From Micromonospora sp. WMMD812 (GTDB lineage Bacteria; Actinomycetota; Actinomycetes; Mycobacteriales; Micromonosporaceae), in NCBI RefSeq assembly GCF_027497215.1, contig NZ_CP114904.1, forward strand, positions 5,982,501 to 6,046,500: a DNA stretch of 64,000 nucleotides, in the 5' to 3' direction. Positions 1-64,000 of this stretch are shown here, piece by piece; positions within the stretch are counted from its first letter, which is position 1; each line of letters opens with the position of its first letter. The position numbers were made by a program, and so were the translations under genes. The notes under the pieces were generated by a model. It was not told where the DNA came from. It saw only the letters and a program-made list of their open reading frames with translations, and ran no database searches.

Positions 1-1891
<1,891 letters not shown>

Positions 1892-1970
1892 TAAGCTGCT
1901 ACGCGTCCACTGTGCAACTCCCGACAAACGAACAACAGACCCGTTGGGTGTTGTTTGATATGTCGATAGA

Positions 1971-2088
1971 GTTACGGCGGTCATGGCGGAGGGGAAACGC
2001 CCGGTCACATTCCGAACCCGGAAGCTAAGCCCTCCAGCGCCGATGGTACTGCACTCGGGAGGGTGTGGGAGAGTAGGACACCGCCGGA
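1971..2088 (+). rRNA. rrf: 5S ribosomal RNA
   Basis: About 117 nucleotides with classic 5S landmarks: GTTACGGCGGTCATGGCGG at the 5' end, the CCGAACCCGGAAGCTAAGCC loop region in the middle, and a 3' end (GGACACCGCCGGAC) complementary to the 5' end. It lies about 80 bases downstream of the 23S gene in the usual rrn order. No tRNA is visible in the 23S-5S spacer or after 5S. Confidence 0.95.
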
Positions 2089-2098
2089 CAATCTTCCC

Positions 2099-2131
2099 GT
2101 CAGGGCCACCCTCTTCGAGGGTGGCCCTGAC
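2099..2131 (+). terminator. Intrinsic terminator of the rRNA operon
   Basis: A perfect 15-bp inverted repeat (GTCAGGGCCACCCTC, loop TTC, then its complement) begins 10 bases after 5S and is followed by GCGTTT. Position and strength fit an rrn operon terminator. Confidence 0.85.
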
Positions 2132-2326
2132 GCGTTTCCCACCCCGTATCCGGGGCGACCCGGACGCGGTCCGGGCGCTGGCATGGGCAGGGCGGCGGTG
2201 CCGGTGACGGCGGCAACCGCGCGGCGGACACGTCGGACCCCGCCACGTCGGCCACATGGTGCCGATCAAGGCCACTGTCGGCTGATCCACCCGGGTCCCC
2301 GGAACGGGCGAGCGGGCGGTGGGTCG

Positions 2327-3016
2327 TCAGCCGCGGGTCTGGATGCCCGCGCGGAGGTCGCGGAAGAGCGCGCTCGCGGCGTCGACGGTGCGGCCCGGGA
2401 ACATGGCCATGACGACGCTGCCGTGGTCGGCCCACCCGCAGATGGCGAAGTCGCCGCCCTCACCGCTCGTGGTGCCGCACTTCATCGTGCCGCCCAGGTC
2501 GCCGGCGGCCACCTCACGCAGCCCGTTGACCTTGCCGGTCTCGTCGGACATCAGGCCGAAGAGGCTGTCCAGGTCGCGCTCCGGCTGCCAGAGCAGCGTG
2601 GTGCCGCCGAAGATGAGCACCGAGCGCTTGTCGTCGGCCGGGTCCCGGTAGACGTTGCCGAAGCTGCGGTCCAGCTCGATGTCGGCGGCGAAGCCGCTGC
2701 GGAGGTAGTCCGCGGTGCTGCGGGCCCGTTCACTGTCGTCGCGGGTCAGCCCGGCCACCTGCTCCGGGCTGGCCAGCCGGGTGTCCTTCTGCTGTGCCAC
2801 CCGCCAACCGGCAACCCCCAGGGTGCCGGCCCCCGCGAGCCCGATCGCGAGCGCCACCGCCCACCCGATCCGTCGCCGCCGTGAATGGGCCGCCCGCGGC
2901 TCGGGGCCGTCAGCGTGCTCCCGGTTGCTCAGCCGGATGGGTTCCTCGGTCAGCTCGACAGGCTCGGGCTCGGGCCCGTCGCCGAGCTGGCGTTCGGTGA
3001 GATGTGCGTCGGACAT
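2327..3016 (-). CDS. Membrane-anchored hypothetical protein
   Basis: 229 residues. The N-terminal 45 or so residues are charged and cytoplasmic (start [10 protein letters not shown]), followed by one hydrophobic membrane segment ([21 protein letters not shown], preceded by RRRR) and an extracytoplasmic domain of about 150 residues. That domain contains [13 protein letters not shown] near its end, and two cysteines (MKCG, AICG) that could form a disulfide. The C-terminal half resembles the end of the protein at 15369-16928, which has SVDHGSIATGVF in the same context, so the two look like paralogs. Longer starts exist, but the ATG at 3016 gives the natural N-terminus and leaves a compact divergent promoter gap to valS. 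I do not recognise a functional family. Confidence 0.75.
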
Positions 3017-3086
3017 AGCCGACACCGTACGCGAATGGCCGGTGGCGCACGTCAGGTCCGCGGAAGCCCTCCGTAGACTTTCTCGG

Positions 3087-5705
3087 GTGACCGAGAGACT
3101 GGATGCCCGACGCCCCGACGCCCCCACCCTGCCCGGCCAGTACCAGCCGGGTGAGGTAGAGCAGCGACGGTACGAGCAGTGGGTAACCGCCGGCCACTTC
3201 CGGGCGTCGGCGGAGAGCGACAAGCCGCCCTTCACCATCGTCATCCCGCCGCCGAACGTCACCGGTTCGCTGCACATGGGCCACGCGTTCGAGCACACCC
3301 TGATGGACGCGCTGAACCGGCGTAAGCGGATGCAGGGCTACGAGGCCCTGTGGCTGCCCGGCATGGACCACGCCGGCATCGCCACCCAGAACCTGGTCGA
3401 GCGGCAGCTCGCCGGCGAGGGGCTGTCCCGGCACGACCTGGGCCGCGAGAAGTTCGTCGAACGGGTCTGGCAGTGGAAGGCCGAGTCCGGCGGCGCCATC
3501 CTCGGCCAGATGCGCCGCCTCGGCGACGCGGTCGACTGGGACCGCGAGCGCTTCACCATGGACGAGGGCCTGTCGCGGGCCGTCCAGACCATGTTCAAGA
3601 AGCTCTTCGACGACGGGCTCATCTACCGGGCCAACCGGATCATCAACTGGTGCCCGCGCTGCCTCACCGCGCTCTCCGACATCGAGGTCGAGCACACCGA
3701 CGACGAGGGCGAGCTGATCTCGATCCGGTACAGCGACGAGGTGGTGGTGGCCACCACCCGGGCCGAGACGATGCTCGGCGACACCGCCGTCGCGGTGCAC
3801 CCGGACGACGAGCGGTACAAGCACCTGGTGGGCACCGAGGTCGAGCTGCCGCTCACCGGCCGACGGATCCCGATCGTCGCGGACGAGCACGTCGACCCGA
3901 GCTTCGGCACCGGCATGGTCAAGGTGACCCCGGCGCACGACCCCAACGACTTCGAGATCGGCCAGCGGCACGACCTGCCCTCGCTGACCGTGATGGACGA
4001 GCGTGGCGTGATCACCGTGCCGGGGCCGTTCGAGGGGCTGGACCGGTTCGAGGCGCGGCCGGCCATCGTCGCCGCGCTGCGCGAGCAGGGCCGGATCGTC
4101 TCGGAGAAGCGGCCGTACGTGCACGCGGTCGGCCACTGCTCGCGGTGCAAGACCACCGTCGAACCGCGCCTGTCGCTCCAGTGGTTCGTGAACACCGCGC
4201 CGCTGGCGAAGGCCGCCGGTGATGCGGTGCGGGACGGCCGGGTGAAGATCGAGCCGGCCGAGCTGGCCAAGCGCTACTTCGCCTGGGTCGACAACATGCA
4301 CGACTGGTGCATCTCCCGGCAGCTCTGGTGGGGCCACCGCATCCCGGTCTGGTACGGCCCGGACGGCGAGATCGTCTGCGTCGGCCCGGACGAGCAGCCG
4401 CCGACCGGCGAGGGCTGGCGGCAGGACGAGGACGTCCTGGACACCTGGTTCTCCAGCGGGCTGTGGCCGTTCTCCACCCTCGGCTGGCCGGAGAAGACCC
4501 CGGACCTGGCCAAGTTCTATCCGACCAGCGTGCTGGTCACCGGGTACGACATCTTGTTCTTCTGGGTCGCCCGGATGATGATGTTCGGCCTGTACGCGAT
4601 GGACGGGGTGCAGCCGTTCGACGTGGTCGCCCTGCACGGCATGGTCCGCGACGAGCACGGCAAGAAGATGTCCAAGTCGTTCGGCAACGTGGTCGACCCG
4701 CTGGACTGGATCGACCGGTTCGGTGCCGACGCCACCCGCTTCACGCTGGCGCGCGGCGCCAACCCGGGTCAGGACGTGCCGGTCAGCGAGGACTGGTGCC
4801 AGGGCTCCCGCAATTTCTGCAACAAGCTCTGGAACGCCACCCGGTTCGCGCTGATGAACGGCGCGCACACCGAGGGGCCGCTGCCGGTCGCCGAGCAGCT
4901 GTCGACCGTCGACCGGTGGATCCTGTCCCGGCTGGCGCACGTCACCGCCGAGGTGGATGGGCAGTTCGAGGCGTACGAGTTCGCGAAGGTCTGCGACCTG
5001 CTCTACCACTTCGCCTGGGACGACGTCTGCGACTGGTACGTCGAGCTGACCAAGCCGGTGCTCGCCGAGGGCGGCCCGGCGGCCGAGGTCACCCGCCGGG
5101 TGCTCGGCCACGTGCTCGACCACCTGCTCCGGCTGCTGCACCCGATCGTCCCGTTCGTCACCGAGGAGCTCTGGACCGCGCTCACCGGCGGCGAGACCGT
5201 GATGCGGGCCGCCTGGCCGGTCGCGGACCGTTCCCTGATCGACGACGCCGCGGAGGCGGAGGTCGGCACGGTGCAGCGGGTGGTGACCGAGGTCCGGCGG
5301 TTCCGCTCCGACCAGGGTCTTCGCCCCACCCAGCGGGTCGCGGCCCGGCTGGACGGCCTCGCCGGGGCCGGGGTCGCGGCGCACGAGTCGCTGATCCGCT
5401 CCCTGGCCCGGCTCGACCCGGCCGAGGACGGGTTCCAGGCCAGCGCGACGCTGGCCATGCCGGGCGAGGTGTCCGTGGCACTGGACACCCGCGGCACGAT
5501 CGACGTGGCAGCCGAGCGTGCCCGGCTCACCAAGGACCGCGCGGCGGCCGAGAAGGAGGTCGCGCAGGCCCGGGCCAAGTTGGACAATCCGGCGTTCGTC
5601 GGCAAGGCGCCGGAGCCGGTGGTCGCCAAGATCCGGGACCGGCTCGCCACCGCCGAGGCCGACCTCGTCCGCATCGACGCGGCGCTGGAGGCGCTTTCCT
5701 CGTGA
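3087..5705 (+). CDS. valS: Valine--tRNA ligase
   Basis: 872-residue class I aminoacyl-tRNA synthetase that charges tRNA-Val with valine in the cytoplasm. The ATP-binding HMGH signature ([12 protein letters not shown]) ends at residue 66 and the KMSKS loop (KKMSKSFGN) spans residues 527-531. The long editing (CP1) domain lies between them. The last 70 or so residues form the coiled-coil arm typical of ValRS ([20 protein letters not shown]). The GTG at 3087 is chosen because it starts immediately before the conserved N-terminus; upstream frame extensions are low-complexity. The stop overlaps the folC start, so the two genes are translationally coupled. Confidence 0.97.
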
Positions 5706-7036
5706 CCGATCACCAGTCCTTCGCCGAGGTCGAGGCCGAGCTGGCCGGCCGCGGCTTCACCCGCATGGTCTTCGAGCTGGACCGGATCGAGTCCCTGCTC
5801 GACCTGCTCGGCAGTCCGCAGCGGGCGTACCCGTCGATCCACCTGACCGGCACCAATGGCAAGACCTCGACCGCCCGGATGATCGACTCGCTGCTGCGGG
5901 CGTTCGGGCTGCACACCGGCCGCTACACCAGCCCGCACCTGGAGACCGTCCGGGAGCGGATCAGCCTGGACGGCGAGCCGGTCAGCGAGGAGCGGTTCGC
6001 GGCCACCCACCGGGAGATCGCCCCGCTGGCCCGGCTGGTCGACGAGCGGTCGGCGGAGCCGCTGACGTACTTCGACATGACCACGGCGCTGGCCTTCGCC
6101 ACCTTCGCCGACGCTCCGGTCGACGTCGCCGTGGTGGAGGTGGGTCTCGGCGGCGCCGAGGACTCGACCAACGTGATCCAGGCGGGGGTAGCGGTGATCA
6201 CCCCGATCGGCCTCGACCACACCGAGTGGCTCGGCGACACGATCGAGGACATCGCCCTGCACAAGGCGGGCATCATCCACAAGGGCGCGACGGTCATCTC
6301 GGCGGCGCAGGAGGAGGAGGCGGCCCGCCCGATCCTGGAGCGCTGCGCCGAGGTCGGCGCGACCATCGCCCGCGAGGGCTCGGAGTTCGGCGTACTGCGG
6401 CGGGCGGTCGCCGTCGGCGGGCAGGTGCTCACCCTGCAGGGGCTCGGCGGCGTCTACGAGGAGGTGTTCATCCCGCTGCACGGCGCCCACCAGGCGCAGA
6501 ACGCGGCCGTGGCCCTCGCGGCGGTCGAGGCGTTCCTCGGCGCCGGCGCCCGGCGCCAGCTCGACATCGAGGCCGTCCGCGAGGGCTTCGCCACGGCCAG
6601 CTCGCCGGGCCGGCTGGAGCGGGTACGCAGCGCGCCGACCATCCTGCTCGACGGCGCGCACAACCCGCACGGGATGGCCGCCACCGTCGCCGCGCTCCAG
6701 GAGGAGTTCGCGTTCAGCAAGCTGGTCGCGGTCGTCGGGGTGCTCGGCGACAAGGACGCGCCGGCCCTGCTGGAGCTGCTGGAGCCCGTCGTCGACCAGG
6801 TGGTGGTCACCCGGAACAGCTCGCCGCGGGCGTTGCCGGCGCGGGAGCTGGCCGCGATGGCCGCCGAGCTGTTCGGCCCGGAGCGGGTCGAGGTGGCCGA
6901 GGAGATGCCCGACGCCATCGAGACGGCGGTGGCGCTGGCCGAGGAGGACGTGCCCGGCGAGCTGAGCGGGGTGGGCGTGCTGATCACCGGATCGGTGGTG
7001 ACCGTGGCCGACGCCCGCCGGCTGCTGAAGCGATGA
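5702..7036 (+). CDS. folC: Bifunctional folylpolyglutamate synthase / dihydrofolate synthase
   Basis: 444 residues, a Mur-ligase-fold ATP-dependent enzyme that adds glutamate to dihydropteroate and to folates. The P-loop [13 protein letters not shown] lies near residue 50. Other family blocks seen are [13 protein letters not shown], the metal-binding [14 protein letters not shown] (GLGGxxDxTN pattern), [13 protein letters not shown], and LDGAHNPHG in the C-terminal domain. The GTG start overlaps the valS stop (GTGA type) and the gene ends inside the start of the DUF4233 gene, so valS-folC-DUF4233 is one tightly coupled operon, a standard actinobacterial arrangement. Confidence 0.96.
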
Positions 7037-7536
7037 CCGGGCCGGAGCAGCCGACGACCGGCGGGCCGGAGCAGCGGTCGGCTGCCGGGCCGGAGCGGCC
7101 GGCGCCGGCCACCGGGCCCGCGCAGCCGGCCACCGGGCCGGGGGAGCAGCCGGCCACCGGGCCGGGGGAGCAGCCGGCTACCGGGGCGGAGGAGCCGCGC
7201 CGGTCGGGGCTGCGGGACCCGGAGCGGGCGGTCCGGAGTCTCGGCGCCGGCGCGCTGGGCATCGAGGCGCTGGTGCTGCTGCTCGCCATCCAGCCGATCC
7301 GGGCGGTGGGGGCAGACCTGGGCGGCCCGGCGATCGGCGCGGTGGTGGCACTGGCCGTGGCGGCGGTGGTCCTGGCCGGGATGATGCGCCGGCCGTGGGC
7401 CTGGCACGCGGGCACCGTCCTGCAGGGGTTGCTGATTCTCGGCGGCCTGCTGCACTGGTCGCTGCTGGCGCTCGGCGTGATCTTCGCTCTGGCGTGGGCC
7501 TACGCCCTGCACGTCCGCCGCGTCATCCTCGGTTGA
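7033..7536 (+). CDS. DUF4233 domain-containing membrane protein
   Basis: 167 residues. The first 60 are a Pro/Gly/Thr/Gln-rich disordered tail made partly of repeats of ATGPGEQP. The remaining 100 residues hold four hydrophobic segments and match the DUF4233 proteins that sit directly after folC in many actinobacteria (LGAGALGIEALVLLLAIQPI, then GLLHWSLLALGVIFALAWAY). The ATG overlaps the folC stop by four bases. The role is unknown; the constant linkage to folC suggests a supporting function in that operon. A terminator follows. Confidence 0.88.
   Translation: MTGPEQPTTGGPEQRSAAGPERPAPATGPAQPATGPGEQPATGPGEQPATGAEEPRRSGLRDPERAVRSLGAGALGIEALVLLLAIQPIRAVGADLGGPAIGAVVALAVAAVVLAGMMRRPWAWHAGTVLQGLLILGGLLHWSLLALGVIFALAWAYALHVRRVILG
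7130..7177 (+). repeat. 24-bp tandem repeat in coding sequence
   Basis: Two perfect copies of a 24-bp unit (starting CCACCGGGCCGGGGGAGCAG) followed by a degenerate third copy. They encode repeats of ATGPGEQP in the disordered N-terminal tail of the DUF4233 protein. In-frame units allow length change without breaking the gene. Confidence 0.85.
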
Positions 7537-7554
7537 CCCACCGCACCGCAGCGG

Positions 7555-7588
7555 GAGGGCACTCGTTCACGGAACGGGTGCCCTCTTT
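7555..7588. terminator. Intrinsic terminator between convergent genes
   Basis: A 14-bp stem with one G-T pair (GAGGGCACTCGTTC paired with GAACGGGTGCCCTC, three-base loop), followed by TTTCCC. It lies just after the valS-folC-DUF4233 operon and just before the end of the convergent gene, so it can serve both directions. Confidence 0.75.
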
Positions 7589-7599
7589 CCCGGTCGGGG

Positions 7600-8952
7600 T
7601 CAGGCGTCGGCGCGTTCCCGCCACTGGGTGAGGGCGATGCCGTGGCCGTCGGGGTCGCGGAAGGCGGCCGCCCACACCTCCAGCTTCGTGCCCCGGTTGA
7701 CCACGCGTGGCGCGTACGTGAAGCGGACGCCGGAGCCGCGCAGCCGCGCGTACGCCGCCTGGATGTCGCCGACCTCGAGGTTGACGTGCACCAGCCGGCG
7801 GCTGACCGGCGCGGCCTCGGTCACCTCGCGCAGCACCAGGCGGGTCGCCCCGGACGCGAGCACCGCGTTGCCGGACCCGCGGTCGAGCTCGGCGAACCCG
7901 AGCACGTCCCGGTAGAAGTCGAGCGAACGGGACAGGTCGGTGACCAGCAGCGTCAGCCCGACCCCGCTGATCGGGGCGTCGTCCTCGATCGGATCGACCT
8001 CGGCGGCCTCCGGCTCGTACCCGAAGATGGCCTCGTCCAGCTCCGCCGGGGTGACCTCTTCGTCGCGTGCCGGCTCGCGGGGCGGCGCGGGGTCGTCCAG
8101 CGGCAGGTCGAGGGGGTCGAGCGGATCCACCGTGCGGGGCGGTGCCGGCGGTGCGGCGCCGGCGGCCGCGTCGCGGGCGTCGAACCGCTCCTCCGCCGGG
8201 GTACGGGGGGCCGGGGTGGCTCGGCGTGGCAGTGGGTTGACCACCGACGGCTCGACCAGCGTCCCCTCCAGCACCACCGGGCCGCCCGGACGCTGGTGCA
8301 CCACCACGGGCTCGCGCTCCTCGGGCGGGACGCCCGGGTCGTCGCGCAGCGGGTCGGAGGCGAGCGGGTCGGGGGCGAGGGGGTCGCGGAGGTCGTCCCG
8401 GAAGTCGTCCTCGGCGGAGCGGCCCGCCCACGGCGGCGCGTCCTGCTCGATCAGCACCTCGTCCAGCGGCTCGGGCCCGGCGTACTCGGGTGGCAGGTCG
8501 GCGGTCGCCGCGGCGGCGGTCTCGGCGTGCGTGGGCACCTCGTCCCAGAGCACCCGGACGTGCCGCTGGTCGTCGAGGGCGACCCGGATCGGCAGGGTCT
8601 GCCCGAGCGACGGCCACTTCGAGACCGGCACCCGCGGCTCGATGATCTTCTTGCTCCGCGGCGGCAGCCCCGGTGCGTCGATGACCAGTTGCAGCTCGCA
8701 CCGGCCGAACGCGTACTGGGTGGGCGGCTCCGACGCGCTGTGCACGTGGCCCTCGCCGATCACCCAGGTGCGCCCGCCGGCCCGCACCGTGGCCAGCGCG
8801 ATCGCGAGCACCAGCAGGGCGACCCCGAGCGCCACGATGGCCCAGCTGGTCATGCCGAGGCCGAAGAGGATCACGAAGGTGGCCACGGTGCCGAGCACCG
8901 CGGCGATCAGCTTGCGTACCGGCGCGATGGGTCGGCTCCCGCCATTCGCCAC
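7600..8952 (-). CDS. Membrane protein with C-terminal glyoxalase/VOC domain
   Basis: 450 residues in three parts. Residues about 10-60 hold two hydrophobic segments in a hairpin (LIAAVLGTVATFVILFGLGM and IVALGVALLVLAIALATV). The middle is a poorly conserved Asp/Pro/Glu-rich linker. The last 115 residues are a VOC/glyoxalase fold (GLTLLVTDLSRSLDFYRDVL, then VHVNLEVGDIQAAYARL and FRDPDGHGIALTQW). VOC domains normally act as soluble dioxygenase, lyase or drug-binding units, so membrane tethering through a long linker is unusual. The GTG at 8952 is preferred because GGGAGG sits 6 bases upstream. Substrate unknown. The gene is divergent from ndk. Confidence 0.85.
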   Translation of the reverse strand: MANGGSRPIAPVRKLIAAVLGTVATFVILFGLGMTSWAIVALGVALLVLAIALATVRAGGRTWVIGEGHVHSASEPPTQYAFGRCELQLVIDAPGLPPRSKKIIEPRVPVSKWPSLGQTLPIRVALDDQRHVRVLWDEVPTHAETAAAATADLPPEYAGPEPLDEVLIEQDAPPWAGRSAEDDFRDDLRDPLAPDPLASDPLRDDPGVPPEEREPVVVHQRPGGPVVLEGTLVEPSVVNPLPRRATPAPRTPAEERFDARDAAAGAAPPAPPRTVDPLDPLDLPLDDPAPPREPARDEEVTPAELDEAIFGYEPEAAEVDPIEDDAPISGVGLTLLVTDLSRSLDFYRDVLGFAELDRGSGNAVLASGATRLVLREVTEAAPVSRRLVHVNLEVGDIQAAYARLRGSGVRFTYAPRVVNRGTKLEVWAAAFRDPDGHGIALTQWRERADA

Positions 8953-9095
8953 AGTGGACCTCCCGGGGGTCAAGGGCCAGGCTAGGCCGGAGGGGCTGCC
9001 GGGGGAAAGGCCAGCCGCCGCGCCGGCGCCGGGACCGGATCGCTAGGCTGACCGTACCCAGCCCGACCGCCTTCCGCGCACAGGAGGAACCCAGC

Positions 9096-9521
9096 GTGTC
9101 CAGCAGCACCCCCGATGAGCGCAGCCTCGTACTGATCAAGCCGGACGCGGTCCGCCGCGGGCTGGTCGGCGAGGTCATCTCCCGCTTCGAGCGCAAGGGG
9201 CTGCGGATCGACGCCATGGTGATCCGGACGATGGACGCCGCCCTGGCCGACGAGCACTACGCCGAGCACGTGGACAAGCCGTTCTACCCGCCGCTGAAGA
9301 CCTTCATGACCGGTGGGCCGCTGGTGGCCCTGGTGCTCTCCGGCGACCAGGTCATCGAGGTGGTCCGCGGGCTGGTCGGCGCCACCGACGGACGCCGGGC
9401 CGCCGCCGGCACCATCCGCGGCGACTTCTCCCTGTCCAACCGGGAGAACCTGGTGCACGCCTCCGACTCGGCGGACAGCGCGAAGCGCGAGATCGCGCTC
9501 TGGTTCCCCGAGCTGGGCTGA
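9096..9521 (+). CDS. ndk: Nucleoside diphosphate kinase
   Basis: 141 residues, the usual length. It transfers the gamma phosphate of ATP to nucleoside diphosphates through a phosphohistidine. Visible signatures are the N-terminal ERSLVLIKPDAVRRGLVGE and the active-site region NRENLVHASDSADSAKREI, whose histidine is the phosphorylated residue (most family members have HGSDS; here HASDS). The GTG start has AGGAGG 8 bases upstream. It stands alone, followed by a hairpin. Confidence 0.97.
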   Translation: MSSSTPDERSLVLIKPDAVRRGLVGEVISRFERKGLRIDAMVIRTMDAALADEHYAEHVDKPFYPPLKTFMTGGPLVALVLSGDQVIEVVRGLVGATDGRRAAAGTIRGDFSLSNRENLVHASDSADSAKREIALWFPELG

Positions 9522-9552
9522 CACCTCAGCCGGCTCCTTGGCTGACGACCGC

Positions 9553-9577
9553 GGCCGGTGCGCGTCGCGCACCGGCC
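9553..9577 (+). terminator. GC-rich hairpin after ndk
   Basis: An 11-bp stem (GGCCGGTGCGC paired with GCGCACCGGCC, three-base loop) 30 bases after ndk. There is no T run, so termination rests on the stem alone. Confidence 0.55.
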
Positions 9578-9599
9578 GGGGGTCACCATCCGAGGAGGC

Positions 9600-10040
9600 T
9601 CACGCCTCCGTCGGCGGCTGCGTCCGCGTGGTCACCGCGATCCGGTTCCACACGTTGATCGTCGCGATCGCCATAACCAGGTCGGCCAGCTCCTTCTCCG
9701 ACCACTGCTTCGCGGCGGCGTCCCAGACCTCGTCCGGTACGCCGTGCTCGCCGAGGTGGGTGACCGCGTCGGTGAGCGCCAGCGCCGTCCGTTCCCGCTC
9801 GTCGAAGAACGGCGACTCCCGCCAGGCCGCGACGGCGAAGAGCCGCCGGCTCGACTCGCCGGCCCGCAGCGCGTCCGTGCTGTGCATGTCGACGCAGTAC
9901 GCGCAGCCGTTCAGCATCGACGCCCGCAGCTTCACCAGCTCGAGCACGGTGTGGTCGACGTTCGCCCGGACGTACTTCTCCAGCCCCAGCACCGCCTGGT
10001 AGGCCTCCGGCGCCACCTCGGCCGCGTTCATCCGCTGCAT
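9600..10040 (-). CDS. AhpD-like alkylhydroperoxidase / carboxymuconolactone decarboxylase family protein
   Basis: 146 residues, all-alpha AhpD fold. The redox motif CAYCVDMHS (CxxC plus the downstream histidine) is intact in ASMLNGCAYCVDMHSTDALR, as in peroxidase-type members rather than true carboxymuconolactone decarboxylases. Likely role: thiol-dependent reduction of peroxides in the cytoplasm. A single gene; the upstream region of 190 bases separates it from the divergent PhoD-like pseudogene. The physiological electron donor cannot be read from the sequence. Confidence 0.9.
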   Translation of the reverse strand: MQRMNAAEVAPEAYQAVLGLEKYVRANVDHTVLELVKLRASMLNGCAYCVDMHSTDALRAGESSRRLFAVAAWRESPFFDERERTALALTDAVTHLGEHGVPDEVWDAAAKQWSEKELADLVMAIATINVWNRIAVTTRTQPPTEA

Positions 10041-10231
10041 CTGAAATCCTCCCTGATCGGTGTGACACCGCTATGACGGCGCGATCGGGGTGCGGCGTGA
10101 CAGCCACGGCCTGTGACGCCGGTCATGACCGGTCAGCGGACGTTCCGGCCGTCGCCACTCGGAGCGCCGCCACCGGTCATGTCCGCCCGGTAGACCGACG
10201 GGGTCAGTCAGTCCCCGATCCGGGAGGAACG

Positions 10232-11740
10232 ATGACGGAGCTTGATCGACGTACGTTGCTGCGTGCCGGCCTGGTGGCCGGCGCGGGTGTCGCCGGTGGT
10301 GGCCTTCTCGGCGCGGGTGCCGCGCCGGCCGCACCGGGGTGGCGGCCGGCCGGGCGGCCGGTGCTGACCCACGGCGTGCAGAGCGGCGAGGCGACGGCGG
10401 ACTCGGCGCTGTGTGGACGCGCGCCGACCGCCCCGGGCGGATGCTGGTGGAGGTGAGCCGCCGATCCGACTTCCGGGGCGCGCGGGTGCGGCTGCGCGGC
10501 CTGCCCGCCGGCGAGCGTCTGCACTACCGGGTCCGGGTGGAGAGCCTGGACCGGCACGGGCTGGCCAGCGAGCCGTTGCGCGGCGTGCTGACCACCGCGC
10601 CCGACCCGCACGACCGGCGGGACGTCCGGTTCGTCTGGACCGGCGACATCGCCGGGCAGGGCTGGGGGATCGCCCCGGACTTCGGCGGCATGTCGATCTT
10701 CCGGGCCATGCGCGCCACCCGTCCCGACTTCTACCTGTGCAGCGGCGACACGATCTACGCCGACGGCCCGATCGGCGAGAGCGTGACCCGTGCCGGACGG
10801 CCGGATCTGGCGCAACCTGGTCACCCCGGAGAAGAGCAAGGTCGCCGAGACGCTGACCGAGTACCGGGGCCAGTACGCGTACAACCTGCTCGACGAGCAC
10901 CTGCACCGGTTCGTCGCCGAGGTGCCGCAGGTCAACCAGTGGGACGACCACGAGGTGACCAACAACTGGTACCCGGGCGAGGTGCTGACCGACGAGCGGT
11001 ACACCGAGCGCCGCGTCGACGTGCTCGCCGCCCGGGCGCGGCAGGCGTTCGGCGAGTGGGTACCGGGACCGCTCGACGGACGGCTGTACCGGCGGCTGTC
11101 GTACGGGCGGCGGCTGGACGTCTTCGTGCTGGACATGCGGACCTGGAAGGACGCGAACGACGGCAACACCTACGCCGACCCCCGCCGCGGTCTGCTCGGC
11201 CGGGCACAGCGGGAGTGGCTGATCCGGGAACTGACCCGGTCCCGGGCCACCTGGAAGGTGATCGCCGCCGACCTGCCGCTGGGGCTGGTCGTGCCGGACG
11301 GCCCCGGCGCCCAGGAGGGCGTGGCCCAGGGCGACCCGGGCGTACCGGCCGGCCGTGAGCTGGAATTCGCCCAGGTGCTCGGGGCGGCGCACCGAGCCGG
11401 GGTGACCGGGATCGTCTTCCTCACCGCCGACGTGCACTACACCGCCGCGCACCACTACGACCCGGCCCGGGCCGCGGTCGCCGACTTCACCCCGTTCTGG
11501 GAGTTCGTCTCCGGGCCGGCGCACGCCGGAGCCTTCGGCCCGAACGCGCTGGACGGCACGTTCGGTCCGCGGGCCGTCTTCGTGCACGCCCCGCCGCGGG
11601 CGAACACGTCCCCGGCGGAGGGTTTCCAGCACTTCGGCGAGGTGGGCGTCGACGGGGCGACCGGCGCGTTCACGGTCCACCTGCGGGACCGGGACGGCGT
11701 CTCCCTCTGGAGCACGACTCTCCCGGCCCCGACCCGCTGA
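10232..11740 (+). pseudogene. PhoD-like alkaline phosphatase/phosphodiesterase, two frameshifts
   Basis: Reads as a PhoD-family metallophosphatase only if two frame changes are allowed. The first segment has a twin-arginine signal (DRRTLLRAGLVAGAGVAGG) and the Fn3-like N-terminal domain (VLTHGVQSGEAT). Near 10408-10412 the frame shifts where SAL should run into VWTRADRPGRM (one base missing). Near 10787-10789, in a CCC run, it shifts back from GDTIYADGPIGESVT into PDGRIWRNLVTPEKSK (one extra base). Downstream the metal-site motifs QVNQWDDHEVTNNW and LTADVHYTAAHH are intact. The product would be a secreted Tat substrate. Codon use is unaffected either side, so the change is very recent or is a sequencing error at two sites. 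Confidence 0.8.
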
Positions 11741-11797
11741 CCGCTGCGCCCGGCCGACAGCGCAGGTGTGGTGGACGGCGTTCCGGCGGCGTCGCGG

Positions 11798-12931
11798 TCA
11801 GCGGGCCGCCGGGCCGCCGTCCACCAGCACCTCGCGCGGCCGGGAAGGTCCGGCGATCGCGCCGGACGTGCCGGTGCCGCCGGTGGCGTCGGCGCCGTCG
11901 GTGGCGTCCGTCGGGCCGGGGCGCGGTACCCGTGCGGCCAGCCGGCGCCCTACGTTGATCATGGGTAGCTCGATCCACCGGTACAGCACGTCCGCGCCGA
12001 GCAGTCCCACCACCAGGGCGCCCAGGAACAGGCCGGTGCCGCGGTGCCCGATCGCCGGGACCAGCCCGGCCGCCGTCCGCGCGGCGATGGTCTGGATCAG
12101 ATACATCGAGTACGACCGCTCACCCACGAAGGCCAGTGGGCGCAGGCCCAGTCCGCGTGCCAGCGCGCTGCGGGAGAGCAGGGCCGGCAGCAGCAGCGCC
12201 GCGGCGGCGGCGTAGCCGCCGATCAGCAGTTCCTGACCGAGCCGGGCCGGCCAGAGCTGCACGGACACGTGCACCGCGACGAAGGCGACGATGGCCACGG
12301 TGGCGGTCACCGGGTGGGTCAGCGGCCGGACCAGGGCGAAGCCCCGGGGGTGGTGCATGACCACCGCCGTCAGGCAGCCGAGCAGGATGGCGACGTAGTG
12401 GACCGGCCAGCTCAGCCAGCCCACGTCCGGCGGAGTCAGCGCGATGAAGAGCGCGAGCAGGCCGACCGTCACCGCCAGCCGTCGGCGGAACGCGGCGGTC
12501 ACCACCACGAACGCGACGGCGGGCCAGAACAAATAGAACTTCTGTTCGATCCCGATCGTCCAGGAGTGCAGGTACGGCGCGCTCGACGGCAGGAATTCGT
12601 TGAGGAGGAGCAGGTAGTACCTCAGCAGGCGTTCGATCGTGCCGGCGCCGCCGTCGAGTCGCGCGAGCGCCCAGGTCAGGAAGAGCACCAGCAGGTAGAC
12701 CGGCATGATCCGGAAGAACCGACGCAGGTAGAAGGCGCGCAGCGAGACCTTGCCGTGCCGGTCCTCCTCGCGCAGCAGCAGCGTCGTGATCAGGAAGCCG
12801 GAGAGCACGAAGAACAGGTGTACGCCGATCCAGCCGGACAGCCACGTCCAGTGCGGCCCGCCGTAGTGGAAGGCGAAGACCATGATCGCGGCTAGCGCCC
12901 GCAGGCCGTCCAGGGCGGGAAATCGACGCAT
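11798..12931 (-). CDS. Acyltransferase family 3 (OafA-like) membrane protein
   Basis: 377 residues from the ATG at 12931, which gives the standard family N-terminus MRRFPALDGLRALAAIMVFA; ATGs at 13006 and 13054 would add 25-41 poorly conserved residues. About ten transmembrane segments. Family marks: FHYG with the conserved histidine near the N-terminus, GVHLFFVLSGFLIT, LRRFFRIMPVY, and GERSYSMYLIQ near the end. These enzymes O-acylate sugars or lipids at the membrane. The C-terminal tail is Thr/Gly/Asp-rich and disordered. No polysaccharide cluster adjoins it, so the substrate is unknown. Confidence 0.9.
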   Translation of the reverse strand: MRRFPALDGLRALAAIMVFAFHYGGPHWTWLSGWIGVHLFFVLSGFLITTLLLREEDRHGKVSLRAFYLRRFFRIMPVYLLVLFLTWALARLDGGAGTIERLLRYYLLLLNEFLPSSAPYLHSWTIGIEQKFYLFWPAVAFVVVTAAFRRRLAVTVGLLALFIALTPPDVGWLSWPVHYVAILLGCLTAVVMHHPRGFALVRPLTHPVTATVAIVAFVAVHVSVQLWPARLGQELLIGGYAAAAALLLPALLSRSALARGLGLRPLAFVGERSYSMYLIQTIAARTAAGLVPAIGHRGTGLFLGALVVGLLGADVLYRWIELPMINVGRRLAARVPRPGPTDATDGADATGGTGTSGAIAGPSRPREVLVDGGPAAR

Positions 12932-13126
12932 GGCCTGGAACTCGTCCCACCGCAGCGAACGCACCGGCGAAGTCTGCGCGAGCGGGCCAGCGGGGTCAAG
13001 CCGCATGGATGGGGCCGGATACGGGCACACCCGTGGGAGGAGGGTGGCGGGCACACCCGTCAGGGAAGGTGGCCGCGTCCGCTACCGTGACACCGCCTGC
13101 TTCGCACACGAACCGCCGGAGGACCA

Positions 13127-13822
13127 GTGCCGCTGCTCTACACCATCGGCAAGCTCACCGTGGCGCCCACGCTGCGGTTGGCGTTCCGCCCGACCGTGGA
13201 GGGGCTGGAGCACGTGCCGGAGACCGGTGGCGCGATCCTCGCCGGCAACCACCTCTCGGTGGCCGACGAGCTGTTCGTCGGCACGGTGGTGCCGCGGCAC
13301 CTGGCGTTCTGGGCCAAGTCCGAGTACTTCAAGGGCACCGGGCTGAAGGGCGCGTTCTCCAAATTCGTCCTCACCGGGCTCGGCGCCATCCCGGTCGAGC
13401 GGGCCGGCGGTCGGGCCGCGCTCACCGCGTTCGACGCGGCCATCCCGGCGCTCAAGGGTGGCGACCTGGTGGTGGTCTACCCGGAGGGGACCCGGTCGCC
13501 CGACGGGCGGCTCTACCGGGGTCGCACCGGCGCGGTCCGGTTGGCCATCTCCGCCGGCGTGCCGATCATCCCTGTCGGCATGATCGGCACCGAGAAGGTG
13601 CAGCCGATCGGCGCGCGGGTGCCCCGCCCGGGCTCCGGCAAGGTCATCGTCCGGTTCGGCAAGCCGCTGGACTTCACCGGCCGACCGGACGACCGCACCT
13701 CGCTGCGCGCGATGACCGACGAGTTGATGGCCGAGATCCAGAAGCTCACCGGCCAGGAGTACGTCGCCCGGTACGCCCCGCCGCGCGCGCACCCGGACCC
13801 GGTCCGCGACGGCCCGGTCTGA
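13127..13822 (+). CDS. plsC: 1-acyl-sn-glycerol-3-phosphate acyltransferase family protein
   Basis: 231 residues. PlsC/LPLAT fold: the catalytic NHLSVAD (HxxxxD pattern) near residue 41, the FKGTGLKG block, the phosphate-binding VYPEGTRSPDG, and the proline-rich IPVGMIGTEK. It acylates lysophosphatidic acid at the inner face of the membrane in phospholipid synthesis. The GTG start has GGAGGA immediately upstream. Actinobacteria carry several paralogs, so the exact acceptor is not certain. It is convergent with the photolyase gene, 6 bases apart. Confidence 0.93.
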   Translation: MPLLYTIGKLTVAPTLRLAFRPTVEGLEHVPETGGAILAGNHLSVADELFVGTVVPRHLAFWAKSEYFKGTGLKGAFSKFVLTGLGAIPVERAGGRAALTAFDAAIPALKGGDLVVVYPEGTRSPDGRLYRGRTGAVRLAISAGVPIIPVGMIGTEKVQPIGARVPRPGSGKVIVRFGKPLDFTGRPDDRTSLRAMTDELMAEIQKLTGQEYVARYAPPRAHPDPVRDGPV

Positions 13823-13828
13823 CCGGCC

Positions 13829-15301
13829 TCACGGCGGCGCGTTGCCGCGCCGTTTCTCCTGGTCGACGACCGCGTCCATGTCCGGTAGCCGGTTGAGCTG
13901 GGCCAGTTGCCGGGCCATCCGGGCGTTCTTCGGGATCCGGTCCTGGTTCCGGGCCAGGAAGGCCCAGTAGCCGGCGGTGTACGGGCAGCCCTTCTCGCCG
14001 AGGCGCTGCTTCGGGTCGTACCGGCAGCCACCGCAGTAGTCGCTCATCCGGTTGATGTACGACCCGCCGGCGACGTACGGCTTGGTGGTCATCCGGCCGA
14101 GGTCGGCGTACTGGCTCATGCCGACGACGTTCACCGTCATCACCCAGGCGTAGCCGTCGACGAAGCTGCGGTGGAAGAAGTCCACCATCTCGGCGGGCCG
14201 CCAGCCGCGTTGCAGCGCGTAGTTGCCGAGCACCATGAGCCGGGGGATGTGGTGCACCCAGCCGTGGTCGCGCAGGTCGGTCAGGACGTCGGCGAGGCAG
14301 TGCGCCTCGACGGCGTCGGCGTCCAGGTCACGGAACCAGTCCGGTACCGACCGGCGCGCGGCGAGCTGGTTGGCGCCCTGGTAGCCGGGTTCGAAGTACC
14401 AGTACAGGTTCCAGATGTAGTCGCGCCAGCCGATGATCTGCCGGATGAACCCCTCCACGCTGGGCAGCGGCGCGCCCTGCCGGCGGTAGGCCTGCTCGGC
14501 GCCCCGGACAGCCTCCATCGGGTCGAGCAGGCCCAGGTTGAACGAGGAGGAGAGCAGGCTGTGCGCCATCCACGGATCGGCGGAGAGCATCGCGTCCTCG
14601 TACGGCCCGAACTGCGCCAGCCGGTGCCGGAGGAAGTGCCGCAGCCGGGCCCGGGCCTCCCCGGTGGTGGCCGGAAAGCGGCGGGGACCGTCCCGGCCGA
14701 CGAACCGGATGCCGTCCCGTTCCCACCGGTCGAGGTCCGCCCGGACCTCGGCGTCGATGTCGTCCTCCTTCGGCATCGGGGGCGGGGGCACCTCGAGGCG
14801 CTCGACCCCCTTCGGCGGCGGCTCCCGGTTCTCCGGGTCCAGGCTCCACCGGCCGCCGACCGGCTCGTCCCCCTCGACGAGCACCCGGTGGTGCTGGCGG
14901 GCGAAGCGGTAGAAGGCCTCCATCCGCAGCGCCCCCCGCCGGTCGTCGGCCCACTCGGAGAAGTCGTCGATCGCGGTGACGAAGCCGCGCGGCGGCAGCA
15001 CGGTCACCTGGTCGAGCCCACGGACGAACCGCAGTGCCGCCCGCGAGGTCGGGTGGCACACCTCGAGCGGCTCGCGGACCTTTCGTAGCGCCTCGCGGTA
15101 GGTCTCGCTGCGGAGGTGGATCGCCTGGTCGCCGAGTTCCGCGGCGCGGTGCCGCAGGGCGGACAGGAGCAGGTGCGCCTTCTGCCGGTGGAAGGCGCGG
15201 CGCCGGAAGACCGCCTTCGACTCGATCAGCAGCACCGGTTGGCGGCGGTCGTCGAGGAAGTGCGGCCCCAGCTGGTCGGCGAAGAGCCACCGCCGCGACA
15301 T
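13829..15301 (-). CDS. Iron-sulfur bacterial cryptochrome / photolyase (FeS-BCP, PhrB type)
   Basis: 490 residues, about the length of prokaryotic (6-4) photolyases. Four cysteines at residues 335 (VEAHCLADVL), 423, 426 (DYCGGCRYD) and 439 (EKGCPYT) have spacings of 88, 3 and 13, the same as the Fe4S4 ligands known for Agrobacterium PhrB (350, 438, 441, 454). The C-terminal FAD domain shows MTVNVVGMSQYADLG and TKPYVAGGSYINRM. Known members repair (6-4) photoproducts using FAD and a lumazine antenna. Convergent with plsC. Confidence in the family is high; repair versus signalling cannot be told from sequence. Confidence 0.93.
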   Translation of the reverse strand: MSRRWLFADQLGPHFLDDRRQPVLLIESKAVFRRRAFHRQKAHLLLSALRHRAAELGDQAIHLRSETYREALRKVREPLEVCHPTSRAALRFVRGLDQVTVLPPRGFVTAIDDFSEWADDRRGALRMEAFYRFARQHHRVLVEGDEPVGGRWSLDPENREPPPKGVERLEVPPPPMPKEDDIDAEVRADLDRWERDGIRFVGRDGPRRFPATTGEARARLRHFLRHRLAQFGPYEDAMLSADPWMAHSLLSSSFNLGLLDPMEAVRGAEQAYRRQGAPLPSVEGFIRQIIGWRDYIWNLYWYFEPGYQGANQLAARRSVPDWFRDLDADAVEAHCLADVLTDLRDHGWVHHIPRLMVLGNYALQRGWRPAEMVDFFHRSFVDGYAWVMTVNVVGMSQYADLGRMTTKPYVAGGSYINRMSDYCGGCRYDPKQRLGEKGCPYTAGYWAFLARNQDRIPKNARMARQLAQLNRLPDMDAVVDQEKRRGNAPP

Positions 15302-15368
15302 GCCCCTATTGTCGCCCTTGCGGTGGCTTGCGCCGGGACCAAAAGGTGAATTCGAAAGGTGTGTCGCC

Positions 15369-16928
15369 TCAGTTCTGGTCCGCGGTGACGATCTGCTCGC
15401 GCAGGTCGTGAAGCAGAGCGGCGCTGTCCGCCACGTCGAGCCGGGTGAACACGCCGGTGGCGATGCTGCCGTGGTCGACCGAGGTGCAGACCACCACGCC
15501 GCCGCCGTCGGTGCGGCCCACCGCGCAGCGCGCGTAGCGCCCCCGTACGCCGGTGTCGACGTCCTCCACGGAGTCGAGCCGGTACTGCTGGGAGAGCCGC
15601 GCGATCTCGGCGTCCGCGTCCGCCTCGGGGGTCAGCCGGAAGCCGGTCCCGCCGAAGACGGTGACCCGCTTGCCGTCCGGAGTGGCGTAGACGCCGGCGA
15701 ACGTGTCCTCGGCCAGCCAGTGCGCCTTGCGGACATCCGTCTCCAGCTGCCGGACGGCCTGCTCGCTGCGGCTGTCGTCGCGCAGCGACAGGTCGTCCAC
15801 CTGCGCCGGAAGGCTGGCGTTGGCCGGGTACTGCGTCCAGATCGGTTTGCCGTAGTAGGCGGGGCAGCCGCAGCAGCAGGCGAGTGTGAGCAGCAGCAGC
15901 CACGGCCAGCGGCGCCGCTTGCGGACCGGGACCGGGACGTACCCCCGGGGGGCCCGCCAGCCGGCCGGTGGCGCGGCCGGCGGCGGCGTGGACGACCGCT
16001 TCTTCTTCGACCGGCGCTGCTTCGGCGGCGCCGGTGGTGGCGCGGGCGGTGCCGGGCGGGCCGTGACCGGCGGGCGGGACGCCGGCGGCGACATCGGTGG
16101 CGGCGCCGGGTGCGGTGGCGCCGGGTGCGGTGGCGCCGGATACGCGACCGGCGGTGGTGGCGCCGGGTGCGCCGGCGAGAGCGGAGGCGGCGCGGGCGGA
16201 CCGGCATAGGGGCGGGTCGGCGGCGGCGCCGGGTAGGGCAGCGTCGGCGGGAGCGCCGGCAGCTCGGCCGAGGGCAGGTCCCAACCGCCGGTGTCCGCCC
16301 CGGCCCACGGATCGACCGGCGCCCGGTGCTCGGGAAGCTCCTGCGGCGCGGGTGGCACCGGCGTCGGCTCGGCCGACTCGCCCCAGGCACGCCGCCGGGG
16401 CAGCGGCGGCGGCACCGAGGCGGAGCCGCTCCAGCGGGCCGGCGGGGGATCGGCCTCGCCGGCCGGCAGCCAGCGGGTGCCGGACGGCCCGTCGGCGCCC
16501 GGCGTCGGATCGTCGCCGGCCGGCGGCTCGTCGTCGGCGTCGACGAGCGTCGCGCTGTCGTCGGCGTCGGCGGGCGTCGCGCTGTCGTCGGCGTCGCCGG
16601 ACGCCGGATCCGCCAGCCGGCGGGTGCCGTCCGGGCCGTTGCCCGGTGGCTCGGCCACGGCGGTGTCGCTCTCGTCGGCGGGGGCGGTGGTCGCCCGCGG
16701 TCCGCCCGCCGAGGGCCCGGGCGGGGCCGCCGGGTCGGTCGCGACCCGGGGCGGTGCGGGTTCGTCGGCTTCGGGCTCCGGCGGGGCCGCCGGGTCCGGG
16801 CGGGAGGCGCCCTCCGGCGGTACGGGGGAGGAGGTCGTGTCCCCGGCGACGGCCGGATCGCGGTCCGGCCCCGTGCCCGGGGTGCTCCCGTCGGCCGGCC
16901 GGTCTGCCCCCGGCTGCGGCTCCGGCAT
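15369..16928 (-). CDS. Proline-rich single-span membrane protein
   Basis: 519 residues. The first 350 or so are disordered and Pro/Ala/Asp/Thr-rich, with runs such as APPHPAPPHPAPP. Then a basic patch (KRRRWP), one membrane segment rich in Leu and Cys (WPWLLLLTLACCCGCPAYYG) and an extracytoplasmic domain of about 150 residues ending in VDHGSIATGVFTRLDVADSA. That last domain resembles the protein at 2327-3016. The ATG at 16928 has AGAGGAGA upstream. Proline-rich cytoplasmic tails on membrane proteins are common in mycelial actinobacteria. No catalytic motif seen. Confidence 0.8.
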   Translation of the reverse strand: MPEPQPGADRPADGSTPGTGPDRDPAVAGDTTSSPVPPEGASRPDPAAPPEPEADEPAPPRVATDPAAPPGPSAGGPRATTAPADESDTAVAEPPGNGPDGTRRLADPASGDADDSATPADADDSATLVDADDEPPAGDDPTPGADGPSGTRWLPAGEADPPPARWSGSASVPPPLPRRRAWGESAEPTPVPPAPQELPEHRAPVDPWAGADTGGWDLPSAELPALPPTLPYPAPPPTRPYAGPPAPPPLSPAHPAPPPPVAYPAPPHPAPPHPAPPPMSPPASRPPVTARPAPPAPPPAPPKQRRSKKKRSSTPPPAAPPAGWRAPRGYVPVPVRKRRRWPWLLLLTLACCCGCPAYYGKPIWTQYPANASLPAQVDDLSLRDDSRSEQAVRQLETDVRKAHWLAEDTFAGVYATPDGKRVTVFGGTGFRLTPEADADAEIARLSQQYRLDSVEDVDTGVRGRYARCAVGRTDGGGVVVCTSVDHGSIATGVFTRLDVADSAALLHDLREQIVTADQN

Positions 16929-17155
16929 CGCGGCAATCTCCTCTCGCGCCGGTCCGAGGTTAGTACCGATGTGCCACCGCCGGCGATCCGCCCACCGGCC
17001 GCCGGCGTACGCTGAGGCGCCCAACGCCGGTCGGCGGCGGCTGACCAGGGCCGCGACCCGGGGCGGCGGGACTTCCCGGCGGACCGGTCCGGCGCGACGG
17101 CGTGGCACCGGCGTGCGCGCGGCAGCCGGCGGGCGAGCGCGTACCCTTGGGCATC

Positions 17156-19141
17156 ATGAGCGTCCCGTCCACCACTCCGCGCCCTGTCGCGGCCAACTCC
17201 GTGTGGCCCCGGCTGGAGCCGCTGCTGCCCCAGGTGACCAAGCCGATCCAGTACGTCGGCGGCGAGTTGGGCGCGGTCGTCAAGGACTGGGACGTGGCCA
17301 CCGTGCGCTGGGCGTTGATGTACCCCGACGCGTACGAGGTCGGCCTGCCCAACCAGGGCGTGCAGATCCTCTACGAGGTGCTCAACGAGCTGCCCGACGT
17401 GCTGGCCGAGCGGACGTACGCGGTCTGGCCGGACCTGGAGAACCTGATGCGCGCCCACGGCGTGCCGCAGTTCACCGTCGACGCCCACCGCCCGGTGCGC
17501 GACTTCGACGTCTTCGGCATCTCGTTCGCGACCGAGCTGGGCTACACCAACCTGCTCACCGCCATCGACCTGGCCGGCATCCCGCTGCTCGCGGCCGACC
17601 GCACCGACGCCGACCCGGTGATCGTGGCCGGCGGGCACGCCGCGTTCAACCCGGAGCCGATCGCCGACTTCGTCGACGCCGCCGTGCTCGGCGACGGCGA
17701 GGAGGCGGTCCTGGAGATCAGCACGATCGTCCGGGAGTGGAAGGCCGAGGGCTCCCCGGGCGGCCGGGACGAGCTGCTGCTGCGGCTGGCCCGCACCGAG
17801 AGCGTCTACGTGCCGCGCTTCTACGACGTGGACTACCTCCCGGACGGCCGGATCCAGCGGGTCGTGCCGAACCGGCCGGACGTGCCGTTCCGGGTGCACA
17901 AGCGTACGACGATGGACCTGGACGCCTGGCCGTACCCGAAGAAGCCGCTGGTTCCGCTGGCCGAGACGGTCCACGAGCGCTACGCGGTGGAGATCTTCCG
18001 GGGCTGCACCCGCGGTTGCCGCTTCTGCCAGGCGGGCATGATCACCCGGCCGGTGCGGGAACGCTCCATCACCACCGTGGGGCAGATGGTGCAGGAGGGG
18101 CTGGAGTTCTCCGGCTTCCACGAGGTGGGCCTGCTCTCGCTCTCCTCCGCCGACCACTCCGAGATCGGCGACATGTGCTCGGGCCTGGCCCAGCAGTACG
18201 AGGGCACTAACGTCTCGCTGTCGCTGCCGTCGACCCGGGTAGACGCCTTCAACATCGACCTGGCGCAGGAGCTGTCCCGCAACGGGCGGCGGACCGGCCT
18301 GACCTTCGCCCCGGAGGGCGGGTCGGAGCGGATCCGCAAGGTGATCAACAAGATGGTGTCGGAGGAGGATCTCATCCGCACCGTCGTCACCGCGTACACC
18401 AACGGCTGGCGGCAGGTGAAGCTCTACTTCATGTGCGGCCTGCCCACCGAGACCGACGACGACGTGCTCCAGATCGCCCGGATGGCCCACGAGGTGATCA
18501 AGGCCGGGCGGGCCGCCACCGGGTCGAAGGACATCCGCTGCACGGTGTCCATCGGCGGGTTCGTGCCGAAGCCGCACACCCCGTTCCAGTGGGCCGCGAT
18601 GGAGCGGCCGGAGGTGATCGACAACCGGCTCCGGCTGCTCAAGCAGGCGATCAACGCGGACCGTTCGCTGGGCCGGGCGATCGGCTACCGCTACCACGAC
18701 GGTGAGCCCTCGCTGATCGAGGGCCTGCTGAGCCGCGGCGACCGGCGGGTGGGCGCGGTGATCCGCCGGGCCTGGGAGAACGGCGGCCGGTTCGACGGCT
18801 GGAGCGAGCACTTCTCCTACCAGCGCTGGGTGGACGCCGCGGCCGAGGTGCTGCCGGCGTTCGGGGTGGATCTCGACTGGTACACGACCCGCGAGCGGGA
18901 CCAGCTCGAGGTGCTGCCCTGGGACCACCTGGACTCCGGGCTGGACAAGGACTGGCTCTGGCAGGACTGGCAGGACGCCATGTCCGAGTACGAACAGGAT
19001 GACTGCCGGTGGACCCCGTGTTTCGACTGCGGCGTCTGTCCGTCGATGGACACGGAGATCCAGATCGGCCCGACCGGGAAGAAGCTGCTCCCGCTCACCC
19101 CGATCAAGGGTCTGAAGGTTTCCAGCGCCGTCCAGCCGTGA
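17156..19141 (+). CDS. TIGR03960 family B12-binding/radical SAM protein
   Basis: 661 residues. The N-terminal half is a cobalamin-binding-like domain (MYPDAYEVGLPNQGVQILYE). The radical SAM cluster motif C-x3-C-x2-C is seen as RGCTRGCRFCQAG, about residue 285. The TIM-barrel follows (KLYFMCGLPTETDDDV) and the C-terminus has a second cysteine set, CFDCGVCPSMD. The family is always followed by a TIGR03936 protein and rne in actinobacteria, which is the order here; the pair is thought to modify an RNA or protein in translation, but the substrate is not established. The ATG at 17156 follows a conserved gap and removes 18 unsupported residues. Confidence 0.93.
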   Translation: MSVPSTTPRPVAANSVWPRLEPLLPQVTKPIQYVGGELGAVVKDWDVATVRWALMYPDAYEVGLPNQGVQILYEVLNELPDVLAERTYAVWPDLENLMRAHGVPQFTVDAHRPVRDFDVFGISFATELGYTNLLTAIDLAGIPLLAADRTDADPVIVAGGHAAFNPEPIADFVDAAVLGDGEEAVLEISTIVREWKAEGSPGGRDELLLRLARTESVYVPRFYDVDYLPDGRIQRVVPNRPDVPFRVHKRTTMDLDAWPYPKKPLVPLAETVHERYAVEIFRGCTRGCRFCQAGMITRPVRERSITTVGQMVQEGLEFSGFHEVGLLSLSSADHSEIGDMCSGLAQQYEGTNVSLSLPSTRVDAFNIDLAQELSRNGRRTGLTFAPEGGSERIRKVINKMVSEEDLIRTVVTAYTNGWRQVKLYFMCGLPTETDDDVLQIARMAHEVIKAGRAATGSKDIRCTVSIGGFVPKPHTPFQWAAMERPEVIDNRLRLLKQAINADRSLGRAIGYRYHDGEPSLIEGLLSRGDRRVGAVIRRAWENGGRFDGWSEHFSYQRWVDAAAEVLPAFGVDLDWYTTRERDQLEVLPWDHLDSGLDKDWLWQDWQDAMSEYEQDDCRWTPCFDCGVCPSMDTEIQIGPTGKKLLPLTPIKGLKVSSAVQP

Positions 19142-19251
19142 CCCCCCGTCCCCCGCGCCTGAGGCGCGGAGGCGCCGGCCGGTCGTGACGATCCCCCCGG
19201 GCGGGACGAAACGTCATGATCTACCGGTTCTGACATCCGAGGAGCACGACG

Positions 19252-20028
19252 ATCAGTAAGAGACCACAGCCGGAGGGCGGGCAGGCGCCCGTCGTCCAGC
19301 GTGTCCGGATCCGGTACGCCAAGCGCGGACCGCTGCGGTTCACCTCGCACCGGGACTTCGCCCGGGCCTTCGAGCGGGCCGTACGGCGGGCCGGCGTACC
19401 GATCGCGTACTCGCAGGGCTTCACCCCGCACCCCAAGATCTCGTACGCCAGCGCCGCGCCGACCGGGGTGGCGAGCGAGGCGGAGTACCTGGAGATCGGA
19501 CTTCAGGCGCCGGTCGACCCGCCCGCGCTGTGCGCCGCGCTGGACGCCGCGCTCTCGCCCGGACTGGACGTGCTGGAGGCGGTGGTGGCGACCGGCGGCA
19601 GCCTGGCCGACCGGATCGAGGCGTCCTCCTGGCGGATCGAGCTGCCAGAGGTCGACCCGACGGCGCTCCGGAGCGCGGTGGACGCCTTCACCGCCGCCGG
19701 CGAGGTGCTGGTCGAGCGGATGACCAAGCAGGGGCGGCGTACCTTCGACGCCCGCGGTGCGGTCATCGCCGTCGATGTGGCGGCACCGGCGGCGACGCCT
19801 TCCGGGGGACCGGCCGTACCGTGTGCGATACTCGAAGTGGTCGTGCGGCAGGTCACCCCGTCCGTACGGCCCGATGACGTCCTTTCCGGCCTCCGCGTGG
19901 TGGCCGACCTGGAGCCGCCGGTTCCGCCACGGGTGACCCGGCTGGCTCAGGGCACGCTGACCGCGCAAGGCGAGATCGTGGATCCGTTGGATGCGGACCG
20001 CGACGGGGCAACCATCGGTGAACGCTGA
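19252..20028 (+). CDS. TIGR03936 family radical-SAM-associated protein, no canonical start codon
   Basis: 258 residues if translation starts at ATC 19252. The conserved domain begins at once with RIRYAKRGPLRFTSHRDFAR and SQGFTPHPKISYASAAPTGV. Between the in-frame TGA at 19231 and the GTG at 19468, which lies well inside the conserved domain, I find no ATG, GTG or TTG. A ribosome-binding site GAGGAG ends 7 bases before the ATC codon that begins ISKRPQPEGG, exactly where homologs have a Met start. So either ATC is used, as rare initiators are elsewhere, or a start mutation or sequence error exists. It functions with the upstream TIGR03960 protein. Confidence 0.82.
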   Translation: MSKRPQPEGGQAPVVQRVRIRYAKRGPLRFTSHRDFARAFERAVRRAGVPIAYSQGFTPHPKISYASAAPTGVASEAEYLEIGLQAPVDPPALCAALDAALSPGLDVLEAVVATGGSLADRIEASSWRIELPEVDPTALRSAVDAFTAAGEVLVERMTKQGRRTFDARGAVIAVDVAAPAATPSGGPAVPCAILEVVVRQVTPSVRPDDVLSGLRVVADLEPPVPPRVTRLAQGTLTAQGEIVDPLDADRDGATIGER

Positions 20029-20160
20029 CCGACGGTCAGCGTTCTGGTAGGCAGACTTCGGCCGGTCGCGCACCGCGCGCACCGGGCGGAAACACTTTTG
20101 CGGCGACCCTGCGTGGCAGCGCTCACCCGCGCCCGGGGTAGCCAGAACTGGAGAACGTCC

Positions 20161-23112
20161 ATGCTCGAGAACGAGCCCGAGGGCGGCGAACGGACCGGCT
20201 CACAGCCGGCCGGGGAGACCGCCGAGCAGCAGCACAACCCCGTCGACGGGGGTGGCGCGGAGGGCGCGGTCGGCACGGCCGACCTGACGGGCGGCGACGC
20301 CGCCGAGCCCACTCCGACCAAGCGGGCCCGGGCGACCCGCCGCCGGGCCGCCCCGGCCAACCAGCCGGAGCAGACGGATGCGCCGGTCGAGGCGCCCGCC
20401 GCGGGCGCCGGCAGCGCGGAGTCCCCGCAGGCGGAGGTGTTCGCCCCGATCTCCGGCGACCTCGACGGCGCCCCGAAGACCCCGCGTCGCCGGCGTAAGG
20501 CGACCGCCGCGAGGGCCGCCGAGGAGCCGTTGGTCGCGGCGGAGGCCGAGGAGGCCTCCCCGGAGGTCGTCCCGCCGGTCAAGGTGACCCGTACCCGGCG
20601 GAAGAAGACCACCGCCGCGGCGGCTGAGCCGGCCGCGGAGTCGCCGGCCGAGGCCGCGACCGGCGAACCGGCCCGCACCAGCGGCGCCGAGGACGTGTCC
20701 GGCGAGGTCCCGCCCGGGGCGGCCGTGGCCGGGACCACCGAGCAGTTGACCGAGCCGGCGGAGGCCGCCGAGCCGGAGCAGCCGCGTACCCGCCGGCGGC
20801 GGGCGGCGCTCTCCGCGCCCACCGTGCTGTTCATGGCCCCGCAGGCGGAGGCCGTGCCGGTCGCCCGGGTGGTCGAGCCCGCTCCCGCCCCGGCCGCGGA
20901 GGAGCCGGCGGCCGAGGAGCCGGCCGAGCCGTCCCGCCGCCGCCGGCGCGGCCGCCGCGACGCCGAGCCGGTGGAGCCGGTCGAGGCGGTCGAGGCGGAG
21001 GAGGAGCCGACCGAGGAGGTCGAGGAGGCCGCCGAGGCGGAAGACGAGGACGAGGACACCCTCGCGGCTCGGCGCCGGCGCCGGCGCGGCCGTCGTGGCC
21101 GGGGCCGGGGCAAGGGCGGCGCCGACGAGGCCGAGGACGAGGAGTCCGAGGAGGCGGCGCAGGCCGAGGCCGAGGCCGAGGCCGAGTCCGAGGCCGAGGG
21201 CGACGAGGACGAGGAGGCCGAGGGCGGGGACGGGATGACCCGTCGTCGCCGCCGGCGCCGCCGCCGGGGTGCCGGCGACGTCGAGGCGGGCGCGGACGAC
21301 GGTGTCCCCACCGTGGTGAAGATCCGCGAGCCGCGCCGGACCGTCGACGAGGTACAGGGCGTCTCCGGCTCGACGCGGCTGGAGGCCAAGCGCCAGCGCC
21401 GCCGGGACGGCCGGGAGCAGCGGCGTACGCGGCCGCCGATCCTCAGCGAGTCGGAGTTCCTGGCCCGCCGCGAGGCGGTCGACCGGGTGATGGCGGTCCG
21501 GCAGCGCGGCGACCGCACCCAGATCGCGGTGCTCGAGGACGGCGTGCTGGTCGAGCACTACGTCACCCGCAACTCGTCCGGCACCATGGCCGGCAACGTC
21601 TACCTGGGCAAGGTGCAGAACGTGCTGCCCAGCATGGAGGCGGCGTTCGTCGACGTCGGCCGGGGCCGCAACGCGGTGCTCTACGCCGGCGAGGTCAACT
21701 GGGACACAACCGGCCTGGAGGGGCGCGCCCGCTCGATCGAGCAGGCCCTCAAGTCCGGCGACTCGGTGCTGGTGCAGGTCACCAAGGACCCGATCGGGCA
21801 CAAGGGCGCCCGGCTGACCAGCCACATCGCGCTCTCCGGCCGGCACCTGGTCTACGTGCCGAACGGCAACGCGTCCGGGATCAGCCGCAAGCTGCCGGAC
21901 ACCGAGCGCAAGCGGCTGCGAGACGTGCTGAAGAAGCTGGTCCCGGACGGCGCGGGCGTGATCGTCCGGACGGCCGCCGAGGGCGCCAGCGAGGACGAGC
22001 TGGCCCGGGACGTCAAGCGGCTCCAGGCGCAGTGGGAAGACATCCAGGCCAAGGCGGCCGAGGGCGGTGCCCCGGTGCTGCTCTACGAGGAGCCCGACCT
22101 GGTCATCCGGGTGGTCCGGGACCTCTTCAACGAGGACTTCCGCGAGCTGGTCATCGAGGGCGAGCAGTCCTACGACATGGTCGAGTCGTACCTGTCGCAC
22201 GTCTCGCCCGACCTGGTCGCCCGGCTGCGCCGGCACGTCGGCACCACCGACGTGTTCGCCGAGTACCGGATCGACGAGCAGATCATCAAGGGCCTGGACC
22301 GGAAGGTCTTCCTGCCCTCGGGCGGATCGCTCGTGATCGACCGGACCGAGGCGATGACCGTGGTCGACGTCAACACCGGTAAGTACACCGGTGCCGGGGG
22401 CAACCTGGAGGAGACGGTCACCCGGAACAATCTCGAGGCCGCCGAGGAGATCGTCCGCCAGCTCCGGCTGCGCGACATCGGTGGCATCGTGGTGATCGAC
22501 TTCATCGACATGGTGCTGGAGTCGAACCGCGAGCTGGTGCTGCGCCGGCTGACCGAGTGCCTCGGTCGGGACCGCACCAAGCACCAAGTCACCGAGATCA
22601 CCTCGCTCGGCCTGGTGCAGATGACCCGCAAGCGGATCGGCGCCGGCCTGCTGGAGGCGTTCAGCGAGACCTGCGAGTGCTGCAAGGGCCGCGGCGTGAT
22701 CATCCACACCGAGCCGGTTCCGGAGAAGCCGCGTGCCGGTGGGGCGGGGGAGAAGGTCAAGGCGGTCGCCTCGGCCGTCGCCAGCCCGGCCGCCGAGACC
22801 GGCGGCGGGTCGCGGCGCCGGGCGCGCAAGAGCGCCCCGGCCGAGCGGACGGTGGCCGAGGTCACCGAGACCGGGACGGAACCCGGCGCCGACACCGACT
22901 ACTACGACACGATGGGCTACGACCTGTCCCGCTACGAGGCGGACACCGCGGCCGCGCCGGCCGTCGCCGACAGCCAGGAGGGCGAGTCGGCCCGGCTGGC
23001 CGCCGCGGACGACCCGGACGCACTCGGCGACGAGGCCGAGGAGGAGGCCGAGGGGGCCGTCGGCCGACGTCGGTCCCGCCGCGGCGGCGCCCGGCGGCGT
23101 ACCCGTCCGTGA
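20161..23112 (+). CDS. rne: Ribonuclease E/G family endoribonuclease
   Basis: 983 residues. Residues 1-430 are a long acidic/basic low-complexity arm (Glu/Ala blocks alternating with RRRRRG-type patches) typical of actinobacterial RNase E, where the scaffold is N-terminal. Then the catalytic core: the S1 domain (NVYLGKVQNVLPSMEAAFVD), the DNase-I-like sub-domain (MTVVDVNTGKYTG, GGIVVIDFIDM) and the zinc-link cysteines CECCKGRG. A C-terminal charged tail follows. It is the main mRNA decay and rRNA processing nuclease, probably membrane- or nucleoid-associated. Start ATG at 20161. It ends with a strong terminator. Confidence 0.96.
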   Translation: MLENEPEGGERTGSQPAGETAEQQHNPVDGGGAEGAVGTADLTGGDAAEPTPTKRARATRRRAAPANQPEQTDAPVEAPAAGAGSAESPQAEVFAPISGDLDGAPKTPRRRRKATAARAAEEPLVAAEAEEASPEVVPPVKVTRTRRKKTTAAAAEPAAESPAEAATGEPARTSGAEDVSGEVPPGAAVAGTTEQLTEPAEAAEPEQPRTRRRRAALSAPTVLFMAPQAEAVPVARVVEPAPAPAAEEPAAEEPAEPSRRRRRGRRDAEPVEPVEAVEAEEEPTEEVEEAAEAEDEDEDTLAARRRRRRGRRGRGRGKGGADEAEDEESEEAAQAEAEAEAESEAEGDEDEEAEGGDGMTRRRRRRRRRGAGDVEAGADDGVPTVVKIREPRRTVDEVQGVSGSTRLEAKRQRRRDGREQRRTRPPILSESEFLARREAVDRVMAVRQRGDRTQIAVLEDGVLVEHYVTRNSSGTMAGNVYLGKVQNVLPSMEAAFVDVGRGRNAVLYAGEVNWDTTGLEGRARSIEQALKSGDSVLVQVTKDPIGHKGARLTSHIALSGRHLVYVPNGNASGISRKLPDTERKRLRDVLKKLVPDGAGVIVRTAAEGASEDELARDVKRLQAQWEDIQAKAAEGGAPVLLYEEPDLVIRVVRDLFNEDFRELVIEGEQSYDMVESYLSHVSPDLVARLRRHVGTTDVFAEYRIDEQIIKGLDRKVFLPSGGSLVIDRTEAMTVVDVNTGKYTGAGGNLEETVTRNNLEAAEEIVRQLRLRDIGGIVVIDFIDMVLESNRELVLRRLTECLGRDRTKHQVTEITSLGLVQMTRKRIGAGLLEAFSETCECCKGRGVIIHTEPVPEKPRAGGAGEKVKAVASAVASPAAETGGGSRRRARKSAPAERTVAEVTETGTEPGADTDYYDTMGYDLSRYEADTAAAPAVADSQEGESARLAAADDPDALGDEAEEEAEGAVGRRRSRRGGARRRTRP

Positions 23113-23136
23113 CGGGCTGACCAGGCAGGTGTTTCG

Positions 23137-23176
23137 CAGGGCCCCACTCCGGCAAGGTGACCGGAGTGGGGCCCTG
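23137..23176 (+). terminator. Strong hairpin after rne
   Basis: A perfect 16-bp inverted repeat (CAGGGCCCCACTCCGG and its complement, 8-base loop) 24 bases after the rne stop. A short C run follows rather than T. Confidence 0.8.
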
Positions 23177-23222
23177 CCCCGTACCGGCGATGGGGGACCG
23201 GTCACCCGGTCAGGAGGAGAAG

Positions 23223-23705
23223 ATGCGTCGTCTGCTCGCCACCGGCGTGCTGGTGGCCGGGCTCTGGTCGGCGGCCGGCTGCGCGGGTGACCCGCCGGGC
23301 GCCGATGTGCCGGAGACCACCACGCCGAGCGCGGCCGGCACCGCCACCACGGCGGGGGCGGGCACGGCCGGCGGTGGGAACACCCCGGCGGTCTGCGCCG
23401 CCGCGCAGGAGGCCGGCGCGACAGGAATCCGGACGTACGTCGAGGAAGTGGGCAGGATGGTCGCGGCGGTCGGCGCGAACGACAGCGCCACCGCGGAGGC
23501 CGCCCGGCAGCGGGCCGAGGCCGCGCTCGTCGGCTGGCGGAGCGCGCTGCGGCAGCAGTCGGCCGAGGCCACCGACCCGGAGCTGAGGACGCTGCTCAGC
23601 GACATGAGCACCGAGGTCGACGCGATGGGCGCCGACGTCGCCGCGATCGACGAGACCGAGCTGGACCGCCTCCAGCAACGCCTCGACCAGCTGTGCCCGC
23701 GCTGA
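23223..23705 (+). CDS. Putative lipoprotein
   Basis: 160 residues. N-terminal [20 protein letters not shown] is a lipoprotein signal with lipobox SAAGC, so the mature protein starts at Cys20 and is anchored outside the membrane. A Thr/Gly/Ala-rich linker follows, then about 100 residues predicted to be helical ([20 protein letters not shown]) with two further cysteines. AGGAGGAGA precedes the ATG. No known family recognised; small lipoproteins of this kind are common between rne and rplU in relatives. Confidence 0.82.
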
Positions 23706-23751
23706 CCGTCCGGGTCGGTTTGGGCAGCGGGCGGGGCATGGCGTACTCTTG

Positions 23752-23800
23752 CCGGTGGCGCACTTTGGTGTGCCGAGTTCCCGCGTGCCCGCGCCACCGG
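23752..23800 (+). promoter_or_regulatory. Possible structured leader of rplU-rpmA
   Basis: A 10-bp inverted repeat (CCGGTGGCGC and GCGCCACCGG) encloses about 29 bases and lies 70 bases before the rplU start, within the long 166-base gap after the lipoprotein gene. GCGTACTCTTG just upstream could be the promoter. A ribosomal-protein autoregulatory leader is plausible but not shown. Confidence 0.4.
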
Positions 23801-23871
23801 TGCCACTGCTACCCGGCGAGCCGCCGCGGGGACGACCGCCAGCAGCCTCAACGACAGGGAGTCCGCCTCCG

Positions 23872-24186
23872 ATGTACGCGATCGTCAAGACCGGCGGCAA
23901 GCAGTACAAGGTCGCCGAGGGCGACGTGATCGAGGTCGAGAAGCTCACCGGTGCCCCCGGTGACGCGGTGAAGCTCACCGCGGTGCTCCTCGTCGACGGT
24001 GACGACCTGGTGACCGACGCGGCGAAGCTTGCCAAGGTCGCGGTGTCCGGCGAGATCGCCGCGCACACCAAGGGCCCGAAGATCCGGATCCACAAGTTCA
24101 AGAACAAGACCGGCTACCACAAGCGCCAGGGTCACCGCCAGCCGCTGACCCAGGTCAAGGTGACCGGCATCTCCAGCGGGAAGTAG
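23872..24186 (+). CDS. rplU: 50S ribosomal protein L21 (bL21)
   Basis: 104 residues, the usual length. [18 protein letters not shown] is the standard N-terminus and the end [14 protein letters not shown] is the L21 signature, which binds domain of 23S rRNA next to L20. First gene of the rplU-rpmA pair, with rpmA 11 bases downstream. Confidence 0.98.
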
Positions 24187-24197
24187 GTCGTCCTCCA

Positions 24198-24452
24198 ATG
24201 GCTCACAAAAAGGGTGCGTCCAGCTCGCGTAACGGCCGTGACTCCGCGGCCCAGCGGCTCGGCGTGAAGCGCTTCGGTGGTCAGGTCGTCAGCGCCGGCG
24301 AGATCATCGTCCGGCAGCGTGGCACCAAGTTCCACCCCGGTGACCTGGTCGGCCGTGGCGGCGACGACACGCTCTTCGCGCTGTCCGCCGGTGCGGTCCA
24401 GTTCGGCACCAAGCGGGGTCGCAAGACCGTCAGCATCGTGCCGCAGCAGTAG
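24198..24452 (+). CDS. rpmA: 50S ribosomal protein L27 (bL27)
   Basis: 84 residues. [20 protein letters not shown] is the standard N-terminus; its flexible end reaches the peptidyl-transferase centre. [20 protein letters not shown] is the family signature. As in other actinobacteria, no N-terminal extension of the type cleaved in Firmicutes is present. It is followed by a terminator before obg. Confidence 0.98.
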
Positions 24453-24464
24453 CTCGAAGGCGTT

Positions 24465-24506
24465 GCGGGCCGCGGACCTCCGGGTCCCGGCCCGCTTCGT
24501 TTTTTC
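24465..24506 (+). terminator. Intrinsic terminator after rpmA
   Basis: A 13-bp stem with a one-base bulge (GCGGGCCGCGGACC with GGTCCCGGCCCGC), followed by TTCGTTTTTTC. It is the only terminator in the window with a proper T run. It should lower read-through from rplU-rpmA into obg. Confidence 0.88.
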
Positions 24507-24542
24507 TCGCGCGGGGCGATCCCCGCTGGAAGGATTGACGTC

Positions 24543-26063
<1,521 letters not shown>

Positions 26064-26133
26064 CTCCGTTCCGTCCGTGATCGGGTCGTTCTGCGGAAAC
26101 CTGGATGAAATCCGTCCGGCATACCTTGATGCG

Positions 26134-26583
26134 ATGTTGATCGAGGTGCGTGTGGCCACCGACCCGGAGATCGCCGCTCTGGTCACGGCCCAGCAGCGGG
26201 AGCTGCGCGAGGCCGACGGCGGGCTGGACGGGCAGGCGACCCTCACCCACGACGGCATCCGCTACCTCGCGGTGGTGGTGAACGGTCGGGCGGTCGCCTG
26301 CGGCGGGATCCAGGCACTCGACGAGCACACCGGCGAGGTCAAGCGCATGTACGTGCGGCCGTCGTACCGGGGGCGGGGGATCGCCCGCCAGCTGCTCGCC
26401 GCGCTGGAGGAGTTGGCCTTCCAGTCCGGGCACGCGGTGGTCTGCCTGGAGACCGGGACCTACCTGCCGGCCGCGATCGCGCTCTGCACCTCGTCCGGGT
26501 ACGACCGGATCCCGGTCTACGGCGAGTACGTGGACAACCCGTCCCGCGTCTGCTTCGCCAAGCGGCTGCCCGTCCCGGCCTGA
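26134..26583 (+). CDS. GNAT family N-acetyltransferase
   Basis: 149 residues. The acetyl-CoA loop is VKRMYVRPSYRGRGIARQLL (Q/RxxGxG/A pattern RGRGIA), followed by AIALCTSSGYDRIPVYGEY, the C-terminal GNAT motif. The substrate is unknown; small stand-alone GNATs of this length acetylate amino acids, drugs or proteins. No ribosome-binding site is clear before ATG 26134, and CATACCTTG about 15 bases upstream may be a -10 element, so the transcript may be nearly leaderless. Confidence 0.9.
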   Translation: MLIEVRVATDPEIAALVTAQQRELREADGGLDGQATLTHDGIRYLAVVVNGRAVACGGIQALDEHTGEVKRMYVRPSYRGRGIARQLLAALEELAFQSGHAVVCLETGTYLPAAIALCTSSGYDRIPVYGEYVDNPSRVCFAKRLPVPA

Positions 26584-26612
26584 ACCGGCCGGGCCCGGGA
26601 TCCGCGAACGGG

Positions 26613-27272
26613 TCAGGCGCCGGTTTCGGCGTGCGCGACGGTGACCGGCTTCGACTCCGGTGAGGCGTGCTGGCGCAGGACGATGCTGAGCACGACCAGC
26701 GTGCCGACCGCGAGGAACTCGCTCTGCCAGTTCTGCATCGACTGGAACCAGAAGTCGCTTGTGCCCAGGAACTGCAGCGTGCTGATCGGCGGCGCTCCGC
26801 TCTGCAGCGCCTGCTCGGCGTTGTATTCGGCGGCCCCGGCGAACAGGTGCCCGACGAACGAGCCCGCGAAGATCAGCAGGAGCGCGAGGGAGAGGCTGTT
26901 CCGGTAGATCACCAGCGGGAGGCCGCCGACCCGGACCGGCCAGGGCGACTCCCGGGTCGCTCGGCGTTCGTCGTCCTCCGGCCGGTCGGTCTGGCCCTCC
27001 GGCTTCGACTCGGCCGACCCCCGCTGCACCAGGTACGCGGTCAGCAGGACGTAGCCGCCCATCTGGAGGAACTCGGACTCCCAGTTCTCGAAGACCGCCT
27101 CGGCGAAGTGCCCGCTGGCCAGGTACGCCGGCCACCCGATCGGGTCGGCCCCGAACTCGACCAGCTCCTCGTTGTGCGTCTGCCAGCCGAACACGCTCTG
27201 CAAGGTTAGGAAGACGACGAACGCGCCGAACATCGCGACGGCCAACGCGTTGTCTCGCAACCAGCGCGGCAT
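26613..27272 (-). CDS. Four-segment membrane protein with internal duplication (DUF6766-like)
   Basis: 219 residues with four hydrophobic segments in two pairs. The two halves look alike: each pair ends with a tryptophan-rich turn, NWESEFLQMGGYVLLTAYLV in the first half and NWQSEFLAVGTLVVLSIVLR in the second, joined by a charged linker (ESKPEGQTDRPEDDERR). This fits a gene-internal duplication. I believe the family is annotated DUF6766; function unknown. It is next to another small membrane protein gene on the same strand. Confidence 0.8.
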   Translation of the reverse strand: MPRWLRDNALAVAMFGAFVVFLTLQSVFGWQTHNEELVEFGADPIGWPAYLASGHFAEAVFENWESEFLQMGGYVLLTAYLVQRGSAESKPEGQTDRPEDDERRATRESPWPVRVGGLPLVIYRNSLSLALLLIFAGSFVGHLFAGAAEYNAEQALQSGAPPISTLQFLGTSDFWFQSMQNWQSEFLAVGTLVVLSIVLRQHASPESKPVTVAHAETGA

Positions 27273-27393
27273 CGCGGCCCCCTCCCGTTCGTGACCCGGT
27301 GACTCTCCGTTGCCCAGGTCAACCGGGCCGCAAACGCCGGTCGGTGTGGCGCGGGTCGCCCGCCCGCGGGCTCCGGGACGTCGTCCCCGGGGG

Positions 27394-27876
27394 TCAGGGG
27401 CGGTCGACAGGGGTGTCCAGCCGCCCGCCGGTGCCGACCTGGTTGGAGAGGAGCAGGCCGAGCGAGAGCATGCCGAAGCCGAGGCCCAGGTGCAGCCAGT
27501 CGTCGGCGTGGTTCAGCGGCAGGAAGTTGACCACGCTCTCCTTGTGGATCACGAACCCGTACAGCCAGAGGCCGAGATAGGCCGCGCCGCCCGCGCCGAG
27601 GAAGACCCGGGCGCCCGCGATGGTGCGGGCCATCGCCAGGCCGAGCAGGCCGAAGAACAGGTGCACCGCGTTGTGCAGGATCGACACCTGGAAGACGCCG
27701 AGCAGCCGGGCGTCCGAGTGGTGGGTGGCGGCCTGCAACTCGTCGTAGTTGGTGGTGACGCCGGGGACGAAGCCCAGCACGCCGATCAGGAGGAAGACCA
27801 GGCCCACCGCCGCGGCGGCCAGTTGGACCAGCGGCTTCGGCCCCGCCGGTCGGCCACCCCGCGCGCCCCGTGCCAT
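27394..27876 (-). CDS. DUF4383 domain-containing membrane protein
   Basis: 160 residues, four transmembrane segments. FLLIGVLGFVPGVTTNYDEL and ILHNAVHLFFGLLGLAMA are typical DUF4383 blocks, with NHADDWLHLGLGFGMLSLGL at the end. Function unknown; the family is widespread in actinobacteria and often near stress genes. The ATG at 27876 has GGAGG 8 bases upstream. Upstream frame extension to 28080 is not supported. Confidence 0.88.
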   Translation of the reverse strand: MARGARGGRPAGPKPLVQLAAAAVGLVFLLIGVLGFVPGVTTNYDELQAATHHSDARLLGVFQVSILHNAVHLFFGLLGLAMARTIAGARVFLGAGGAAYLGLWLYGFVIHKESVVNFLPLNHADDWLHLGLGFGMLSLGLLLSNQVGTGGRLDTPVDRP

Positions 27877-28128
27877 CGATGCCACCTCCGTGGATCCGTC
27901 CCGCCCGCCGGTACCGTCCGGGCCCTGGTCGCGAGTCCCGTTTACCTCACTGTCCGCAGCGGTGACGTCACGCAGCCCATTTTGAAGTCGAGGCCGGCGT
28001 CGGCGCAGAGAAATGAGCGAACAGGTATGGACGTGGCGACGGAGGGTAGGTGATTCGGCGTCGGTGGTGCGTTTCGCCACCGGAATCCCCCGTACGACCG
28101 CGACGACTTTCTGAGCGGAAGGGACATC

Positions 28129-28902
28129 ATGACCTACGATCTGTCACCCACACCGACGCCGTACGGCCAGGAGCCGACGAACGGCGGCGGCGTCCGCGAC
28201 CAGGCCCGCCAGGTCGGGTCGGAGGCCGCCCACGCCGGCGGCGCGGTAGCCGAGACCGCCAAGGAGCAGGGCAAGGAGGTCGGCCGGGAGGCCGCACGGC
28301 AGGCGCGCAACCTGTACGGCGAGGCCCGTACGCAGCTCGCCGCCCAGACCGGCGAGCAGCAGCGCCGGGCCGCCGGCGGTCTCCGGTCACTGGCCGACGA
28401 GATGCGCACCATGGCCGAGCAGGGCGGCCAGGCCGGCCCGGTGAGCGAGCTGGCCCGCCAGGCCGCCGACCGGGTGCACGGCGTCGCCGGCTGGCTGGAG
28501 GCGCGCGAGCCCGGCGACCTGATCACCGAGGTGCGCGACTACGCACGGCGCAACCCGGGCACCTTCCTGGTCGGAGCGGCCGTCCTCGGCGTGCTCGCCG
28601 GCCGGCTGACCCGCAACCTCGCTTCCGGCGACGACTCCGGCCCGGGCCAGCACGCCCACGGGGCGTACGCCGACCCGGACCGGACCGCCGTCCTCCCCAC
28701 CCCCACGCCGCCGGCCGCGCGGCAGGCCCCCGACCAGGTGCCGCCGGGCGGCCACCTCGATCCGACCCCGGGTGCGTACGCCGACCCGCAGACCACCACC
28801 GGCTACGCCGACCCCGCGGGCGGCACCGGCCAGCCGCTGCCCCCGGTGACCCGGACAGACCCGCTGCCCGGCGTGCGGTCCAGCGGGACCGTGCGCCCGT
28901 GA
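28129..28902 (+). CDS. Helical, glycine/alanine-rich stress-type protein
   Basis: 257 residues. The first 110 form an amphipathic helix of LEA/apolipoprotein style with repeated short blocks (EQGKEVGREAARQARNLYGE, AQTGEQQRRAAGGLRSLADE). A single hydrophobic stretch follows (NPGTFLVGAAVLGVLAGRLT) and then a Pro/Ala/Tyr/Asp tail with three GAYADP or GYADP units. This is the pattern of proteins encoded before holin-like and DUF3618 genes in many actinobacteria, and is probably membrane-associated. First gene of a three-gene cassette; the next gene starts 31 bases later. Confidence 0.85.
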   Translation: MTYDLSPTPTPYGQEPTNGGGVRDQARQVGSEAAHAGGAVAETAKEQGKEVGREAARQARNLYGEARTQLAAQTGEQQRRAAGGLRSLADEMRTMAEQGGQAGPVSELARQAADRVHGVAGWLEAREPGDLITEVRDYARRNPGTFLVGAAVLGVLAGRLTRNLASGDDSGPGQHAHGAYADPDRTAVLPTPTPPAARQAPDQVPPGGHLDPTPGAYADPQTTTGYADPAGGTGQPLPPVTRTDPLPGVRSSGTVRP

Positions 28903-28933
28903 GCGACCGGACGATTCGAAGGGAGGCGGCGGC

Positions 28934-29395
28934 ATGAGCATGCCGACGCAGGGGCCCGGCCTCGACTCCGGGCACGCCGCGGACGCCCCGCACACCGCGG
29001 CGGAGGTCAGGGGAAGCTCCATCGGTGAACTGATGCGTCAGGTCACCACCGACCTGTCCACCCTGCTGCGGCAGGAGGTGGACCTGGCCAAGGCCGAGAT
29101 CCGCCAGGAGGGCCGGAAGGCGGGCAAGGCCGCCGGGCTCTTCGGCGGCGCCGGCTTCGGCGGATACATGGTGGCCCTCTTCCTCTCGCTGGCCCTCTGG
29201 GCCGGGCTGTCCAACGTGATGGACGCCGGCTGGGCGGCGCTGGTCGTGGCCGTCCTGTGGGCCGCGATCGCCGCGGTCCTCTACTCGATGGCCAAGAAGA
29301 ACGCGCGGCGCGTACGCGGCCTCACGCAGACCAACGACAGCGTGCAGCGGATCCCCGACGCGCTGAAGCCCCACCCGGAGGGAGTGACCCGATGA
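28934..29395 (+). CDS. Phage-holin-like (DUF1469) membrane protein
   Basis: 153 residues. The N-terminal amphipathic helix SSIGELMRQVTTDLSTLLRQ and EVDLAKAEIRQEGRKAGKAA is followed by two membrane segments (GGYMVALFLSLALWAGLSNV and GWAALVVAVLWAAIAAVLYS). This is the putative actinobacterial holin-X / DUF1469 family, which is chromosomal and not part of a prophage here. Its stop overlaps the next start by four bases. Confidence 0.9.
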   Translation: MSMPTQGPGLDSGHAADAPHTAAEVRGSSIGELMRQVTTDLSTLLRQEVDLAKAEIRQEGRKAGKAAGLFGGAGFGGYMVALFLSLALWAGLSNVMDAGWAALVVAVLWAAIAAVLYSMAKKNARRVRGLTQTNDSVQRIPDALKPHPEGVTR

Positions 29396-30042
29396 GCACC
29401 GATCCCGACCAGATCCGCCGGGAGATCGAAGCCACCCGTAACAGCCTCAGCTCCGATGTGGACGCGCTGGCGTACAAGGTCAGCCCGAGCCGCATCGTCG
29501 ACGATCGCAAGCGGCGGGCCCGTACCGCGTTGCAGAATGTGAGGGACAAGGTCATGGGAACCGCGTCGGACCTCGGCCACGGCACCGGCCACGCCGCCCA
29601 CTCGGTGGGCGACCGGGCCTCGTCGGCGGCCTCCACGGTGAGCGACGCCGCGCACTCGGCGGCGTCGACGGTGAGCGACGCGGCGCACCGCGCGCCGCAC
29701 GTCATCCGGCAGAAGTCCGAGGGCAACCCGCTCGCTGCCGGCCTGATCGCGTTCGGCGTGGGCTGGCTCGCGTCCTCGCTGATCCCGGCCACCCGCCGCG
29801 AGCAGCAGGTGGCGACGCAGGTCAAGGAGAAGGCCAGCGAGCACGGCGGCGCGGTCAGGGAGAAGCTGACCGAGGTGGCCGGTGAGCTGAAGGAGGAGCT
29901 GCGGGAGCCGGCGCAGCATGCCACCCGCTCGGTGAAGGCGACCGCCCAGGACGCGGTGGACGCCGTCAAGGACGACACCCGGTCCGCCGCGCAGGACGTG
30001 AAGGATCAGGCGCAGCAGTCCCGCCAGCAGGCGACCTACTGA
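29392..30042 (+). CDS. DUF3618 domain-containing protein
   Basis: 216 residues. The N-terminus STDPDQIRREIEATRNSLSS is the DUF3618 signature (DPxxIRxEIExTR). The middle carries a direct repeat of SAASTVSDAAH, then a membrane segment near NPLAAGLIAFGVGWLASSLI and a long amphipathic helix with KEKASEHGGAVREKLTEVAG. Likely membrane-bound stress protein working with the two genes upstream, to which it is translationally coupled. Confidence 0.9.
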   Translation: MSTDPDQIRREIEATRNSLSSDVDALAYKVSPSRIVDDRKRRARTALQNVRDKVMGTASDLGHGTGHAAHSVGDRASSAASTVSDAAHSAASTVSDAAHRAPHVIRQKSEGNPLAAGLIAFGVGWLASSLIPATRREQQVATQVKEKASEHGGAVREKLTEVAGELKEELREPAQHATRSVKATAQDAVDAVKDDTRSAAQDVKDQAQQSRQQATY

Positions 30043-30057
30043 CCGACCCGTCGTCCG

Positions 30058-30147
30058 CCAGCCCCCGCGATCGGGCGGTTCCGGCCCCTGGTTCTCGGCT
30101 TTTCGCCGGAGGTGCCGGGGCGGAAACCGCACGATCGCGGGGAGCTG
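30058..30147. repeat. Intergenic palindromic repeat, copy 1
   Basis: Arms CCCCGCGATCGGGCGGTTCC (from 30063) and their near-complement ending GATCGCGGGG (to 30142) form an imperfect 26-bp stem around a 28-base loop; further pairing extends to CCAGC/AGCTGG. It lies between the convergent DUF3618 and P450 genes. The arms share CCCCGCGATC and a GGGGC/GCCCC inner end with the element at 35007-35085, so both belong to one family that may also act as terminators. Confidence 0.75.
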
Positions 30148-30154
30148 GCGCGGG

Positions 30155-31402
30155 TCAGGCGGTGCGGCGGACGTTGATGATCATGAAGCCGCTCGGGAGC
30201 AGGGTCGGCATCCGGCGGGTGCTGACCGCCAGGTCCTGCGGCGGTACGTCGTACCGCATGGTGCCGGTCAGGTTCGCCACCGCCCGCTTCATCAGGTCGA
30301 TGGTGATCCACTCCCCGGCGCAGCGGTGTCCGGTGGTGTGCTCCCCGCCGCCCTGCGGGACCAGCCCGAAGGGGTCCGCCCGCCAGCCGGTGAACCGCTC
30401 CGGACGGAACCGCTCCGGCTCCGGCCACAGCCGCGGATCGTGGTTGGTGCCGTAGAGGTCGAGCAGCACCCGCCGGCCGCGGGGGAAGTGGTAGCCCTGC
30501 CAGTCGAAGGAGCGTCGTACCCGGGCCGCGGCGACCGGGAAGAACGGGTAGTACCGCCGGACCTCCTGCACGAAGGTCTCGGCCGCGTCGTCGTCCCCGC
30601 GGACCCGCTGCCGCCAGGCCGGGTGGTCGTGCAGGGCGAGCGCGGCGAAGACGATGAACCGGTCGACCGCGACGGTCGGCCGCAACACGTTGAGCAGTTC
30701 GACCGCGGCGATCCGGCGCGGGAGCGGCCTTCCCTGGATGTCCCGGTGCTCGGCGATCACCTGCAACGCGCTGCCGGCCGGCGCGGGCAGGGCGCCGGCC
30801 CGGGTCCGGTCGATGAGGTCCACGAGCCAGCGTTCGGCCCGTCGGCGGGCCAGCAGTCCTCGCCAGTGCACCGGCCCGACCACCGCGCCGCTCTTGATCA
30901 TCGCGTGCAGGTCGGCGGCGCGCCGGTCGACCTGCGACTCGGCCAGCGGCACCCCGGCCCAGGCGCACACCGCCCGGGTGAGCATCCGGCCCAGCTCCCC
31001 GTAGAGCACGACCGGTCCCGCCCTCTCCCAGACCGGGACGCGGGCCCGCCACTCGTCGTCGAAGAGTTGGCCCAGCTGCCGGATGGCGGTCGGCGTCATG
31101 AGCGACAGGAGCATGCCCTTGCGGTCGAGGTGGGCCGGGCCGTCCAGCCCCTGTACCCCGCCGCGCCCGGTGAGGGTCCGCTGCACCCGCAACGGCGTGG
31201 CGCCCGCGCGCTGGAAGCGGTCGGGGTCGTAGAAGAGCACCGCGGCGGGCCGGCCGCGCAGGCAGACGGTCGGTCTCAGCAGCAGGCGGGTCTGGAAGAC
31301 GTCCACGCCGTACCGGTCGCAACGCTCGCCGATGAAGCGGTAGCCGTCGCGGAGCAGCGCGAGGGTGCTGTCCGGGCTGCGGTCGACCGGGATCGTCGCC
31401 AT
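30155..31402 (-). CDS. CYP152-type fatty-acid peroxygenase cytochrome P450
   Basis: 415 residues. The usual P450 acid-alcohol pair is replaced by Arg241-Pro242 in NVLRPTVAVDRFIV, the hallmark of H2O2-driven fatty-acid hydroxylases (P450 BS-beta Arg242-Pro243). Heme thiolate Cys361 sits in PQGGGEHTTGHRCAGEWITI (Cys363 in BS-beta), and VQEVRRYYPFFP plus LLDLYGTNHDPRLWPEPERF match the family. The residue equivalent to position 85 is Gln (VQGLDGPAH), which favours alpha/beta-hydroxylation over the alkene-forming decarboxylation of His85 enzymes. No redox partner gene is near, as expected for a peroxygenase. Product cytosolic. Confidence 0.93.
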   Translation of the reverse strand: MATIPVDRSPDSTLALLRDGYRFIGERCDRYGVDVFQTRLLLRPTVCLRGRPAAVLFYDPDRFQRAGATPLRVQRTLTGRGGVQGLDGPAHLDRKGMLLSLMTPTAIRQLGQLFDDEWRARVPVWERAGPVVLYGELGRMLTRAVCAWAGVPLAESQVDRRAADLHAMIKSGAVVGPVHWRGLLARRRAERWLVDLIDRTRAGALPAPAGSALQVIAEHRDIQGRPLPRRIAAVELLNVLRPTVAVDRFIVFAALALHDHPAWRQRVRGDDDAAETFVQEVRRYYPFFPVAAARVRRSFDWQGYHFPRGRRVLLDLYGTNHDPRLWPEPERFRPERFTGWRADPFGLVPQGGGEHTTGHRCAGEWITIDLMKRAVANLTGTMRYDVPPQDLAVSTRRMPTLLPSGFMIINVRRTA

Positions 31403-31532
31403 CGGGCCTCCTGACGCCGGGTGGCGGCCGTCGCCGCCCGATCTCCTCCATCGCGGGACTACCCAGGCCAGGCCTCGTGAATCCCGCCGCCGGCCGGACC
31501 CGGCTCCCCGGTTCGGCGACCACGGCGATGGG

Positions 31533-31571
31533 GGAGGGGGCCAGCGGACCGCACCGTCCGCTGGCCCCTCC
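31533..31571. other. Hairpin between divergent genes
   Basis: A 15-bp stem with one bulged G (GGAGGGGGCCAGCGGA paired with TCCGCTGGCCCCTCC, 8-base loop) lies in the 283-base gap between the P450 gene and the next gene, which point away from each other. No gene ends here, so it is not an ordinary terminator. It might be an attenuator in the leader of the gene at 31686. Confidence 0.5.
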
Positions 31572-31685
31572 CAGGAGCCCGGGAACCTGGTTCAGTGCGA
31601 GGAGCGGCCCGACGCGGCCGGCGGCCGGCGGGCCGGCCGGGCCTGGGCCGGGCAAGGGCGCGACCACGGACCACGGGGAGGGCGG

Positions 31686-32078
31686 ATGCGGGGCAACAGC
31701 TCGCCGCACTGGCGGCGGGGGACGATCGGAGAGCTCGGCGCGGCGCCGGGCGGTGTGGACGCGCCGCTGATCGCGCCGCCCCGGCGCTCCGACCGGCCAC
31801 CCCGGTTCTTCACGGTGCACCTGGGCTTCACGGCGGCCGGCGCGACCGACGCCCGGGAGCTGGCGGTGTGCTACGCCGAGGCGCTGTGCCTGCTCCGACC
31901 CGAGGTGGCGCTCGGCGCGGCCGCGCTGTCGCCCGCGGACGCCTGGCACCGGGCCGAGCGGCTGTTCTGCGGTGCGGTCGGCCCCGACGGCGAGCGCTGC
32001 GTCGACGTCGCGGACCACCCCGGTTTTCATCACGCCGCCGGTCCCGGCGGCCTGGGCTGGGGCGACGGCGACTCGTGA
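31686..32078 (+). CDS. Small hypothetical protein
   Basis: 130 residues (MRGNSSPHWRRGTIGELGAA...). The start has GGGAGG just upstream. The C-terminal half has three cysteines and RAERLFCGAVGPDGERCVDV. It begins with a Trp/Arg-rich stretch and has no signal or membrane segment. I do not recognise a family; the composition and codon use are normal for the genome, so it is probably real. Confidence 0.6.
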   Translation: MRGNSSPHWRRGTIGELGAAPGGVDAPLIAPPRRSDRPPRFFTVHLGFTAAGATDARELAVCYAEALCLLRPEVALGAAALSPADAWHRAERLFCGAVGPDGERCVDVADHPGFHHAAGPGGLGWGDGDS

Positions 32079-32184
32079 GCGGCTCGCCGTCGCCGAGGTC
32101 GCGGTGTCCCGGGCCCGCCGGCGCCGTGACCTCGGCGACCCGTGGCGGTCGGCCCGGGCCGGCGATGGTCCCGGGCGGGCCGCG

Positions 32185-32403
32185 TCAGTCGAGGTCGAAC
32201 TCGCCGTCCTGGGCGCCGGCGACGAACGCGTCCCACTCGGCCTGGGTGAAGACCAGGACCGGTCCGTCGGGCTCGGCCGAGTTGCGCATGCCGATGAGGT
32301 CGTCGACGAAGGCGACCTCCACGGCGCTCTCGGAGGTGTCGCCGTCGGCCCGCTGCCAGACCGCCCGGGACAGGTCGAAGTCGCCCTTGGGGTGCAGAGC
32401 CAT
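32185..32403 (-). CDS. DUF397 domain-containing protein
   Basis: 72 residues. SAVEVAFVDDLIGMRNSAEP and VLVFTQAEWDAFVAGAQDGE are the DUF397 consensus (VEVA...VRDSK.P.G..L.F....W..F). These small proteins normally sit beside an XRE-type regulator and control sporulation or antibiotic genes; here no HTH partner is adjacent, so it is an orphan. Confidence 0.9.
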   Translation of the reverse strand: MALHPKGDFDLSRAVWQRADGDTSESAVEVAFVDDLIGMRNSAEPDGPVLVFTQAEWDAFVAGAQDGEFDLD

Positions 32404-32468
32404 GGTGATTCCTCCACTGCTACATGTCGGGGGAACGCGTCCGGATCCCCATCGGGCAGGATAAGCGG

Positions 32469-34985
32469 ATGCCGAGCCTGACCCGTGTAGAGGCGACCGC
32501 GCGTGGCGCGGCGATTACCGTCGAGTCCTATCAGGTGGACCTCGACCTGACCGGCGGCGGCGACCTGTTCCGCTCCCACGTCACCGTCCGGTTCCGGTCC
32601 ACCCCCGGCGCCGCGACCTTCGCCGAGGTCAAACCCGCGAAACTGCTCGCGGTACGCCTCAACGACGCCGACCTCGACCCCGACACGCTCGACGACAACC
32701 GGCTGCCGCTCACCGGCCTGCGCGAGCGGAACACGCTCGCCGTCGAGGCGGAGATGGCCTACTCGAACACCGGCGAGGGGATGCACCGCTTCGTCGACCC
32801 GGCCGACGGCGAGACCTATCTCTACGCCATGTCCTTCCTCGATGACGTGCAGCGCATCTTCGCCGCGTTCGACCAGCCCGACCTGAAGGCGCCGGTCACC
32901 CTCAGCGTCACCGCGCCTCCGGAGTGGACGGTCGCGGCGAACGGCCAGGTCGCGGCCAACCCGCGCCCGGGGCGCTGGGAGTTCGCCCCGACCGTCCCGC
33001 TCGCCACGTACTTCTTCTCGCTGATCGCCGGGCCGTACCACGTCCGGCGGGGCGAGCACGACGGGATCCCGCTCGGCATCTACTGCCGCCGCTCGCTCGC
33101 CGAGCACCTGGACGCCGACGCCGAGGAGATCTTCACGGTCACCCGGCAGTGCCTCGACCGGTTCCACCAGCTCTTCGCCGAGCGCTACCCGTTCGGCAAG
33201 TACGACCAGGCGTTCGTGCCGGAGTTCAACGCCGGGGCGATGGAGAATCCGGGCCTGGTCACCCTGCGGGACGACTACGTGTTCCGCTCCGCGGTGACCG
33301 ACACCCAGCGGGAGCTGCGGGCCACCACCATCGCGCACGAGATGGCGCACATGTGGTTCGGTGACCTGGTCACCATGCGCTGGTGGGACGACCTGTGGCT
33401 GAACGAGTCCTTCGCCGAGTACCTGGGCACCCGGGTGACCGCCGAGGCGACGCGGTTCGACCGGGCGTGGACCACGTTCGCGCTGCGTCGCAAGGCGTGG
33501 GGGTACGCCGCCGACCAGCGCCCCTCCACGCACCCGGTCGCGCCGGAGGAGGTGGCCGACGCCGCGCAGGCGCTGCTGAACTTCGACGGCATCTCGTACG
33601 CCAAGGGCGCCAGCGTGCTGCGGCAGTTGGTCGCCTGGCTCGGCGACGAGGCGTTCCTGGCCGGGCTGAACGCGCACTTCGCGGCGCACCGGTTCGGCAA
33701 CGCCACGCTGGCCGACCTGCTCGGCAGCCTGTCGGCGGCCAGCGGTCGGGACCTGACCGGCTGGGCGCGGCGGTGGCTGCGCGAGGCGCAGGTGAACACG
33801 GTGCGCGCCGAGGTGACCGTCGACTCCGACGGGCGCTACCAGGAGGTCGCGCTGGTGCAGACCGCGCCGGAGTCCCACCCGGTGCTGCGCCCCCACCGGA
33901 TCGGCGTCGGCCGGTACGCCACCGACGGCACGGTCGACCGGACGGAGGTCGACCTGGACCCCGACGCCGACGGTGGCCGCACCGTGCTCGACGAGCTGGC
34001 CGGAGCGCCGGCCGCCCGGCTGCTGCTGCCCAACGACGGCGACCTGACCTTCGCGAAGGTGCGCCTCGACCCGGCGTCGGCGGACGCCGTACCGCTCGTG
34101 TTGCCCGGTCTGGCCGACCCGCTGGCCCGGGCGCTGCTCTGGGGCGAGGCGCTCGACGCGGCGACCGACGGTGAGCGGCCGGTGGCCGGCGTGGTGGGTC
34201 TGATCGCTGCCGCGTTGCCCGCGGAGACCGAGGTGATCATCGCCGAGGACGTGTTGACGTTGAGCCGGTCGCTGGTGGACCGCTACCTCGACCCCGCGGC
34301 CCGGGAGGCGGCGCTGGCGCGGATCGCCGAGGCCTGTGGCCGGCTGCTCGACGGCGCACCGGCCGGCGGGTCGTTGCAGCTGGCCGGGGCCCGCGCGCTG
34401 ATCGCCGCGACCAGCGACGCCGACCTGCTGACCGGCTGGCTGGCCGGCCGGGGCGTGCCCGCCGGGCTGGCCGTCGACGCCGAGCTGCGCTGGGCGGTGC
34501 TGCGCCGGCTGGTGGTGCTCGGCGCCGCCGGCGAACCGGAGATCGCCGCGGAGGCGGCGGCGGACCCGAGCGCGGCGGGCCAGGAGCGGGCCGCGCGTTG
34601 CCGGGCGGCGCTGCCCGAGACGGCGGCCAAGCGGGCGGCCTGGGAGATCATCGTCAGCAACACCGACCTCTCCAACCGGCTGGTCGAGGCGACCGCGGAG
34701 GGCTTCTGGCAGCCCGAGCAGGCCGAGCTGACCGCTGCCTACGTCGGCCGGTACTTCGCCGACATGCCGGCGGCGGCGCGGCTGCGCACCCCCTGGACAG
34801 CCGACCGCGTCGCCGGCCTGGCCTTCCCGCGCTACGCCGTGACCCAGCCGACGCGGGAGGCGGCCGCGGCGCTGCTGGCCCGTGACGACCTGACGCCGGG
34901 GCTGCGGCGGGTGGTCACCGACGCCGACGACGACCTGCGCCGAGCGCTCGTCGCCCGCACCGCGGTAGCCGCCGCCACAGCCTGA
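32469..34985 (+). CDS. pepN: Aminopeptidase N (M1 family)
   Basis: 838 residues. The exopeptidase motif GAMEN is near residue 255-259 (FNAGAMENPGLV). The zinc site is HEMAH at 290-294, with the third ligand Glu313 in WLNESFAEYLG (HExxH-x18-E). The C-terminal half is the helical ERAP1-like domain. It removes neutral or basic N-terminal residues from peptides in the cytoplasm; no signal peptide. The ATG at 32469 gives the conserved N-terminus MPSLTRVEATARGAAI. Stand-alone gene, followed by an intergenic repeat. Confidence 0.95.
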   Translation: MPSLTRVEATARGAAITVESYQVDLDLTGGGDLFRSHVTVRFRSTPGAATFAEVKPAKLLAVRLNDADLDPDTLDDNRLPLTGLRERNTLAVEAEMAYSNTGEGMHRFVDPADGETYLYAMSFLDDVQRIFAAFDQPDLKAPVTLSVTAPPEWTVAANGQVAANPRPGRWEFAPTVPLATYFFSLIAGPYHVRRGEHDGIPLGIYCRRSLAEHLDADAEEIFTVTRQCLDRFHQLFAERYPFGKYDQAFVPEFNAGAMENPGLVTLRDDYVFRSAVTDTQRELRATTIAHEMAHMWFGDLVTMRWWDDLWLNESFAEYLGTRVTAEATRFDRAWTTFALRRKAWGYAADQRPSTHPVAPEEVADAAQALLNFDGISYAKGASVLRQLVAWLGDEAFLAGLNAHFAAHRFGNATLADLLGSLSAASGRDLTGWARRWLREAQVNTVRAEVTVDSDGRYQEVALVQTAPESHPVLRPHRIGVGRYATDGTVDRTEVDLDPDADGGRTVLDELAGAPAARLLLPNDGDLTFAKVRLDPASADAVPLVLPGLADPLARALLWGEALDAATDGERPVAGVVGLIAAALPAETEVIIAEDVLTLSRSLVDRYLDPAAREAALARIAEACGRLLDGAPAGGSLQLAGARALIAATSDADLLTGWLAGRGVPAGLAVDAELRWAVLRRLVVLGAAGEPEIAAEAAADPSAAGQERAARCRAALPETAAKRAAWEIIVSNTDLSNRLVEATAEGFWQPEQAELTAAYVGRYFADMPAAARLRTPWTADRVAGLAFPRYAVTQPTREAAAALLARDDLTPGLRRVVTDADDDLRRALVARTAVAAATA

Positions 34986-35006
34986 CCCCCGAGCCCCCGC
35001 CCCCAT

Positions 35007-35085
35007 CCCCGCGATCTTGCACTTTGTGCCCCGGCATCACGGACAATCGCCGCGAATCAGGGGCCGAAAGGCAAGATCGGCGGGG
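35007..35085. repeat. Intergenic palindromic repeat, copy 2
   Basis: Left arm CCCCGCGATCTTGCACTTTG (35007 on) pairs with GGGGCCGAAAGGCAAGATCG (35060 on) around a 27-base loop. It lies between the convergent pepN and FAD monooxygenase genes. GATCTTGCACTTT-type palindromes recur between genes in Micromonosporaceae as far as I recall. Compare copy 1 at 30058. Confidence 0.75.
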
Positions 35086-35099
35086 CGAGGGGGTGGAGG

Positions 35100-36305
35100 T
35101 CAGCGCATCGCGGGCGTGGCGTTCACCGGAGCGTCCCAGTCGATGACGTAGCGCTGCTCGTGGCCCATCGTCTTCTCCGGGTCCATCACCGTCTTCAGGA
35201 ACAGCGGCATGAGCAGCGGCATCAGCGCCCGGGCCACGGCGCCCGGCGCCTTGGCCCGGTTGATCCGTGCGGCCCGTGCGGCGACCTTCTCGACCCGGTC
35301 CCGCCGCAGCCGCTCGTACGCGGCGAACGCGGACCCCACGTCGGGCAGGTCGCGCAGGCAGCGGGCGAGCTGGACGGCGCTCTCGATCGCCAGCGACGCG
35401 CCCTGGCCGGAGCTGTTCGACGGGGCGTGCGCCGCGTCGCCGACCAGAACCATCCGCCCCCGGTGCCAGCGCGGCACCGGCGGCATGATCATGAGCGAGC
35501 CCACCACCTGCAGCTCGTCGGCGCTGCTGGTCGCCATGAGCTGACGGCCGGGGTCGTCGTCGCCGTACGCCTCGCGCAGCGTCCGGAGCCACTCGGCGGC
35601 GGGCACGGCCCGGGCCTCGGTGAGGGTCATCGGCCGCTCCTGCGGCAGGTTGACCCCCCACCGGGTGCCGCCGCCGGGCTCCGGCCAGTAGAGGTAGTAG
35701 CCGCGCCGGCCGAAGGCGAACGTCATGGTGCCCGGCTCGACGTCCACCTCGTGCCGGGCCACCGCCTCGAAGCCGAGCAGCCCGGTGTATCGCGGGCCCG
35801 GCGCGGCCGGGTCGATCAGCGTACGGACCGTCGAGCGGATCCCGTCGGCGCCGACCAGGACGTCGGCCGTGACGGTGCTGCCGTCGGCGAAGTGGGCGGT
35901 GACACCGTCGGCGCTCTCACGTACGTCGATCAGGCGCCGGCCGTGCTCGATCACCACGCCGCCGGCGACGGCCCGGTCGTGCAGCGCGCGGTGCAGGTCG
36001 GCGCGGTGCACCACCTGCAGCGGCGGCACGTCGGCCAGGCTCGGCAGGGTGAAGCGCTTGCGTCCGATGGCCATCGCGGTGCGGCGGATGGGGGTGGCGA
36101 TCGCGGTCACGGCGCGGTCCGCGCCGACGGCGCGCAGCGCGGCGACGCCGTTGGGGGCGAGCGCGAGGGTGCCGCCGATGCCGTCGGCGGTGCTCGGGTA
36201 CGCCTCGTACACCGTGGCGGCGATGCCCGCCCGGCGCAGCGCCAGCCCGGTCACCGGGCCCGCGATGCCGCCACCGATGACGATGGCCGTCCTCACTGTG
36301 CTCAT
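35100..36305 (-). CDS. FAD-dependent aromatic-type monooxygenase
   Basis: 401 residues, PHBH-type flavoprotein. N-terminal Rossmann motif AIVIGGGIAGPVTGLALRRA (GxGxxG), the DG motif VLVGADGIRSTVRTLI, and the second FAD motif MVLVGDAAHAPSNSSGQGAS (GD motif). It would hydroxylate or epoxidise a small aromatic or polyketide-like substrate with NAD(P)H and O2. Divergent neighbours: a PadR gene lies 161 bases upstream on the same strand, separated by a terminator, so they are probably separate units; PadR could still control it. Substrate unknown. Confidence 0.9.
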   Translation of the reverse strand: MSTVRTAIVIGGGIAGPVTGLALRRAGIAATVYEAYPSTADGIGGTLALAPNGVAALRAVGADRAVTAIATPIRRTAMAIGRKRFTLPSLADVPPLQVVHRADLHRALHDRAVAGGVVIEHGRRLIDVRESADGVTAHFADGSTVTADVLVGADGIRSTVRTLIDPAAPGPRYTGLLGFEAVARHEVDVEPGTMTFAFGRRGYYLYWPEPGGGTRWGVNLPQERPMTLTEARAVPAAEWLRTLREAYGDDDPGRQLMATSSADELQVVGSLMIMPPVPRWHRGRMVLVGDAAHAPSNSSGQGASLAIESAVQLARCLRDLPDVGSAFAAYERLRRDRVEKVAARAARINRAKAPGAVARALMPLLMPLFLKTVMDPEKTMGHEQRYVIDWDAPVNATPAMR

Positions 36306-36425
36306 GGTCGTCCTCTCCCTGGTCGTGGGTGCGCGTGCGCGGCACCGACCTGGGAGGGAGCCCGGCTATCCTCGTGGTTGCCGCTTCGGGCCGGAGCACC
36401 TTCCCAGGTGCGGTACCGAGGTAAG

Positions 36426-36461
36426 GGCCCCGGTGCGGTGTTGGCGCACCGCGCCGGGGCC
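36426..36461 (-). terminator. Hairpin after the PadR gene
   Basis: A 15-bp stem with one G-T pair (GGCCCCGGTGCGGTG and its partner, 6-base loop) just beyond the PadR stop on the minus strand and before the downstream monooxygenase gene. Confidence 0.7.
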
Positions 36462-36466
36462 GTCCG

Positions 36467-37114
36467 TCACTGCGTGGAGCCGCTCCTCTCGGTCGGATCG
36501 GACAGCTCCGGCGGCAGCTCGCCGGTCTCGTGGAAGGCCCGCCACTGGTCGAGCCCGGGGTAGGTGCCGTCGGTGAGCTCGGCCAGCAGGGCGCGGACCC
36601 AGGCCGCCTCGGCCTCGCGGATGGCCACGTCGTACTCCGACTCGACCAGGAACAGCCGCGGCAGCTGCCGCAGGTGCTCCGCCAGCACGCCCCGCGCGGC
36701 CCGGATGCCCTCGTCGAGCAGCTCCAGACGCCGCCGCAGCAGCGCCGCCGCCTCGTCGGGATGCAGGACGGCGAGCACGGACAGCCCGGCGCGGAAGCGC
36801 GGATGCTCCGGCTCCGGCGTGGACACCAGCTCGCGCGCCCAGTCGACCAGCTCCGCCCGGCCCGCCTCGGTGATCCGGTAGACGGTGCGCTCCGGGCGCC
36901 TGCCCGCGCGCACGCTCTCCACGGCCTCGATCAGGCCGTGCCGGTCCATGTTCCGGATCACCGTGTAGAACGACCCCCACTTGATCTCCATGTCCTGCTC
37001 CTTGCCCCAGGCGCGGAGGGTGGTGGCGATCTCGTACGGGTGCATGGGGCGCTGGGTCAGGGCGGAGAGCACGGCCAGGGCCAGCAGGTTGCCGACCTTG
37101 CGTTGCTTCGGCAT
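36467..37114 (-). CDS. PadR family transcriptional regulator
   Basis: 215 residues. The N-terminal winged helix reads KVGNLLALAVLSALTQRPMH, PYEIATTLRAWGKEQDMEIK and WGSFYTVIRNMDRHGLIEAV, all typical of PadR; the C-terminal half is the dimerising Vir-like helical domain with several leucines. The ATG at 37114 has GGAGG upstream and gives the standard N-terminus MPKQRKVGN. A 16-bp palindrome lies 32 bases upstream, suggesting autorepression. Possible target: the FAD monooxygenase downstream. Ligand unknown. Confidence 0.92.
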   Translation of the reverse strand: MPKQRKVGNLLALAVLSALTQRPMHPYEIATTLRAWGKEQDMEIKWGSFYTVIRNMDRHGLIEAVESVRAGRRPERTVYRITEAGRAELVDWARELVSTPEPEHPRFRAGLSVLAVLHPDEAAALLRRRLELLDEGIRAARGVLAEHLRQLPRLFLVESEYDVAIREAEAAWVRALLAELTDGTYPGLDQWRAFHETGELPPELSDPTERSGSTQ

Positions 37115-37146
37115 GCCGACCTCCGGCTGTGGTCGTTGCGGGCGAT

Positions 37147-37162
37147 TACTTGCATGCGAGTA
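37147..37162. promoter_or_regulatory. Probable PadR operator
   Basis: TACTTGCATGCGAGTA is palindromic over 16 bp with one mismatched pair per half. It lies 32-48 bases upstream of the PadR start codon, with a TATAC stretch overlapping its end that may be a -10 element. Its half TACTTGC also occurs in the palindrome at 62320-62382. Confidence 0.55.
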
Positions 37163-37301
37163 TACGGCTGCGAGCATCACCGACGCGACCCCTCTTCGGG
37201 AGAAGTTCAGGCGGCAGCGGTTGTCCGGCGTCACCGGAGCGTGGTGAGGACCACGGCACCGCCGGAGGTGTCCGGCGGAGGGTCCGGCCTACGATCACCG
37301 G

Positions 37302-37898
37302 GTGGAGGAAGATATCCGGCGGATCGGGATCATGGGTGGCACCTTCGACCCGATCCACCACGGGCACCTCGTGGCGGCCAGCGAGGTGGCGGACCGGTTC
37401 GGGCTGGACGAGGTCGTCTTCGTCCCCACCGGTAAACCGTGGCAGAAGGTGGACGAGCCGGTCAGCCCGGCCGAGGATCGCTACCTGATGACGGTGATCG
37501 CCACCGCCTCCAACCCCCGCTTCCAGGTCAGCCGGGTGGACATCGACCGTGGCGGCCCGACCTACACCGTCGACACGTTGCGCGACCTGCACGCCGAGTA
37601 CGGCCCCAAGGTCCAGCTCTACTTCATCACCGGTGCCGACGCCCTCGCGAAGATCCTCTCCTGGAAGGACCTGGACGAGATCTTCGAGCTGGCCCACTTC
37701 ATCGGGGTCACCCGGCCAGGGTTCGTGCTCACCGACCGGCACCTGCCCGCCGACACGGTGAGCCTGGTGCAGGTGCCCGCCATGGCCATCTCCTCGACCG
37801 ACTGTCGGGACCGGGTCGCCCGGGGCGAGCCGGTCTGGTACCTGGTGCCCGACGGTGTGGTCCAGTACATCGCCAAGCGTCGGCTCTACCAGCAGTGA
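37302..37898 (+). CDS. nadD: Nicotinate-nucleotide adenylyltransferase
   Basis: 198 residues. The nucleotidyltransferase motif [20 protein letters not shown] (GGTFDPxHxGH) is near the N-terminus and ISSTDCRDR (ISST-x-xR) near the end. It converts nicotinate mononucleotide to deamido-NAD. The GTG at 37302 begins [11 protein letters not shown]. First gene of the nadD-rsfS-phosphatase group, as in mycobacteria. Confidence 0.96.
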
Positions 37899-38008
37899 TG
37901 TCGCCCGGTATGGCACCGTTCCGGTGGGTAGTCGACCAGAACTGACAAGTCGGGACGCCGCCGCGTGTGAGACGCTTGGAGGGTCGCACGGTTGATCGAA
38001 GGAGAACG

Positions 38009-38416
38009 GTGACAGTTTCCGAACGCGCACACGAGCTGGCGATCGCCGCGGCGCAGGCCGCCGCGGACAAGAAGGCGCAGGACATCGTCATCATCGACGT
38101 GGGCGACCAGCTCGCCATCACCGACGCGTTCCTGCTCGCCGCGGCCCCGAACGAGCGTCAGGTGCTCGCCATCGTCGACGCCATCGAGGAGCGCCTGCTG
38201 GAGCTGCCCGAGAAGGCCAAGCCGGTGCGGCGCGAGGGGGAGCGCGGCGGCCGTTGGGTGCTGCTCGACTACGTCGACATCGTGGTGCACGTCCAGCACA
38301 CGGAGGAGCGGGAGTTCTACGCCCTCGACCGGCTGTGGAAGGACTGCCCGACGATCCCGTTCGTCGACCGTGACCTGGTCGACGCCGAGTCCGGCACCGG
38401 CTCCGCCGCGGAATGA
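38009..38416 (+). CDS. rsfS: Ribosomal silencing factor RsfS
   Basis: 135 residues. ADKKAQDIVIIDVGDQLAIT, DAFLLAAAPNERQVLAIVDA and the acidic loop WVLLDYVDIVVHVQHTEERE are the RsfS (DUF143, Iojap) signature. It binds L14 and blocks 50S-30S joining when nutrients are low. The GTG start has AAGGAG 4 bases upstream. The stop overlaps the start of the next gene. Confidence 0.95.
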   Translation: MTVSERAHELAIAAAQAAADKKAQDIVIIDVGDQLAITDAFLLAAAPNERQVLAIVDAIEERLLELPEKAKPVRREGERGGRWVLLDYVDIVVHVQHTEEREFYALDRLWKDCPTIPFVDRDLVDAESGTGSAAE

Positions 38417-39042
38417 CCCGGCTGATCATCTGGCGGCACGGCAACACCGACTGGAACGCCGCCAACCGGGTCCAGGGGCAGACCGACGTTCCGTTGAACG
38501 ACCTGGGCCGGGAGCAGGCCCGCGCGTCAGCTCCGCTGCTCGCCGCGCTGCGCCCGGACGCCCTCGTGGCCAGTGACCTCAGCCGGGCCGCCGAGACCGC
38601 CGCCGCGCTCGCCGCGGTGACCGGGCTGCCGGTCCGCAGGGACGCCCGCCTGCGTGAGCGCCACTTCGGGCGCTGGCAGGGGCTCACCCTGACCGAGGTC
38701 GCCGAGCAGTTCCCCGCCGAGTACGCGCGCTGGCGCGCCGGCGACCCGGATCCGGGGGCGGAGATCGAGACCCTGGACGACCTGGGCAAGCGGGTGGGCG
38801 CGGCCCTCGCCGACGCCGCCGAAACGGTGCCCGGCGGCACCGTCGTGGTCGCCACCCACGGCGGCGGCGCCCGGCAGGGCGTGGGGCACCTGCTCGGCTG
38901 GGATCCCGGCGTCCTGCGCACCGTCGGCTCGTTGCAGAACTGCCACTGGACCGAGTTGCGACACGACGACGTGCGGGGCTGGCACCTGCGGGCCCACAAC
39001 GTCGGCCTGGTGGTCGCACCGGCCGTCGCCGACGCCGTCTGA
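38413..39042 (+). CDS. Histidine phosphatase family protein (GpgP/Rv2419c-like)
   Basis: 209 residues. LIIWRHGNTDWNAANRVQGQ is the RHG phosphate loop with the catalytic histidine; the second histidine is in VVATHGGGARQGV. The order nadD-rsfS-phosphatase-(octT)-degV is that of Mycobacterium tuberculosis Rv2421c-Rv2417c, in which this phosphatase is glucosyl-3-phosphoglycerate phosphatase; octT is absent here. The mycobacterial function is therefore a hint and not an assignment. Coupled to rsfS by a four-base overlap. Confidence 0.9.
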   Translation: MTRLIIWRHGNTDWNAANRVQGQTDVPLNDLGREQARASAPLLAALRPDALVASDLSRAAETAAALAAVTGLPVRRDARLRERHFGRWQGLTLTEVAEQFPAEYARWRAGDPDPGAEIETLDDLGKRVGAALADAAETVPGGTVVVATHGGGARQGVGHLLGWDPGVLRTVGSLQNCHWTELRHDDVRGWHLRAHNVGLVVAPAVADAV

Positions 39043-39085
39043 CGCGGCCTCGTCGGGCCGGCCCGCATCGGCTAGCGTGCCGGGC

Positions 39086-39940
39086 ATGCCCGTCGCGGTC
39101 GTTACCGACTCCACCGCCTACCTCCCACCCGAGCTGGTGCGCGCGCACCGGCTGACCGTGGTGCCGCTGACCGTCGTGCTGAACGGCGCGGAGGGGCTGG
39201 AGGGGGAGGAGGTCGTCCCGGCCGACGCGGTGCGGGCGCTGCGCGGTCGGCGGGTCTCCGCGACCACCTCACGGCCCTCCCCGGAGCAGTTCGCGCGGAC
39301 GTACCGCGAGTTGCTCGACGCCGGTGCGACGGGGGTGGTGTCGGTGCACCTGTCGGCGGAGCTGTCCGGCACCGTCGAGGCGGCCCGACTGGCCGCCGAC
39401 GAGCTGGGCGGCCAGGTCGAGGTGGTGGACAGCCGCTCCACCGGGCTGGGCCTGGGCTTCCCGGTGATCGCGGCCGCCGAGGCCGCCGCCCGCGGCGCCG
39501 ACCTCGACGAGGTACGCCGGGCCGCGGTCGACGCCGTGGCCCGGACCACCATCTACTTCTACGTCGACACGTTGGAGTTCCTCCGCCGCGGCGGCCGGAT
39601 CAACGCGGCCGAGGCGCTGCTCGGGACCGCGCTGTCGGTCAAGCCGATCATGCACATGCCCGACGGCGCGATCGTGCTGAGGGACAAGGTCCGTACCGCC
39701 AGCCGGGGTGTGGCGCGCCTGATCGACCTCGCCGTCGAGGCCGCCGGTGACGCCGAGGTCGACCTCGGCGTCCATCACCTCGCCGCGCCGGAGCGAGCCG
39801 CGGCGCTGCTCGCCGCGCTGGTCGAGCGGCTCGACGACCGGGTGCGCGAGACGTACGTGTCGGAGGCCGGCGCCGTGGTCGCCGCGCACGCCGGTCCGGG
39901 GCTGGCCTGCGTCGTGGTGCACCGCCGCCCTAGCAGATGA
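39086..39940 (+). CDS. DegV family fatty-acid-binding protein
   Basis: 284 residues. The N-terminus PVAVVTDSTAYLPPELVRAH contains the conserved TDSTA, followed by VPADAVRALRGRRVSATTSR, and TIYFYVDTLEFLRRGGRINA, the family block near the middle. DegV (FakB-like) proteins bind a long-chain fatty acid for phosphorylation by FakA; no fakA lies here. ATG 39086 is chosen over GTG 39077. Confidence 0.93.
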   Translation: MPVAVVTDSTAYLPPELVRAHRLTVVPLTVVLNGAEGLEGEEVVPADAVRALRGRRVSATTSRPSPEQFARTYRELLDAGATGVVSVHLSAELSGTVEAARLAADELGGQVEVVDSRSTGLGLGFPVIAAAEAAARGADLDEVRRAAVDAVARTTIYFYVDTLEFLRRGGRINAAEALLGTALSVKPIMHMPDGAIVLRDKVRTASRGVARLIDLAVEAAGDAEVDLGVHHLAAPERAAALLAALVERLDDRVRETYVSEAGAVVAAHAGPGLACVVVHRRPSR

Positions 39941-40036
39941 CAGCATGATTAGGGCGTTCTGCACAGCCGGCTCCGCCGTCCACAGGTGACGAGCCGGGCG
40001 ACCCACCGGGCCCGCCCGTCGCCCTAGCGTCACGCC

Positions 40037-40885
40037 GTGTCACACGATGACGAGACCGTGGTACGGCAGCGCCTGTGGCGGTTGGCGGCCCCGCCGTCAT
40101 CGCGGCCGGCACCGGCAGTCGGCTCGTCGCTGTCCGACCCTTCCCCGCCCGGCGCCCCGCCGGCGGTGCCGTCGACCGGTGTCGCCAAGCCGTCCACGTT
40201 GGACACCCCGTCGGAGGGCGAGACCGGCGTGGCCCGCCGGCTGCCGGGTCCCGGGGCGTTCGATCCCGGGCGCCGCGGCGTACGGGCGCTGGCCGCCGTC
40301 GCGGCGGTGGCGGTGCTCGGCGCCGGCTTCTGGGCCTGGCGCTCCCGCCCACGGGCGGAACCGGTCCGACCGGTTGCGAACGCCGCCGTGCCGATGGCGG
40401 ACGGCGCCGGCGAGACCGGCGCGAGCCCGGCGGGCGAGCTGGTGGTGGCGGTCGCCGGCAAGGTGCGCCGTCCCGGGCTGGTGCGGCTGCCGGCCGGCGC
40501 CCGGCTGGCCGACGCGGTGGAGGCGGCCGGTGGGGCGCTGCCCGGGGTGGACGTGGCCCTGCTCAATCCGGCCCGCAAGGTCGTCGACAGTGAGCTGATC
40601 GTGGTCGGGGTCATCCCACCGCCCGACGCCGCGGCCCCGCCGGCCGCTGCCCCCGGCGCGGGCGCCGTCCCGGGCGCGGGTGCCGCGCCCGGCGGGCGGG
40701 TCAATCTCAACACCGCCACCCTCGCCCAGCTCGACGCGCTGCCCGGGGTCGGCCCGGTGCTCGCCCAGCGCATTCTCGCCCATCGCGAGCAGCAGGGCGG
40801 CTTCCGGTCGGTCGGCGACCTCCGGCAGGTCGAGGGGATCGGCGACGCCCGCTACGAACAGCTCAAGGACCTGGTGACGGTGTGA
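40037..40885 (+). CDS. comEA: ComEA family DNA-binding protein
   Basis: 282 residues. A membrane segment near residues 93-107 (LAAVAAVAVLGAGFWAWRS) anchors the protein, with a Pro-rich cytoplasmic start. Then a SLBB-like domain (LVVAVAGKVRRPGLVRLPAG) and, at the C-terminus, paired helix-hairpin-helix motifs (VNLNTATLAQLDALPGVGPV, VGDLRQVEGIGDARYEQLKD) that bind duplex DNA. It is the receptor for DNA uptake across the wall. It overlaps comEC, its usual partner, by four bases; comEC here is broken. Confidence 0.93.
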   Translation: MSHDDETVVRQRLWRLAAPPSSRPAPAVGSSLSDPSPPGAPPAVPSTGVAKPSTLDTPSEGETGVARRLPGPGAFDPGRRGVRALAAVAAVAVLGAGFWAWRSRPRAEPVRPVANAAVPMADGAGETGASPAGELVVAVAGKVRRPGLVRLPAGARLADAVEAAGGALPGVDVALLNPARKVVDSELIVVGVIPPPDAAAPPAAAPGAGAVPGAGAAPGGRVNLNTATLAQLDALPGVGPVLAQRILAHREQQGGFRSVGDLRQVEGIGDARYEQLKDLVTV

Positions 40886-41529
40886 ACCTGCGACCCGACG
40901 GGCCGGAGCAGGTCGACGCCGGCACGCCTCCGGCGGCGTACGGGCCGGATCTGCGGCTGGCCGGGCTGGCGGTGGCGGCGTGGCTCACCGCCCTGGCCGG
41001 GCTGCACCTCGACGCCGCGACCACGTTGCTGATCGCGGGGGCGGCGGCCGTGCTCGCCGTCGCCGGCGCGCTGCACCTGCTCGGTCTGCTCGGGCGGCCA
41101 CGGGCCGTCGTCCGGCGGGACGGCTGGATCGCCGTCGCGGTGGGGCTCGGCGTCGTCTGCGGCGGCACGACCACCGCCGCGCGGCTGGCCGTACGCGACG
41201 CGGCTCCGCTGCGCGCCCTCGCCGAGCAGCGGGCGAGCGTCACCGCCGAGCTGGTCGTACGGGACGATCCCCGTCCGGTGCGGGGCGCCCCCGGCCGACC
41301 GGCCACCCTGCTCGTGCCGCTGGAACTGGTCGGCCTGTCCGGCCCGGACGGCCGGTGGATCAGCGCCCCGGTCCGGGTGCTGGTGCTCGCCACCGACCCG
41401 AGCTGGCGGAGCCTGCTGCCCGGGCAGCGGCTCAGCGCGGAGGGCCGGCTCGGCGCGCCACGGGGCGGCGACCTCACCGCCGCCGTGCTGGCCGTCGCCG
41501 GCCCACCGGCCCACCACGGTACTCCTTGA
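40882..41529 (+). pseudogene. comEC: comEC, 5' fragment (disrupted)
   Basis: 215 residues ending at a stop in GPPAHHGTP. It holds the first three membrane segments (AVAAWLTALAGLHLDAATTL, LIAGAAAVLAVAGALHLLGL) and the OB-like periplasmic domain (AEQRASVTAELVVRDDPRPV; ALEGRL). The gene resumes at 49466. About 60 residues around the start of the Competence domain are missing from both pieces by comparison with the family's layout. So this ComEC cannot form the channel, although comEA is intact. The start overlaps comEA. Confidence 0.88.
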
Positions 41530-41586
41530 GGGAGACCGCACCCCACGGCCTGCTCGCCCCGAAGTTGATCCCCAACAGGGTCACCC

Positions 41587-43134
41587 TCACCGAACTCGCC
41601 AGCTCCCCTGCGGCTGCTTCTCGGGCATCATCATGGGCCGCTGCAGCTTGCCCTGGGAGGCCAGCGCAAGCCAGCCTGCCCACCTGTCGACGAACTCATC
41701 CATCGCATCGATCGATAGAGGAGTGAACGGCCACGCCACCTGCACTCGCATGAGCCCGGGACCGATGGCTTCCGCCGCGTCGGATCCAGGGCTGAGCGCG
41801 TACGGATCGCGCGGACGGTCGCCTGCTCGCATCATCGGCTGATCCATGAAGGCCGTCTCGTACCAGTGGTACTCACCCGCCGTCTGCGCATCGCAGTACC
41901 AGAGGGAGTGACTTCTCCCTTCGTAGCCCTGATAGTTCGAAGGTGCCACGAGGCTCAGGCCAGCCGAAGCAACAACGTCGATGGGAGTTCTCGACTGCCC
42001 CCAGGGGTGCCGTTGTTCCTGAAGCGGGCCATCGAAGACCAGCTTCGCCCCGTTGAGGCTGATGGTCCAACCATCGCGGGACCTCCGTGCTTGGGGTCCG
42101 GCCGCGGGCTGCCTCTGAGCGAAGGTTGCTGCAGGAGCGTTCGCCAGGATGGCGTCCTTCAGGTAGTCCATCATCCTGGTCAAGGCTCGGCTTGCTGACT
42201 GCGCCAGCTCTTCTCTCCGCTCCTCCTCCGAGCGGGCTTCGGATGCTGCCCGTTCCTCCTCCCGGATCCGGTTCACCTCAGCAAGGTTCGCCTGCTGCAA
42301 CTGCGCCAACCCAGCCGACGGCGTGGCCTCGACGGCTCGCGTCAAGCGGGCAAGCAGGTTGGAGGGAGTCGGCCTCGCATCCATCCCCTTGTAGAGACAC
42401 TCGTCGATCATGGCAGCGATCGGCAGAGGAACGCCGCTGAGCAGTTCGGGGTTCTGGTGCAGGTGCTGCTCACGGAAGTCGTGGGCTTCTGGGCCCTCGA
42501 AGGGCCAGTTCCCCGAGAGCAGCTCGTAGGCGATCACGCCAAGGGCGTAGACATCTGTTGCAGACGTGGCCCTTATGCCGCGCCACTGTTCAGGCGCGGC
42601 GTACGGGGGTGTCATCGAGTACTTCCGAGTGTCCGGGGCCGTCGAGGACTCGGCGTATCGGGAGATGCCGAAGTCGGCCAGACACCAGTGTCCGTCGAGC
42701 AGGAGGACGTTCTCGGGCTTGAGGTCGCGGTGAACTACTCGGCCGTGCAAGTCGCTCAGGGCGGTTGCGATGTCCGTGAGGATGGTCAGAGCCTCGGCCA
42801 GCGAGAGCCGGCCCTGTGCGCTTTCAATGTGTTCCCGCAGCGACTTCTCGGCCCTCGGCATGACGAGGACCCAGTTGTCCTCCGTCTCGCCCCGATCGAT
42901 GATCGGCACAACGTTCCGGGCCCCGGCAAGGTCTACGAACAACAACTCCCGCTCAGCTCCTGGCCCCTTCGGAACGAGCTTCGCTACGGCGTTCGGGACC
43001 TGGTCGGAGCTTGCCTCCAGTACCCTCCCGAAGCCGCCTCCTCCTACCTGCTCGCCGAGCGTCCATTCGCTCGCGAGCAACAACCGCTGCCCCACGCTGC
43101 CTCGCCCCTCATCGCACTCACCGCTGCCAATCAT
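41587..43134 (-). CDS. Serine/threonine protein kinase with coiled coil and unknown C-terminal domain
   Basis: 515 residues. Kinase domain about 20-285: glycine loop GEQVGGGGFGRVLEA, catalytic Lys52 (NAVAKLV), HRDLKPEN at 135-142, DFG at 154-156, APE at 180-182. A Glu/Arg-rich coiled coil follows (VNRIREEERAASEARSEEER) with MMDYLKDAILA, then a C-terminal domain of about 170 residues with aromatic strands (SHSLWYCDAQTAGEYHWYET) that I do not recognise. No membrane segment or PASTA repeats, so it is not PknB-like. A GTG at 43095 with GAGGGG upstream may be the real start. Last gene of the cargo block; 40 bases after the small charged protein. Confidence 0.9.
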   Translation of the reverse strand: MIGSGECDEGRGSVGQRLLLASEWTLGEQVGGGGFGRVLEASSDQVPNAVAKLVPKGPGAERELLFVDLAGARNVVPIIDRGETEDNWVLVMPRAEKSLREHIESAQGRLSLAEALTILTDIATALSDLHGRVVHRDLKPENVLLLDGHWCLADFGISRYAESSTAPDTRKYSMTPPYAAPEQWRGIRATSATDVYALGVIAYELLSGNWPFEGPEAHDFREQHLHQNPELLSGVPLPIAAMIDECLYKGMDARPTPSNLLARLTRAVEATPSAGLAQLQQANLAEVNRIREEERAASEARSEEERREELAQSASRALTRMMDYLKDAILANAPAATFAQRQPAAGPQARRSRDGWTISLNGAKLVFDGPLQEQRHPWGQSRTPIDVVASAGLSLVAPSNYQGYEGRSHSLWYCDAQTAGEYHWYETAFMDQPMMRAGDRPRDPYALSPGSDAAEAIGPGLMRVQVAWPFTPLSIDAMDEFVDRWAGWLALASQGKLQRPMMMPEKQPQGSWRVR

Positions 43135-43174
43135 TCGAGACTACGCAACGGGTCAGACACCGGTTGAACCTAGA

Positions 43175-43732
43175 TCAGGACTTCTCAGCGATGTCCTTGA
43201 GCCAGTCGTTGATCCACCTCATGTGGTCACCCGCGCCGATCCCGTTCTGGTCCCTCAGCACCTCTTGAACGCCGCTTACAGCCCCCCTGAGCTGACGCAG
43301 CTCCTCAGCCACAGCGAGGACCGCATATGTGAGCGCCTGGCGGTGCAGACCGGCGTTGTCGCCCAGGTCGAGATCGCCCTGGTTGGCGGCCTCCAGCAAG
43401 TTGATCGCCGTCTCGCTCAGGCTCACCTTCGGCATGACGCATCCCTCCCCGTTAATCGGCCTATCGGGGGATCTTGTCGGATTCGCTGCTGATGGTGTTG
43501 GCACTGTCGGCTGGACGACAGAACGGGCCCTCACCGCCCTCGACGGTAGCTGGCCTGATGGGCCGCCACTCTCGCGAGGAATGACCTTGATGCCAAGGCA
43601 GGCGTTGGCGGCCGCCCACTGCTCCCATGTCGGTGGAGGTGCCTTGGCGAGTTGGCGCTGGATCCACGCCTCGCGGGCCGCCTCCTCTGCTGCGGCACGC
43701 TCCTCACGACGACTTCTCTTGGCGGCGCTCAT
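43175..43732 (-). CDS. Small charged protein, with a possible internal start
   Basis: 185 residues. The ATG at 43732 follows GAGGAGG. The N-terminus is a basic/acidic helix (AAKRSRREERAAAEEAAREA). A second start, ATG 43435 preceded by GGGGAGGG, would give an 86-residue product (PKVSLSETAINLLEAANQGD) with the compact helical C-terminal half. Both fit in one frame, so two products are possible. No family recognised. It lies between the HNH gene and the kinase gene on the same strand, 124 and 40 bases apart, so the three are probably one transcript. Confidence 0.65.
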   Translation of the reverse strand: MSAAKRSRREERAAAEEAAREAWIQRQLAKAPPPTWEQWAAANACLGIKVIPRESGGPSGQLPSRAVRARSVVQPTVPTPSAANPTRSPDRPINGEGCVMPKVSLSETAINLLEAANQGDLDLGDNAGLHRQALTYAVLAVAEELRQLRGAVSGVQEVLRDQNGIGAGDHMRWINDWLKDIAEKS

Positions 43733-43856
43733 CCCTGCCTCCTCTTGGGTGGCTTGCTTCTCTACCGAGCGGAGGTGCCGCGAGGCGACGGCTGGTGGGC
43801 GTTGCTCCTGCCGAGGGGGAGACTGGTCTAGTGGCCAGCCCTCGACCGCACCGTGA

Positions 43857-44951
43857 TCAGGCGCCCTGCTTGATGAGAATGTAGGACCAGGCACCTAGCG
43901 CGGCTACTACCGCGAAGCCGCACCAGAACATGCCCCACCTGAAGGCACGCCAACTCCAGTCGCCCCCTCCATTACCGCTACCCGCGGTCCGGGCGAAGTT
44001 GTCGGATGCCTGTTCGATCGATCGTGCGGTCTCGCCCATCCCTTGCGCGGAAGCGATGGCCCGATGCAGGCGATCCGCGACGTTGTCAAGCTCGTAGATC
44101 TTGCTGTCCAGGTTGTCGAGGCCGGCACCGGCGATTCGATCCGCAGCGTTCGACAGCTTCTCCGCGTTGAGGCTGACCAGCTCGAACCTCCCGGCCGCCT
44201 CTCGCAGCGGTGCCACGTAATCCGGAAGGTTTATGAGGCCTCGCGAGGCCTCATAAAGCATGGGCGCGTACTCCCGGGCGTTCCGGAGTCCGCTTGCTGA
44301 CTCATACAACATCGAACCGAAGTCCTCCAGCGTGCGAAGGCCCTGCGCCGACTCGTGCAGCATCCAAGTCTGGTCTTCAAGATCGGAAAAGACGCGTGCA
44401 CAGAACTCCAGTCGTGCGATGGCTTCTTCGCTCATGTAGGGCTCGTGGAAGGATGCACTCACCATGGACTTGATCAACTGCAGAGTCTCGTTGCTCACGT
44501 CCCTTAGCTGATCGATCGCATCGATTATCTCTTCTTTCGTCTTGTTGACGGCGAGTTCCATTCGCTCTTGAAGTAGCTCATCGTCGAGCGGTGGCAGCTT
44601 CACGAGTGTGGCGGCTAGGTCCCCTTCCCGCTTCTTCTTCCACTCGTGCAGCAAGGACGCTGGGTATAGCTCTTCCCATAGCTTGAGGTCGTCGACTTCG
44701 GTGTGATGTGGTGCGCATAGCAGGATGAGGTTCTTGAAGCTGTTCCGTTGCGAGATGCTCATCTTGGAGTCGTAGCGCGCCTCGCCCTCGGCCAGGGCAC
44801 AGATGTGTGCGATCTGCACGTTGACCCTTGGCGCTCCGCTCTCGGTCATCCGAAGGACGCGCGTCTTGCACTTCGGCGCGTAGCAAGTTCCACGGCTCAG
44901 CATGTAGAGAGCCTTCTCTGTGCCCGAGCCGTAGTAGCGGCTGTTGCTCAT
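43857..44951 (-). CDS. HNH-type nuclease domain protein with 17-residue repeats and C-terminal membrane anchor
   Basis: 364 residues. The N-terminal 100 hold an HNH-like zinc nuclease: Cys23 and Cys28 (TCYAPKC), His49 (VQIAHICA), Asn74 and the CAPHH at 79-83. Residues 197-264 are four tandem 17-residue repeats starting MLHESAQGLRTLEDFGS and MLYESASGLRNAREYAP. Then a helical region and a single hydrophobic C-terminal segment (FWCGFAVVAALGAWSYILIK) near 342-361. The nuclease therefore sits in the cytoplasm, tied to the membrane. This layout is not one I know. First gene of the HNH, small protein, kinase block. Confidence 0.85.
   Translation of the reverse strand: MSNSRYYGSGTEKALYMLSRGTCYAPKCKTRVLRMTESGAPRVNVQIAHICALAEGEARYDSKMSISQRNSFKNLILLCAPHHTEVDDLKLWEELYPASLLHEWKKKREGDLAATLVKLPPLDDELLQERMELAVNKTKEEIIDAIDQLRDVSNETLQLIKSMVSASFHEPYMSEEAIARLEFCARVFSDLEDQTWMLHESAQGLRTLEDFGSMLYESASGLRNAREYAPMLYEASRGLINLPDYVAPLREAAGRFELVSLNAEKLSNAADRIAGAGLDNLDSKIYELDNVADRLHRAIASAQGMGETARSIEQASDNFARTAGSGNGGGDWSWRAFRWGMFWCGFAVVAALGAWSYILIKQGA
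44230..44257. repeat. 28-bp perfect palindrome inside the HNH gene
   Basis: TTTATGAGGCCTCG followed at once by its exact complement. It encodes LYEASRGLI of the third 17-residue repeat. A perfect 28-bp palindrome in coding DNA is unlikely by chance; it might mark a recombination or binding site. Confidence 0.95.
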
Positions 44952-45581
44952 GCTTCTCTCCCGACCATCTCGCGTCGAGCGACCACGCTAGGCGAGAGGG
45001 GTGACACTCACCGCTGATCAAGAACTTCTCGCACTCGGTGCACTCCACACTTATCGGGCCGCAAGGACGTGTCTGGCCGACTGCGAGTTGCGCGGTCCAT
45101 CGTGGAGAGCATGGCCGACTTCGGCCTGACTGGCGTTAGGTCCAGCGTGTGCGGCGGGCGGCCCGCGCGCTCGGGCGTGGCGGGCCGGTTGTGTCGGTGG
45201 GAGCCAGTACAGTGATGTGAAGCCATGTCATGACTGCGGCGCTTCTAGCAGCCGGTCGGGCGGGCCCTCACTTGGCACTCTGCCCTGTCGGCTTCCCAGC
45301 CCCCTTCAAGATCACCTCAACCACAACATGTTGTGGTCATTTTGACCGCATGCTACTACCCCTTGGGGTGCATCGTTGCGGTCCTGAATGGAATGTGGTT
45401 GACTACTGCCGGAGGCAAGAAGCCTTTAGGAACACAACAACCCGGCGGAGCCGGGTGGCACCGTCGGGTCGTTGGGTCTATTCGCGGTAGATCTCAACCT
45501 TACCAACCTTAGCTTCGGGACGACTAGTCCCCTGGTGGGTGTCGGCGGTGCTCCGTTGTGCGATGACGAAAGGAGCACGGC
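44952..45581. other. 630-bp gap between divergent element genes, mostly unassigned
   Basis: No convincing gene on either strand: open frames here lack ribosome-binding sites and have poor composition. The gap holds an 18-bp palindrome at 45320-45337, a short hairpin ACCCGGC-GGA-GCCGGGT at 45440-45456, and AT-richer DNA near 45340-45420 that may carry promoters for both directions. Confidence 0.6.
45320..45337. promoter_or_regulatory. 18-bp perfect palindrome, probable operator
   Basis: ACCACAACATGTTGTGGT is fully self-complementary and lies between the divergent HNH and small-ORF genes of the element. Such sites bind dimeric repressors; the HTH protein of the element is a possible partner. 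Confidence 0.6.
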
Positions 45582-45806
45582 ATGGGTAAGAGATGGCGCG
45601 GCAGCAGGCGCAGGCCGGCGGGACGGATGGAGGTCCGGTCGTCGGTCCGGCTGACGCAGCAGCCGGGTGAGTACGCCCGCTACTCCGGCATCTGGCAGGC
45701 CCTGAGGGGTGAGTACCAGGCCACCGTCGTCCGGGGGCGCCGGATGCCCCCGACGCGACTCGGTGGAGCGTGGGTGCTGCTGAGGCGGACCCGCACCAAG
45801 CAGTAG
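45582..45806 (+). CDS. Small basic hypothetical protein of the element
   Basis: 74 residues (GKRWRGSRRRPAGRMEVRSS; ends LGGAWVLLRRTRTKQ). The ATG follows AGGAG at 6 bases. Highly basic and Arg-rich. I do not recognise it; similar short basic proteins occur in actinomycete integrative elements. Convergent with the FtsK-like gene, with a hairpin between. Confidence 0.55.
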   Translation: MGKRWRGSRRRPAGRMEVRSSVRLTQQPGEYARYSGIWQALRGEYQATVVRGRRMPPTRLGGAWVLLRRTRTKQ

Positions 45807-45820
45807 CTGGTCAGTAGCCA

Positions 45821-45860
45821 AGCCGGCGGCTCCGCTCGTGATGAGGGGAGCCGCTCGGCT
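45821..45860. terminator. Hairpin between convergent element genes
   Basis: An imperfect 17-bp stem (AGCCGGCGGCTCCGCTC with GAGGGGAGCCGCTCGGCT; one bulge and one mismatch) lies 15 bases after the small basic gene and 10 before the end of the FtsK-like gene, so it can stop both. Confidence 0.65.
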
Positions 45861-45869
45861 GTGCGGCTT

Positions 45870-47633
45870 CTACGCGGAAGTGATCGGGTCCTCGGTCCTG
45901 CCCTGTGCCCAACGGGCAAGGTCTGCTCTCGCGTACAGGTCCGCGTTCCCAGTCTTGCCCCTGGCTTCGGGCACCTGGCCGACTCGCCGCTGTAGCCGCT
46001 TCTTCGCGGCGTCGAGCTTCCACGGCACCACGCCAGTCTCGACCGCCTCGCGCAGGGTCATGAAGTCCCCGGCAGGGCTTGATAGGCCGTTGACATGGGA
46101 TGTCTCCGGGGACCGGGGACATGCCAGCGTGCGAGCCTCGGCAGCGGTCAGGTAGGCAACCTGCGTTTCAGTCGCCTGCCCACCGATGACCACCTGCCAC
46201 CGGCCGAGCGTGCGCGAGGCGCGAGGCATGGCCGCCTCGGGAACCAACATCTTCCAGTTGTTCGCCGTGTACCGGGCGAGGCAGCGGATGCCGAAGTTCT
46301 CCCGCGCCTCGGGCCCTCCGATCGCGCGAGCGGTGAGCATCTGCGCGATGGCCAGTACGTTGACCTTGGCGCTGCGGCCCATGAAGAGCAGGTCTGCCAG
46401 AGCCGAGACAGCCGGCGACCGCTTCGGGTCGCCCTTGCCGCGCGCTTCGACCCAGAAGTTGACGAGCTGCCCGATGGTGGCGTTCAGCTCCTCGGCGATG
46501 ACCAGGACGCGGGGACCGGGGTCCCAGTCTTCGGCCTCGTGCATGGCCAGGGTGTTGCGCTCGTCGGCGAGCGTGGCCAGGCGCACGAGCGCGTCATGCA
46601 CCTGCGCCGGCTTGGTGCAGTAGTCGACCCCGGCCAGGCCGAGGGCCCAGCGGTGCGAGCCCTTGCGGTCGAGGATGACCACCCGGCCGCCTCGGGCGAG
46701 AACCTGCACGGCGACCAGCTCGGCGAGTACGCTCTTGCCGGCACCCGTGCCGGCGCTGACCGCGATGTGCGGGGAGTCGTCGCGCAGGGACAGGGTCACC
46801 GGCCGGTCGCCGGCGCCCTGCCCGATGTAGAACTCCCACTCGGCCAGACGGGGCAGGTGCTCGGCGACTTGGTCGACGCCAACCCGAGCCGGCGGGCGCT
46901 TACGCACGGTCCACGTCGCCGTTACCCGCGGACCGACCTGGTGCCAGGACTCGACCAGGTCAGAGACCGGGATCTTGCTGCCGATGATGGAGGAGACGAG
47001 GTGCCGTTGCTCCTTGGTCAGGTACGGGGTGTCGGCGACCAGCTCGATGCGCGGACCCTGCTCGCCGTCGACCGGCCGGCGGAACGCGGCCAGCCGGGAC
47101 GTGACCGGCTCTGCCTTGCGCTGCACCGCCCATGCCGCCCGCTGAGCACGCTCAGGAAGCCACCGGATGATCGGCTCTACGTGCTCGCCGTACCAGGCTC
47201 GTACTGCCTTCTCGGCAGGGCTCAGCGGCTTGGCCAGCCGGGGCGTGAGGTTGCCCAACGAGGGATCAACATGCAGGCGCACGCCGGTCTGTAGACCCAT
47301 CGCCGGAGCGAGAGCAGCCAGGGTCGGGGCGATGTACTCCCGGTGGAACCGGCGCCGCACCAGCCGTTGCCGGCCGCGCCAGACGGCAGCCACGGCGGCG
47401 CTGCTGGCCGCAGTGAGCGAGGGATTGGGGAAGGCCACGGCCAGGCCGGCGGCAGCCGGCACACCGAGGCGGAATGCCTGACGCTGCCAGCCGGCCAGCC
47501 GGCCCGGACCCCGGTGGCGGTAGGGGTAGCCCTGCCGGCCGTCGAGAGGACGGCCGGACAGGTACCGGTAGACCACCCGGGGCACCGTGTGCTTGCGCCG
47601 CAGTCGGCGGATAGCCCGCTCAAGCTCGGTCAC
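45870..47633 (-). CDS. FtsK/SpoIIIE-domain conjugal translocase (TraSA-like)
   Basis: 587 residues. Two hydrophobic stretches near residues 55-90 suggest membrane attachment. The Walker A motif GTGAGKS is at 295-301 (AVSAGTGAGKSVLAELVAVQ), Walker B-like VLVIAEELN near 375, and sensor block NVLAIAQMLTARAIG near 435. The C-terminus TGNADLYARADLARWAQGRT resembles a small DNA-contact helix. In actinomycete integrative elements one such hexameric pump moves double-stranded DNA between mycelia. It ends the right-hand operon of the element. Confidence 0.9.
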   Translation of the reverse strand: MTELERAIRRLRRKHTVPRVVYRYLSGRPLDGRQGYPYRHRGPGRLAGWQRQAFRLGVPAAAGLAVAFPNPSLTAASSAAVAAVWRGRQRLVRRRFHREYIAPTLAALAPAMGLQTGVRLHVDPSLGNLTPRLAKPLSPAEKAVRAWYGEHVEPIIRWLPERAQRAAWAVQRKAEPVTSRLAAFRRPVDGEQGPRIELVADTPYLTKEQRHLVSSIIGSKIPVSDLVESWHQVGPRVTATWTVRKRPPARVGVDQVAEHLPRLAEWEFYIGQGAGDRPVTLSLRDDSPHIAVSAGTGAGKSVLAELVAVQVLARGGRVVILDRKGSHRWALGLAGVDYCTKPAQVHDALVRLATLADERNTLAMHEAEDWDPGPRVLVIAEELNATIGQLVNFWVEARGKGDPKRSPAVSALADLLFMGRSAKVNVLAIAQMLTARAIGGPEARENFGIRCLARYTANNWKMLVPEAAMPRASRTLGRWQVVIGGQATETQVAYLTAAEARTLACPRSPETSHVNGLSSPAGDFMTLREAVETGVVPWKLDAAKKRLQRRVGQVPEARGKTGNADLYARADLARWAQGRTEDPITSA

Positions 47634-47636
47634 CGG

Positions 47637-48446
47637 TCAGCCCTCCTCATGGGACAGGTGGGCAAGGGCAGCGGCCATACCGAGCACGGCGACCGGCAGG
47701 CAGGCAACCAGGGTGGTGATCCACCACGGAGCCGACGTGATGCCGGCGGCGACCAGGAGGTGATAGGCCACCTGACCGAGGGCGCCAACCATGAGAGACC
47801 CGATGGCGGACCACTTGGCGAACCGGCGAGCCCGGGGCGGAACCAGGCCCGACAGCCAGGCTCGCAGGGCGTAGGCGGCGTAGACCTCAACGCCGATCGG
47901 CAGCGTGATGGCGGTGTTGAGGCTGAACCCGTCAGCGATTCCGGGCAGGGGGTGGACTACCCCGAACCCGGTGAGTCCGCCGAGCCCGACCCACCCGGAC
48001 CAGATAGCGACGAACGCGGGCAGCGCGATCAGCACCACCGGCCACGCGGCGAGCCGGCGAACCTTGCTCTTGCCTGGGGTGGCCTCGGTGCTGACCTGCG
48101 GGTGTCCGTCGTGCTCGACCAGCGGCGACGGCTCGGTGACCTTCTCGGCCGGAAGGATTAGCGGAACCGGGGTGGTGTCGACCGGCAGGGCCGGCGGGAC
48201 CGGGGCAGGCTCGGCGTACTGCCACGGGTCCGAGGCAGGCTCGGCCCCGGTCTCGTCGGGCGGGGTGATGGGCTCGGCGACCAGGGCCAGGCGCACGGCC
48301 TGAGCCTTGGGCGCACCCACCCTGAACTCGCGCATGATCTGGTTGCGCGAGGGGATCTCGCCGAGTCTGTCGGCCAGGTCCCGAACGGCAGGGAGTAGGT
48401 CGGCGACGGCACGCGGGTAGGCGCTGGTGACGGTAGCGGTGCTCAT
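47637..48446 (-). CDS. DUF2637-type spread-like membrane protein
   Basis: 269 residues. The N-terminal 60 carry a helix-turn-helix-like region (GEIPSRNQIMREFRVGAPKA). A Pro-rich linker follows, then four membrane segments (LAAWPVVLIALPAFVAIWSG, ITLPIGVEVYAAYALRAWLS, AIGSLMVGALGQVAYHLLVA, WWITTLVACLPVAVLGMAAA), the DUF2637 arrangement found beside TraSA genes, where it may act as a spread (Spd) protein. ATG 48446 follows GGGAGGG; it overlaps the stop of the next upstream gene and ends 3 bases before the translocase start. Confidence 0.85.
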   Translation of the reverse strand: MSTATVTSAYPRAVADLLPAVRDLADRLGEIPSRNQIMREFRVGAPKAQAVRLALVAEPITPPDETGAEPASDPWQYAEPAPVPPALPVDTTPVPLILPAEKVTEPSPLVEHDGHPQVSTEATPGKSKVRRLAAWPVVLIALPAFVAIWSGWVGLGGLTGFGVVHPLPGIADGFSLNTAITLPIGVEVYAAYALRAWLSGLVPPRARRFAKWSAIGSLMVGALGQVAYHLLVAAGITSAPWWITTLVACLPVAVLGMAAALAHLSHEEG

Positions 48447-48778
48447 CGGGCGATCCCTCCCACCCACTGCGCGATCTCGTCGGTGCTGGCCTGCGGCAGC
48501 GCAGCCCGGATCAGCCGGGCGGCAGCCTCGCGGGTGAGAGCGGGGTCGAGGACGATGACACGACGGCGGGGGAGCACGACGCACGGGGCACCCGTGCGCG
48601 CCTGGATGATCTGCACTGCTTCTCCTGCGGCGAGGGTGGAGGGAACGTCAGGGAGAGGAGCGACCGGCCGCTCGGCGTGCCGCTCGACCAGCCGGCGAGC
48701 GATGGCGAACGGGGCGAGCATCGAGACCGGTCCGCCGATGAGGATCAGGCCGAGCGCGTAGGCGGCGGTGCCGTTCAT
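48443..48778 (-). CDS. Small membrane protein of the element
   Basis: 111 residues with one N-terminal membrane segment (YALGLILIGGPVSMLAPFAI) and a C-terminal cytoplasmic domain (VIVLDPALTREAAARLIRAA). It overlaps both neighbours by four bases, so the HTH, this protein, the DUF2637 protein and the translocase are translated as one coupled set. Typical transfer-operon companion; function unknown. Confidence 0.8.
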   Translation of the reverse strand: MNGTAAYALGLILIGGPVSMLAPFAIARRLVERHAERPVAPLPDVPSTLAAGEAVQIIQARTGAPCVVLPRRRVIVLDPALTREAAARLIRAALPQASTDEIAQWVGGIAR

Positions 48779-49359
48779 CGGGCACCCGCCAGCGCCTCAG
48801 AGCGGCAGGGGATGCATCGGCCGGCGGGCTGGCCGACGTGCCCCGGCTTGGTGCAGCGGTCGCCACCGGCGGTCATCGGAAGGGCAGCGCCCTTGCGCTC
48901 CGGGTACGGGTAGCCGTTGGCGCTGGGGTTGTTGCCCTTGTTCTTGGGAAGGAACCGACGCCAGTCGCGGGCGCTTGCGCCCGTCTTCAACTTCCCTTGG
49001 TCTTCAGCACTTCGGGTGTCACCCTGGCTGTCACCCCCGGCGGGCTGATTCGTCACCTCCGCCGGCTGGTTCGTCACCCCCAGGCCGTTGTTCGTCACCC
49101 CCTGGCCGGTCACCAGCCGGTAGACGCGAGTGGCGATACCGGCGACCTTGGCGACGACCAGGCGGCCGAGCTGCACCAGCTTGGCGAGCGCCCGCTGCAC
49201 GGTCCGCTCAGAGCAGCCGGCGTACTCAGCGAGGGTGGCGACGGAGGGCCAGGCGTTGCCCTCGTGGTTGGTGTGAGCGGCGATGGCGATGGCCACGGCG
49301 CGCTCGTTCTTGCCGAGATCCTTGGTCGCAAGCAGGGCTTGCTTCACAGCTACACTCAT
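48775..49359 (-). CDS. Helix-turn-helix (HTH_36) protein of the element
   Basis: 194 residues. ERAVAIAIAAHTNHEGNAWP and SVATLAEYAGCSERTVQRAL are a winged HTH like those of plasmid initiators and HTH_36 regulators. The middle has repeats VTNNGLGVTNQPAEVTNQPA. The C-terminus has CTKPGHVGQPAGRCIPC, possibly a zinc knuckle. ATG 49359 follows GGAGG. It heads the transfer operon and is the best candidate for its regulator or for replication initiation. Confidence 0.85.
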   Translation of the reverse strand: MSVAVKQALLATKDLGKNERAVAIAIAAHTNHEGNAWPSVATLAEYAGCSERTVQRALAKLVQLGRLVVAKVAGIATRVYRLVTGQGVTNNGLGVTNQPAEVTNQPAGGDSQGDTRSAEDQGKLKTGASARDWRRFLPKNKGNNPSANGYPYPERKGAALPMTAGGDRCTKPGHVGQPAGRCIPCRSEALAGAR

Positions 49360-49465
49360 CGCGGGCGGACCTCCGTTGTCCGTCAAGGCCCCGGGTAACA
49401 GGTGTTCCAGCACCTGCCGGGGCCGTTCCTCTCTCGTCGACTCACCTCCCTAACTCACGTTCACT

Positions 49466-51052
49466 GGTTCCAATGTGGCGATCGTGGTGGGCGCGGTGCT
49501 GCTGGTGGCCCGCTGGGCTCGGGCCGGGCCGTGGCTCGCGGCCGGGCTCTGCGGAGTCGCCCTGGTGGGCTTCGTCGTCCTGGTCCGTCCCTCGCCGAGC
49601 GTGGTGCGCGCCGCCACCATGGGCGCGATCGGGCTCGCCGCGCTGGCCGCAGGTCGTCCGCGCGCCGCGCTGCCCGCGTTGGCCGCCGCGGTCACCGTGC
49701 TGGTGCTGGTCGACCCGGAGTTGGCCGGCGACCCGGGTTTCGCGCTCTCCGTGCTGGCCACCGGCGGGCTGCTGCTGCTCGCTCCGCGATGGCGCGACGC
49801 GCTGCGCCGGCGGCGCGTGCCGGCCGGGCTGGCCGAGGCGCTGGCCGTGCCGGCGGCCGCCCAGCTCGCGTGCGGCCCCGTCGTCGCCGGGCTCTCCGGC
49901 ACGGTCAGTCTGGTCGCGGTGCCCGCGAATCTGCTGGCGGTGCCGGCCATCGCCCCGGCCACGGTGCTCGGCGTGCTGGCCGCGGCGGTGTCGCCGCTCT
50001 GGCCGGCCGGCGCGGAGTTCGCCGCGTGGCTGGCGAGTTGGCCGGCGTGGTGGCTGGTGCTGGTGGCCCGCCACGGTGCCGCGTTGCCCGCGGGCACCCT
50101 GCCCTGGCCGGGCGGGGTGCCGGGAGCCCTGCTGTTGGCAGCGTTGACCGTGGCGCTGCTGGTGGCCACCCGGCGGCCCGTGGTGCGTCGGCTGGTGGCG
50201 GTCGTGACCGTCGCGGTGGTGCTCGGCACCCTGCCGGTCCGGCTGGTCGCCCGAGGCTGGCCGCCGGCCGGCTGGGTGGTGGTGGCGTGCGCGGTCGGCC
50301 AGGGCGACACGATCGTGCTTCCGGTCGGGCCCGGCCGGGCGGTGGTGGTCGACGCCGGGCCGGAACCGGCGGCGGTGGACAACTGCCTGCGCCGGCTCGG
50401 GATCCGTGAGGTGCCGTTGCTGGTGGTCAGTCACTTCCACGTCGACCACGTGGGCGGGGTCGCCGGAGTGTTCCGGGGGCGGCGGGTGGGCGGCGTGCTG
50501 ATTCCGGCGTGGACGGAACCGGAGACCGGGCAGGACCTGGTGCGGGAGGCGGCGGCCGGTGGGCGGGCGCGGCTGCTGACCGCCCCGGCCGGCTGGGCCT
50601 ACCAGGCGGGGACGGCGACGCTGGTCGTCCTCGGCCCGCCGTACGCGATGCGCGGCACCCGGTCGGACCCGAACAACAACTCGCTGGTGCTGCGTGCCAC
50701 CGTCGCGGGGGTGCGGATCCTGCTCCCCGGCGATGCCGAGACCGAGGAGCAGCGGGCCCTCCTGGATCGGATGCCGCCGGACGCGCTGCGGGCCGAGGTG
50801 TTGAAGGTGGCCCACCACGGCTCGGCCTATCAGGATCCGGCGTTCCTGGACGCGGTCCGCCCGGCGGTCGCGCTCGTGCCGGTGGGCGCCGGCAACACCT
50901 ACGGGCACCCACATCCGGCGTTGCTCGCCCGGCTGGCGAGGGGCGGCGTCCGGGTGCTGCGCACGGACACCGACGGCGACGTGGCAGCGGTGTACGGGAA
51001 CGCCGGTCTGGCGGTGGTGGCCCGGGGCGTCGCGCCCGGCCGGCAGCCGTGA
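49466..51052 (+). pseudogene. comEC: comEC, 3' fragment (disrupted)
   Basis: The reading frame resumes as GSNVAIVVGAVLLVARW. It carries the Competence domain (8-10 membrane segments) and the C-terminal metallo-beta-lactamase-like domain (VGQGDTIVLPVGPGRAVVVD, VVSHFHVDHVGGVAGVF with HxHxDH, and LKVAHHGSAYQDPAFLDAV). A GTG at 49475 has no ribosome-binding site. Together with 40882-41529 it represents one gene split by the element, with about 60 residues lost at the junction. Followed by holA as normal. Confidence 0.9.
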
Positions 51053-51215
51053 ACCGGTCCCGAGGCGGCCGAGCGCGGCACGCGGTCCATGGCGAGTGCA
51101 CGACTTGAGCGGCTGCATGGTGGATTGACATAAATGTCGGGATTTGCACTGAGTGCGGGCTCCGCCGTCTGAGCCCCGGATGAGCAGGCACGATCCCGCG
51201 GCAGGGCGTGCGAAT

Positions 51216-52199
51216 ATGGGCGACGTGACCCCCGCCAGCCTCGCCCCCATTCTGCTCGTTCTCGGCGACGAGGAGCTGCTCGCCACGCGAGCGGTGACGG
51301 AAGCCGTGGCGAAGGCACGCAGCGTCGACCCCGACGTGGACGTCCGCGAATACCAGGCCGGCGCGCTCACCGTGGGCGAGATCGCCGAGATGCTCAGCCC
51401 GTCCCTGTTCGGCGGCCGGCGGGTGCTCGTGCTGCGCTCCGGCCAGGACGCCCGCAAGGACCTGGTGGCCGCGCTGCTGGCGTACGCGAAGAACCCCGAC
51501 CCGGAGGTGCAGCTGATCGTGCTGCACCTCGGCGCGGCCAAGGGCAAGGCGTTCGCCGACGGGCTCAAGGCGGCCGGAGCGACGGTGGTGCCGGCGGCGA
51601 AGCTCAAGGGGCACCGCGATCGGGTCGCGTTCGTCCGGGACGAGATCCGTCGGGCCGGCGGCAAGTGCACCGAGGACGCCGCCGAGGCGCTGATCGCCGC
51701 GGTCGGCAACGACCTGCGCGAGTTGGCCGCCGCCTGCTCACAGCTGATCGCCGACACCGATGGGCGGATCGGTGCCGACACGGTGTCGCGCTACTACCGC
51801 GGGCGGGTGGAGGTGAGCGGCTTCACCGTGGCCGACGCGACCATGGTCGGCGACGTCCCGGCCGCGCTGGAGGCGCTGCGCTGGGCGCTGCACGTCGGGG
51901 TCGACCCGGTGCCGATCGCCGATGCCCTCGCCGACGGCGTCCGCACCGTGGCCCGGGTGGCGTCCGCCGGTCGGGGCAGCCCGTACCAGCTGGCGAGCAG
52001 CCTCGGCATGCCGGCGTGGAAGATCGAGCGGGCGCAGCGGCAGGGCCGGGGCTGGACGCCCGAGGGGCTGGTGACCGCCATGCGGGCCGCCGCCGAGTGC
52101 AACGCGGCGGTCAAGGGCGGCTCGGACGACCGGGCGTACGCGCTGGAACGCGCCGTCTTCTCGATGGCGGCGGCCCGCGCGGGCGGCGGCGCCCGGTGA
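51216..52199 (+). CDS. holA: DNA polymerase III subunit delta
   Basis: 327 residues. LVLGDEELLATRAVTEAV is the start of the AAA+-like domain I; VREYQAGALTVGEIAEMLSP and LVAALLAYAKNPDPEVQLIV follow, and the collar-type C-terminal domain with YAHERAVFSM-like ALERAVFSMAAA ends the protein. It opens the sliding clamp in the clamp loader. ATG 51216 has no clear ribosome-binding site, so a short or absent leader is possible. Expected neighbour of comEC. Confidence 0.93.
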   Translation: MGDVTPASLAPILLVLGDEELLATRAVTEAVAKARSVDPDVDVREYQAGALTVGEIAEMLSPSLFGGRRVLVLRSGQDARKDLVAALLAYAKNPDPEVQLIVLHLGAAKGKAFADGLKAAGATVVPAAKLKGHRDRVAFVRDEIRRAGGKCTEDAAEALIAAVGNDLRELAAACSQLIADTDGRIGADTVSRYYRGRVEVSGFTVADATMVGDVPAALEALRWALHVGVDPVPIADALADGVRTVARVASAGRGSPYQLASSLGMPAWKIERAQRQGRGWTPEGLVTAMRAAAECNAAVKGGSDDRAYALERAVFSMAAARAGGGAR

Positions 52200-52645
52200 G
52201 CGGACCGACCCGTACGGCGTGGGCCACGCTGGCTGCGGACGAGGAGCAGTACCGCCCGCTCTACGCCCGGGCCCTCGGGCTGCGGTTCGTCAACCCGGGC
52301 GGCGTGCTCTGCTTCCTCTTCTTCGAGGGCGTGGTCGCGCTGGCCGTACTGCTGGCCCTCGCCGAACTGGTCAGCTGGTGGGCGGTCCTGATCCTGCCGG
52401 CCGCCGTGGCGGTCATGGTCAAGCTCAACGACATGGTGGCCGCGGTCGTCGTCCGCTCCGCGGCGCTCGTGCCGGAGCAGGAGCGGGACCGCTTCCGTCG
52501 GCAGATGGAGCCGGTGGTCGGCCGGGCCCGGGTGGAGTGGATCACGCACAGCGTGCCCGGGATCGTCGTCTCGGCCGAGCCCGCGGCCCCGACCGAGCGC
52601 CCCGAGGACCCCGCCGCCCGTCGCAACCCCGCCGCGTCCTCCTGA
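52196..52645 (+). CDS. Small two-span membrane protein
   Basis: 149 residues. It starts with GTG overlapping the holA stop (VSGPTRTAWATLAADEEQYR). Two hydrophobic segments, VLCFLFFEGVVALAVLLALA and LVSWWAVLILPAAVAVMVKL, are followed by a long charged helix (VPEQERDRFRRQMEPVVG) and a Pro/Ala/Glu-rich tail. Conserved context next to holA suggests a housekeeping role; family not recognised. Confidence 0.8.
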   Translation: MSGPTRTAWATLAADEEQYRPLYARALGLRFVNPGGVLCFLFFEGVVALAVLLALAELVSWWAVLILPAAVAVMVKLNDMVAAVVVRSAALVPEQERDRFRRQMEPVVGRARVEWITHSVPGIVVSAEPAAPTERPEDPAARRNPAASS

Positions 52646-52730
52646 TCGGCCCGCCGTGGCTCGTGCGCGAGCCCGGCGGGGCCGGCGGCTCAGGACGCGT
52701 CCAGGAGCGACGACGAGATACGCCACTCGG

Positions 52731-52854
52731 CGTCCTTTGGAGCTGATGACCTGAACGACTCGCCGGGCCGTGCCGCGGCCGGCTCGGCCTGTGGGAGCTG
52801 TCCTCCGTGGGTGGTCCTCGGCTGAGTCGCTCACGACATCAGCTCCAAAGGACG
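52731..52854. repeat. Long imperfect palindrome (MITE- or RNA-like)
   Basis: A perfect 18-bp inverted repeat, CGTCCTTTGGAGCTGATG at 52731 and its complement ending at 52854, encloses 88 bases. Inside it CGACTC (52756) pairs with GAGTCG (52824), so about 124 bases can fold as one structure. It lies between convergent genes. It might be a miniature element, a recurring intergenic repeat, or a small RNA. Confidence 0.65.
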
Positions 52855-52927
52855 GGCGGGGGCAGGCGTCCGTCGACCGTCCGGCACAGCCCCGCCCCGC
52901 GCGGCCCGGCCCCGGGAACGCAGACAG

Positions 52928-52960
52928 CCGGAAGCCCCCGGCGGTGCCGGGGGCTTCCGG
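52928..52960 (-). terminator. Terminator of rpsT
   Basis: A perfect 15-bp stem (CCGGAAGCCCCCGGC, loop GGT, complement) 21 bases past the rpsT stop on the minus strand. Confidence 0.8.
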
Positions 52961-52981
52961 TGAAGTCTGACGCCGCCTGGG

Positions 52982-53248
52982 TCAGGCGGAGAGCGAGCCC
53001 ACGCGCTTGGAGATCGCGGACTTGCGGTTCGCGGCCTGGTTGGCGTGGATCACGCCCTTGCTGACCGCCTTGTCGAGCTTGCGGGAGGCGTCCCGCATGA
53101 GGGCGTTGGCCTGCTCGACGTCGCCGGTCTCGGCGGCCTCGTGGAACTTGCGGATGGCGGTCTTCAGCGACGACTTGACCGACTTGTTACGCAGCCGGCG
53201 CTTCTCGTTCTGCCGGTTGCGCTTGATCTGGGACTTGATGTTCGCCAC
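52982..53248 (-). CDS. rpsT: 30S ribosomal protein S20 (bS20)
   Basis: 88 residues, the usual length. [20 protein letters not shown] is the standard basic N-terminus and [20 protein letters not shown] the conserved C-terminus. It binds the 5' domain of 16S rRNA. GTG at 53248 is chosen as the standard start (VANIKSQ); GAGG lies upstream. In most actinobacteria rpsT lies between holA and lepA, as here. Confidence 0.97.
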
Positions 53249-53408
53249 GCGACAGCCTCGTCTTGATAGCTCGGGTTGGTCAGCTTGTCCGCGCAACGAG
53301 CATGCGTCACCGTCGCGCGAAAAGCCAGGTTAGCAGGTCCGCCCCGGACGAGCCAAAACGGTCCGGCGAAGCGCCCGATCCAGAATACCCGCCGCCGCGC
53401 GTGATGCG

Positions 53409-54401
53409 TCACGTCCAGCCCTGTCGGGCGGCGAGCCAGGCCAGAGCCTGCTCGCCGCTCCACCGGTGGTGTCGCCGGATCTGCGGGGAGGCGGTCGGCG
53501 GGGTCGCGGCCGCGGTGGTGAGGAAGTATCCGCCCAGCGCGGCGAGGGTCGCGTCCAGCGCGTCCGCGGGGGCGTCGGCGGCCGCGGGATGGTCGGCGAA
53601 GAGCCGGTCGCCGTCCAGCCCGCTGGCGTACCCGGTGATCAGCAGCCCGGCGAGGTCGAACCAGGCGGGGCCGCGGCACAGCCACGCCCAGTCGCAGAAC
53701 CAGGCGCGGCCGTCCGCACCGATCAGCACGTTGTCCAGCCGCAGGTCGCCGTGGATCAGGGCGTCCGGCGGGCCGGCGGCGGCGTACGCCGGAAGCCGGG
53801 ACTCCAGCGCCGCCAGCTCGGGGAGGCGCCCCGCCAGCGCCGGGGGCAGCCCCGGCGCGGGTTCCCGGCCGGCGGCCACCTCGCCCCACCAGAGGATGTC
53901 CTCCCGGGCCAGGTCGGCGAGCCGGGGCGGGTCGAGGGCGAGCAGCCCGGCCGGCGGCTCGGCGAGCGCGGCGGCCACCTCGGCGTACCCGGCGAGGGTG
54001 GCGTCGAGCTCCGCCGGTGGCCAGGGCAGGTCGGGCGTGCGGCCGTCGACGGCGTCCAGGCAGATCGCGTACCAGCCGGCCGCGCTGAGGGTCCAGCGCA
54101 GCCGGGGGACCGCCAGCCCCGCCGGGAGCCGGGCGAGGATCGCGGCCTCCCGGGCGTACCAGTCGACCAGCCTCGGCTGTTCGGCCGGCGCGGCCGCCTT
54201 GACGAAGGCGGACGAGCCGTCGGCGGTCGTCAGGACGGCGGCGAAGCCCCGCGTGAAGCCGGCCCCGGCGACCCGGGCCGCCGTGACGGGCGCACCGAGC
54301 CGCGCCGCGATCGCCGACCGGAGACCGGCCGGCAGCTCGGCCCAGGCGGGCCGCAGGGCGGTCGCCTGGTACGACGGTGGCGTGGCGGGCACGTCGTCCA
54401 T
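53409..54401 (-). CDS. Aminoglycoside phosphotransferase / choline kinase-like protein
   Basis: 330 residues. Kinase-like fold: catalytic loop HGDLRLDNVLIGADG and metal-binding CDWAWLCRGPAWFDLAGL. The N-terminal lobe has GFAAVLTTADGSSAFVKAAA with the nucleotide lysine. Members phosphorylate aminoglycosides, choline, homoserine or sugars. No resistance gene cluster is near, so the substrate cannot be assigned. ATG 54401 gives MDDVPATPPSYQAT; longer frames run into shadow sequence of other reading frames. Confidence 0.88.
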   Translation of the reverse strand: MDDVPATPPSYQATALRPAWAELPAGLRSAIAARLGAPVTAARVAGAGFTRGFAAVLTTADGSSAFVKAAAPAEQPRLVDWYAREAAILARLPAGLAVPRLRWTLSAAGWYAICLDAVDGRTPDLPWPPAELDATLAGYAEVAAALAEPPAGLLALDPPRLADLAREDILWWGEVAAGREPAPGLPPALAGRLPELAALESRLPAYAAAGPPDALIHGDLRLDNVLIGADGRAWFCDWAWLCRGPAWFDLAGLLITGYASGLDGDRLFADHPAAADAPADALDATLAALGGYFLTTAAATPPTASPQIRRHHRWSGEQALAWLAARQGWT

Positions 54402-54540
54402 GCTGTCGCACCCCGGCGACCGGAGCGCGGAGGCGGCGTGGGACCGGGACGGCGTGGCCGAGATCGCCGGCCGGTCACCCGCGCCGCGCCACGCTCTTCC
54501 CGCTGCCCCCGCGGCGGGCCGTCTGCGAGACTGCCAGGCC

Positions 54541-55077
54541 ATGAGGACCGACGACTTCTGGCAGTTGATCGACCAGGCCCGGGCCGGCGGTGGTGGTGAG
54601 GCCGGCCCGGTGGCGGCGCGGGCGGTGGCGCTGCTGGCCGAGCGCGACCCCGCCGACATCGTCGGCTACGCCCACCACCAGCAGCGGGTGCTCGCCGCCT
54701 CCTACCGGGTCGATCTCTGGGGCGCGGCCTACCTGATCAACGGCGGCGCGTCCGACGACGGCTTCGAGTACTTCCGTGGCTGGCTGATGACCCAGGGCCG
54801 GCAGGTCTTCGCCCGGGCGGTCGCCGACCCGGACTCGCTGGCCGAGTTGCCCCGGATCCGGGCCGCCGCGCTCACCGGCGAGGAGTTCGAGTCGGAGGAG
54901 ATGCTCACGGTGCCCTGGGAGGCGTACCGGAAGGCGACCGCGACCGACCTGCCGGCCGACCGCGACCCGGTCCAGGCGCCGGACCTCAACGACTTCTGGG
55001 ACTTCGACGACGAGGCGGAGGCGCGCCGCCGGCTGCCGCGGCTCGCGGCGCTCTTCGTGGAGCCGCCGGAGGAGTGA
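54541..55077 (+). CDS. DUF4240 domain-containing protein
   Basis: 178 residues. TDDFWQLIDQARAGGGGEAG is the standard start of DUF4240 proteins, and WGAAYLINGGASDDGFEYFR the central block. The function is unknown; the family is usually found in actinobacteria and near toxins or regulators. Charged C-terminus with LNDFWDFDDEAEARRRLP. Confidence 0.9.
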   Translation: MRTDDFWQLIDQARAGGGGEAGPVAARAVALLAERDPADIVGYAHHQQRVLAASYRVDLWGAAYLINGGASDDGFEYFRGWLMTQGRQVFARAVADPDSLAELPRIRAAALTGEEFESEEMLTVPWEAYRKATATDLPADRDPVQAPDLNDFWDFDDEAEARRRLPRLAALFVEPPEE

Positions 55078-55164
55078 TCCGACCACGCCCGCGGCGGCGT
55101 GGGAGCATAGAGGGGGCCGGCGTCGCGCCGGCCCGCTCACGTCAGCCGACCAGAACGGACAGCT

Positions 55165-57042
55165 GTGCCACCGACGCTCGATTCCGGCGCGAACGCTCCT
55201 GGTGCCACCGACCCGGCGCGCATCAGGAACTTCTGCATCATCGCCCACATCGACCACGGGAAGTCGACCCTGGCCGACCGGATGCTGCAGCTCACCGGCG
55301 TGGTCGACCCCCGGCAGATGCGTGCCCAGTACCTCGACCGGATGGACATCGAGCGCGAGCGCGGCATCACGATCAAGAGCCAGGCCGTCCGGATGCCGTG
55401 GACCATCCGCGAGGGCGAGCGGGCCGGCGAGCAGGCCGTGCTGAACATGATCGACACCCCCGGCCACGTCGACTTCACCTACGAGGTGTCCCGCTCGCTG
55501 GCAGCCTGTGAGGGCGCGATCCTGCTGGTCGACGCCGCGCAGGGCATCGAGGCGCAGACCCTGGCCAACCTCTACCTGGCGCTCGAGAACGACCTGCACA
55601 TCATCCCGGTGCTGAACAAGATCGACCTGCCGGCCGCGCAGCCGGAGAAGTACGCCGAGGAGCTGGCCCACCTGATCGGCGGCGACCCGGCCGACTGCAT
55701 CAAGGTCTCCGGCAAGACCGGCGAGGGCGTGCCGTACCTGCTGGACGAGATCGTCCGTCAGTTCCAGCCCCCGGTGGGCGACGCCGAGGCGCCGGCCCGG
55801 GCGATGATCTTCGATTCGGTGTACGACGTCTACCGGGGCGTGGTGACCTACGTCCGGGTGATCGACGGGCACATCAACGCCCGGGACCGGATCAAGATGA
55901 TGTCCACCGGCGCGGTGCACGAGCTGCTGGAGATCGGCGTCATCTCGCCGGAGATGGTGAAGGCGGACGCGCTCGGTGTCGGCGAGGTCGGCTACCTCAT
56001 CACGGGTGTGAAGGACGTCCGCCAGTCGCGGGTCGGTGACACGGTCACCATCAACTCGCGGCCGGCGACCGAGGCCCTCGGCGGCTACAAGGACCCGAAG
56101 CCGATGGTCTACTCGGGCCTCTACCCGATCGACGGGTCCGACTATCCCAACCTCCGTGAGGCGCTCGACAAGCTCAAGCTGAACGACGCCGCGCTGACGT
56201 ACGAGCCGGAGACCTCCGGCGCGCTCGGCTTCGGGTTCCGCTGCGGCTTCCTCGGCCTGCTGCACCTGGAGATCATTCGGGAGCGGCTGGAGCGCGAGTT
56301 CAACCTCGACCTCATCTCCACCGCGCCGAACGTGGTCTACCGAGCCATCCAGGACGACGGCGAGGAGGTTGTGGTCACCAACCCGAGCGAGTACCCGACC
56401 GGCAAGATCGCCGAGGTGTACGAGCCGACCGTGCGGGCCACCGTGCTGACCCCGAACGACTACGTCGGCGCGGTGATGGAGCTCTGCCAGGGGCGGCGGG
56501 GCAACCTGCTCGGCATGGACTACCTCTCGGCGGACCGGGTGGAGCTGCGCTACACGCTGCCGCTGGCCGAGATCATCTTCGACTTCTTCGACCAGCTCAA
56601 AAGCCGGACCAAGGGCTACGCCTCACTGGACTACGAGCCCTCCGGCGAGCAGTCGTCCGATCTGGTCAAGGTGGACATCCTGCTGCATGGCGAGGCGGTG
56701 GACGCGTTCAGCGCCATCGTGCACAAGGACAAGGCCTACAACTACGGCGTCACCATCGCGGCGAAGCTGCGCAACCTCATCCCGCGGCAGCAGTTCGAGG
56801 TGCCGATCCAGGCGGCGATCGGCAGCCGGGTGATCGCGCGGGAGACCATCCGGGCGATTCGCAAGGACGTGCTGGCCAAGTGCTACGGCGGTGACATCAG
56901 CCGGAAGCGGAAGCTGCTGGAGAAGCAGAAGGAAGGCAAGAAGCGGATGAAGATGGTGGGCCGGGTGGAGGTCCCGCAGGAGGCCTTCATCGCCGCGCTC
57001 TCCTCCGACTCCGCGGAGGGCAAGCCCGCCGGGAAGAAGTAG
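55165..57042 (+). CDS. lepA: Elongation factor 4 (LepA)
   Basis: 625 residues. GTPase G1 [20 protein letters not shown], switch [14 protein letters not shown]3 [17 protein letters not shown]4 [13 protein letters not shown]. Domains II-IV and the LepA-specific C-terminal domain ([40 protein letters not shown]) complete it. It back-translocates or remodels ribosomes under stress. GTG 55165. Typical position after rpsT; a terminator follows. Confidence 0.97.
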
Positions 57043-57074
57043 ACCGGCGCGGGGGCCGACCCGACGACGTACGA

Positions 57075-57134
57075 CGGCCGGCGCCGCGCCCGGGCCGGGA
57101 CCCACGGGTTCCCGCGCGGGCGCGGCGCCGGCCG
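57075..57134 (+). terminator. Long hairpin terminator of lepA
   Basis: A perfect 18-bp stem (CGGCCGGCGCCGCGCCCG and complement) with a 24-base loop that itself can pair, followed by CTTTC. Confidence 0.8.
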
Positions 57135-57286
57135 CTTTCGACCCCGCCCGCCGGAAGAAATTTCCGCGGTCCGGCATCGCGGTTCGGGTCTCCCGGCGCG
57201 GCCTCCCACCTGGGTGGACGGTGTCGTGCGGAGCCCGCGCCGACCCTCGGGCATCGACGTGCGCCGACCGCCGGCGGCCCGGACCG

Positions 57287-57312
57287 GTTTGGCGTTTCCG
57301 CAACTCGGGCAC
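57287..57312 (+). promoter_or_regulatory. Putative stress sigma-factor promoter, copy 1
   Basis: GTTT at 57287-57290, 16 bases, then GGGCAC at 57307-57312, close to the actinobacterial SigB/SigF-type pattern GTTT-N14-16-GGGTA/GGGAA. It is 59 bases before the GlsB gene start. Confidence 0.45.
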
Positions 57313-57370
57313 TTAGCGCCCACGACAGGGAACCACACATCGTGGGACACATTCTTGAAGGAGGGCGACC

Positions 57371-57655
57371 GTGGAGCTGACCGTTTGGGGCATCATCACC
57401 GCGCTCATCGTTGGTCTGATCGTCGGGGCGCTGGGCCGTCTGGTCGTCCCGGGCCGGCAGGACATGCCGATGTGGCTGCACATGCTGATCGGTGTCGGTG
57501 CCGCGCTGCTCGGCACGGTGCTGGCGCGGGCCGTGGGCATCGCGACCGAGACCGCCGGGGTGGACTGGGGCGAGCTGCTGGTGCAGGTCGTGCTGGCGGC
57601 GATCGCGGTGGCCCTGGTGGCCGGCGTGGGCCGACGCCGTCATGTCACCCGGTAA
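57371..57655 (+). CDS. GlsB/YeaQ/YmgE family stress membrane protein, copy 1
   Basis: 94 residues. MELTVWGIITALIVGLIVGA, LGRLVVPGRQDMPMWLHMLI, GVGAALLGTVLARAVGIATE and VQVVLAAIAVALVAGVGRRR give three membrane segments of the transglycosylase-associated (GlsB) family, linked to general stress. GTG start with AAGGAGGG 6 bases upstream. Over the first 90 residues it is identical to copy 2 at 57904, including all synonymous sites. Confidence 0.92.
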   Translation: MELTVWGIITALIVGLIVGALGRLVVPGRQDMPMWLHMLIGVGAALLGTVLARAVGIATETAGVDWGELLVQVVLAAIAVALVAGVGRRRHVTR

Positions 57656-57721
57656 CCGCGTGACATGACCCCGGTGACGTCGGCGCGAGGGCCGGCGACC
57701 GGTGCGACGCGGACTCTTCGA

Positions 57722-57752
57722 CGGGCGCCCGACCATCATGGTCGGGCGCCCG
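57722..57752 (+). terminator. Terminator after GlsB copy 1
   Basis: A 15-bp stem (CGGGCGCCCGACCAT and its complement) almost without loop, about 65 bases after the stop. It separates the two copies. Confidence 0.65.
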
Positions 57753-57818
57753 CCCACGTTCTCCACGCGAACAACGTGTCTGTACGGGCTGTCCGGTCGT
57801 CACTGCCCCGGAAAGTCG

Positions 57819-57844
57819 GTTTGGCGTTTCGACCGATCGGGAAC
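57819..57844 (+). promoter_or_regulatory. Putative stress sigma-factor promoter, copy 2
   Basis: GTTT at 57819-57822, 16 bases, then GGGAAC at 57839-57844: the same arrangement as copy 1 and slightly closer to the SigB/SigF-type pattern. The flanks (CGGTTTGGCGTTTC and CTTAGCGCCCACGACAGG) are shared with copy 1. Confidence 0.5.
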
Positions 57845-57903
57845 TTAGCGCCCACGACAGGAGGCACACACATCGTGTGACACGTTTCTGAAGGAGGGCG
57901 ACC

Positions 57904-58191
57904 ATGGAGCTGACCGTTTGGGGCATCATCACCGCGCTCATCGTTGGTCTGATCGTCGGGGCGCTGGGCCGTCTGGTCGTCCCGGGCCGGCAGGACATGC
58001 CGATGTGGCTGCACATGCTGATCGGTGTCGGTGCCGCGCTGCTCGGCACGGTGCTGGCGCGGGCCGTGGGCATCGCGACCGAGACCGCCGGGGTGGACTG
58101 GGGCGAGCTGCTGGTGCAGGTCGTGCTGGCGGCGATCGCGGTGGCCCTGGTGGCCGGCGTGGGCCGACGCCGTAGCGTCACCCATCGGTAA
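57904..58191 (+). CDS. GlsB/YeaQ/YmgE family stress membrane protein, copy 2
   Basis: 95 residues. Starts with ATG where copy 1 has GTG; the same AAGGAGGG precedes it. Identical over 269 bases (57905-58173 versus 57372-57640 by eye), then diverges in the last few codons (RRRSVTHR against RRRHVTR). Three membrane segments. A tandem duplicate of the gene together with its promoter region, each with its own terminator. Confidence 0.92.
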   Translation: MELTVWGIITALIVGLIVGALGRLVVPGRQDMPMWLHMLIGVGAALLGTVLARAVGIATETAGVDWGELLVQVVLAAIAVALVAGVGRRRSVTHR

Positions 58192-58208
58192 TTCGCACAT
58201 CGACTCAC

Positions 58209-58243
58209 GAAGGGGCGCCCGACCAACCGGTCGGCGCCCCTTC
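58209..58243 (+). terminator. Terminator after GlsB copy 2
   Basis: Stem GAAGGGGCGCCCGACC with GGTCGGCGCCCCTTC (one bulge, 4-base loop) 18 bases after the stop. Unlike that of copy 1 in sequence. Confidence 0.7.
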
Positions 58244-58340
58244 GTCTGGGTACGGCCGGATTCGCCCCGGTGTCACCCTGCCCCTGAAGGCCCGACCTGC
58301 GGTACGGTCGCGTCGCTTCCCGTCGACCGCCCACTGTCGT

Positions 58341-58360
58341 AAAGGATTTTTTCCTACTAA
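58341..58360 (+). promoter_or_regulatory. AT-rich promoter region of the sugar ABC operon
   Basis: AAAGGATTTTTTCCTACTAA stands out in the GC-rich background 49 bases before the binding-protein start; TACTAA could be a -10 element. No LacI-type palindrome was recognised with confidence. Confidence 0.4.
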
Positions 58361-58408
58361 GGTGCGGCGGAGAAGGTTAGTGCCAGGCGGCGCGAGGGGA
58401 GATGTGGC

Positions 58409-59698
58409 GTGAACAGGTGGAAGCGGCTGGCCCCGGTCACCGCCGTGGTGGCTTCGGCCGCGATGGTGCTGGCCGGTTGCGGCGGCTCGGGCGACGACGA
58501 GGCGGCCGACACCAGCAAGCTGACGGTCTGGATGATGGGCGAGGGCAGCGAGGCCCAGACCAAGTTCCTCGACGGGGTCGAGACCGAGTTCCGGCAGAAG
58601 CACCCCGACACCGACGTGGTGGTGCAGTACATCCCGTGGCTCGAGGCGCCGAAGAAGTTCCAGGCCGCCCTCGCCGGCGGTGAGGGGCCGGACGTCACCG
58701 AGCTGGGCAACACGGAGACCCAGGGCTGGGCGGCGCAGGAGGCGCTCGCGGACCTGAGCGGCCGGATGGGTGGCTGGGCCGACGGCAAGGACATCCTGCC
58801 GGACCTGGTGCGCAACGCGCAGCTCGACGGCAAGCAGTACGGCGTGCCCTGGTACGCCGGCGTCCGGGCGATGTACTACCGCACCGACTGGTTCGCCGAG
58901 GCCGGCGTGAAGCCACCGACCACCTGGGACGAGTTGGTCAACGTCGCCAAGACGGTGCAGGCCAAGAAGCCGAACACCTACGGCATCGCGCTGCCCGGCA
59001 ACTCCGAGCTGCCCTTCTACTCCTTCCTCTGGGGCGCCGGCGGCGAGATCGCCACGGAGCAGGGCGGCACCTGGAAGTCCGGCTACACCACGCCCGAGGC
59101 GCAGAAGGCGGTCAAGTTCTGGACCGACCTGGTGACCGTGCACAAGGTGGCTCCGCCGGCCGCCGCCAACTGGAACGAGATCGACGCCCGGACGCAGTTC
59201 GCCACCGGCAAGGCGGCGATGGCGTTCGCCGGCAGTTGGCAGCAGGGCGCGATCAAGAAGGACAACCCGGAGATCGAGAAGGTGTGGGGCACGTTCCCGA
59301 TCCCCGGCCCGGACGGCAAGGCCGCGCCCGCGTTCGCCGGTGGCTCGGACCTCGCGGTCTGGAAGGACAGCGAGCGGCAGGACCTCGCCTGGGACTACCT
59401 GACCGTGCTGCTGAACAAGAAGAACGCCCAGACCTTCGCCGACAGCCTCGGCTTCTTCCCGGTCTACCAGGACCTGGTCGGCGGCGGCACGTACGCGAAT
59501 GACAAGATCATGGCGGCGTTCGCGACCACGATGCAGAACACCAAGCTCACGCCGCTCACCCCGAAGTGGGTGGAGGTCAGCCGCACCAAGACGGTGACCC
59601 AGGCGATGAACAGCTCGGTCATGAAGGGTCAGAAGACGGTCGAGAAGGCCACCGCCGACGCGGCCGCGGAGATGGAAAGCATCCTCAACGCCAAGTGA
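58409..59698 (+). CDS. ABC transporter sugar-binding lipoprotein
   Basis: 429 residues. A lipoprotein signal with lipobox LAGC (APVTAVVASAAMVLAGCGGS) is followed by a type 1 extracellular solute-binding fold (LTVWMMGEGSEAQTKFLDGV, GPDVTELGNTETQGWAAQEA, GVPWYAGVRAMYYRTDWFAE). Such proteins capture mono- or oligosaccharides for import. GTG 58409. First gene of a three-gene operon with two permeases; the stop overlaps the next start. Confidence 0.94.
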   Translation: MNRWKRLAPVTAVVASAAMVLAGCGGSGDDEAADTSKLTVWMMGEGSEAQTKFLDGVETEFRQKHPDTDVVVQYIPWLEAPKKFQAALAGGEGPDVTELGNTETQGWAAQEALADLSGRMGGWADGKDILPDLVRNAQLDGKQYGVPWYAGVRAMYYRTDWFAEAGVKPPTTWDELVNVAKTVQAKKPNTYGIALPGNSELPFYSFLWGAGGEIATEQGGTWKSGYTTPEAQKAVKFWTDLVTVHKVAPPAAANWNEIDARTQFATGKAAMAFAGSWQQGAIKKDNPEIEKVWGTFPIPGPDGKAAPAFAGGSDLAVWKDSERQDLAWDYLTVLLNKKNAQTFADSLGFFPVYQDLVGGGTYANDKIMAAFATTMQNTKLTPLTPKWVEVSRTKTVTQAMNSSVMKGQKTVEKATADAAAEMESILNAK

Positions 59699-60681
59699 CC
59701 ACGCTGACCGAGGCTCCGGAGACGTCGGCCGCGCGGGAGACCCCCGCGCGGCGGCGTCGTCGGGTGGACCGCCTCCCGTACCTGCTGCTCCTGCCCTGCC
59801 TGGTGATCATCGGCGTGCTGCTGCTCTGGCCGCTCGGCCAGGTGGTGGCGATGTCGTTCTACCGGCTCAACAACGTCCGGCAGCTGCGCGGCGACCGGGA
59901 GTGGCCGTGGGTGGGGCTGAAGAACTACACCCAGATCCTGGGTGACCCGTTCTTCCTCACCGTGCTGCGCAACACCGTGCTCTTCGCGGTGGCCAACGTG
60001 GTGCTCACCATGATCCTTGGCACTCTGGTCGGCCTGCTGCTGAACCGGCTCGGCCGGAAGATGGCCACGTTCGTGGCCAGCTGCGTGATGCTCGCCTGGG
60101 CGACGCCGGCGCTCACCGGGACGATCGTCTGGAAGTGGATCTTCGACGACACCAGCGGCCTGGTCACCTGGCTCTTCAACGCGCTTCCCGACGGGCTGTC
60201 GCAGGGCCTGTTCGGGCGCAGCGACTGGACCGGCTACGGCTGGTTCAACTCGCCGCTGCTCTTCTTCTCGATCCTGACCCTGGTCGTGGTCTGGCACTCG
60301 TTCCCGTTCATCGCGGTGAGCGTGCTGGCGGGGTTGAAGAGCGTGCCGAGCGAGCTGCACGAGGCGGCCCGCGTGGACGGCGCCGGGCCGTGGCGGGTGT
60401 TCTGGCGGATCACCTTCCCGCTGCTGCGCCCGGTCTTCGGGATCCTGATCGTGCTCTCCACGATCTGGGACTTCAAGGTCTTCACCCAGCAGTTCGTGCT
60501 TGCCGGGGGCACCCAGGACCGGCCGACGTTCATGCTGTCCATCTACTCGTACGCGGAGGCGTTCTCACCGCCGCCGAAGTACGGCCTCGGCGCGGCCATC
60601 GCGGTGATCCTCACGCTGATCCTGCTCGTGGTGACCGGCTTCTACGTGCGGATGGTGCTCAAGCAGGAGGACGAGTCGTGA
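59695..60681 (+). CDS. Sugar ABC transporter permease (MalF type)
   Basis: 328 residues, six membrane segments. The EAA loop, which docks the ATPase, is ELHEAARVDGAGPWRVFWRI. N-terminal cytoplasmic tail Arg-rich. GTG 59695 overlaps the preceding stop. The family imports sugars such as maltose, cellobiose or trehalose. Confidence 0.94.
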   Translation: MTTLTEAPETSAARETPARRRRRVDRLPYLLLLPCLVIIGVLLLWPLGQVVAMSFYRLNNVRQLRGDREWPWVGLKNYTQILGDPFFLTVLRNTVLFAVANVVLTMILGTLVGLLLNRLGRKMATFVASCVMLAWATPALTGTIVWKWIFDDTSGLVTWLFNALPDGLSQGLFGRSDWTGYGWFNSPLLFFSILTLVVVWHSFPFIAVSVLAGLKSVPSELHEAARVDGAGPWRVFWRITFPLLRPVFGILIVLSTIWDFKVFTQQFVLAGGTQDRPTFMLSIYSYAEAFSPPPKYGLGAAIAVILTLILLVVTGFYVRMVLKQEDES

Positions 60682-61508
60682 AGAAGGTCGCGCTCAACGG
60701 CGCCGGGCTGCTGGTGGCGCTCTTCGCGGCCTTCCCGGTCTACTGGATGATCGCCACGTCGCTCAAGCCCAGCCGGGAGATCTTCTCGGCCACGCCGCAG
60801 CCGGTGCCCACCCACCCCACGCTGGAGCACTACCGGGACATCCTGACCGGCAACCTGATTCCGGGCGTGACCTTCGCCGACTTCTTCCTCAACAGCGCGC
60901 TGGTCGCGGTCTCGACGGTGCTGCTCAGCGGCCTCGTCGCGCTGCTGGCCGCCACCGCGGTGGCGCGGTTCCGGTTCCGGCTGCGGACCACTTTCCTGAT
61001 CATGCTGCTGGTGGTGCAGATGATCCCGCTGGAGGCCCTGGTCATCCCGCTGTTCCTGATGATCCAGCGGCTCGGGCTCTACAACACCCTGCCCAGCCTG
61101 ATCCTCACGTACCTGGGCTTCTCACTGCCGTTCGCGGTCTGGATGCTGCGCGGCTTCGTCGCCGCGGTGCCGAAGGAGTTGGAGGAGGCGGCGGCCATCG
61201 ACGGGGCGAGCCGGACCCAGACCTTCCGGCGGATCCTCTTCCCGCTGGTCGCGCCCGGCCTGGTCGCGACCAGCATCTTCTCCTTCATCACCGCCTGGAA
61301 CGAGCTGATCTTCGCGCTCACCTTCATCAACGATCAGGAGCGCTACACCCTGCCGGTGGCGATGACGTTCTTCTTCGGCCGGGACGACACCGCCTGGGGA
61401 CCGGTGATGGCGGCGTCCACGCTGTTCACGTTGCCGGTGATCATCTTCTTCCTGCTGGTGCAGAGGCGAATGGTGTCCGGGCTGGTCGCCGGCGCGGTCA
61501 AGGGCTGA
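60678..61508 (+). CDS. Sugar ABC transporter permease (MalG type)
   Basis: 276 residues, six membrane segments. EAA loop ELEEAAAIDGASRTQTFRRI. Overlaps the upstream permease by four bases. No ATPase gene is in the operon; in Streptomyces and relatives many such importers share one multi-purpose ATPase (MsiK), so that is the likely arrangement here. The gene is convergent with the regulator at 61510, one base apart. Confidence 0.94.
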   Translation: MKKVALNGAGLLVALFAAFPVYWMIATSLKPSREIFSATPQPVPTHPTLEHYRDILTGNLIPGVTFADFFLNSALVAVSTVLLSGLVALLAATAVARFRFRLRTTFLIMLLVVQMIPLEALVIPLFLMIQRLGLYNTLPSLILTYLGFSLPFAVWMLRGFVAAVPKELEEAAAIDGASRTQTFRRILFPLVAPGLVATSIFSFITAWNELIFALTFINDQERYTLPVAMTFFFGRDDTAWGPVMAASTLFTLPVIIFFLLVQRRMVSGLVAGAVKG

Positions 61509-61509
61509 G

Positions 61510-61824
61510 TCAGGGCCCCGGCAGCACGCTGGCACCGGCCTGCGCCACGATCTGCTGCAACGCCGCGACGTGCCCGTCGAACGCGGCGCGCCCGCGCCGG
61601 CTCAGCTTGACCGAGGTCCGTGGCCGCTTGCCCACGAAACTCTTGCGCACCTCGACATAGCCGGCCTGTTCCAGGGTGGCGAGCTGCTTGGACAGCGCCG
61701 AGTCCGAGAGGCCGAGCTGCTCGCGCAGGTAGCGGAACTCGGCCCAGTCGGTGGCGGCGAGCAGGCTCACGAGAGAGAGCCGGGTGGGCGCGTGGATCAG
61801 CTCGTCGAAACGGGGCGCGCTCAC
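61510..61824 (-). CDS. Winged-helix transcriptional regulator (MarR/ArsR-like, small)
   Basis: 104 residues. APTRLSLVSLLAATDWAEFR, YLREQLGLSDSALSKQLATL and EQAGYVEVRKSFVGKRPRTS form a winged helix of the type seen in HTH_34-like regulators. It starts with GTG overlapping the stop of the membrane protein gene upstream, so the two are coupled. The palindrome at 62320-62382 is the likely operator for both. Confidence 0.9.
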   Translation of the reverse strand: MSAPRFDELIHAPTRLSLVSLLAATDWAEFRYLREQLGLSDSALSKQLATLEQAGYVEVRKSFVGKRPRTSVKLSRRGRAAFDGHVAALQQIVAQAGASVLPGP

Positions 61825-62300
61825 CGGCCGCCGCCGATCGGCCGGGAGATCATCACGCGGCGGAGGTAGCGCATCAGGGGTTGCCCGGTGGCGGTCATCG
61901 CCCCGGCGGTCGCGGCCGTGCCGAGGGTCGCCGGCCAACCCAGCCCCGCCGACTCGGCGGCGAACCCGGTGACCAGACCGAGGGCGACCAGGCCGAGCAC
62001 GTAGACCAGGATGACGGCCGCTCCCCGGATCCCGAGCAGCGAGGTGCGCACCTGCGCCCGGTGCCGCAGCGCGACCCAGGCGACCAGGGCGCTGAGGCCG
62101 ATGGCGTACCCGACCGAACCGGCCGCGACGAGCCACGGCCGCTCCGTCTCGACGGCGGCGGTGAAGGCGACGATCAGCACGCCCAGCGCGGGCCAGTACC
62201 ACGCCGGGACGAGAGTCGCGCTGATCGCCTGGTCGCGCCGGGCGTGGATCTCGGCCAGCGCGTCGGCGGCCGCGGCAGGGGTGAGAGCCGGCTCCGACAT
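61821..62300 (-). CDS. Small membrane protein coupled to a winged-helix regulator
   Basis: 159 residues. Four hydrophobic segments (WYWPALGVLIVAFTAAVETE, WLVAAGSVGYAIGLSALVAW, GAAVILVYVLGLVALGLVTG, LGWPATLGTAATAGAMTATG). ATG 62300 has AAGGAGG upstream. Such a membrane protein and small regulator gene pair is recurrent in actinobacteria; the membrane protein may sense a signal or be its target. Function unknown. Confidence 0.85.
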   Translation of the reverse strand: MSEPALTPAAAADALAEIHARRDQAISATLVPAWYWPALGVLIVAFTAAVETERPWLVAAGSVGYAIGLSALVAWVALRHRAQVRTSLLGIRGAAVILVYVLGLVALGLVTGFAAESAGLGWPATLGTAATAGAMTATGQPLMRYLRRVMISRPIGGGR

Positions 62301-62319
62301 GGCTTCCTCCTTGAGGAGT

Positions 62320-62382
62320 GGGAGAGTACTTGCCTGCATGGAAAGTAAACACCTCACTTTCCATGCAGGCAAGTACTTTCCC
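62320..62382. promoter_or_regulatory. Long palindromic operator between divergent genes
   Basis: A perfect 22-bp inverted repeat, AGTACTTGCCTGCATGGAAA followed by GT (62325-62346) and its complement (62356-62377), with a 9-base spacer. Outward pairing extends it to about 27 bp with one G-T pair. It lies between the membrane-protein/regulator pair (start 62300) and the MOSC gene (start 62422), and is probably the binding site of the regulator. Confidence 0.75.
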
Positions 62383-62421
62383 GATCGACGGCGGGATGAC
62401 CCGCGAACTAGGCTGGCGGCC

Positions 62422-63060
62422 ATGACGGGCAGAGTGGCAGCGGTGAACCTCGGCGTGGTCACCGAGGCGGAGTGGGCCGGCGACGCGAGCGGCCGGACGG
62501 GCATCGACAAGCGGCCGGTGGACGGGCCGGTGCTCATCCGCTTCGACGGCGTGGCCGGTGACTTCATCGGTGAACGGGCCCACCACGGCACCCCGGACCA
62601 GGCGGTCTACGCCTACGCCGAGGAGGACGCCGGCTGGTGGTCCGGCGAGCTGGGCCGCCCCGTGCCGCCCGGCGGCTTTGGCGAGAACCTCACGACGTAC
62701 GCGGTGGACGTGACCGGCGCGGTGATCGGCGAGCAGTGGCTGGTCGGGTCCGCCCTGCTCCAGGTGACCAAGCCGCGTACGCCGTGCACGACCTTCGCCG
62801 GTTTCTGGGGCATGCCCGACCTGATCAAGCGGTTCACCGCCCGGGCGCTGCCCGGAGCGTACCTGCGGGTGCTGCGGGAGGGCGAGGTCGGCCCGGGCGA
62901 CCCGGTCGAGATCGTCGAGCGGCCCGCGCACGGGGTGACCATCGGGGAGGTGTTCCGGGCGACGAGCCTGGAGCCGGACCTGCTGCCCCGCCTGCTGGAG
63001 GCCCCCGACCTGCCCGAGTCGATCCGGGAGAAGGCACGCCGCCGGCTCGCCGGCCGCTAG
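62422..63060 (+). CDS. MOSC domain-containing protein (YiiM-like)
   Basis: 212 residues. GERAHHGTPDQAVYAYAEED and PVPPGGFGENLTTYAVDVTG are the MOSC pattern, and VTKPRTPCTTFAGFWGMPDL holds the conserved cysteine that binds the molybdenum cofactor or sulfur. YiiM-type proteins take part in reductive detoxification of N-hydroxylated purines. Divergent from the regulator pair; whether it shares the operator is unknown. Confidence 0.92.
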   Translation: MTGRVAAVNLGVVTEAEWAGDASGRTGIDKRPVDGPVLIRFDGVAGDFIGERAHHGTPDQAVYAYAEEDAGWWSGELGRPVPPGGFGENLTTYAVDVTGAVIGEQWLVGSALLQVTKPRTPCTTFAGFWGMPDLIKRFTARALPGAYLRVLREGEVGPGDPVEIVERPAHGVTIGEVFRATSLEPDLLPRLLEAPDLPESIREKARRRLAGR

Positions 63061-63184
63061 CGAACCGTTCGGCGGGCGGCGCAGCCACCCCGCCCCCGGG
63101 CCGGGCGTGCCGTCGCGGGGCCAGGGCGCACGGTTCGCCGGGTCGGGCACCGGTCGTCGAACCGGCCAGGGTGCGGGGACGAGA

Positions 63185-63224
63185 AAGGGCTCCCGCGTCG
63201 CGCGAGGCGACAGCGGGAGCCCTT
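63185..63224. terminator. Bidirectional terminator
   Basis: A 12-bp stem (AAGGGCTCCCGC with GCGGGAGCCCTT) whose loop contains a further 5-bp stem, between the MOSC gene and the convergent dioxygenase gene. Confidence 0.8.
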
Positions 63225-63233
63225 CCTACCCGT

Positions 63234-64000
63234 TCAGCGGAGCCAGGGGATGCTGCGGTCCAGCAGATCGCGCTGCTTGAGCTCCTTGCGCAGCGGGATC
63301 TCGTCGTCGATGTAGCCGTCCCAGTTGATGCCCCAGTAGTTCGCGGTGTGCGTGCCCTCACCGAGAAGCTGGCGCTGCACCGGCGTGCGGTTGCGGTACC
63401 ACTCGCCGTCCTTGTCGGGGTGCAGCTCGTCGAGCGGGCGGATCCACCGGTAGGTGTAGCCCACGAAGAGCATCTTGCGGGTGATGCTCGACAGGTTCGT
63501 CGACCGGGAGTGCCACTGGCGGCGGTCGAAGATGAACGCGTCGCCGGGGTTGGCGGTGATCTCCACCGTGCCCTCCGGGTCCGGGTTGTGCACGCTCAGG
63601 TCCCTCGGCCGGGGGAGCGAGTTCCACAGGTGGCTGCCGGGGATGACCTTGGTGGCGCCACGGCCCTTCTCCGAGAGGTCGGAGAGCACGTAGGCGACCT
63701 TCAGCGAGAACATCGGCCGCGGCAGGTTCGGGTCCATCGTCTCCGGGTCGGAGTTCTGCCGGTACCCGTCCTGGTGCCAGCCCCAGTACGGCTTCTCCGG
63801 CTCGAGCGCCGGCGGGGTCACGTCCAGGTGGTTGTGGTGCGTGTAGATGTTCCAGCCGGCCAGACCCCACATATACGGGAAGGCGATCGGGTGGGTGAGC
63901 AGCTCGCCGAAGAGCTCGTCCCGCTCAAGGAAGCCCAGCAGGTGCAGGGTGCCGTCCTTGGTGGTGTTGCCCTTCGCCTTCTCCTCCGCGTAGACGCGGT
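63234..64000 (-). CDS. Phytanoyl-CoA dioxygenase (PhyH) family protein, 3' part
   Basis: At least 255 residues; the frame is open to the right edge, so the N-terminus lies outside. Iron-binding H-x-D is in YWGWHQDGYRQNSD and the distal histidine in FDRRQWHSRSTNLSS, with the 2-oxoglutarate arginine probably in SITRKML. Fe(II)/2-oxoglutarate-dependent hydroxylase; PhyH members act on acyl-CoAs, ectoine or natural-product intermediates. The substrate cannot be told from this part. Confidence 0.92.
   Translation of the reverse strand, partial: RVYAEEKAKGNTTKDGTLHLLGFLERDELFGELLTHPIAFPYMWGLAGWNIYTHHNHLDVTPPALEPEKPYWGWHQDGYRQNSDPETMDPNLPRPMFSLKVAYVLSDLSEKGRGATKVIPGSHLWNSLPRPRDLSVHNPDPEGTVEITANPGDAFIFDRRQWHSRSTNLSSITRKMLFVGYTYRWIRPLDELHPDKDGEWYRNRTPVQRQLLGEGTHTANYWGINWDGYIDDEIPLRKELKQRDLLDRSIPWLR

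Follow-up and report, generated by a model that had tools for sequence, protein, structure and literature searches.

Genes and features of the interrupted comEC locus

We analyzed a 64,000-nucleotide stretch of Micromonospora sp. WMMD812 DNA (contig NZ_CP114904.1, positions 5,982,501 to 6,046,500; hereafter, the window) from a host genome that is one contig of 7,134,996 bases. Within it, comEC is interrupted by 7.9 kb (41530-49465), leaving a 215-residue 5' piece and a long 3' piece, as the original prediction had stated. The island genes listed here are all on the minus strand and, read from right to left, encode an HTH_36 protein, a 111-aa protein, a DUF2637-like protein and a translocase, followed by a cargo block. 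Compared genomes carry G numbers; from letter-identical loci, G073 is Micromonospora humi DSM 45647, G085 is M. veneta CAP181 and G023 is M. maritima DSM 45782. The features are as follows:

40882-41529, plus strand: comEC 5' piece, 215 aa, N-terminal part (PF13567, weak at 9.7e-6 and below cut-off)
about 41526-41530, no strand: left breakpoint, where comEC homology stops with no att sequence (comparison with five intact relatives and one split relative)
41587-43134, minus strand: Ser/Thr protein kinase, 515 aa, cargo, possibly defence (PF00069, 1.4e-34)
43175-43894, minus strand: 239-aa protein, cargo (81% identical protein in the G091 comEC element)
43857-44951, minus strand: HNH-type protein, 364 aa, cargo (PF13391, 3.9e-4, just below cut-off)
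45870-47633, minus strand: TraSA-like FtsK/TcpA-type DNA translocase, 587 aa (PF01935, 7e-8)
47637-48584, minus strand: DUF2637-like membrane protein, so labeled in the original prediction (adjoins the translocase also in G073, G060 and G035)
48443-48778, minus strand: small protein, 111 aa (homologues equally placed in G073 and G035)
48775-49413, minus strand: HTH_36 DNA-binding protein, 212 aa (PF13730, 3.4e-16)
49387-49424, no strand: inverted repeat at the right end, where the shared transfer module stops (conserved in G073, G060, G105, G085, G035 and G128)
49448-49490, no strand: attR, comprising element arm CCCTAACTCACGTTCACT, core GG (49466-49467) and comEC arm (element arm common to G073 and G060)
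49466-51052, plus strand: comEC 3' piece with Competence (PF03772, 4.8e-35) and metallo-beta-lactamase (PF00753, 3.9e-12) domains

Alignment of the ComEC fragments with relatives fixed the lost residues and both junctions. The 5' piece could be aligned with intact ComEC of G067 to residue 232 and the 3' piece spanned residues 291-819; the bridge lost between them is 60 residues in G067 numbering, matching the predicted loss of about 60, and no copy of it was found within the window (best E 0.54). When the host's own genome was queried with 90 residues spanning the site, one weaker match (1.8e-21) was obtained. GC content was 0.60-0.72 within the island and 0.73-0.79 in the adjoining flanks; a value of 0.68 was also present at 37-38 kb, outside the island. 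We infer that ComEC function is abolished in this host. The dN/dS of the 3' piece was 0.14-0.20 against six relatives, compared with 0.11-0.20 for pairs of intact copies. Since these ratios show no relaxed selection on the 3' piece, they suggest either that the break is recent or that the piece is still under constraint.

Of the transfer module that the original prediction had called complete, family matches were obtained for the HTH protein and the TraSA-like translocase, and the DUF2637-like label remains that of the prediction, as the 47637-48584 protein, whose true start is likely further in, had no Pfam match at E 0.01. The translocase matched TcpA in phmmer (E 0.0064), and Foldseek ranked TcpA (4.7e-9) and the FtsK motor (8.1e-7) as top folds for what is a low-confidence model (mean pLDDT 57); PF01580 was not matched at E 0.01 in Pfam. 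Identities to G073 and G060 were 94 and 90% for the translocase, 93 and 91% for the HTH protein and 86 and 78% for the DUF2637-like protein, with the HTH_36 protein being 90-93% identical in G073, G060 and G035. Thus, the window holds the transfer module of the complete clade-B members G073 and G060, while it is largely or wholly absent from other clade-B carriers, e.g., G208 and G023. Long translocase matches (at least 516 bits) numbered 18 in the genus; seven lie in comEC insertions (G000, G035, G060, G073, G085, G105 and G128), and 8 of the other 11 loci, when examined, had no comEC match within the stretch. Hence, the transfer module is not tied to comEC. Conjugative transfer of the complete relatives is likely.

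Junctions and attachment sites

The right junction is an intact attachment site. Positions 49448-49480 read CCCTAACTCACGTTCACT-GG-TTCCAATGTGGCG, with element before the GG and comEC after it, and the 20-base attR arm CCCTAACTCACGTTCACTGG is identical in the window, G073 and G060 at the equal comEC position. The crossover GG falls in codons of the conserved NAVSGSNVAI segment. The other end is kept in G060, G105, G073 and G085, where comEC runs to about residue 296 and is followed by GG, the other arm (attL) and then a large serine integrase gene (PF00239, PF07508), which begins 39 bases past the GG in G060. The attP of serine integrases is expected to be palindromic, and the attP sites rebuilt from the two arms of these relatives were symmetric around GG at 26/44 (G060), 32/48 (G105) and 30/48 (G073) positions.

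The left junction is of another kind. Here, comEC homology ends 60 codons short of the crossover, the end of the kinase gene lies 58 bases beyond the break, and a pattern scan found no att remnant. A left junction that is not an att site is what would be expected had the island arrived without a serine integrase, by homologous recombination or transposition, or had the assembly been joined there. We consider both very improbable, since the right junction is base-exact at a crossover common to other genomes, and the shared attR also speaks against random insertion. An assembly join in particular is unlikely because the genome is a single contig and because M. humi and G060 carry an identical 20-base attR arm. 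We also rejected an ancestral origin of the island, the segment being whole in 140 of 160 genus genomes. Hence, of the findings that the original prediction had named as contrary to it, an ancestral island and an internal integrase were rejected and a join is unlikely.

Probable loss of the integrase end

The absence of an integrase from 41530-49465, as originally noted, held in a Pfam scan of the eight element ORFs and in a tblastn search of the window with 33 correctly framed integrases of relatives, which gave nothing better than E 0.10. The search for serine recombinases of the PF07508 family was extended to the whole host genome, again without a hit (E 0.001); in the genus, at least one PF07508 match was found in 123 of 160 genomes (330 matches in total). 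Of the hallmarks of clade-B comEC elements, the window has the GG crossover and lacks the clade-B integrase beside the 5' piece. Because no trace of such an integrase was found in the window or the genome, the island is best read as a decayed derivative of the clade-B comEC elements, not as a complete member.

We propose that an element with a serine integrase and an FtsK-type transfer module entered comEC by attP x attB recombination at GG, the inserting enzyme presumably being a clade-B integrase once carried by the window copy. A later deletion, probably a single event, would then have taken the left end, with attL, the integrase gene, 60 comEC codons and probably more left-end genes. We regard this sequence-based account as very probably correct. 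It agrees with the original prediction of insertion followed by a deletion of the integrase end and part of comEC, since relatives with the same module keep attL and integrase there. The deletion is deduced from what is absent; we found no sister strain that retains the undeleted form. Two points speak against the account: the cargo block (41530-45870) does not occur in G073 or G060, so that its arrival is left unaccounted for, and the comEC 3' piece shows no relaxed selection. Because its integrase and one end are lost, the window element is probably stuck in comEC; it would be unable to excise by itself and is expected to be immobile in the absence of outside mobilisation.

A refinement of this account is that two comEC elements once lay in tandem, the island comprising the right element and the cargo of the left, fused by the deletion. 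This would be feasible, as the genus uses a second crossover (site A) that precedes the one in the window (site B) by 18 bp, and a site A attR leaves site B usable. A similar state occurs in G091, where a site-B attR is kept and a search of the genome for the comEC 5' piece gave nothing; about 27 kb from that attR lies an integrase fragment of site-A type (91% identical, residues 305-454), and the G091 element holds the window's 239-aa gene (81%). Furthermore, the GC of the window's cargo block is below that of the transfer module. However, the window has no second att site or integrase remnant, and cargo between integrase and transfer module is the normal arrangement in G073 and G060. We consider a tandem origin rather unlikely; it would refine the main account and not replace it.

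The comK prophage of Listeria undergoes regulated excision that restores its target gene, and comEC elements could conceivably be excised likewise when the gene is needed. Complete relatives do have both att sites and an integrase, and the M. maritima contig opens with the right and left ends joined at GG (one mismatch relative to its own right end), so that circles or tandem copies of comEC elements may occur. (The M. humi element contig has identical 95-bp ends, but their join skips part of the right end and we did not lean on it.) The window, however, lacks attL, the integrase and 60 codons, so that comEC cannot be restored exactly there, and we consider regulated excision very improbable.

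comEC as a recurrent insertion site

To place the window among its relatives, we ran a 90-residue probe across the site on 160 genus genomes and found it whole in 140, partial in 11 and without a match in nine (G014, G040, G104 and G124 among them). Splits at site B occurred in the window, G023, G051, G060, G073, G085, G091 and G105, and splits at site A in G011, G032 and G112. In four of the 140 genomes with a whole probe segment, comEC is split elsewhere, each break having its own integrase beside it: site C, in HHGSA codons (G035, G044 and G128), and site D, near residues 435-443 (G093, about 57 kb). The right-hand comEC piece of G044 was not found within 20 kb. Altogether, 15 of 160 genomes have an element or remnant in comEC (11 at sites A and B, four elsewhere), including transfer-module elements, a phage-like remnant and a 57-kb prophage-like element. 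Since other species harbour complete relatives at this very position, comEC is a repeated landing site and, judged from these genomes, no oddity as an insertion site in the genus. The original view that insertion in comEC is unusual does not stand, and the search of relatives that it had proposed yielded both the uninterrupted segment and a similar element with an integrase (G073, G060).

An integrase lies directly beside comEC in 12 genomes (G011, G032, G112, G051, G060, G073, G085, G105, G035, G044, G128 and G093), with the adjacency in G073 being read across overlapping contig ends. These are 12 of the 330 PF07508 matches, compared with ~0.1 in a uniform draw (2.4-kb gene, 7-Mb genome), a figure that gives scale only, as recombinases land non-uniformly. 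Partial comEC matches were also seen beside integrases in G227 (residues 611-805) and G014 (740-771).

Integrase lineages and apparent module exchange

In a tree of 34 integrases, nine site-B integrases formed one clade (98/95), and those of sites A and C formed separate clades (99/98 and 100/100). The G051 integrase fell outside the site-B clade despite using the same site; constraining all ten together gave a p-AU of 0.037. The 17 tree rows "not at comEC" are top search loci and thus a non-random draw. One integrase clade also occupies comEC beyond the genus: in four genomes of a second genus of the family (g4), an integrase with 49-59% identity to the G060 enzyme lies at comEC residue 296. 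Among 30 loci examined, comEC was beside the integrase within the flanks at eight. A class-wide search of 394 genomes gave 10 with a match at E 1e-60, of which only one, G481 from another family, was beside comEC (residue 295). The integrase of G353 is broken (60% over residues 184-485, five stops) and has short flanks without comEC, while that of G349 (47%) has no comEC in 20 kb. Together, G353, G349 and the single comEC locus among the 10 would argue against a tight link between integrase and site.

The site-C integrase of G035 is 26-34% identical to the site A and B integrases, and its transfer module DNA is 89% identical to that of the window over 3.5 kb, the similarity stopping at the right-end inverted repeat. 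The integrase and the attP arm are neighbours in the circular form. Because the integrase differs and the module matches up to that repeat, integrase and attP arm seem to have been swapped as one cassette.

Cargo and defence-like content

In PADLOC, the kinase matched mad6 (1.2e-48) and PD-T4-6 (7.6e-42) through the kinase domain only, and its score against the NCBIfam MAD6 model was 124.8 (cut-off 460). A genus-wide search gave two fairly close relatives of the kinase (55 and 53%). The HNH-type protein matched PDC-M68A (1.1e-25) over residues 7-115, a domain match only, and the 239-aa protein had no family in the Pfam, PADLOC or NCBIfam scans. Because only general kinase and HNH domains match, a defence assignment for the window cargo is weak, be it as a PD-T4-6 or MAD6 kinase or as a PDC-M68A or CBASS HNH effector. 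PADLOC matches were obtained in all five elements scanned (window, G073, G060, G044 and G091), a choice that was not blind, as the G073 and G060 proteins were picked after Pfam matches. Outside the window, the matches were to a C5 methylase and XamI nuclease, AbiTii, a type III methylase and HmaA/HmaB-like proteins; the 1008-aa neighbour of the type III methylase had no PADLOC match, and two G105 proteins had no Pfam family. On these profile matches, the cargo of the five scanned elements is defence-like.

Relation to known elements

The closest counterpart of the window island is the site-B element of M. humi DSM 45647 (contig L071, 13.2 kb), which has the same crossover, attR arm and transfer module. 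Unlike the window, it keeps attL and an integrase, and its cargo is a C5 methylase and XamI-type nuclease rather than kinase and HNH genes.

Actinomycete integrative and conjugative elements (AICEs) are characterised by an integrase, a replication initiator, an FtsK-type (TraB) DNA translocase and conjugative transfer as double-stranded DNA. AICEs are described as using serine recombinases in 19 of 144 cases, some in protein genes (Ghinet et al., 2011; PMC3218068). The window island resembles the AICEs of that account in its actinomycete host, putative FtsK-like translocase and site-specific integration, and differs from them in having no recognised RepSA, RepAM or Prim-Pol, no PF01580 match and no remaining integrase. 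No replication gene was visible, as originally predicted: the scanned window ORFs gave no Pfam or NCBIfam match to RepSA, RepAM or Prim-Pol families, in libraries without a known RepSA model, and the HTH_36 protein had only sub-threshold matches to RepC/DnaD-type families. Nor was a known replication initiator recognised among the relatives' scanned proteins. Because none was recognised in either, AICE membership is incomplete; of the predicted AICE-like character, a probable FtsK/TcpA-like motor is present, and a recognised replication gene and the integrase are missing.

DNA competence genes are reported to be strongly overrepresented among the targets of large serine recombinases (Durrant et al., 2022; PMC10083194). 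As in that study, a single competence gene is the shared target of diverse recombinases in Micromonospora; the paper's main text never mentions comEC, whereas here several sites lie in comEC of one genus. Elements disrupting comYC, comM, comFA and comK, and a mefA cassette in pneumococcal comEC, were described by Croucher et al. (2016; PMC4774983), whose model holds that com-gene disruption protects elements from transformation. Those elements likewise occupy transformation genes, but in other hosts and with other integrases, and we found no Micromonospora transformation in the literature. Interruptions of comM that carry defence systems (PMC11472951) and of Piscirickettsia comEC by transposable elements (PMC12955456) are also on record. 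Judging by titles and the starts of abstracts, we found no description in the open-access literature of comEC serving as an attachment site or hotspot in actinomycetes, and our search of it returned no paper on DNA uptake in Micromonospora. Recombinases that target competence genes are thus already known.

Biological meaning

That separate integrase lineages and element classes have converged on comEC within a single genus suggests that ComEC is important to the elements targeting it. This wider pattern is consistent with selfish elements whose landing site is a competence gene and whose cargo is defence-like. More tentatively, and with somewhat more doubt than confidence, comEC could be a convergent landing site in Micromonosporaceae because its breakage shields the element from replacement via transformation. 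If this were true, these actinomycetes would take up DNA via ComEC in nature, and the window host would have been locked in a non-competent state through integrase loss. The integrases with mapped attB sites are possible integration tools, and DNA uptake by Micromonospora becomes directly testable.

Elements Occupying comEC in Other Genomes

Sequence comparison showed a transfer module (HTH_36 protein, 111-aa protein, DUF2637-like protein, and TraSA-like translocase) in the congeneric genome G035 (L054, 12274-15800) that is almost the same as that of the window (45931-49425). The G035 copy lies at another comEC site (site C, at the HHGSA codons) and is accompanied by an integrase other than that of the window's site. 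Judged from these sequences, the integrase and attP arm appear to have been exchanged as a single unit.

Phage-like elements were also found within comEC of this genus. Site B, the window's own, is occupied in G051 (L035) by a phage-like element of ~13.5 kb, which has matches to tape measure and DNA polymerase/primase and carries its integrase at the opposite end. In G093 (L042, L043), comEC is broken at site D, near residues 435-443, by a prophage-like element of ~57 kb with matches to ribonucleotide reductase, DnaB-like helicase, exonuclease, and endolysin.

Disrupted Loci and Joined Element Ends

The comEC gene of G124 (L061) retains residues 16-241 and 742-819, separated by ~1.3 kb of non-comEC sequence in which no element was recognised. 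In G091, the comEC 5' side of an element with a site-B attR (the element/comEC right junction) is gone, and HmaA/HmaB-like defence proteins are encoded close to this junction (L041, 11035-17093).

In Micromonospora maritima (G023, contig 54), the element's right end is fused to its left end at GG, at the contig start (L115, 1-100 and 17551), an arrangement suggestive of circles or tandem copies. The two ends of the M. humi element contig (L071) overlap by 95 bp, as those of a circle would, but part of the right end is missing from the join.

Since a 37% integrase lies ~26 bases from comEC residue 295 in G481 (L126), of the same order and a different family, the comEC site may also be used outside Micromonosporaceae.
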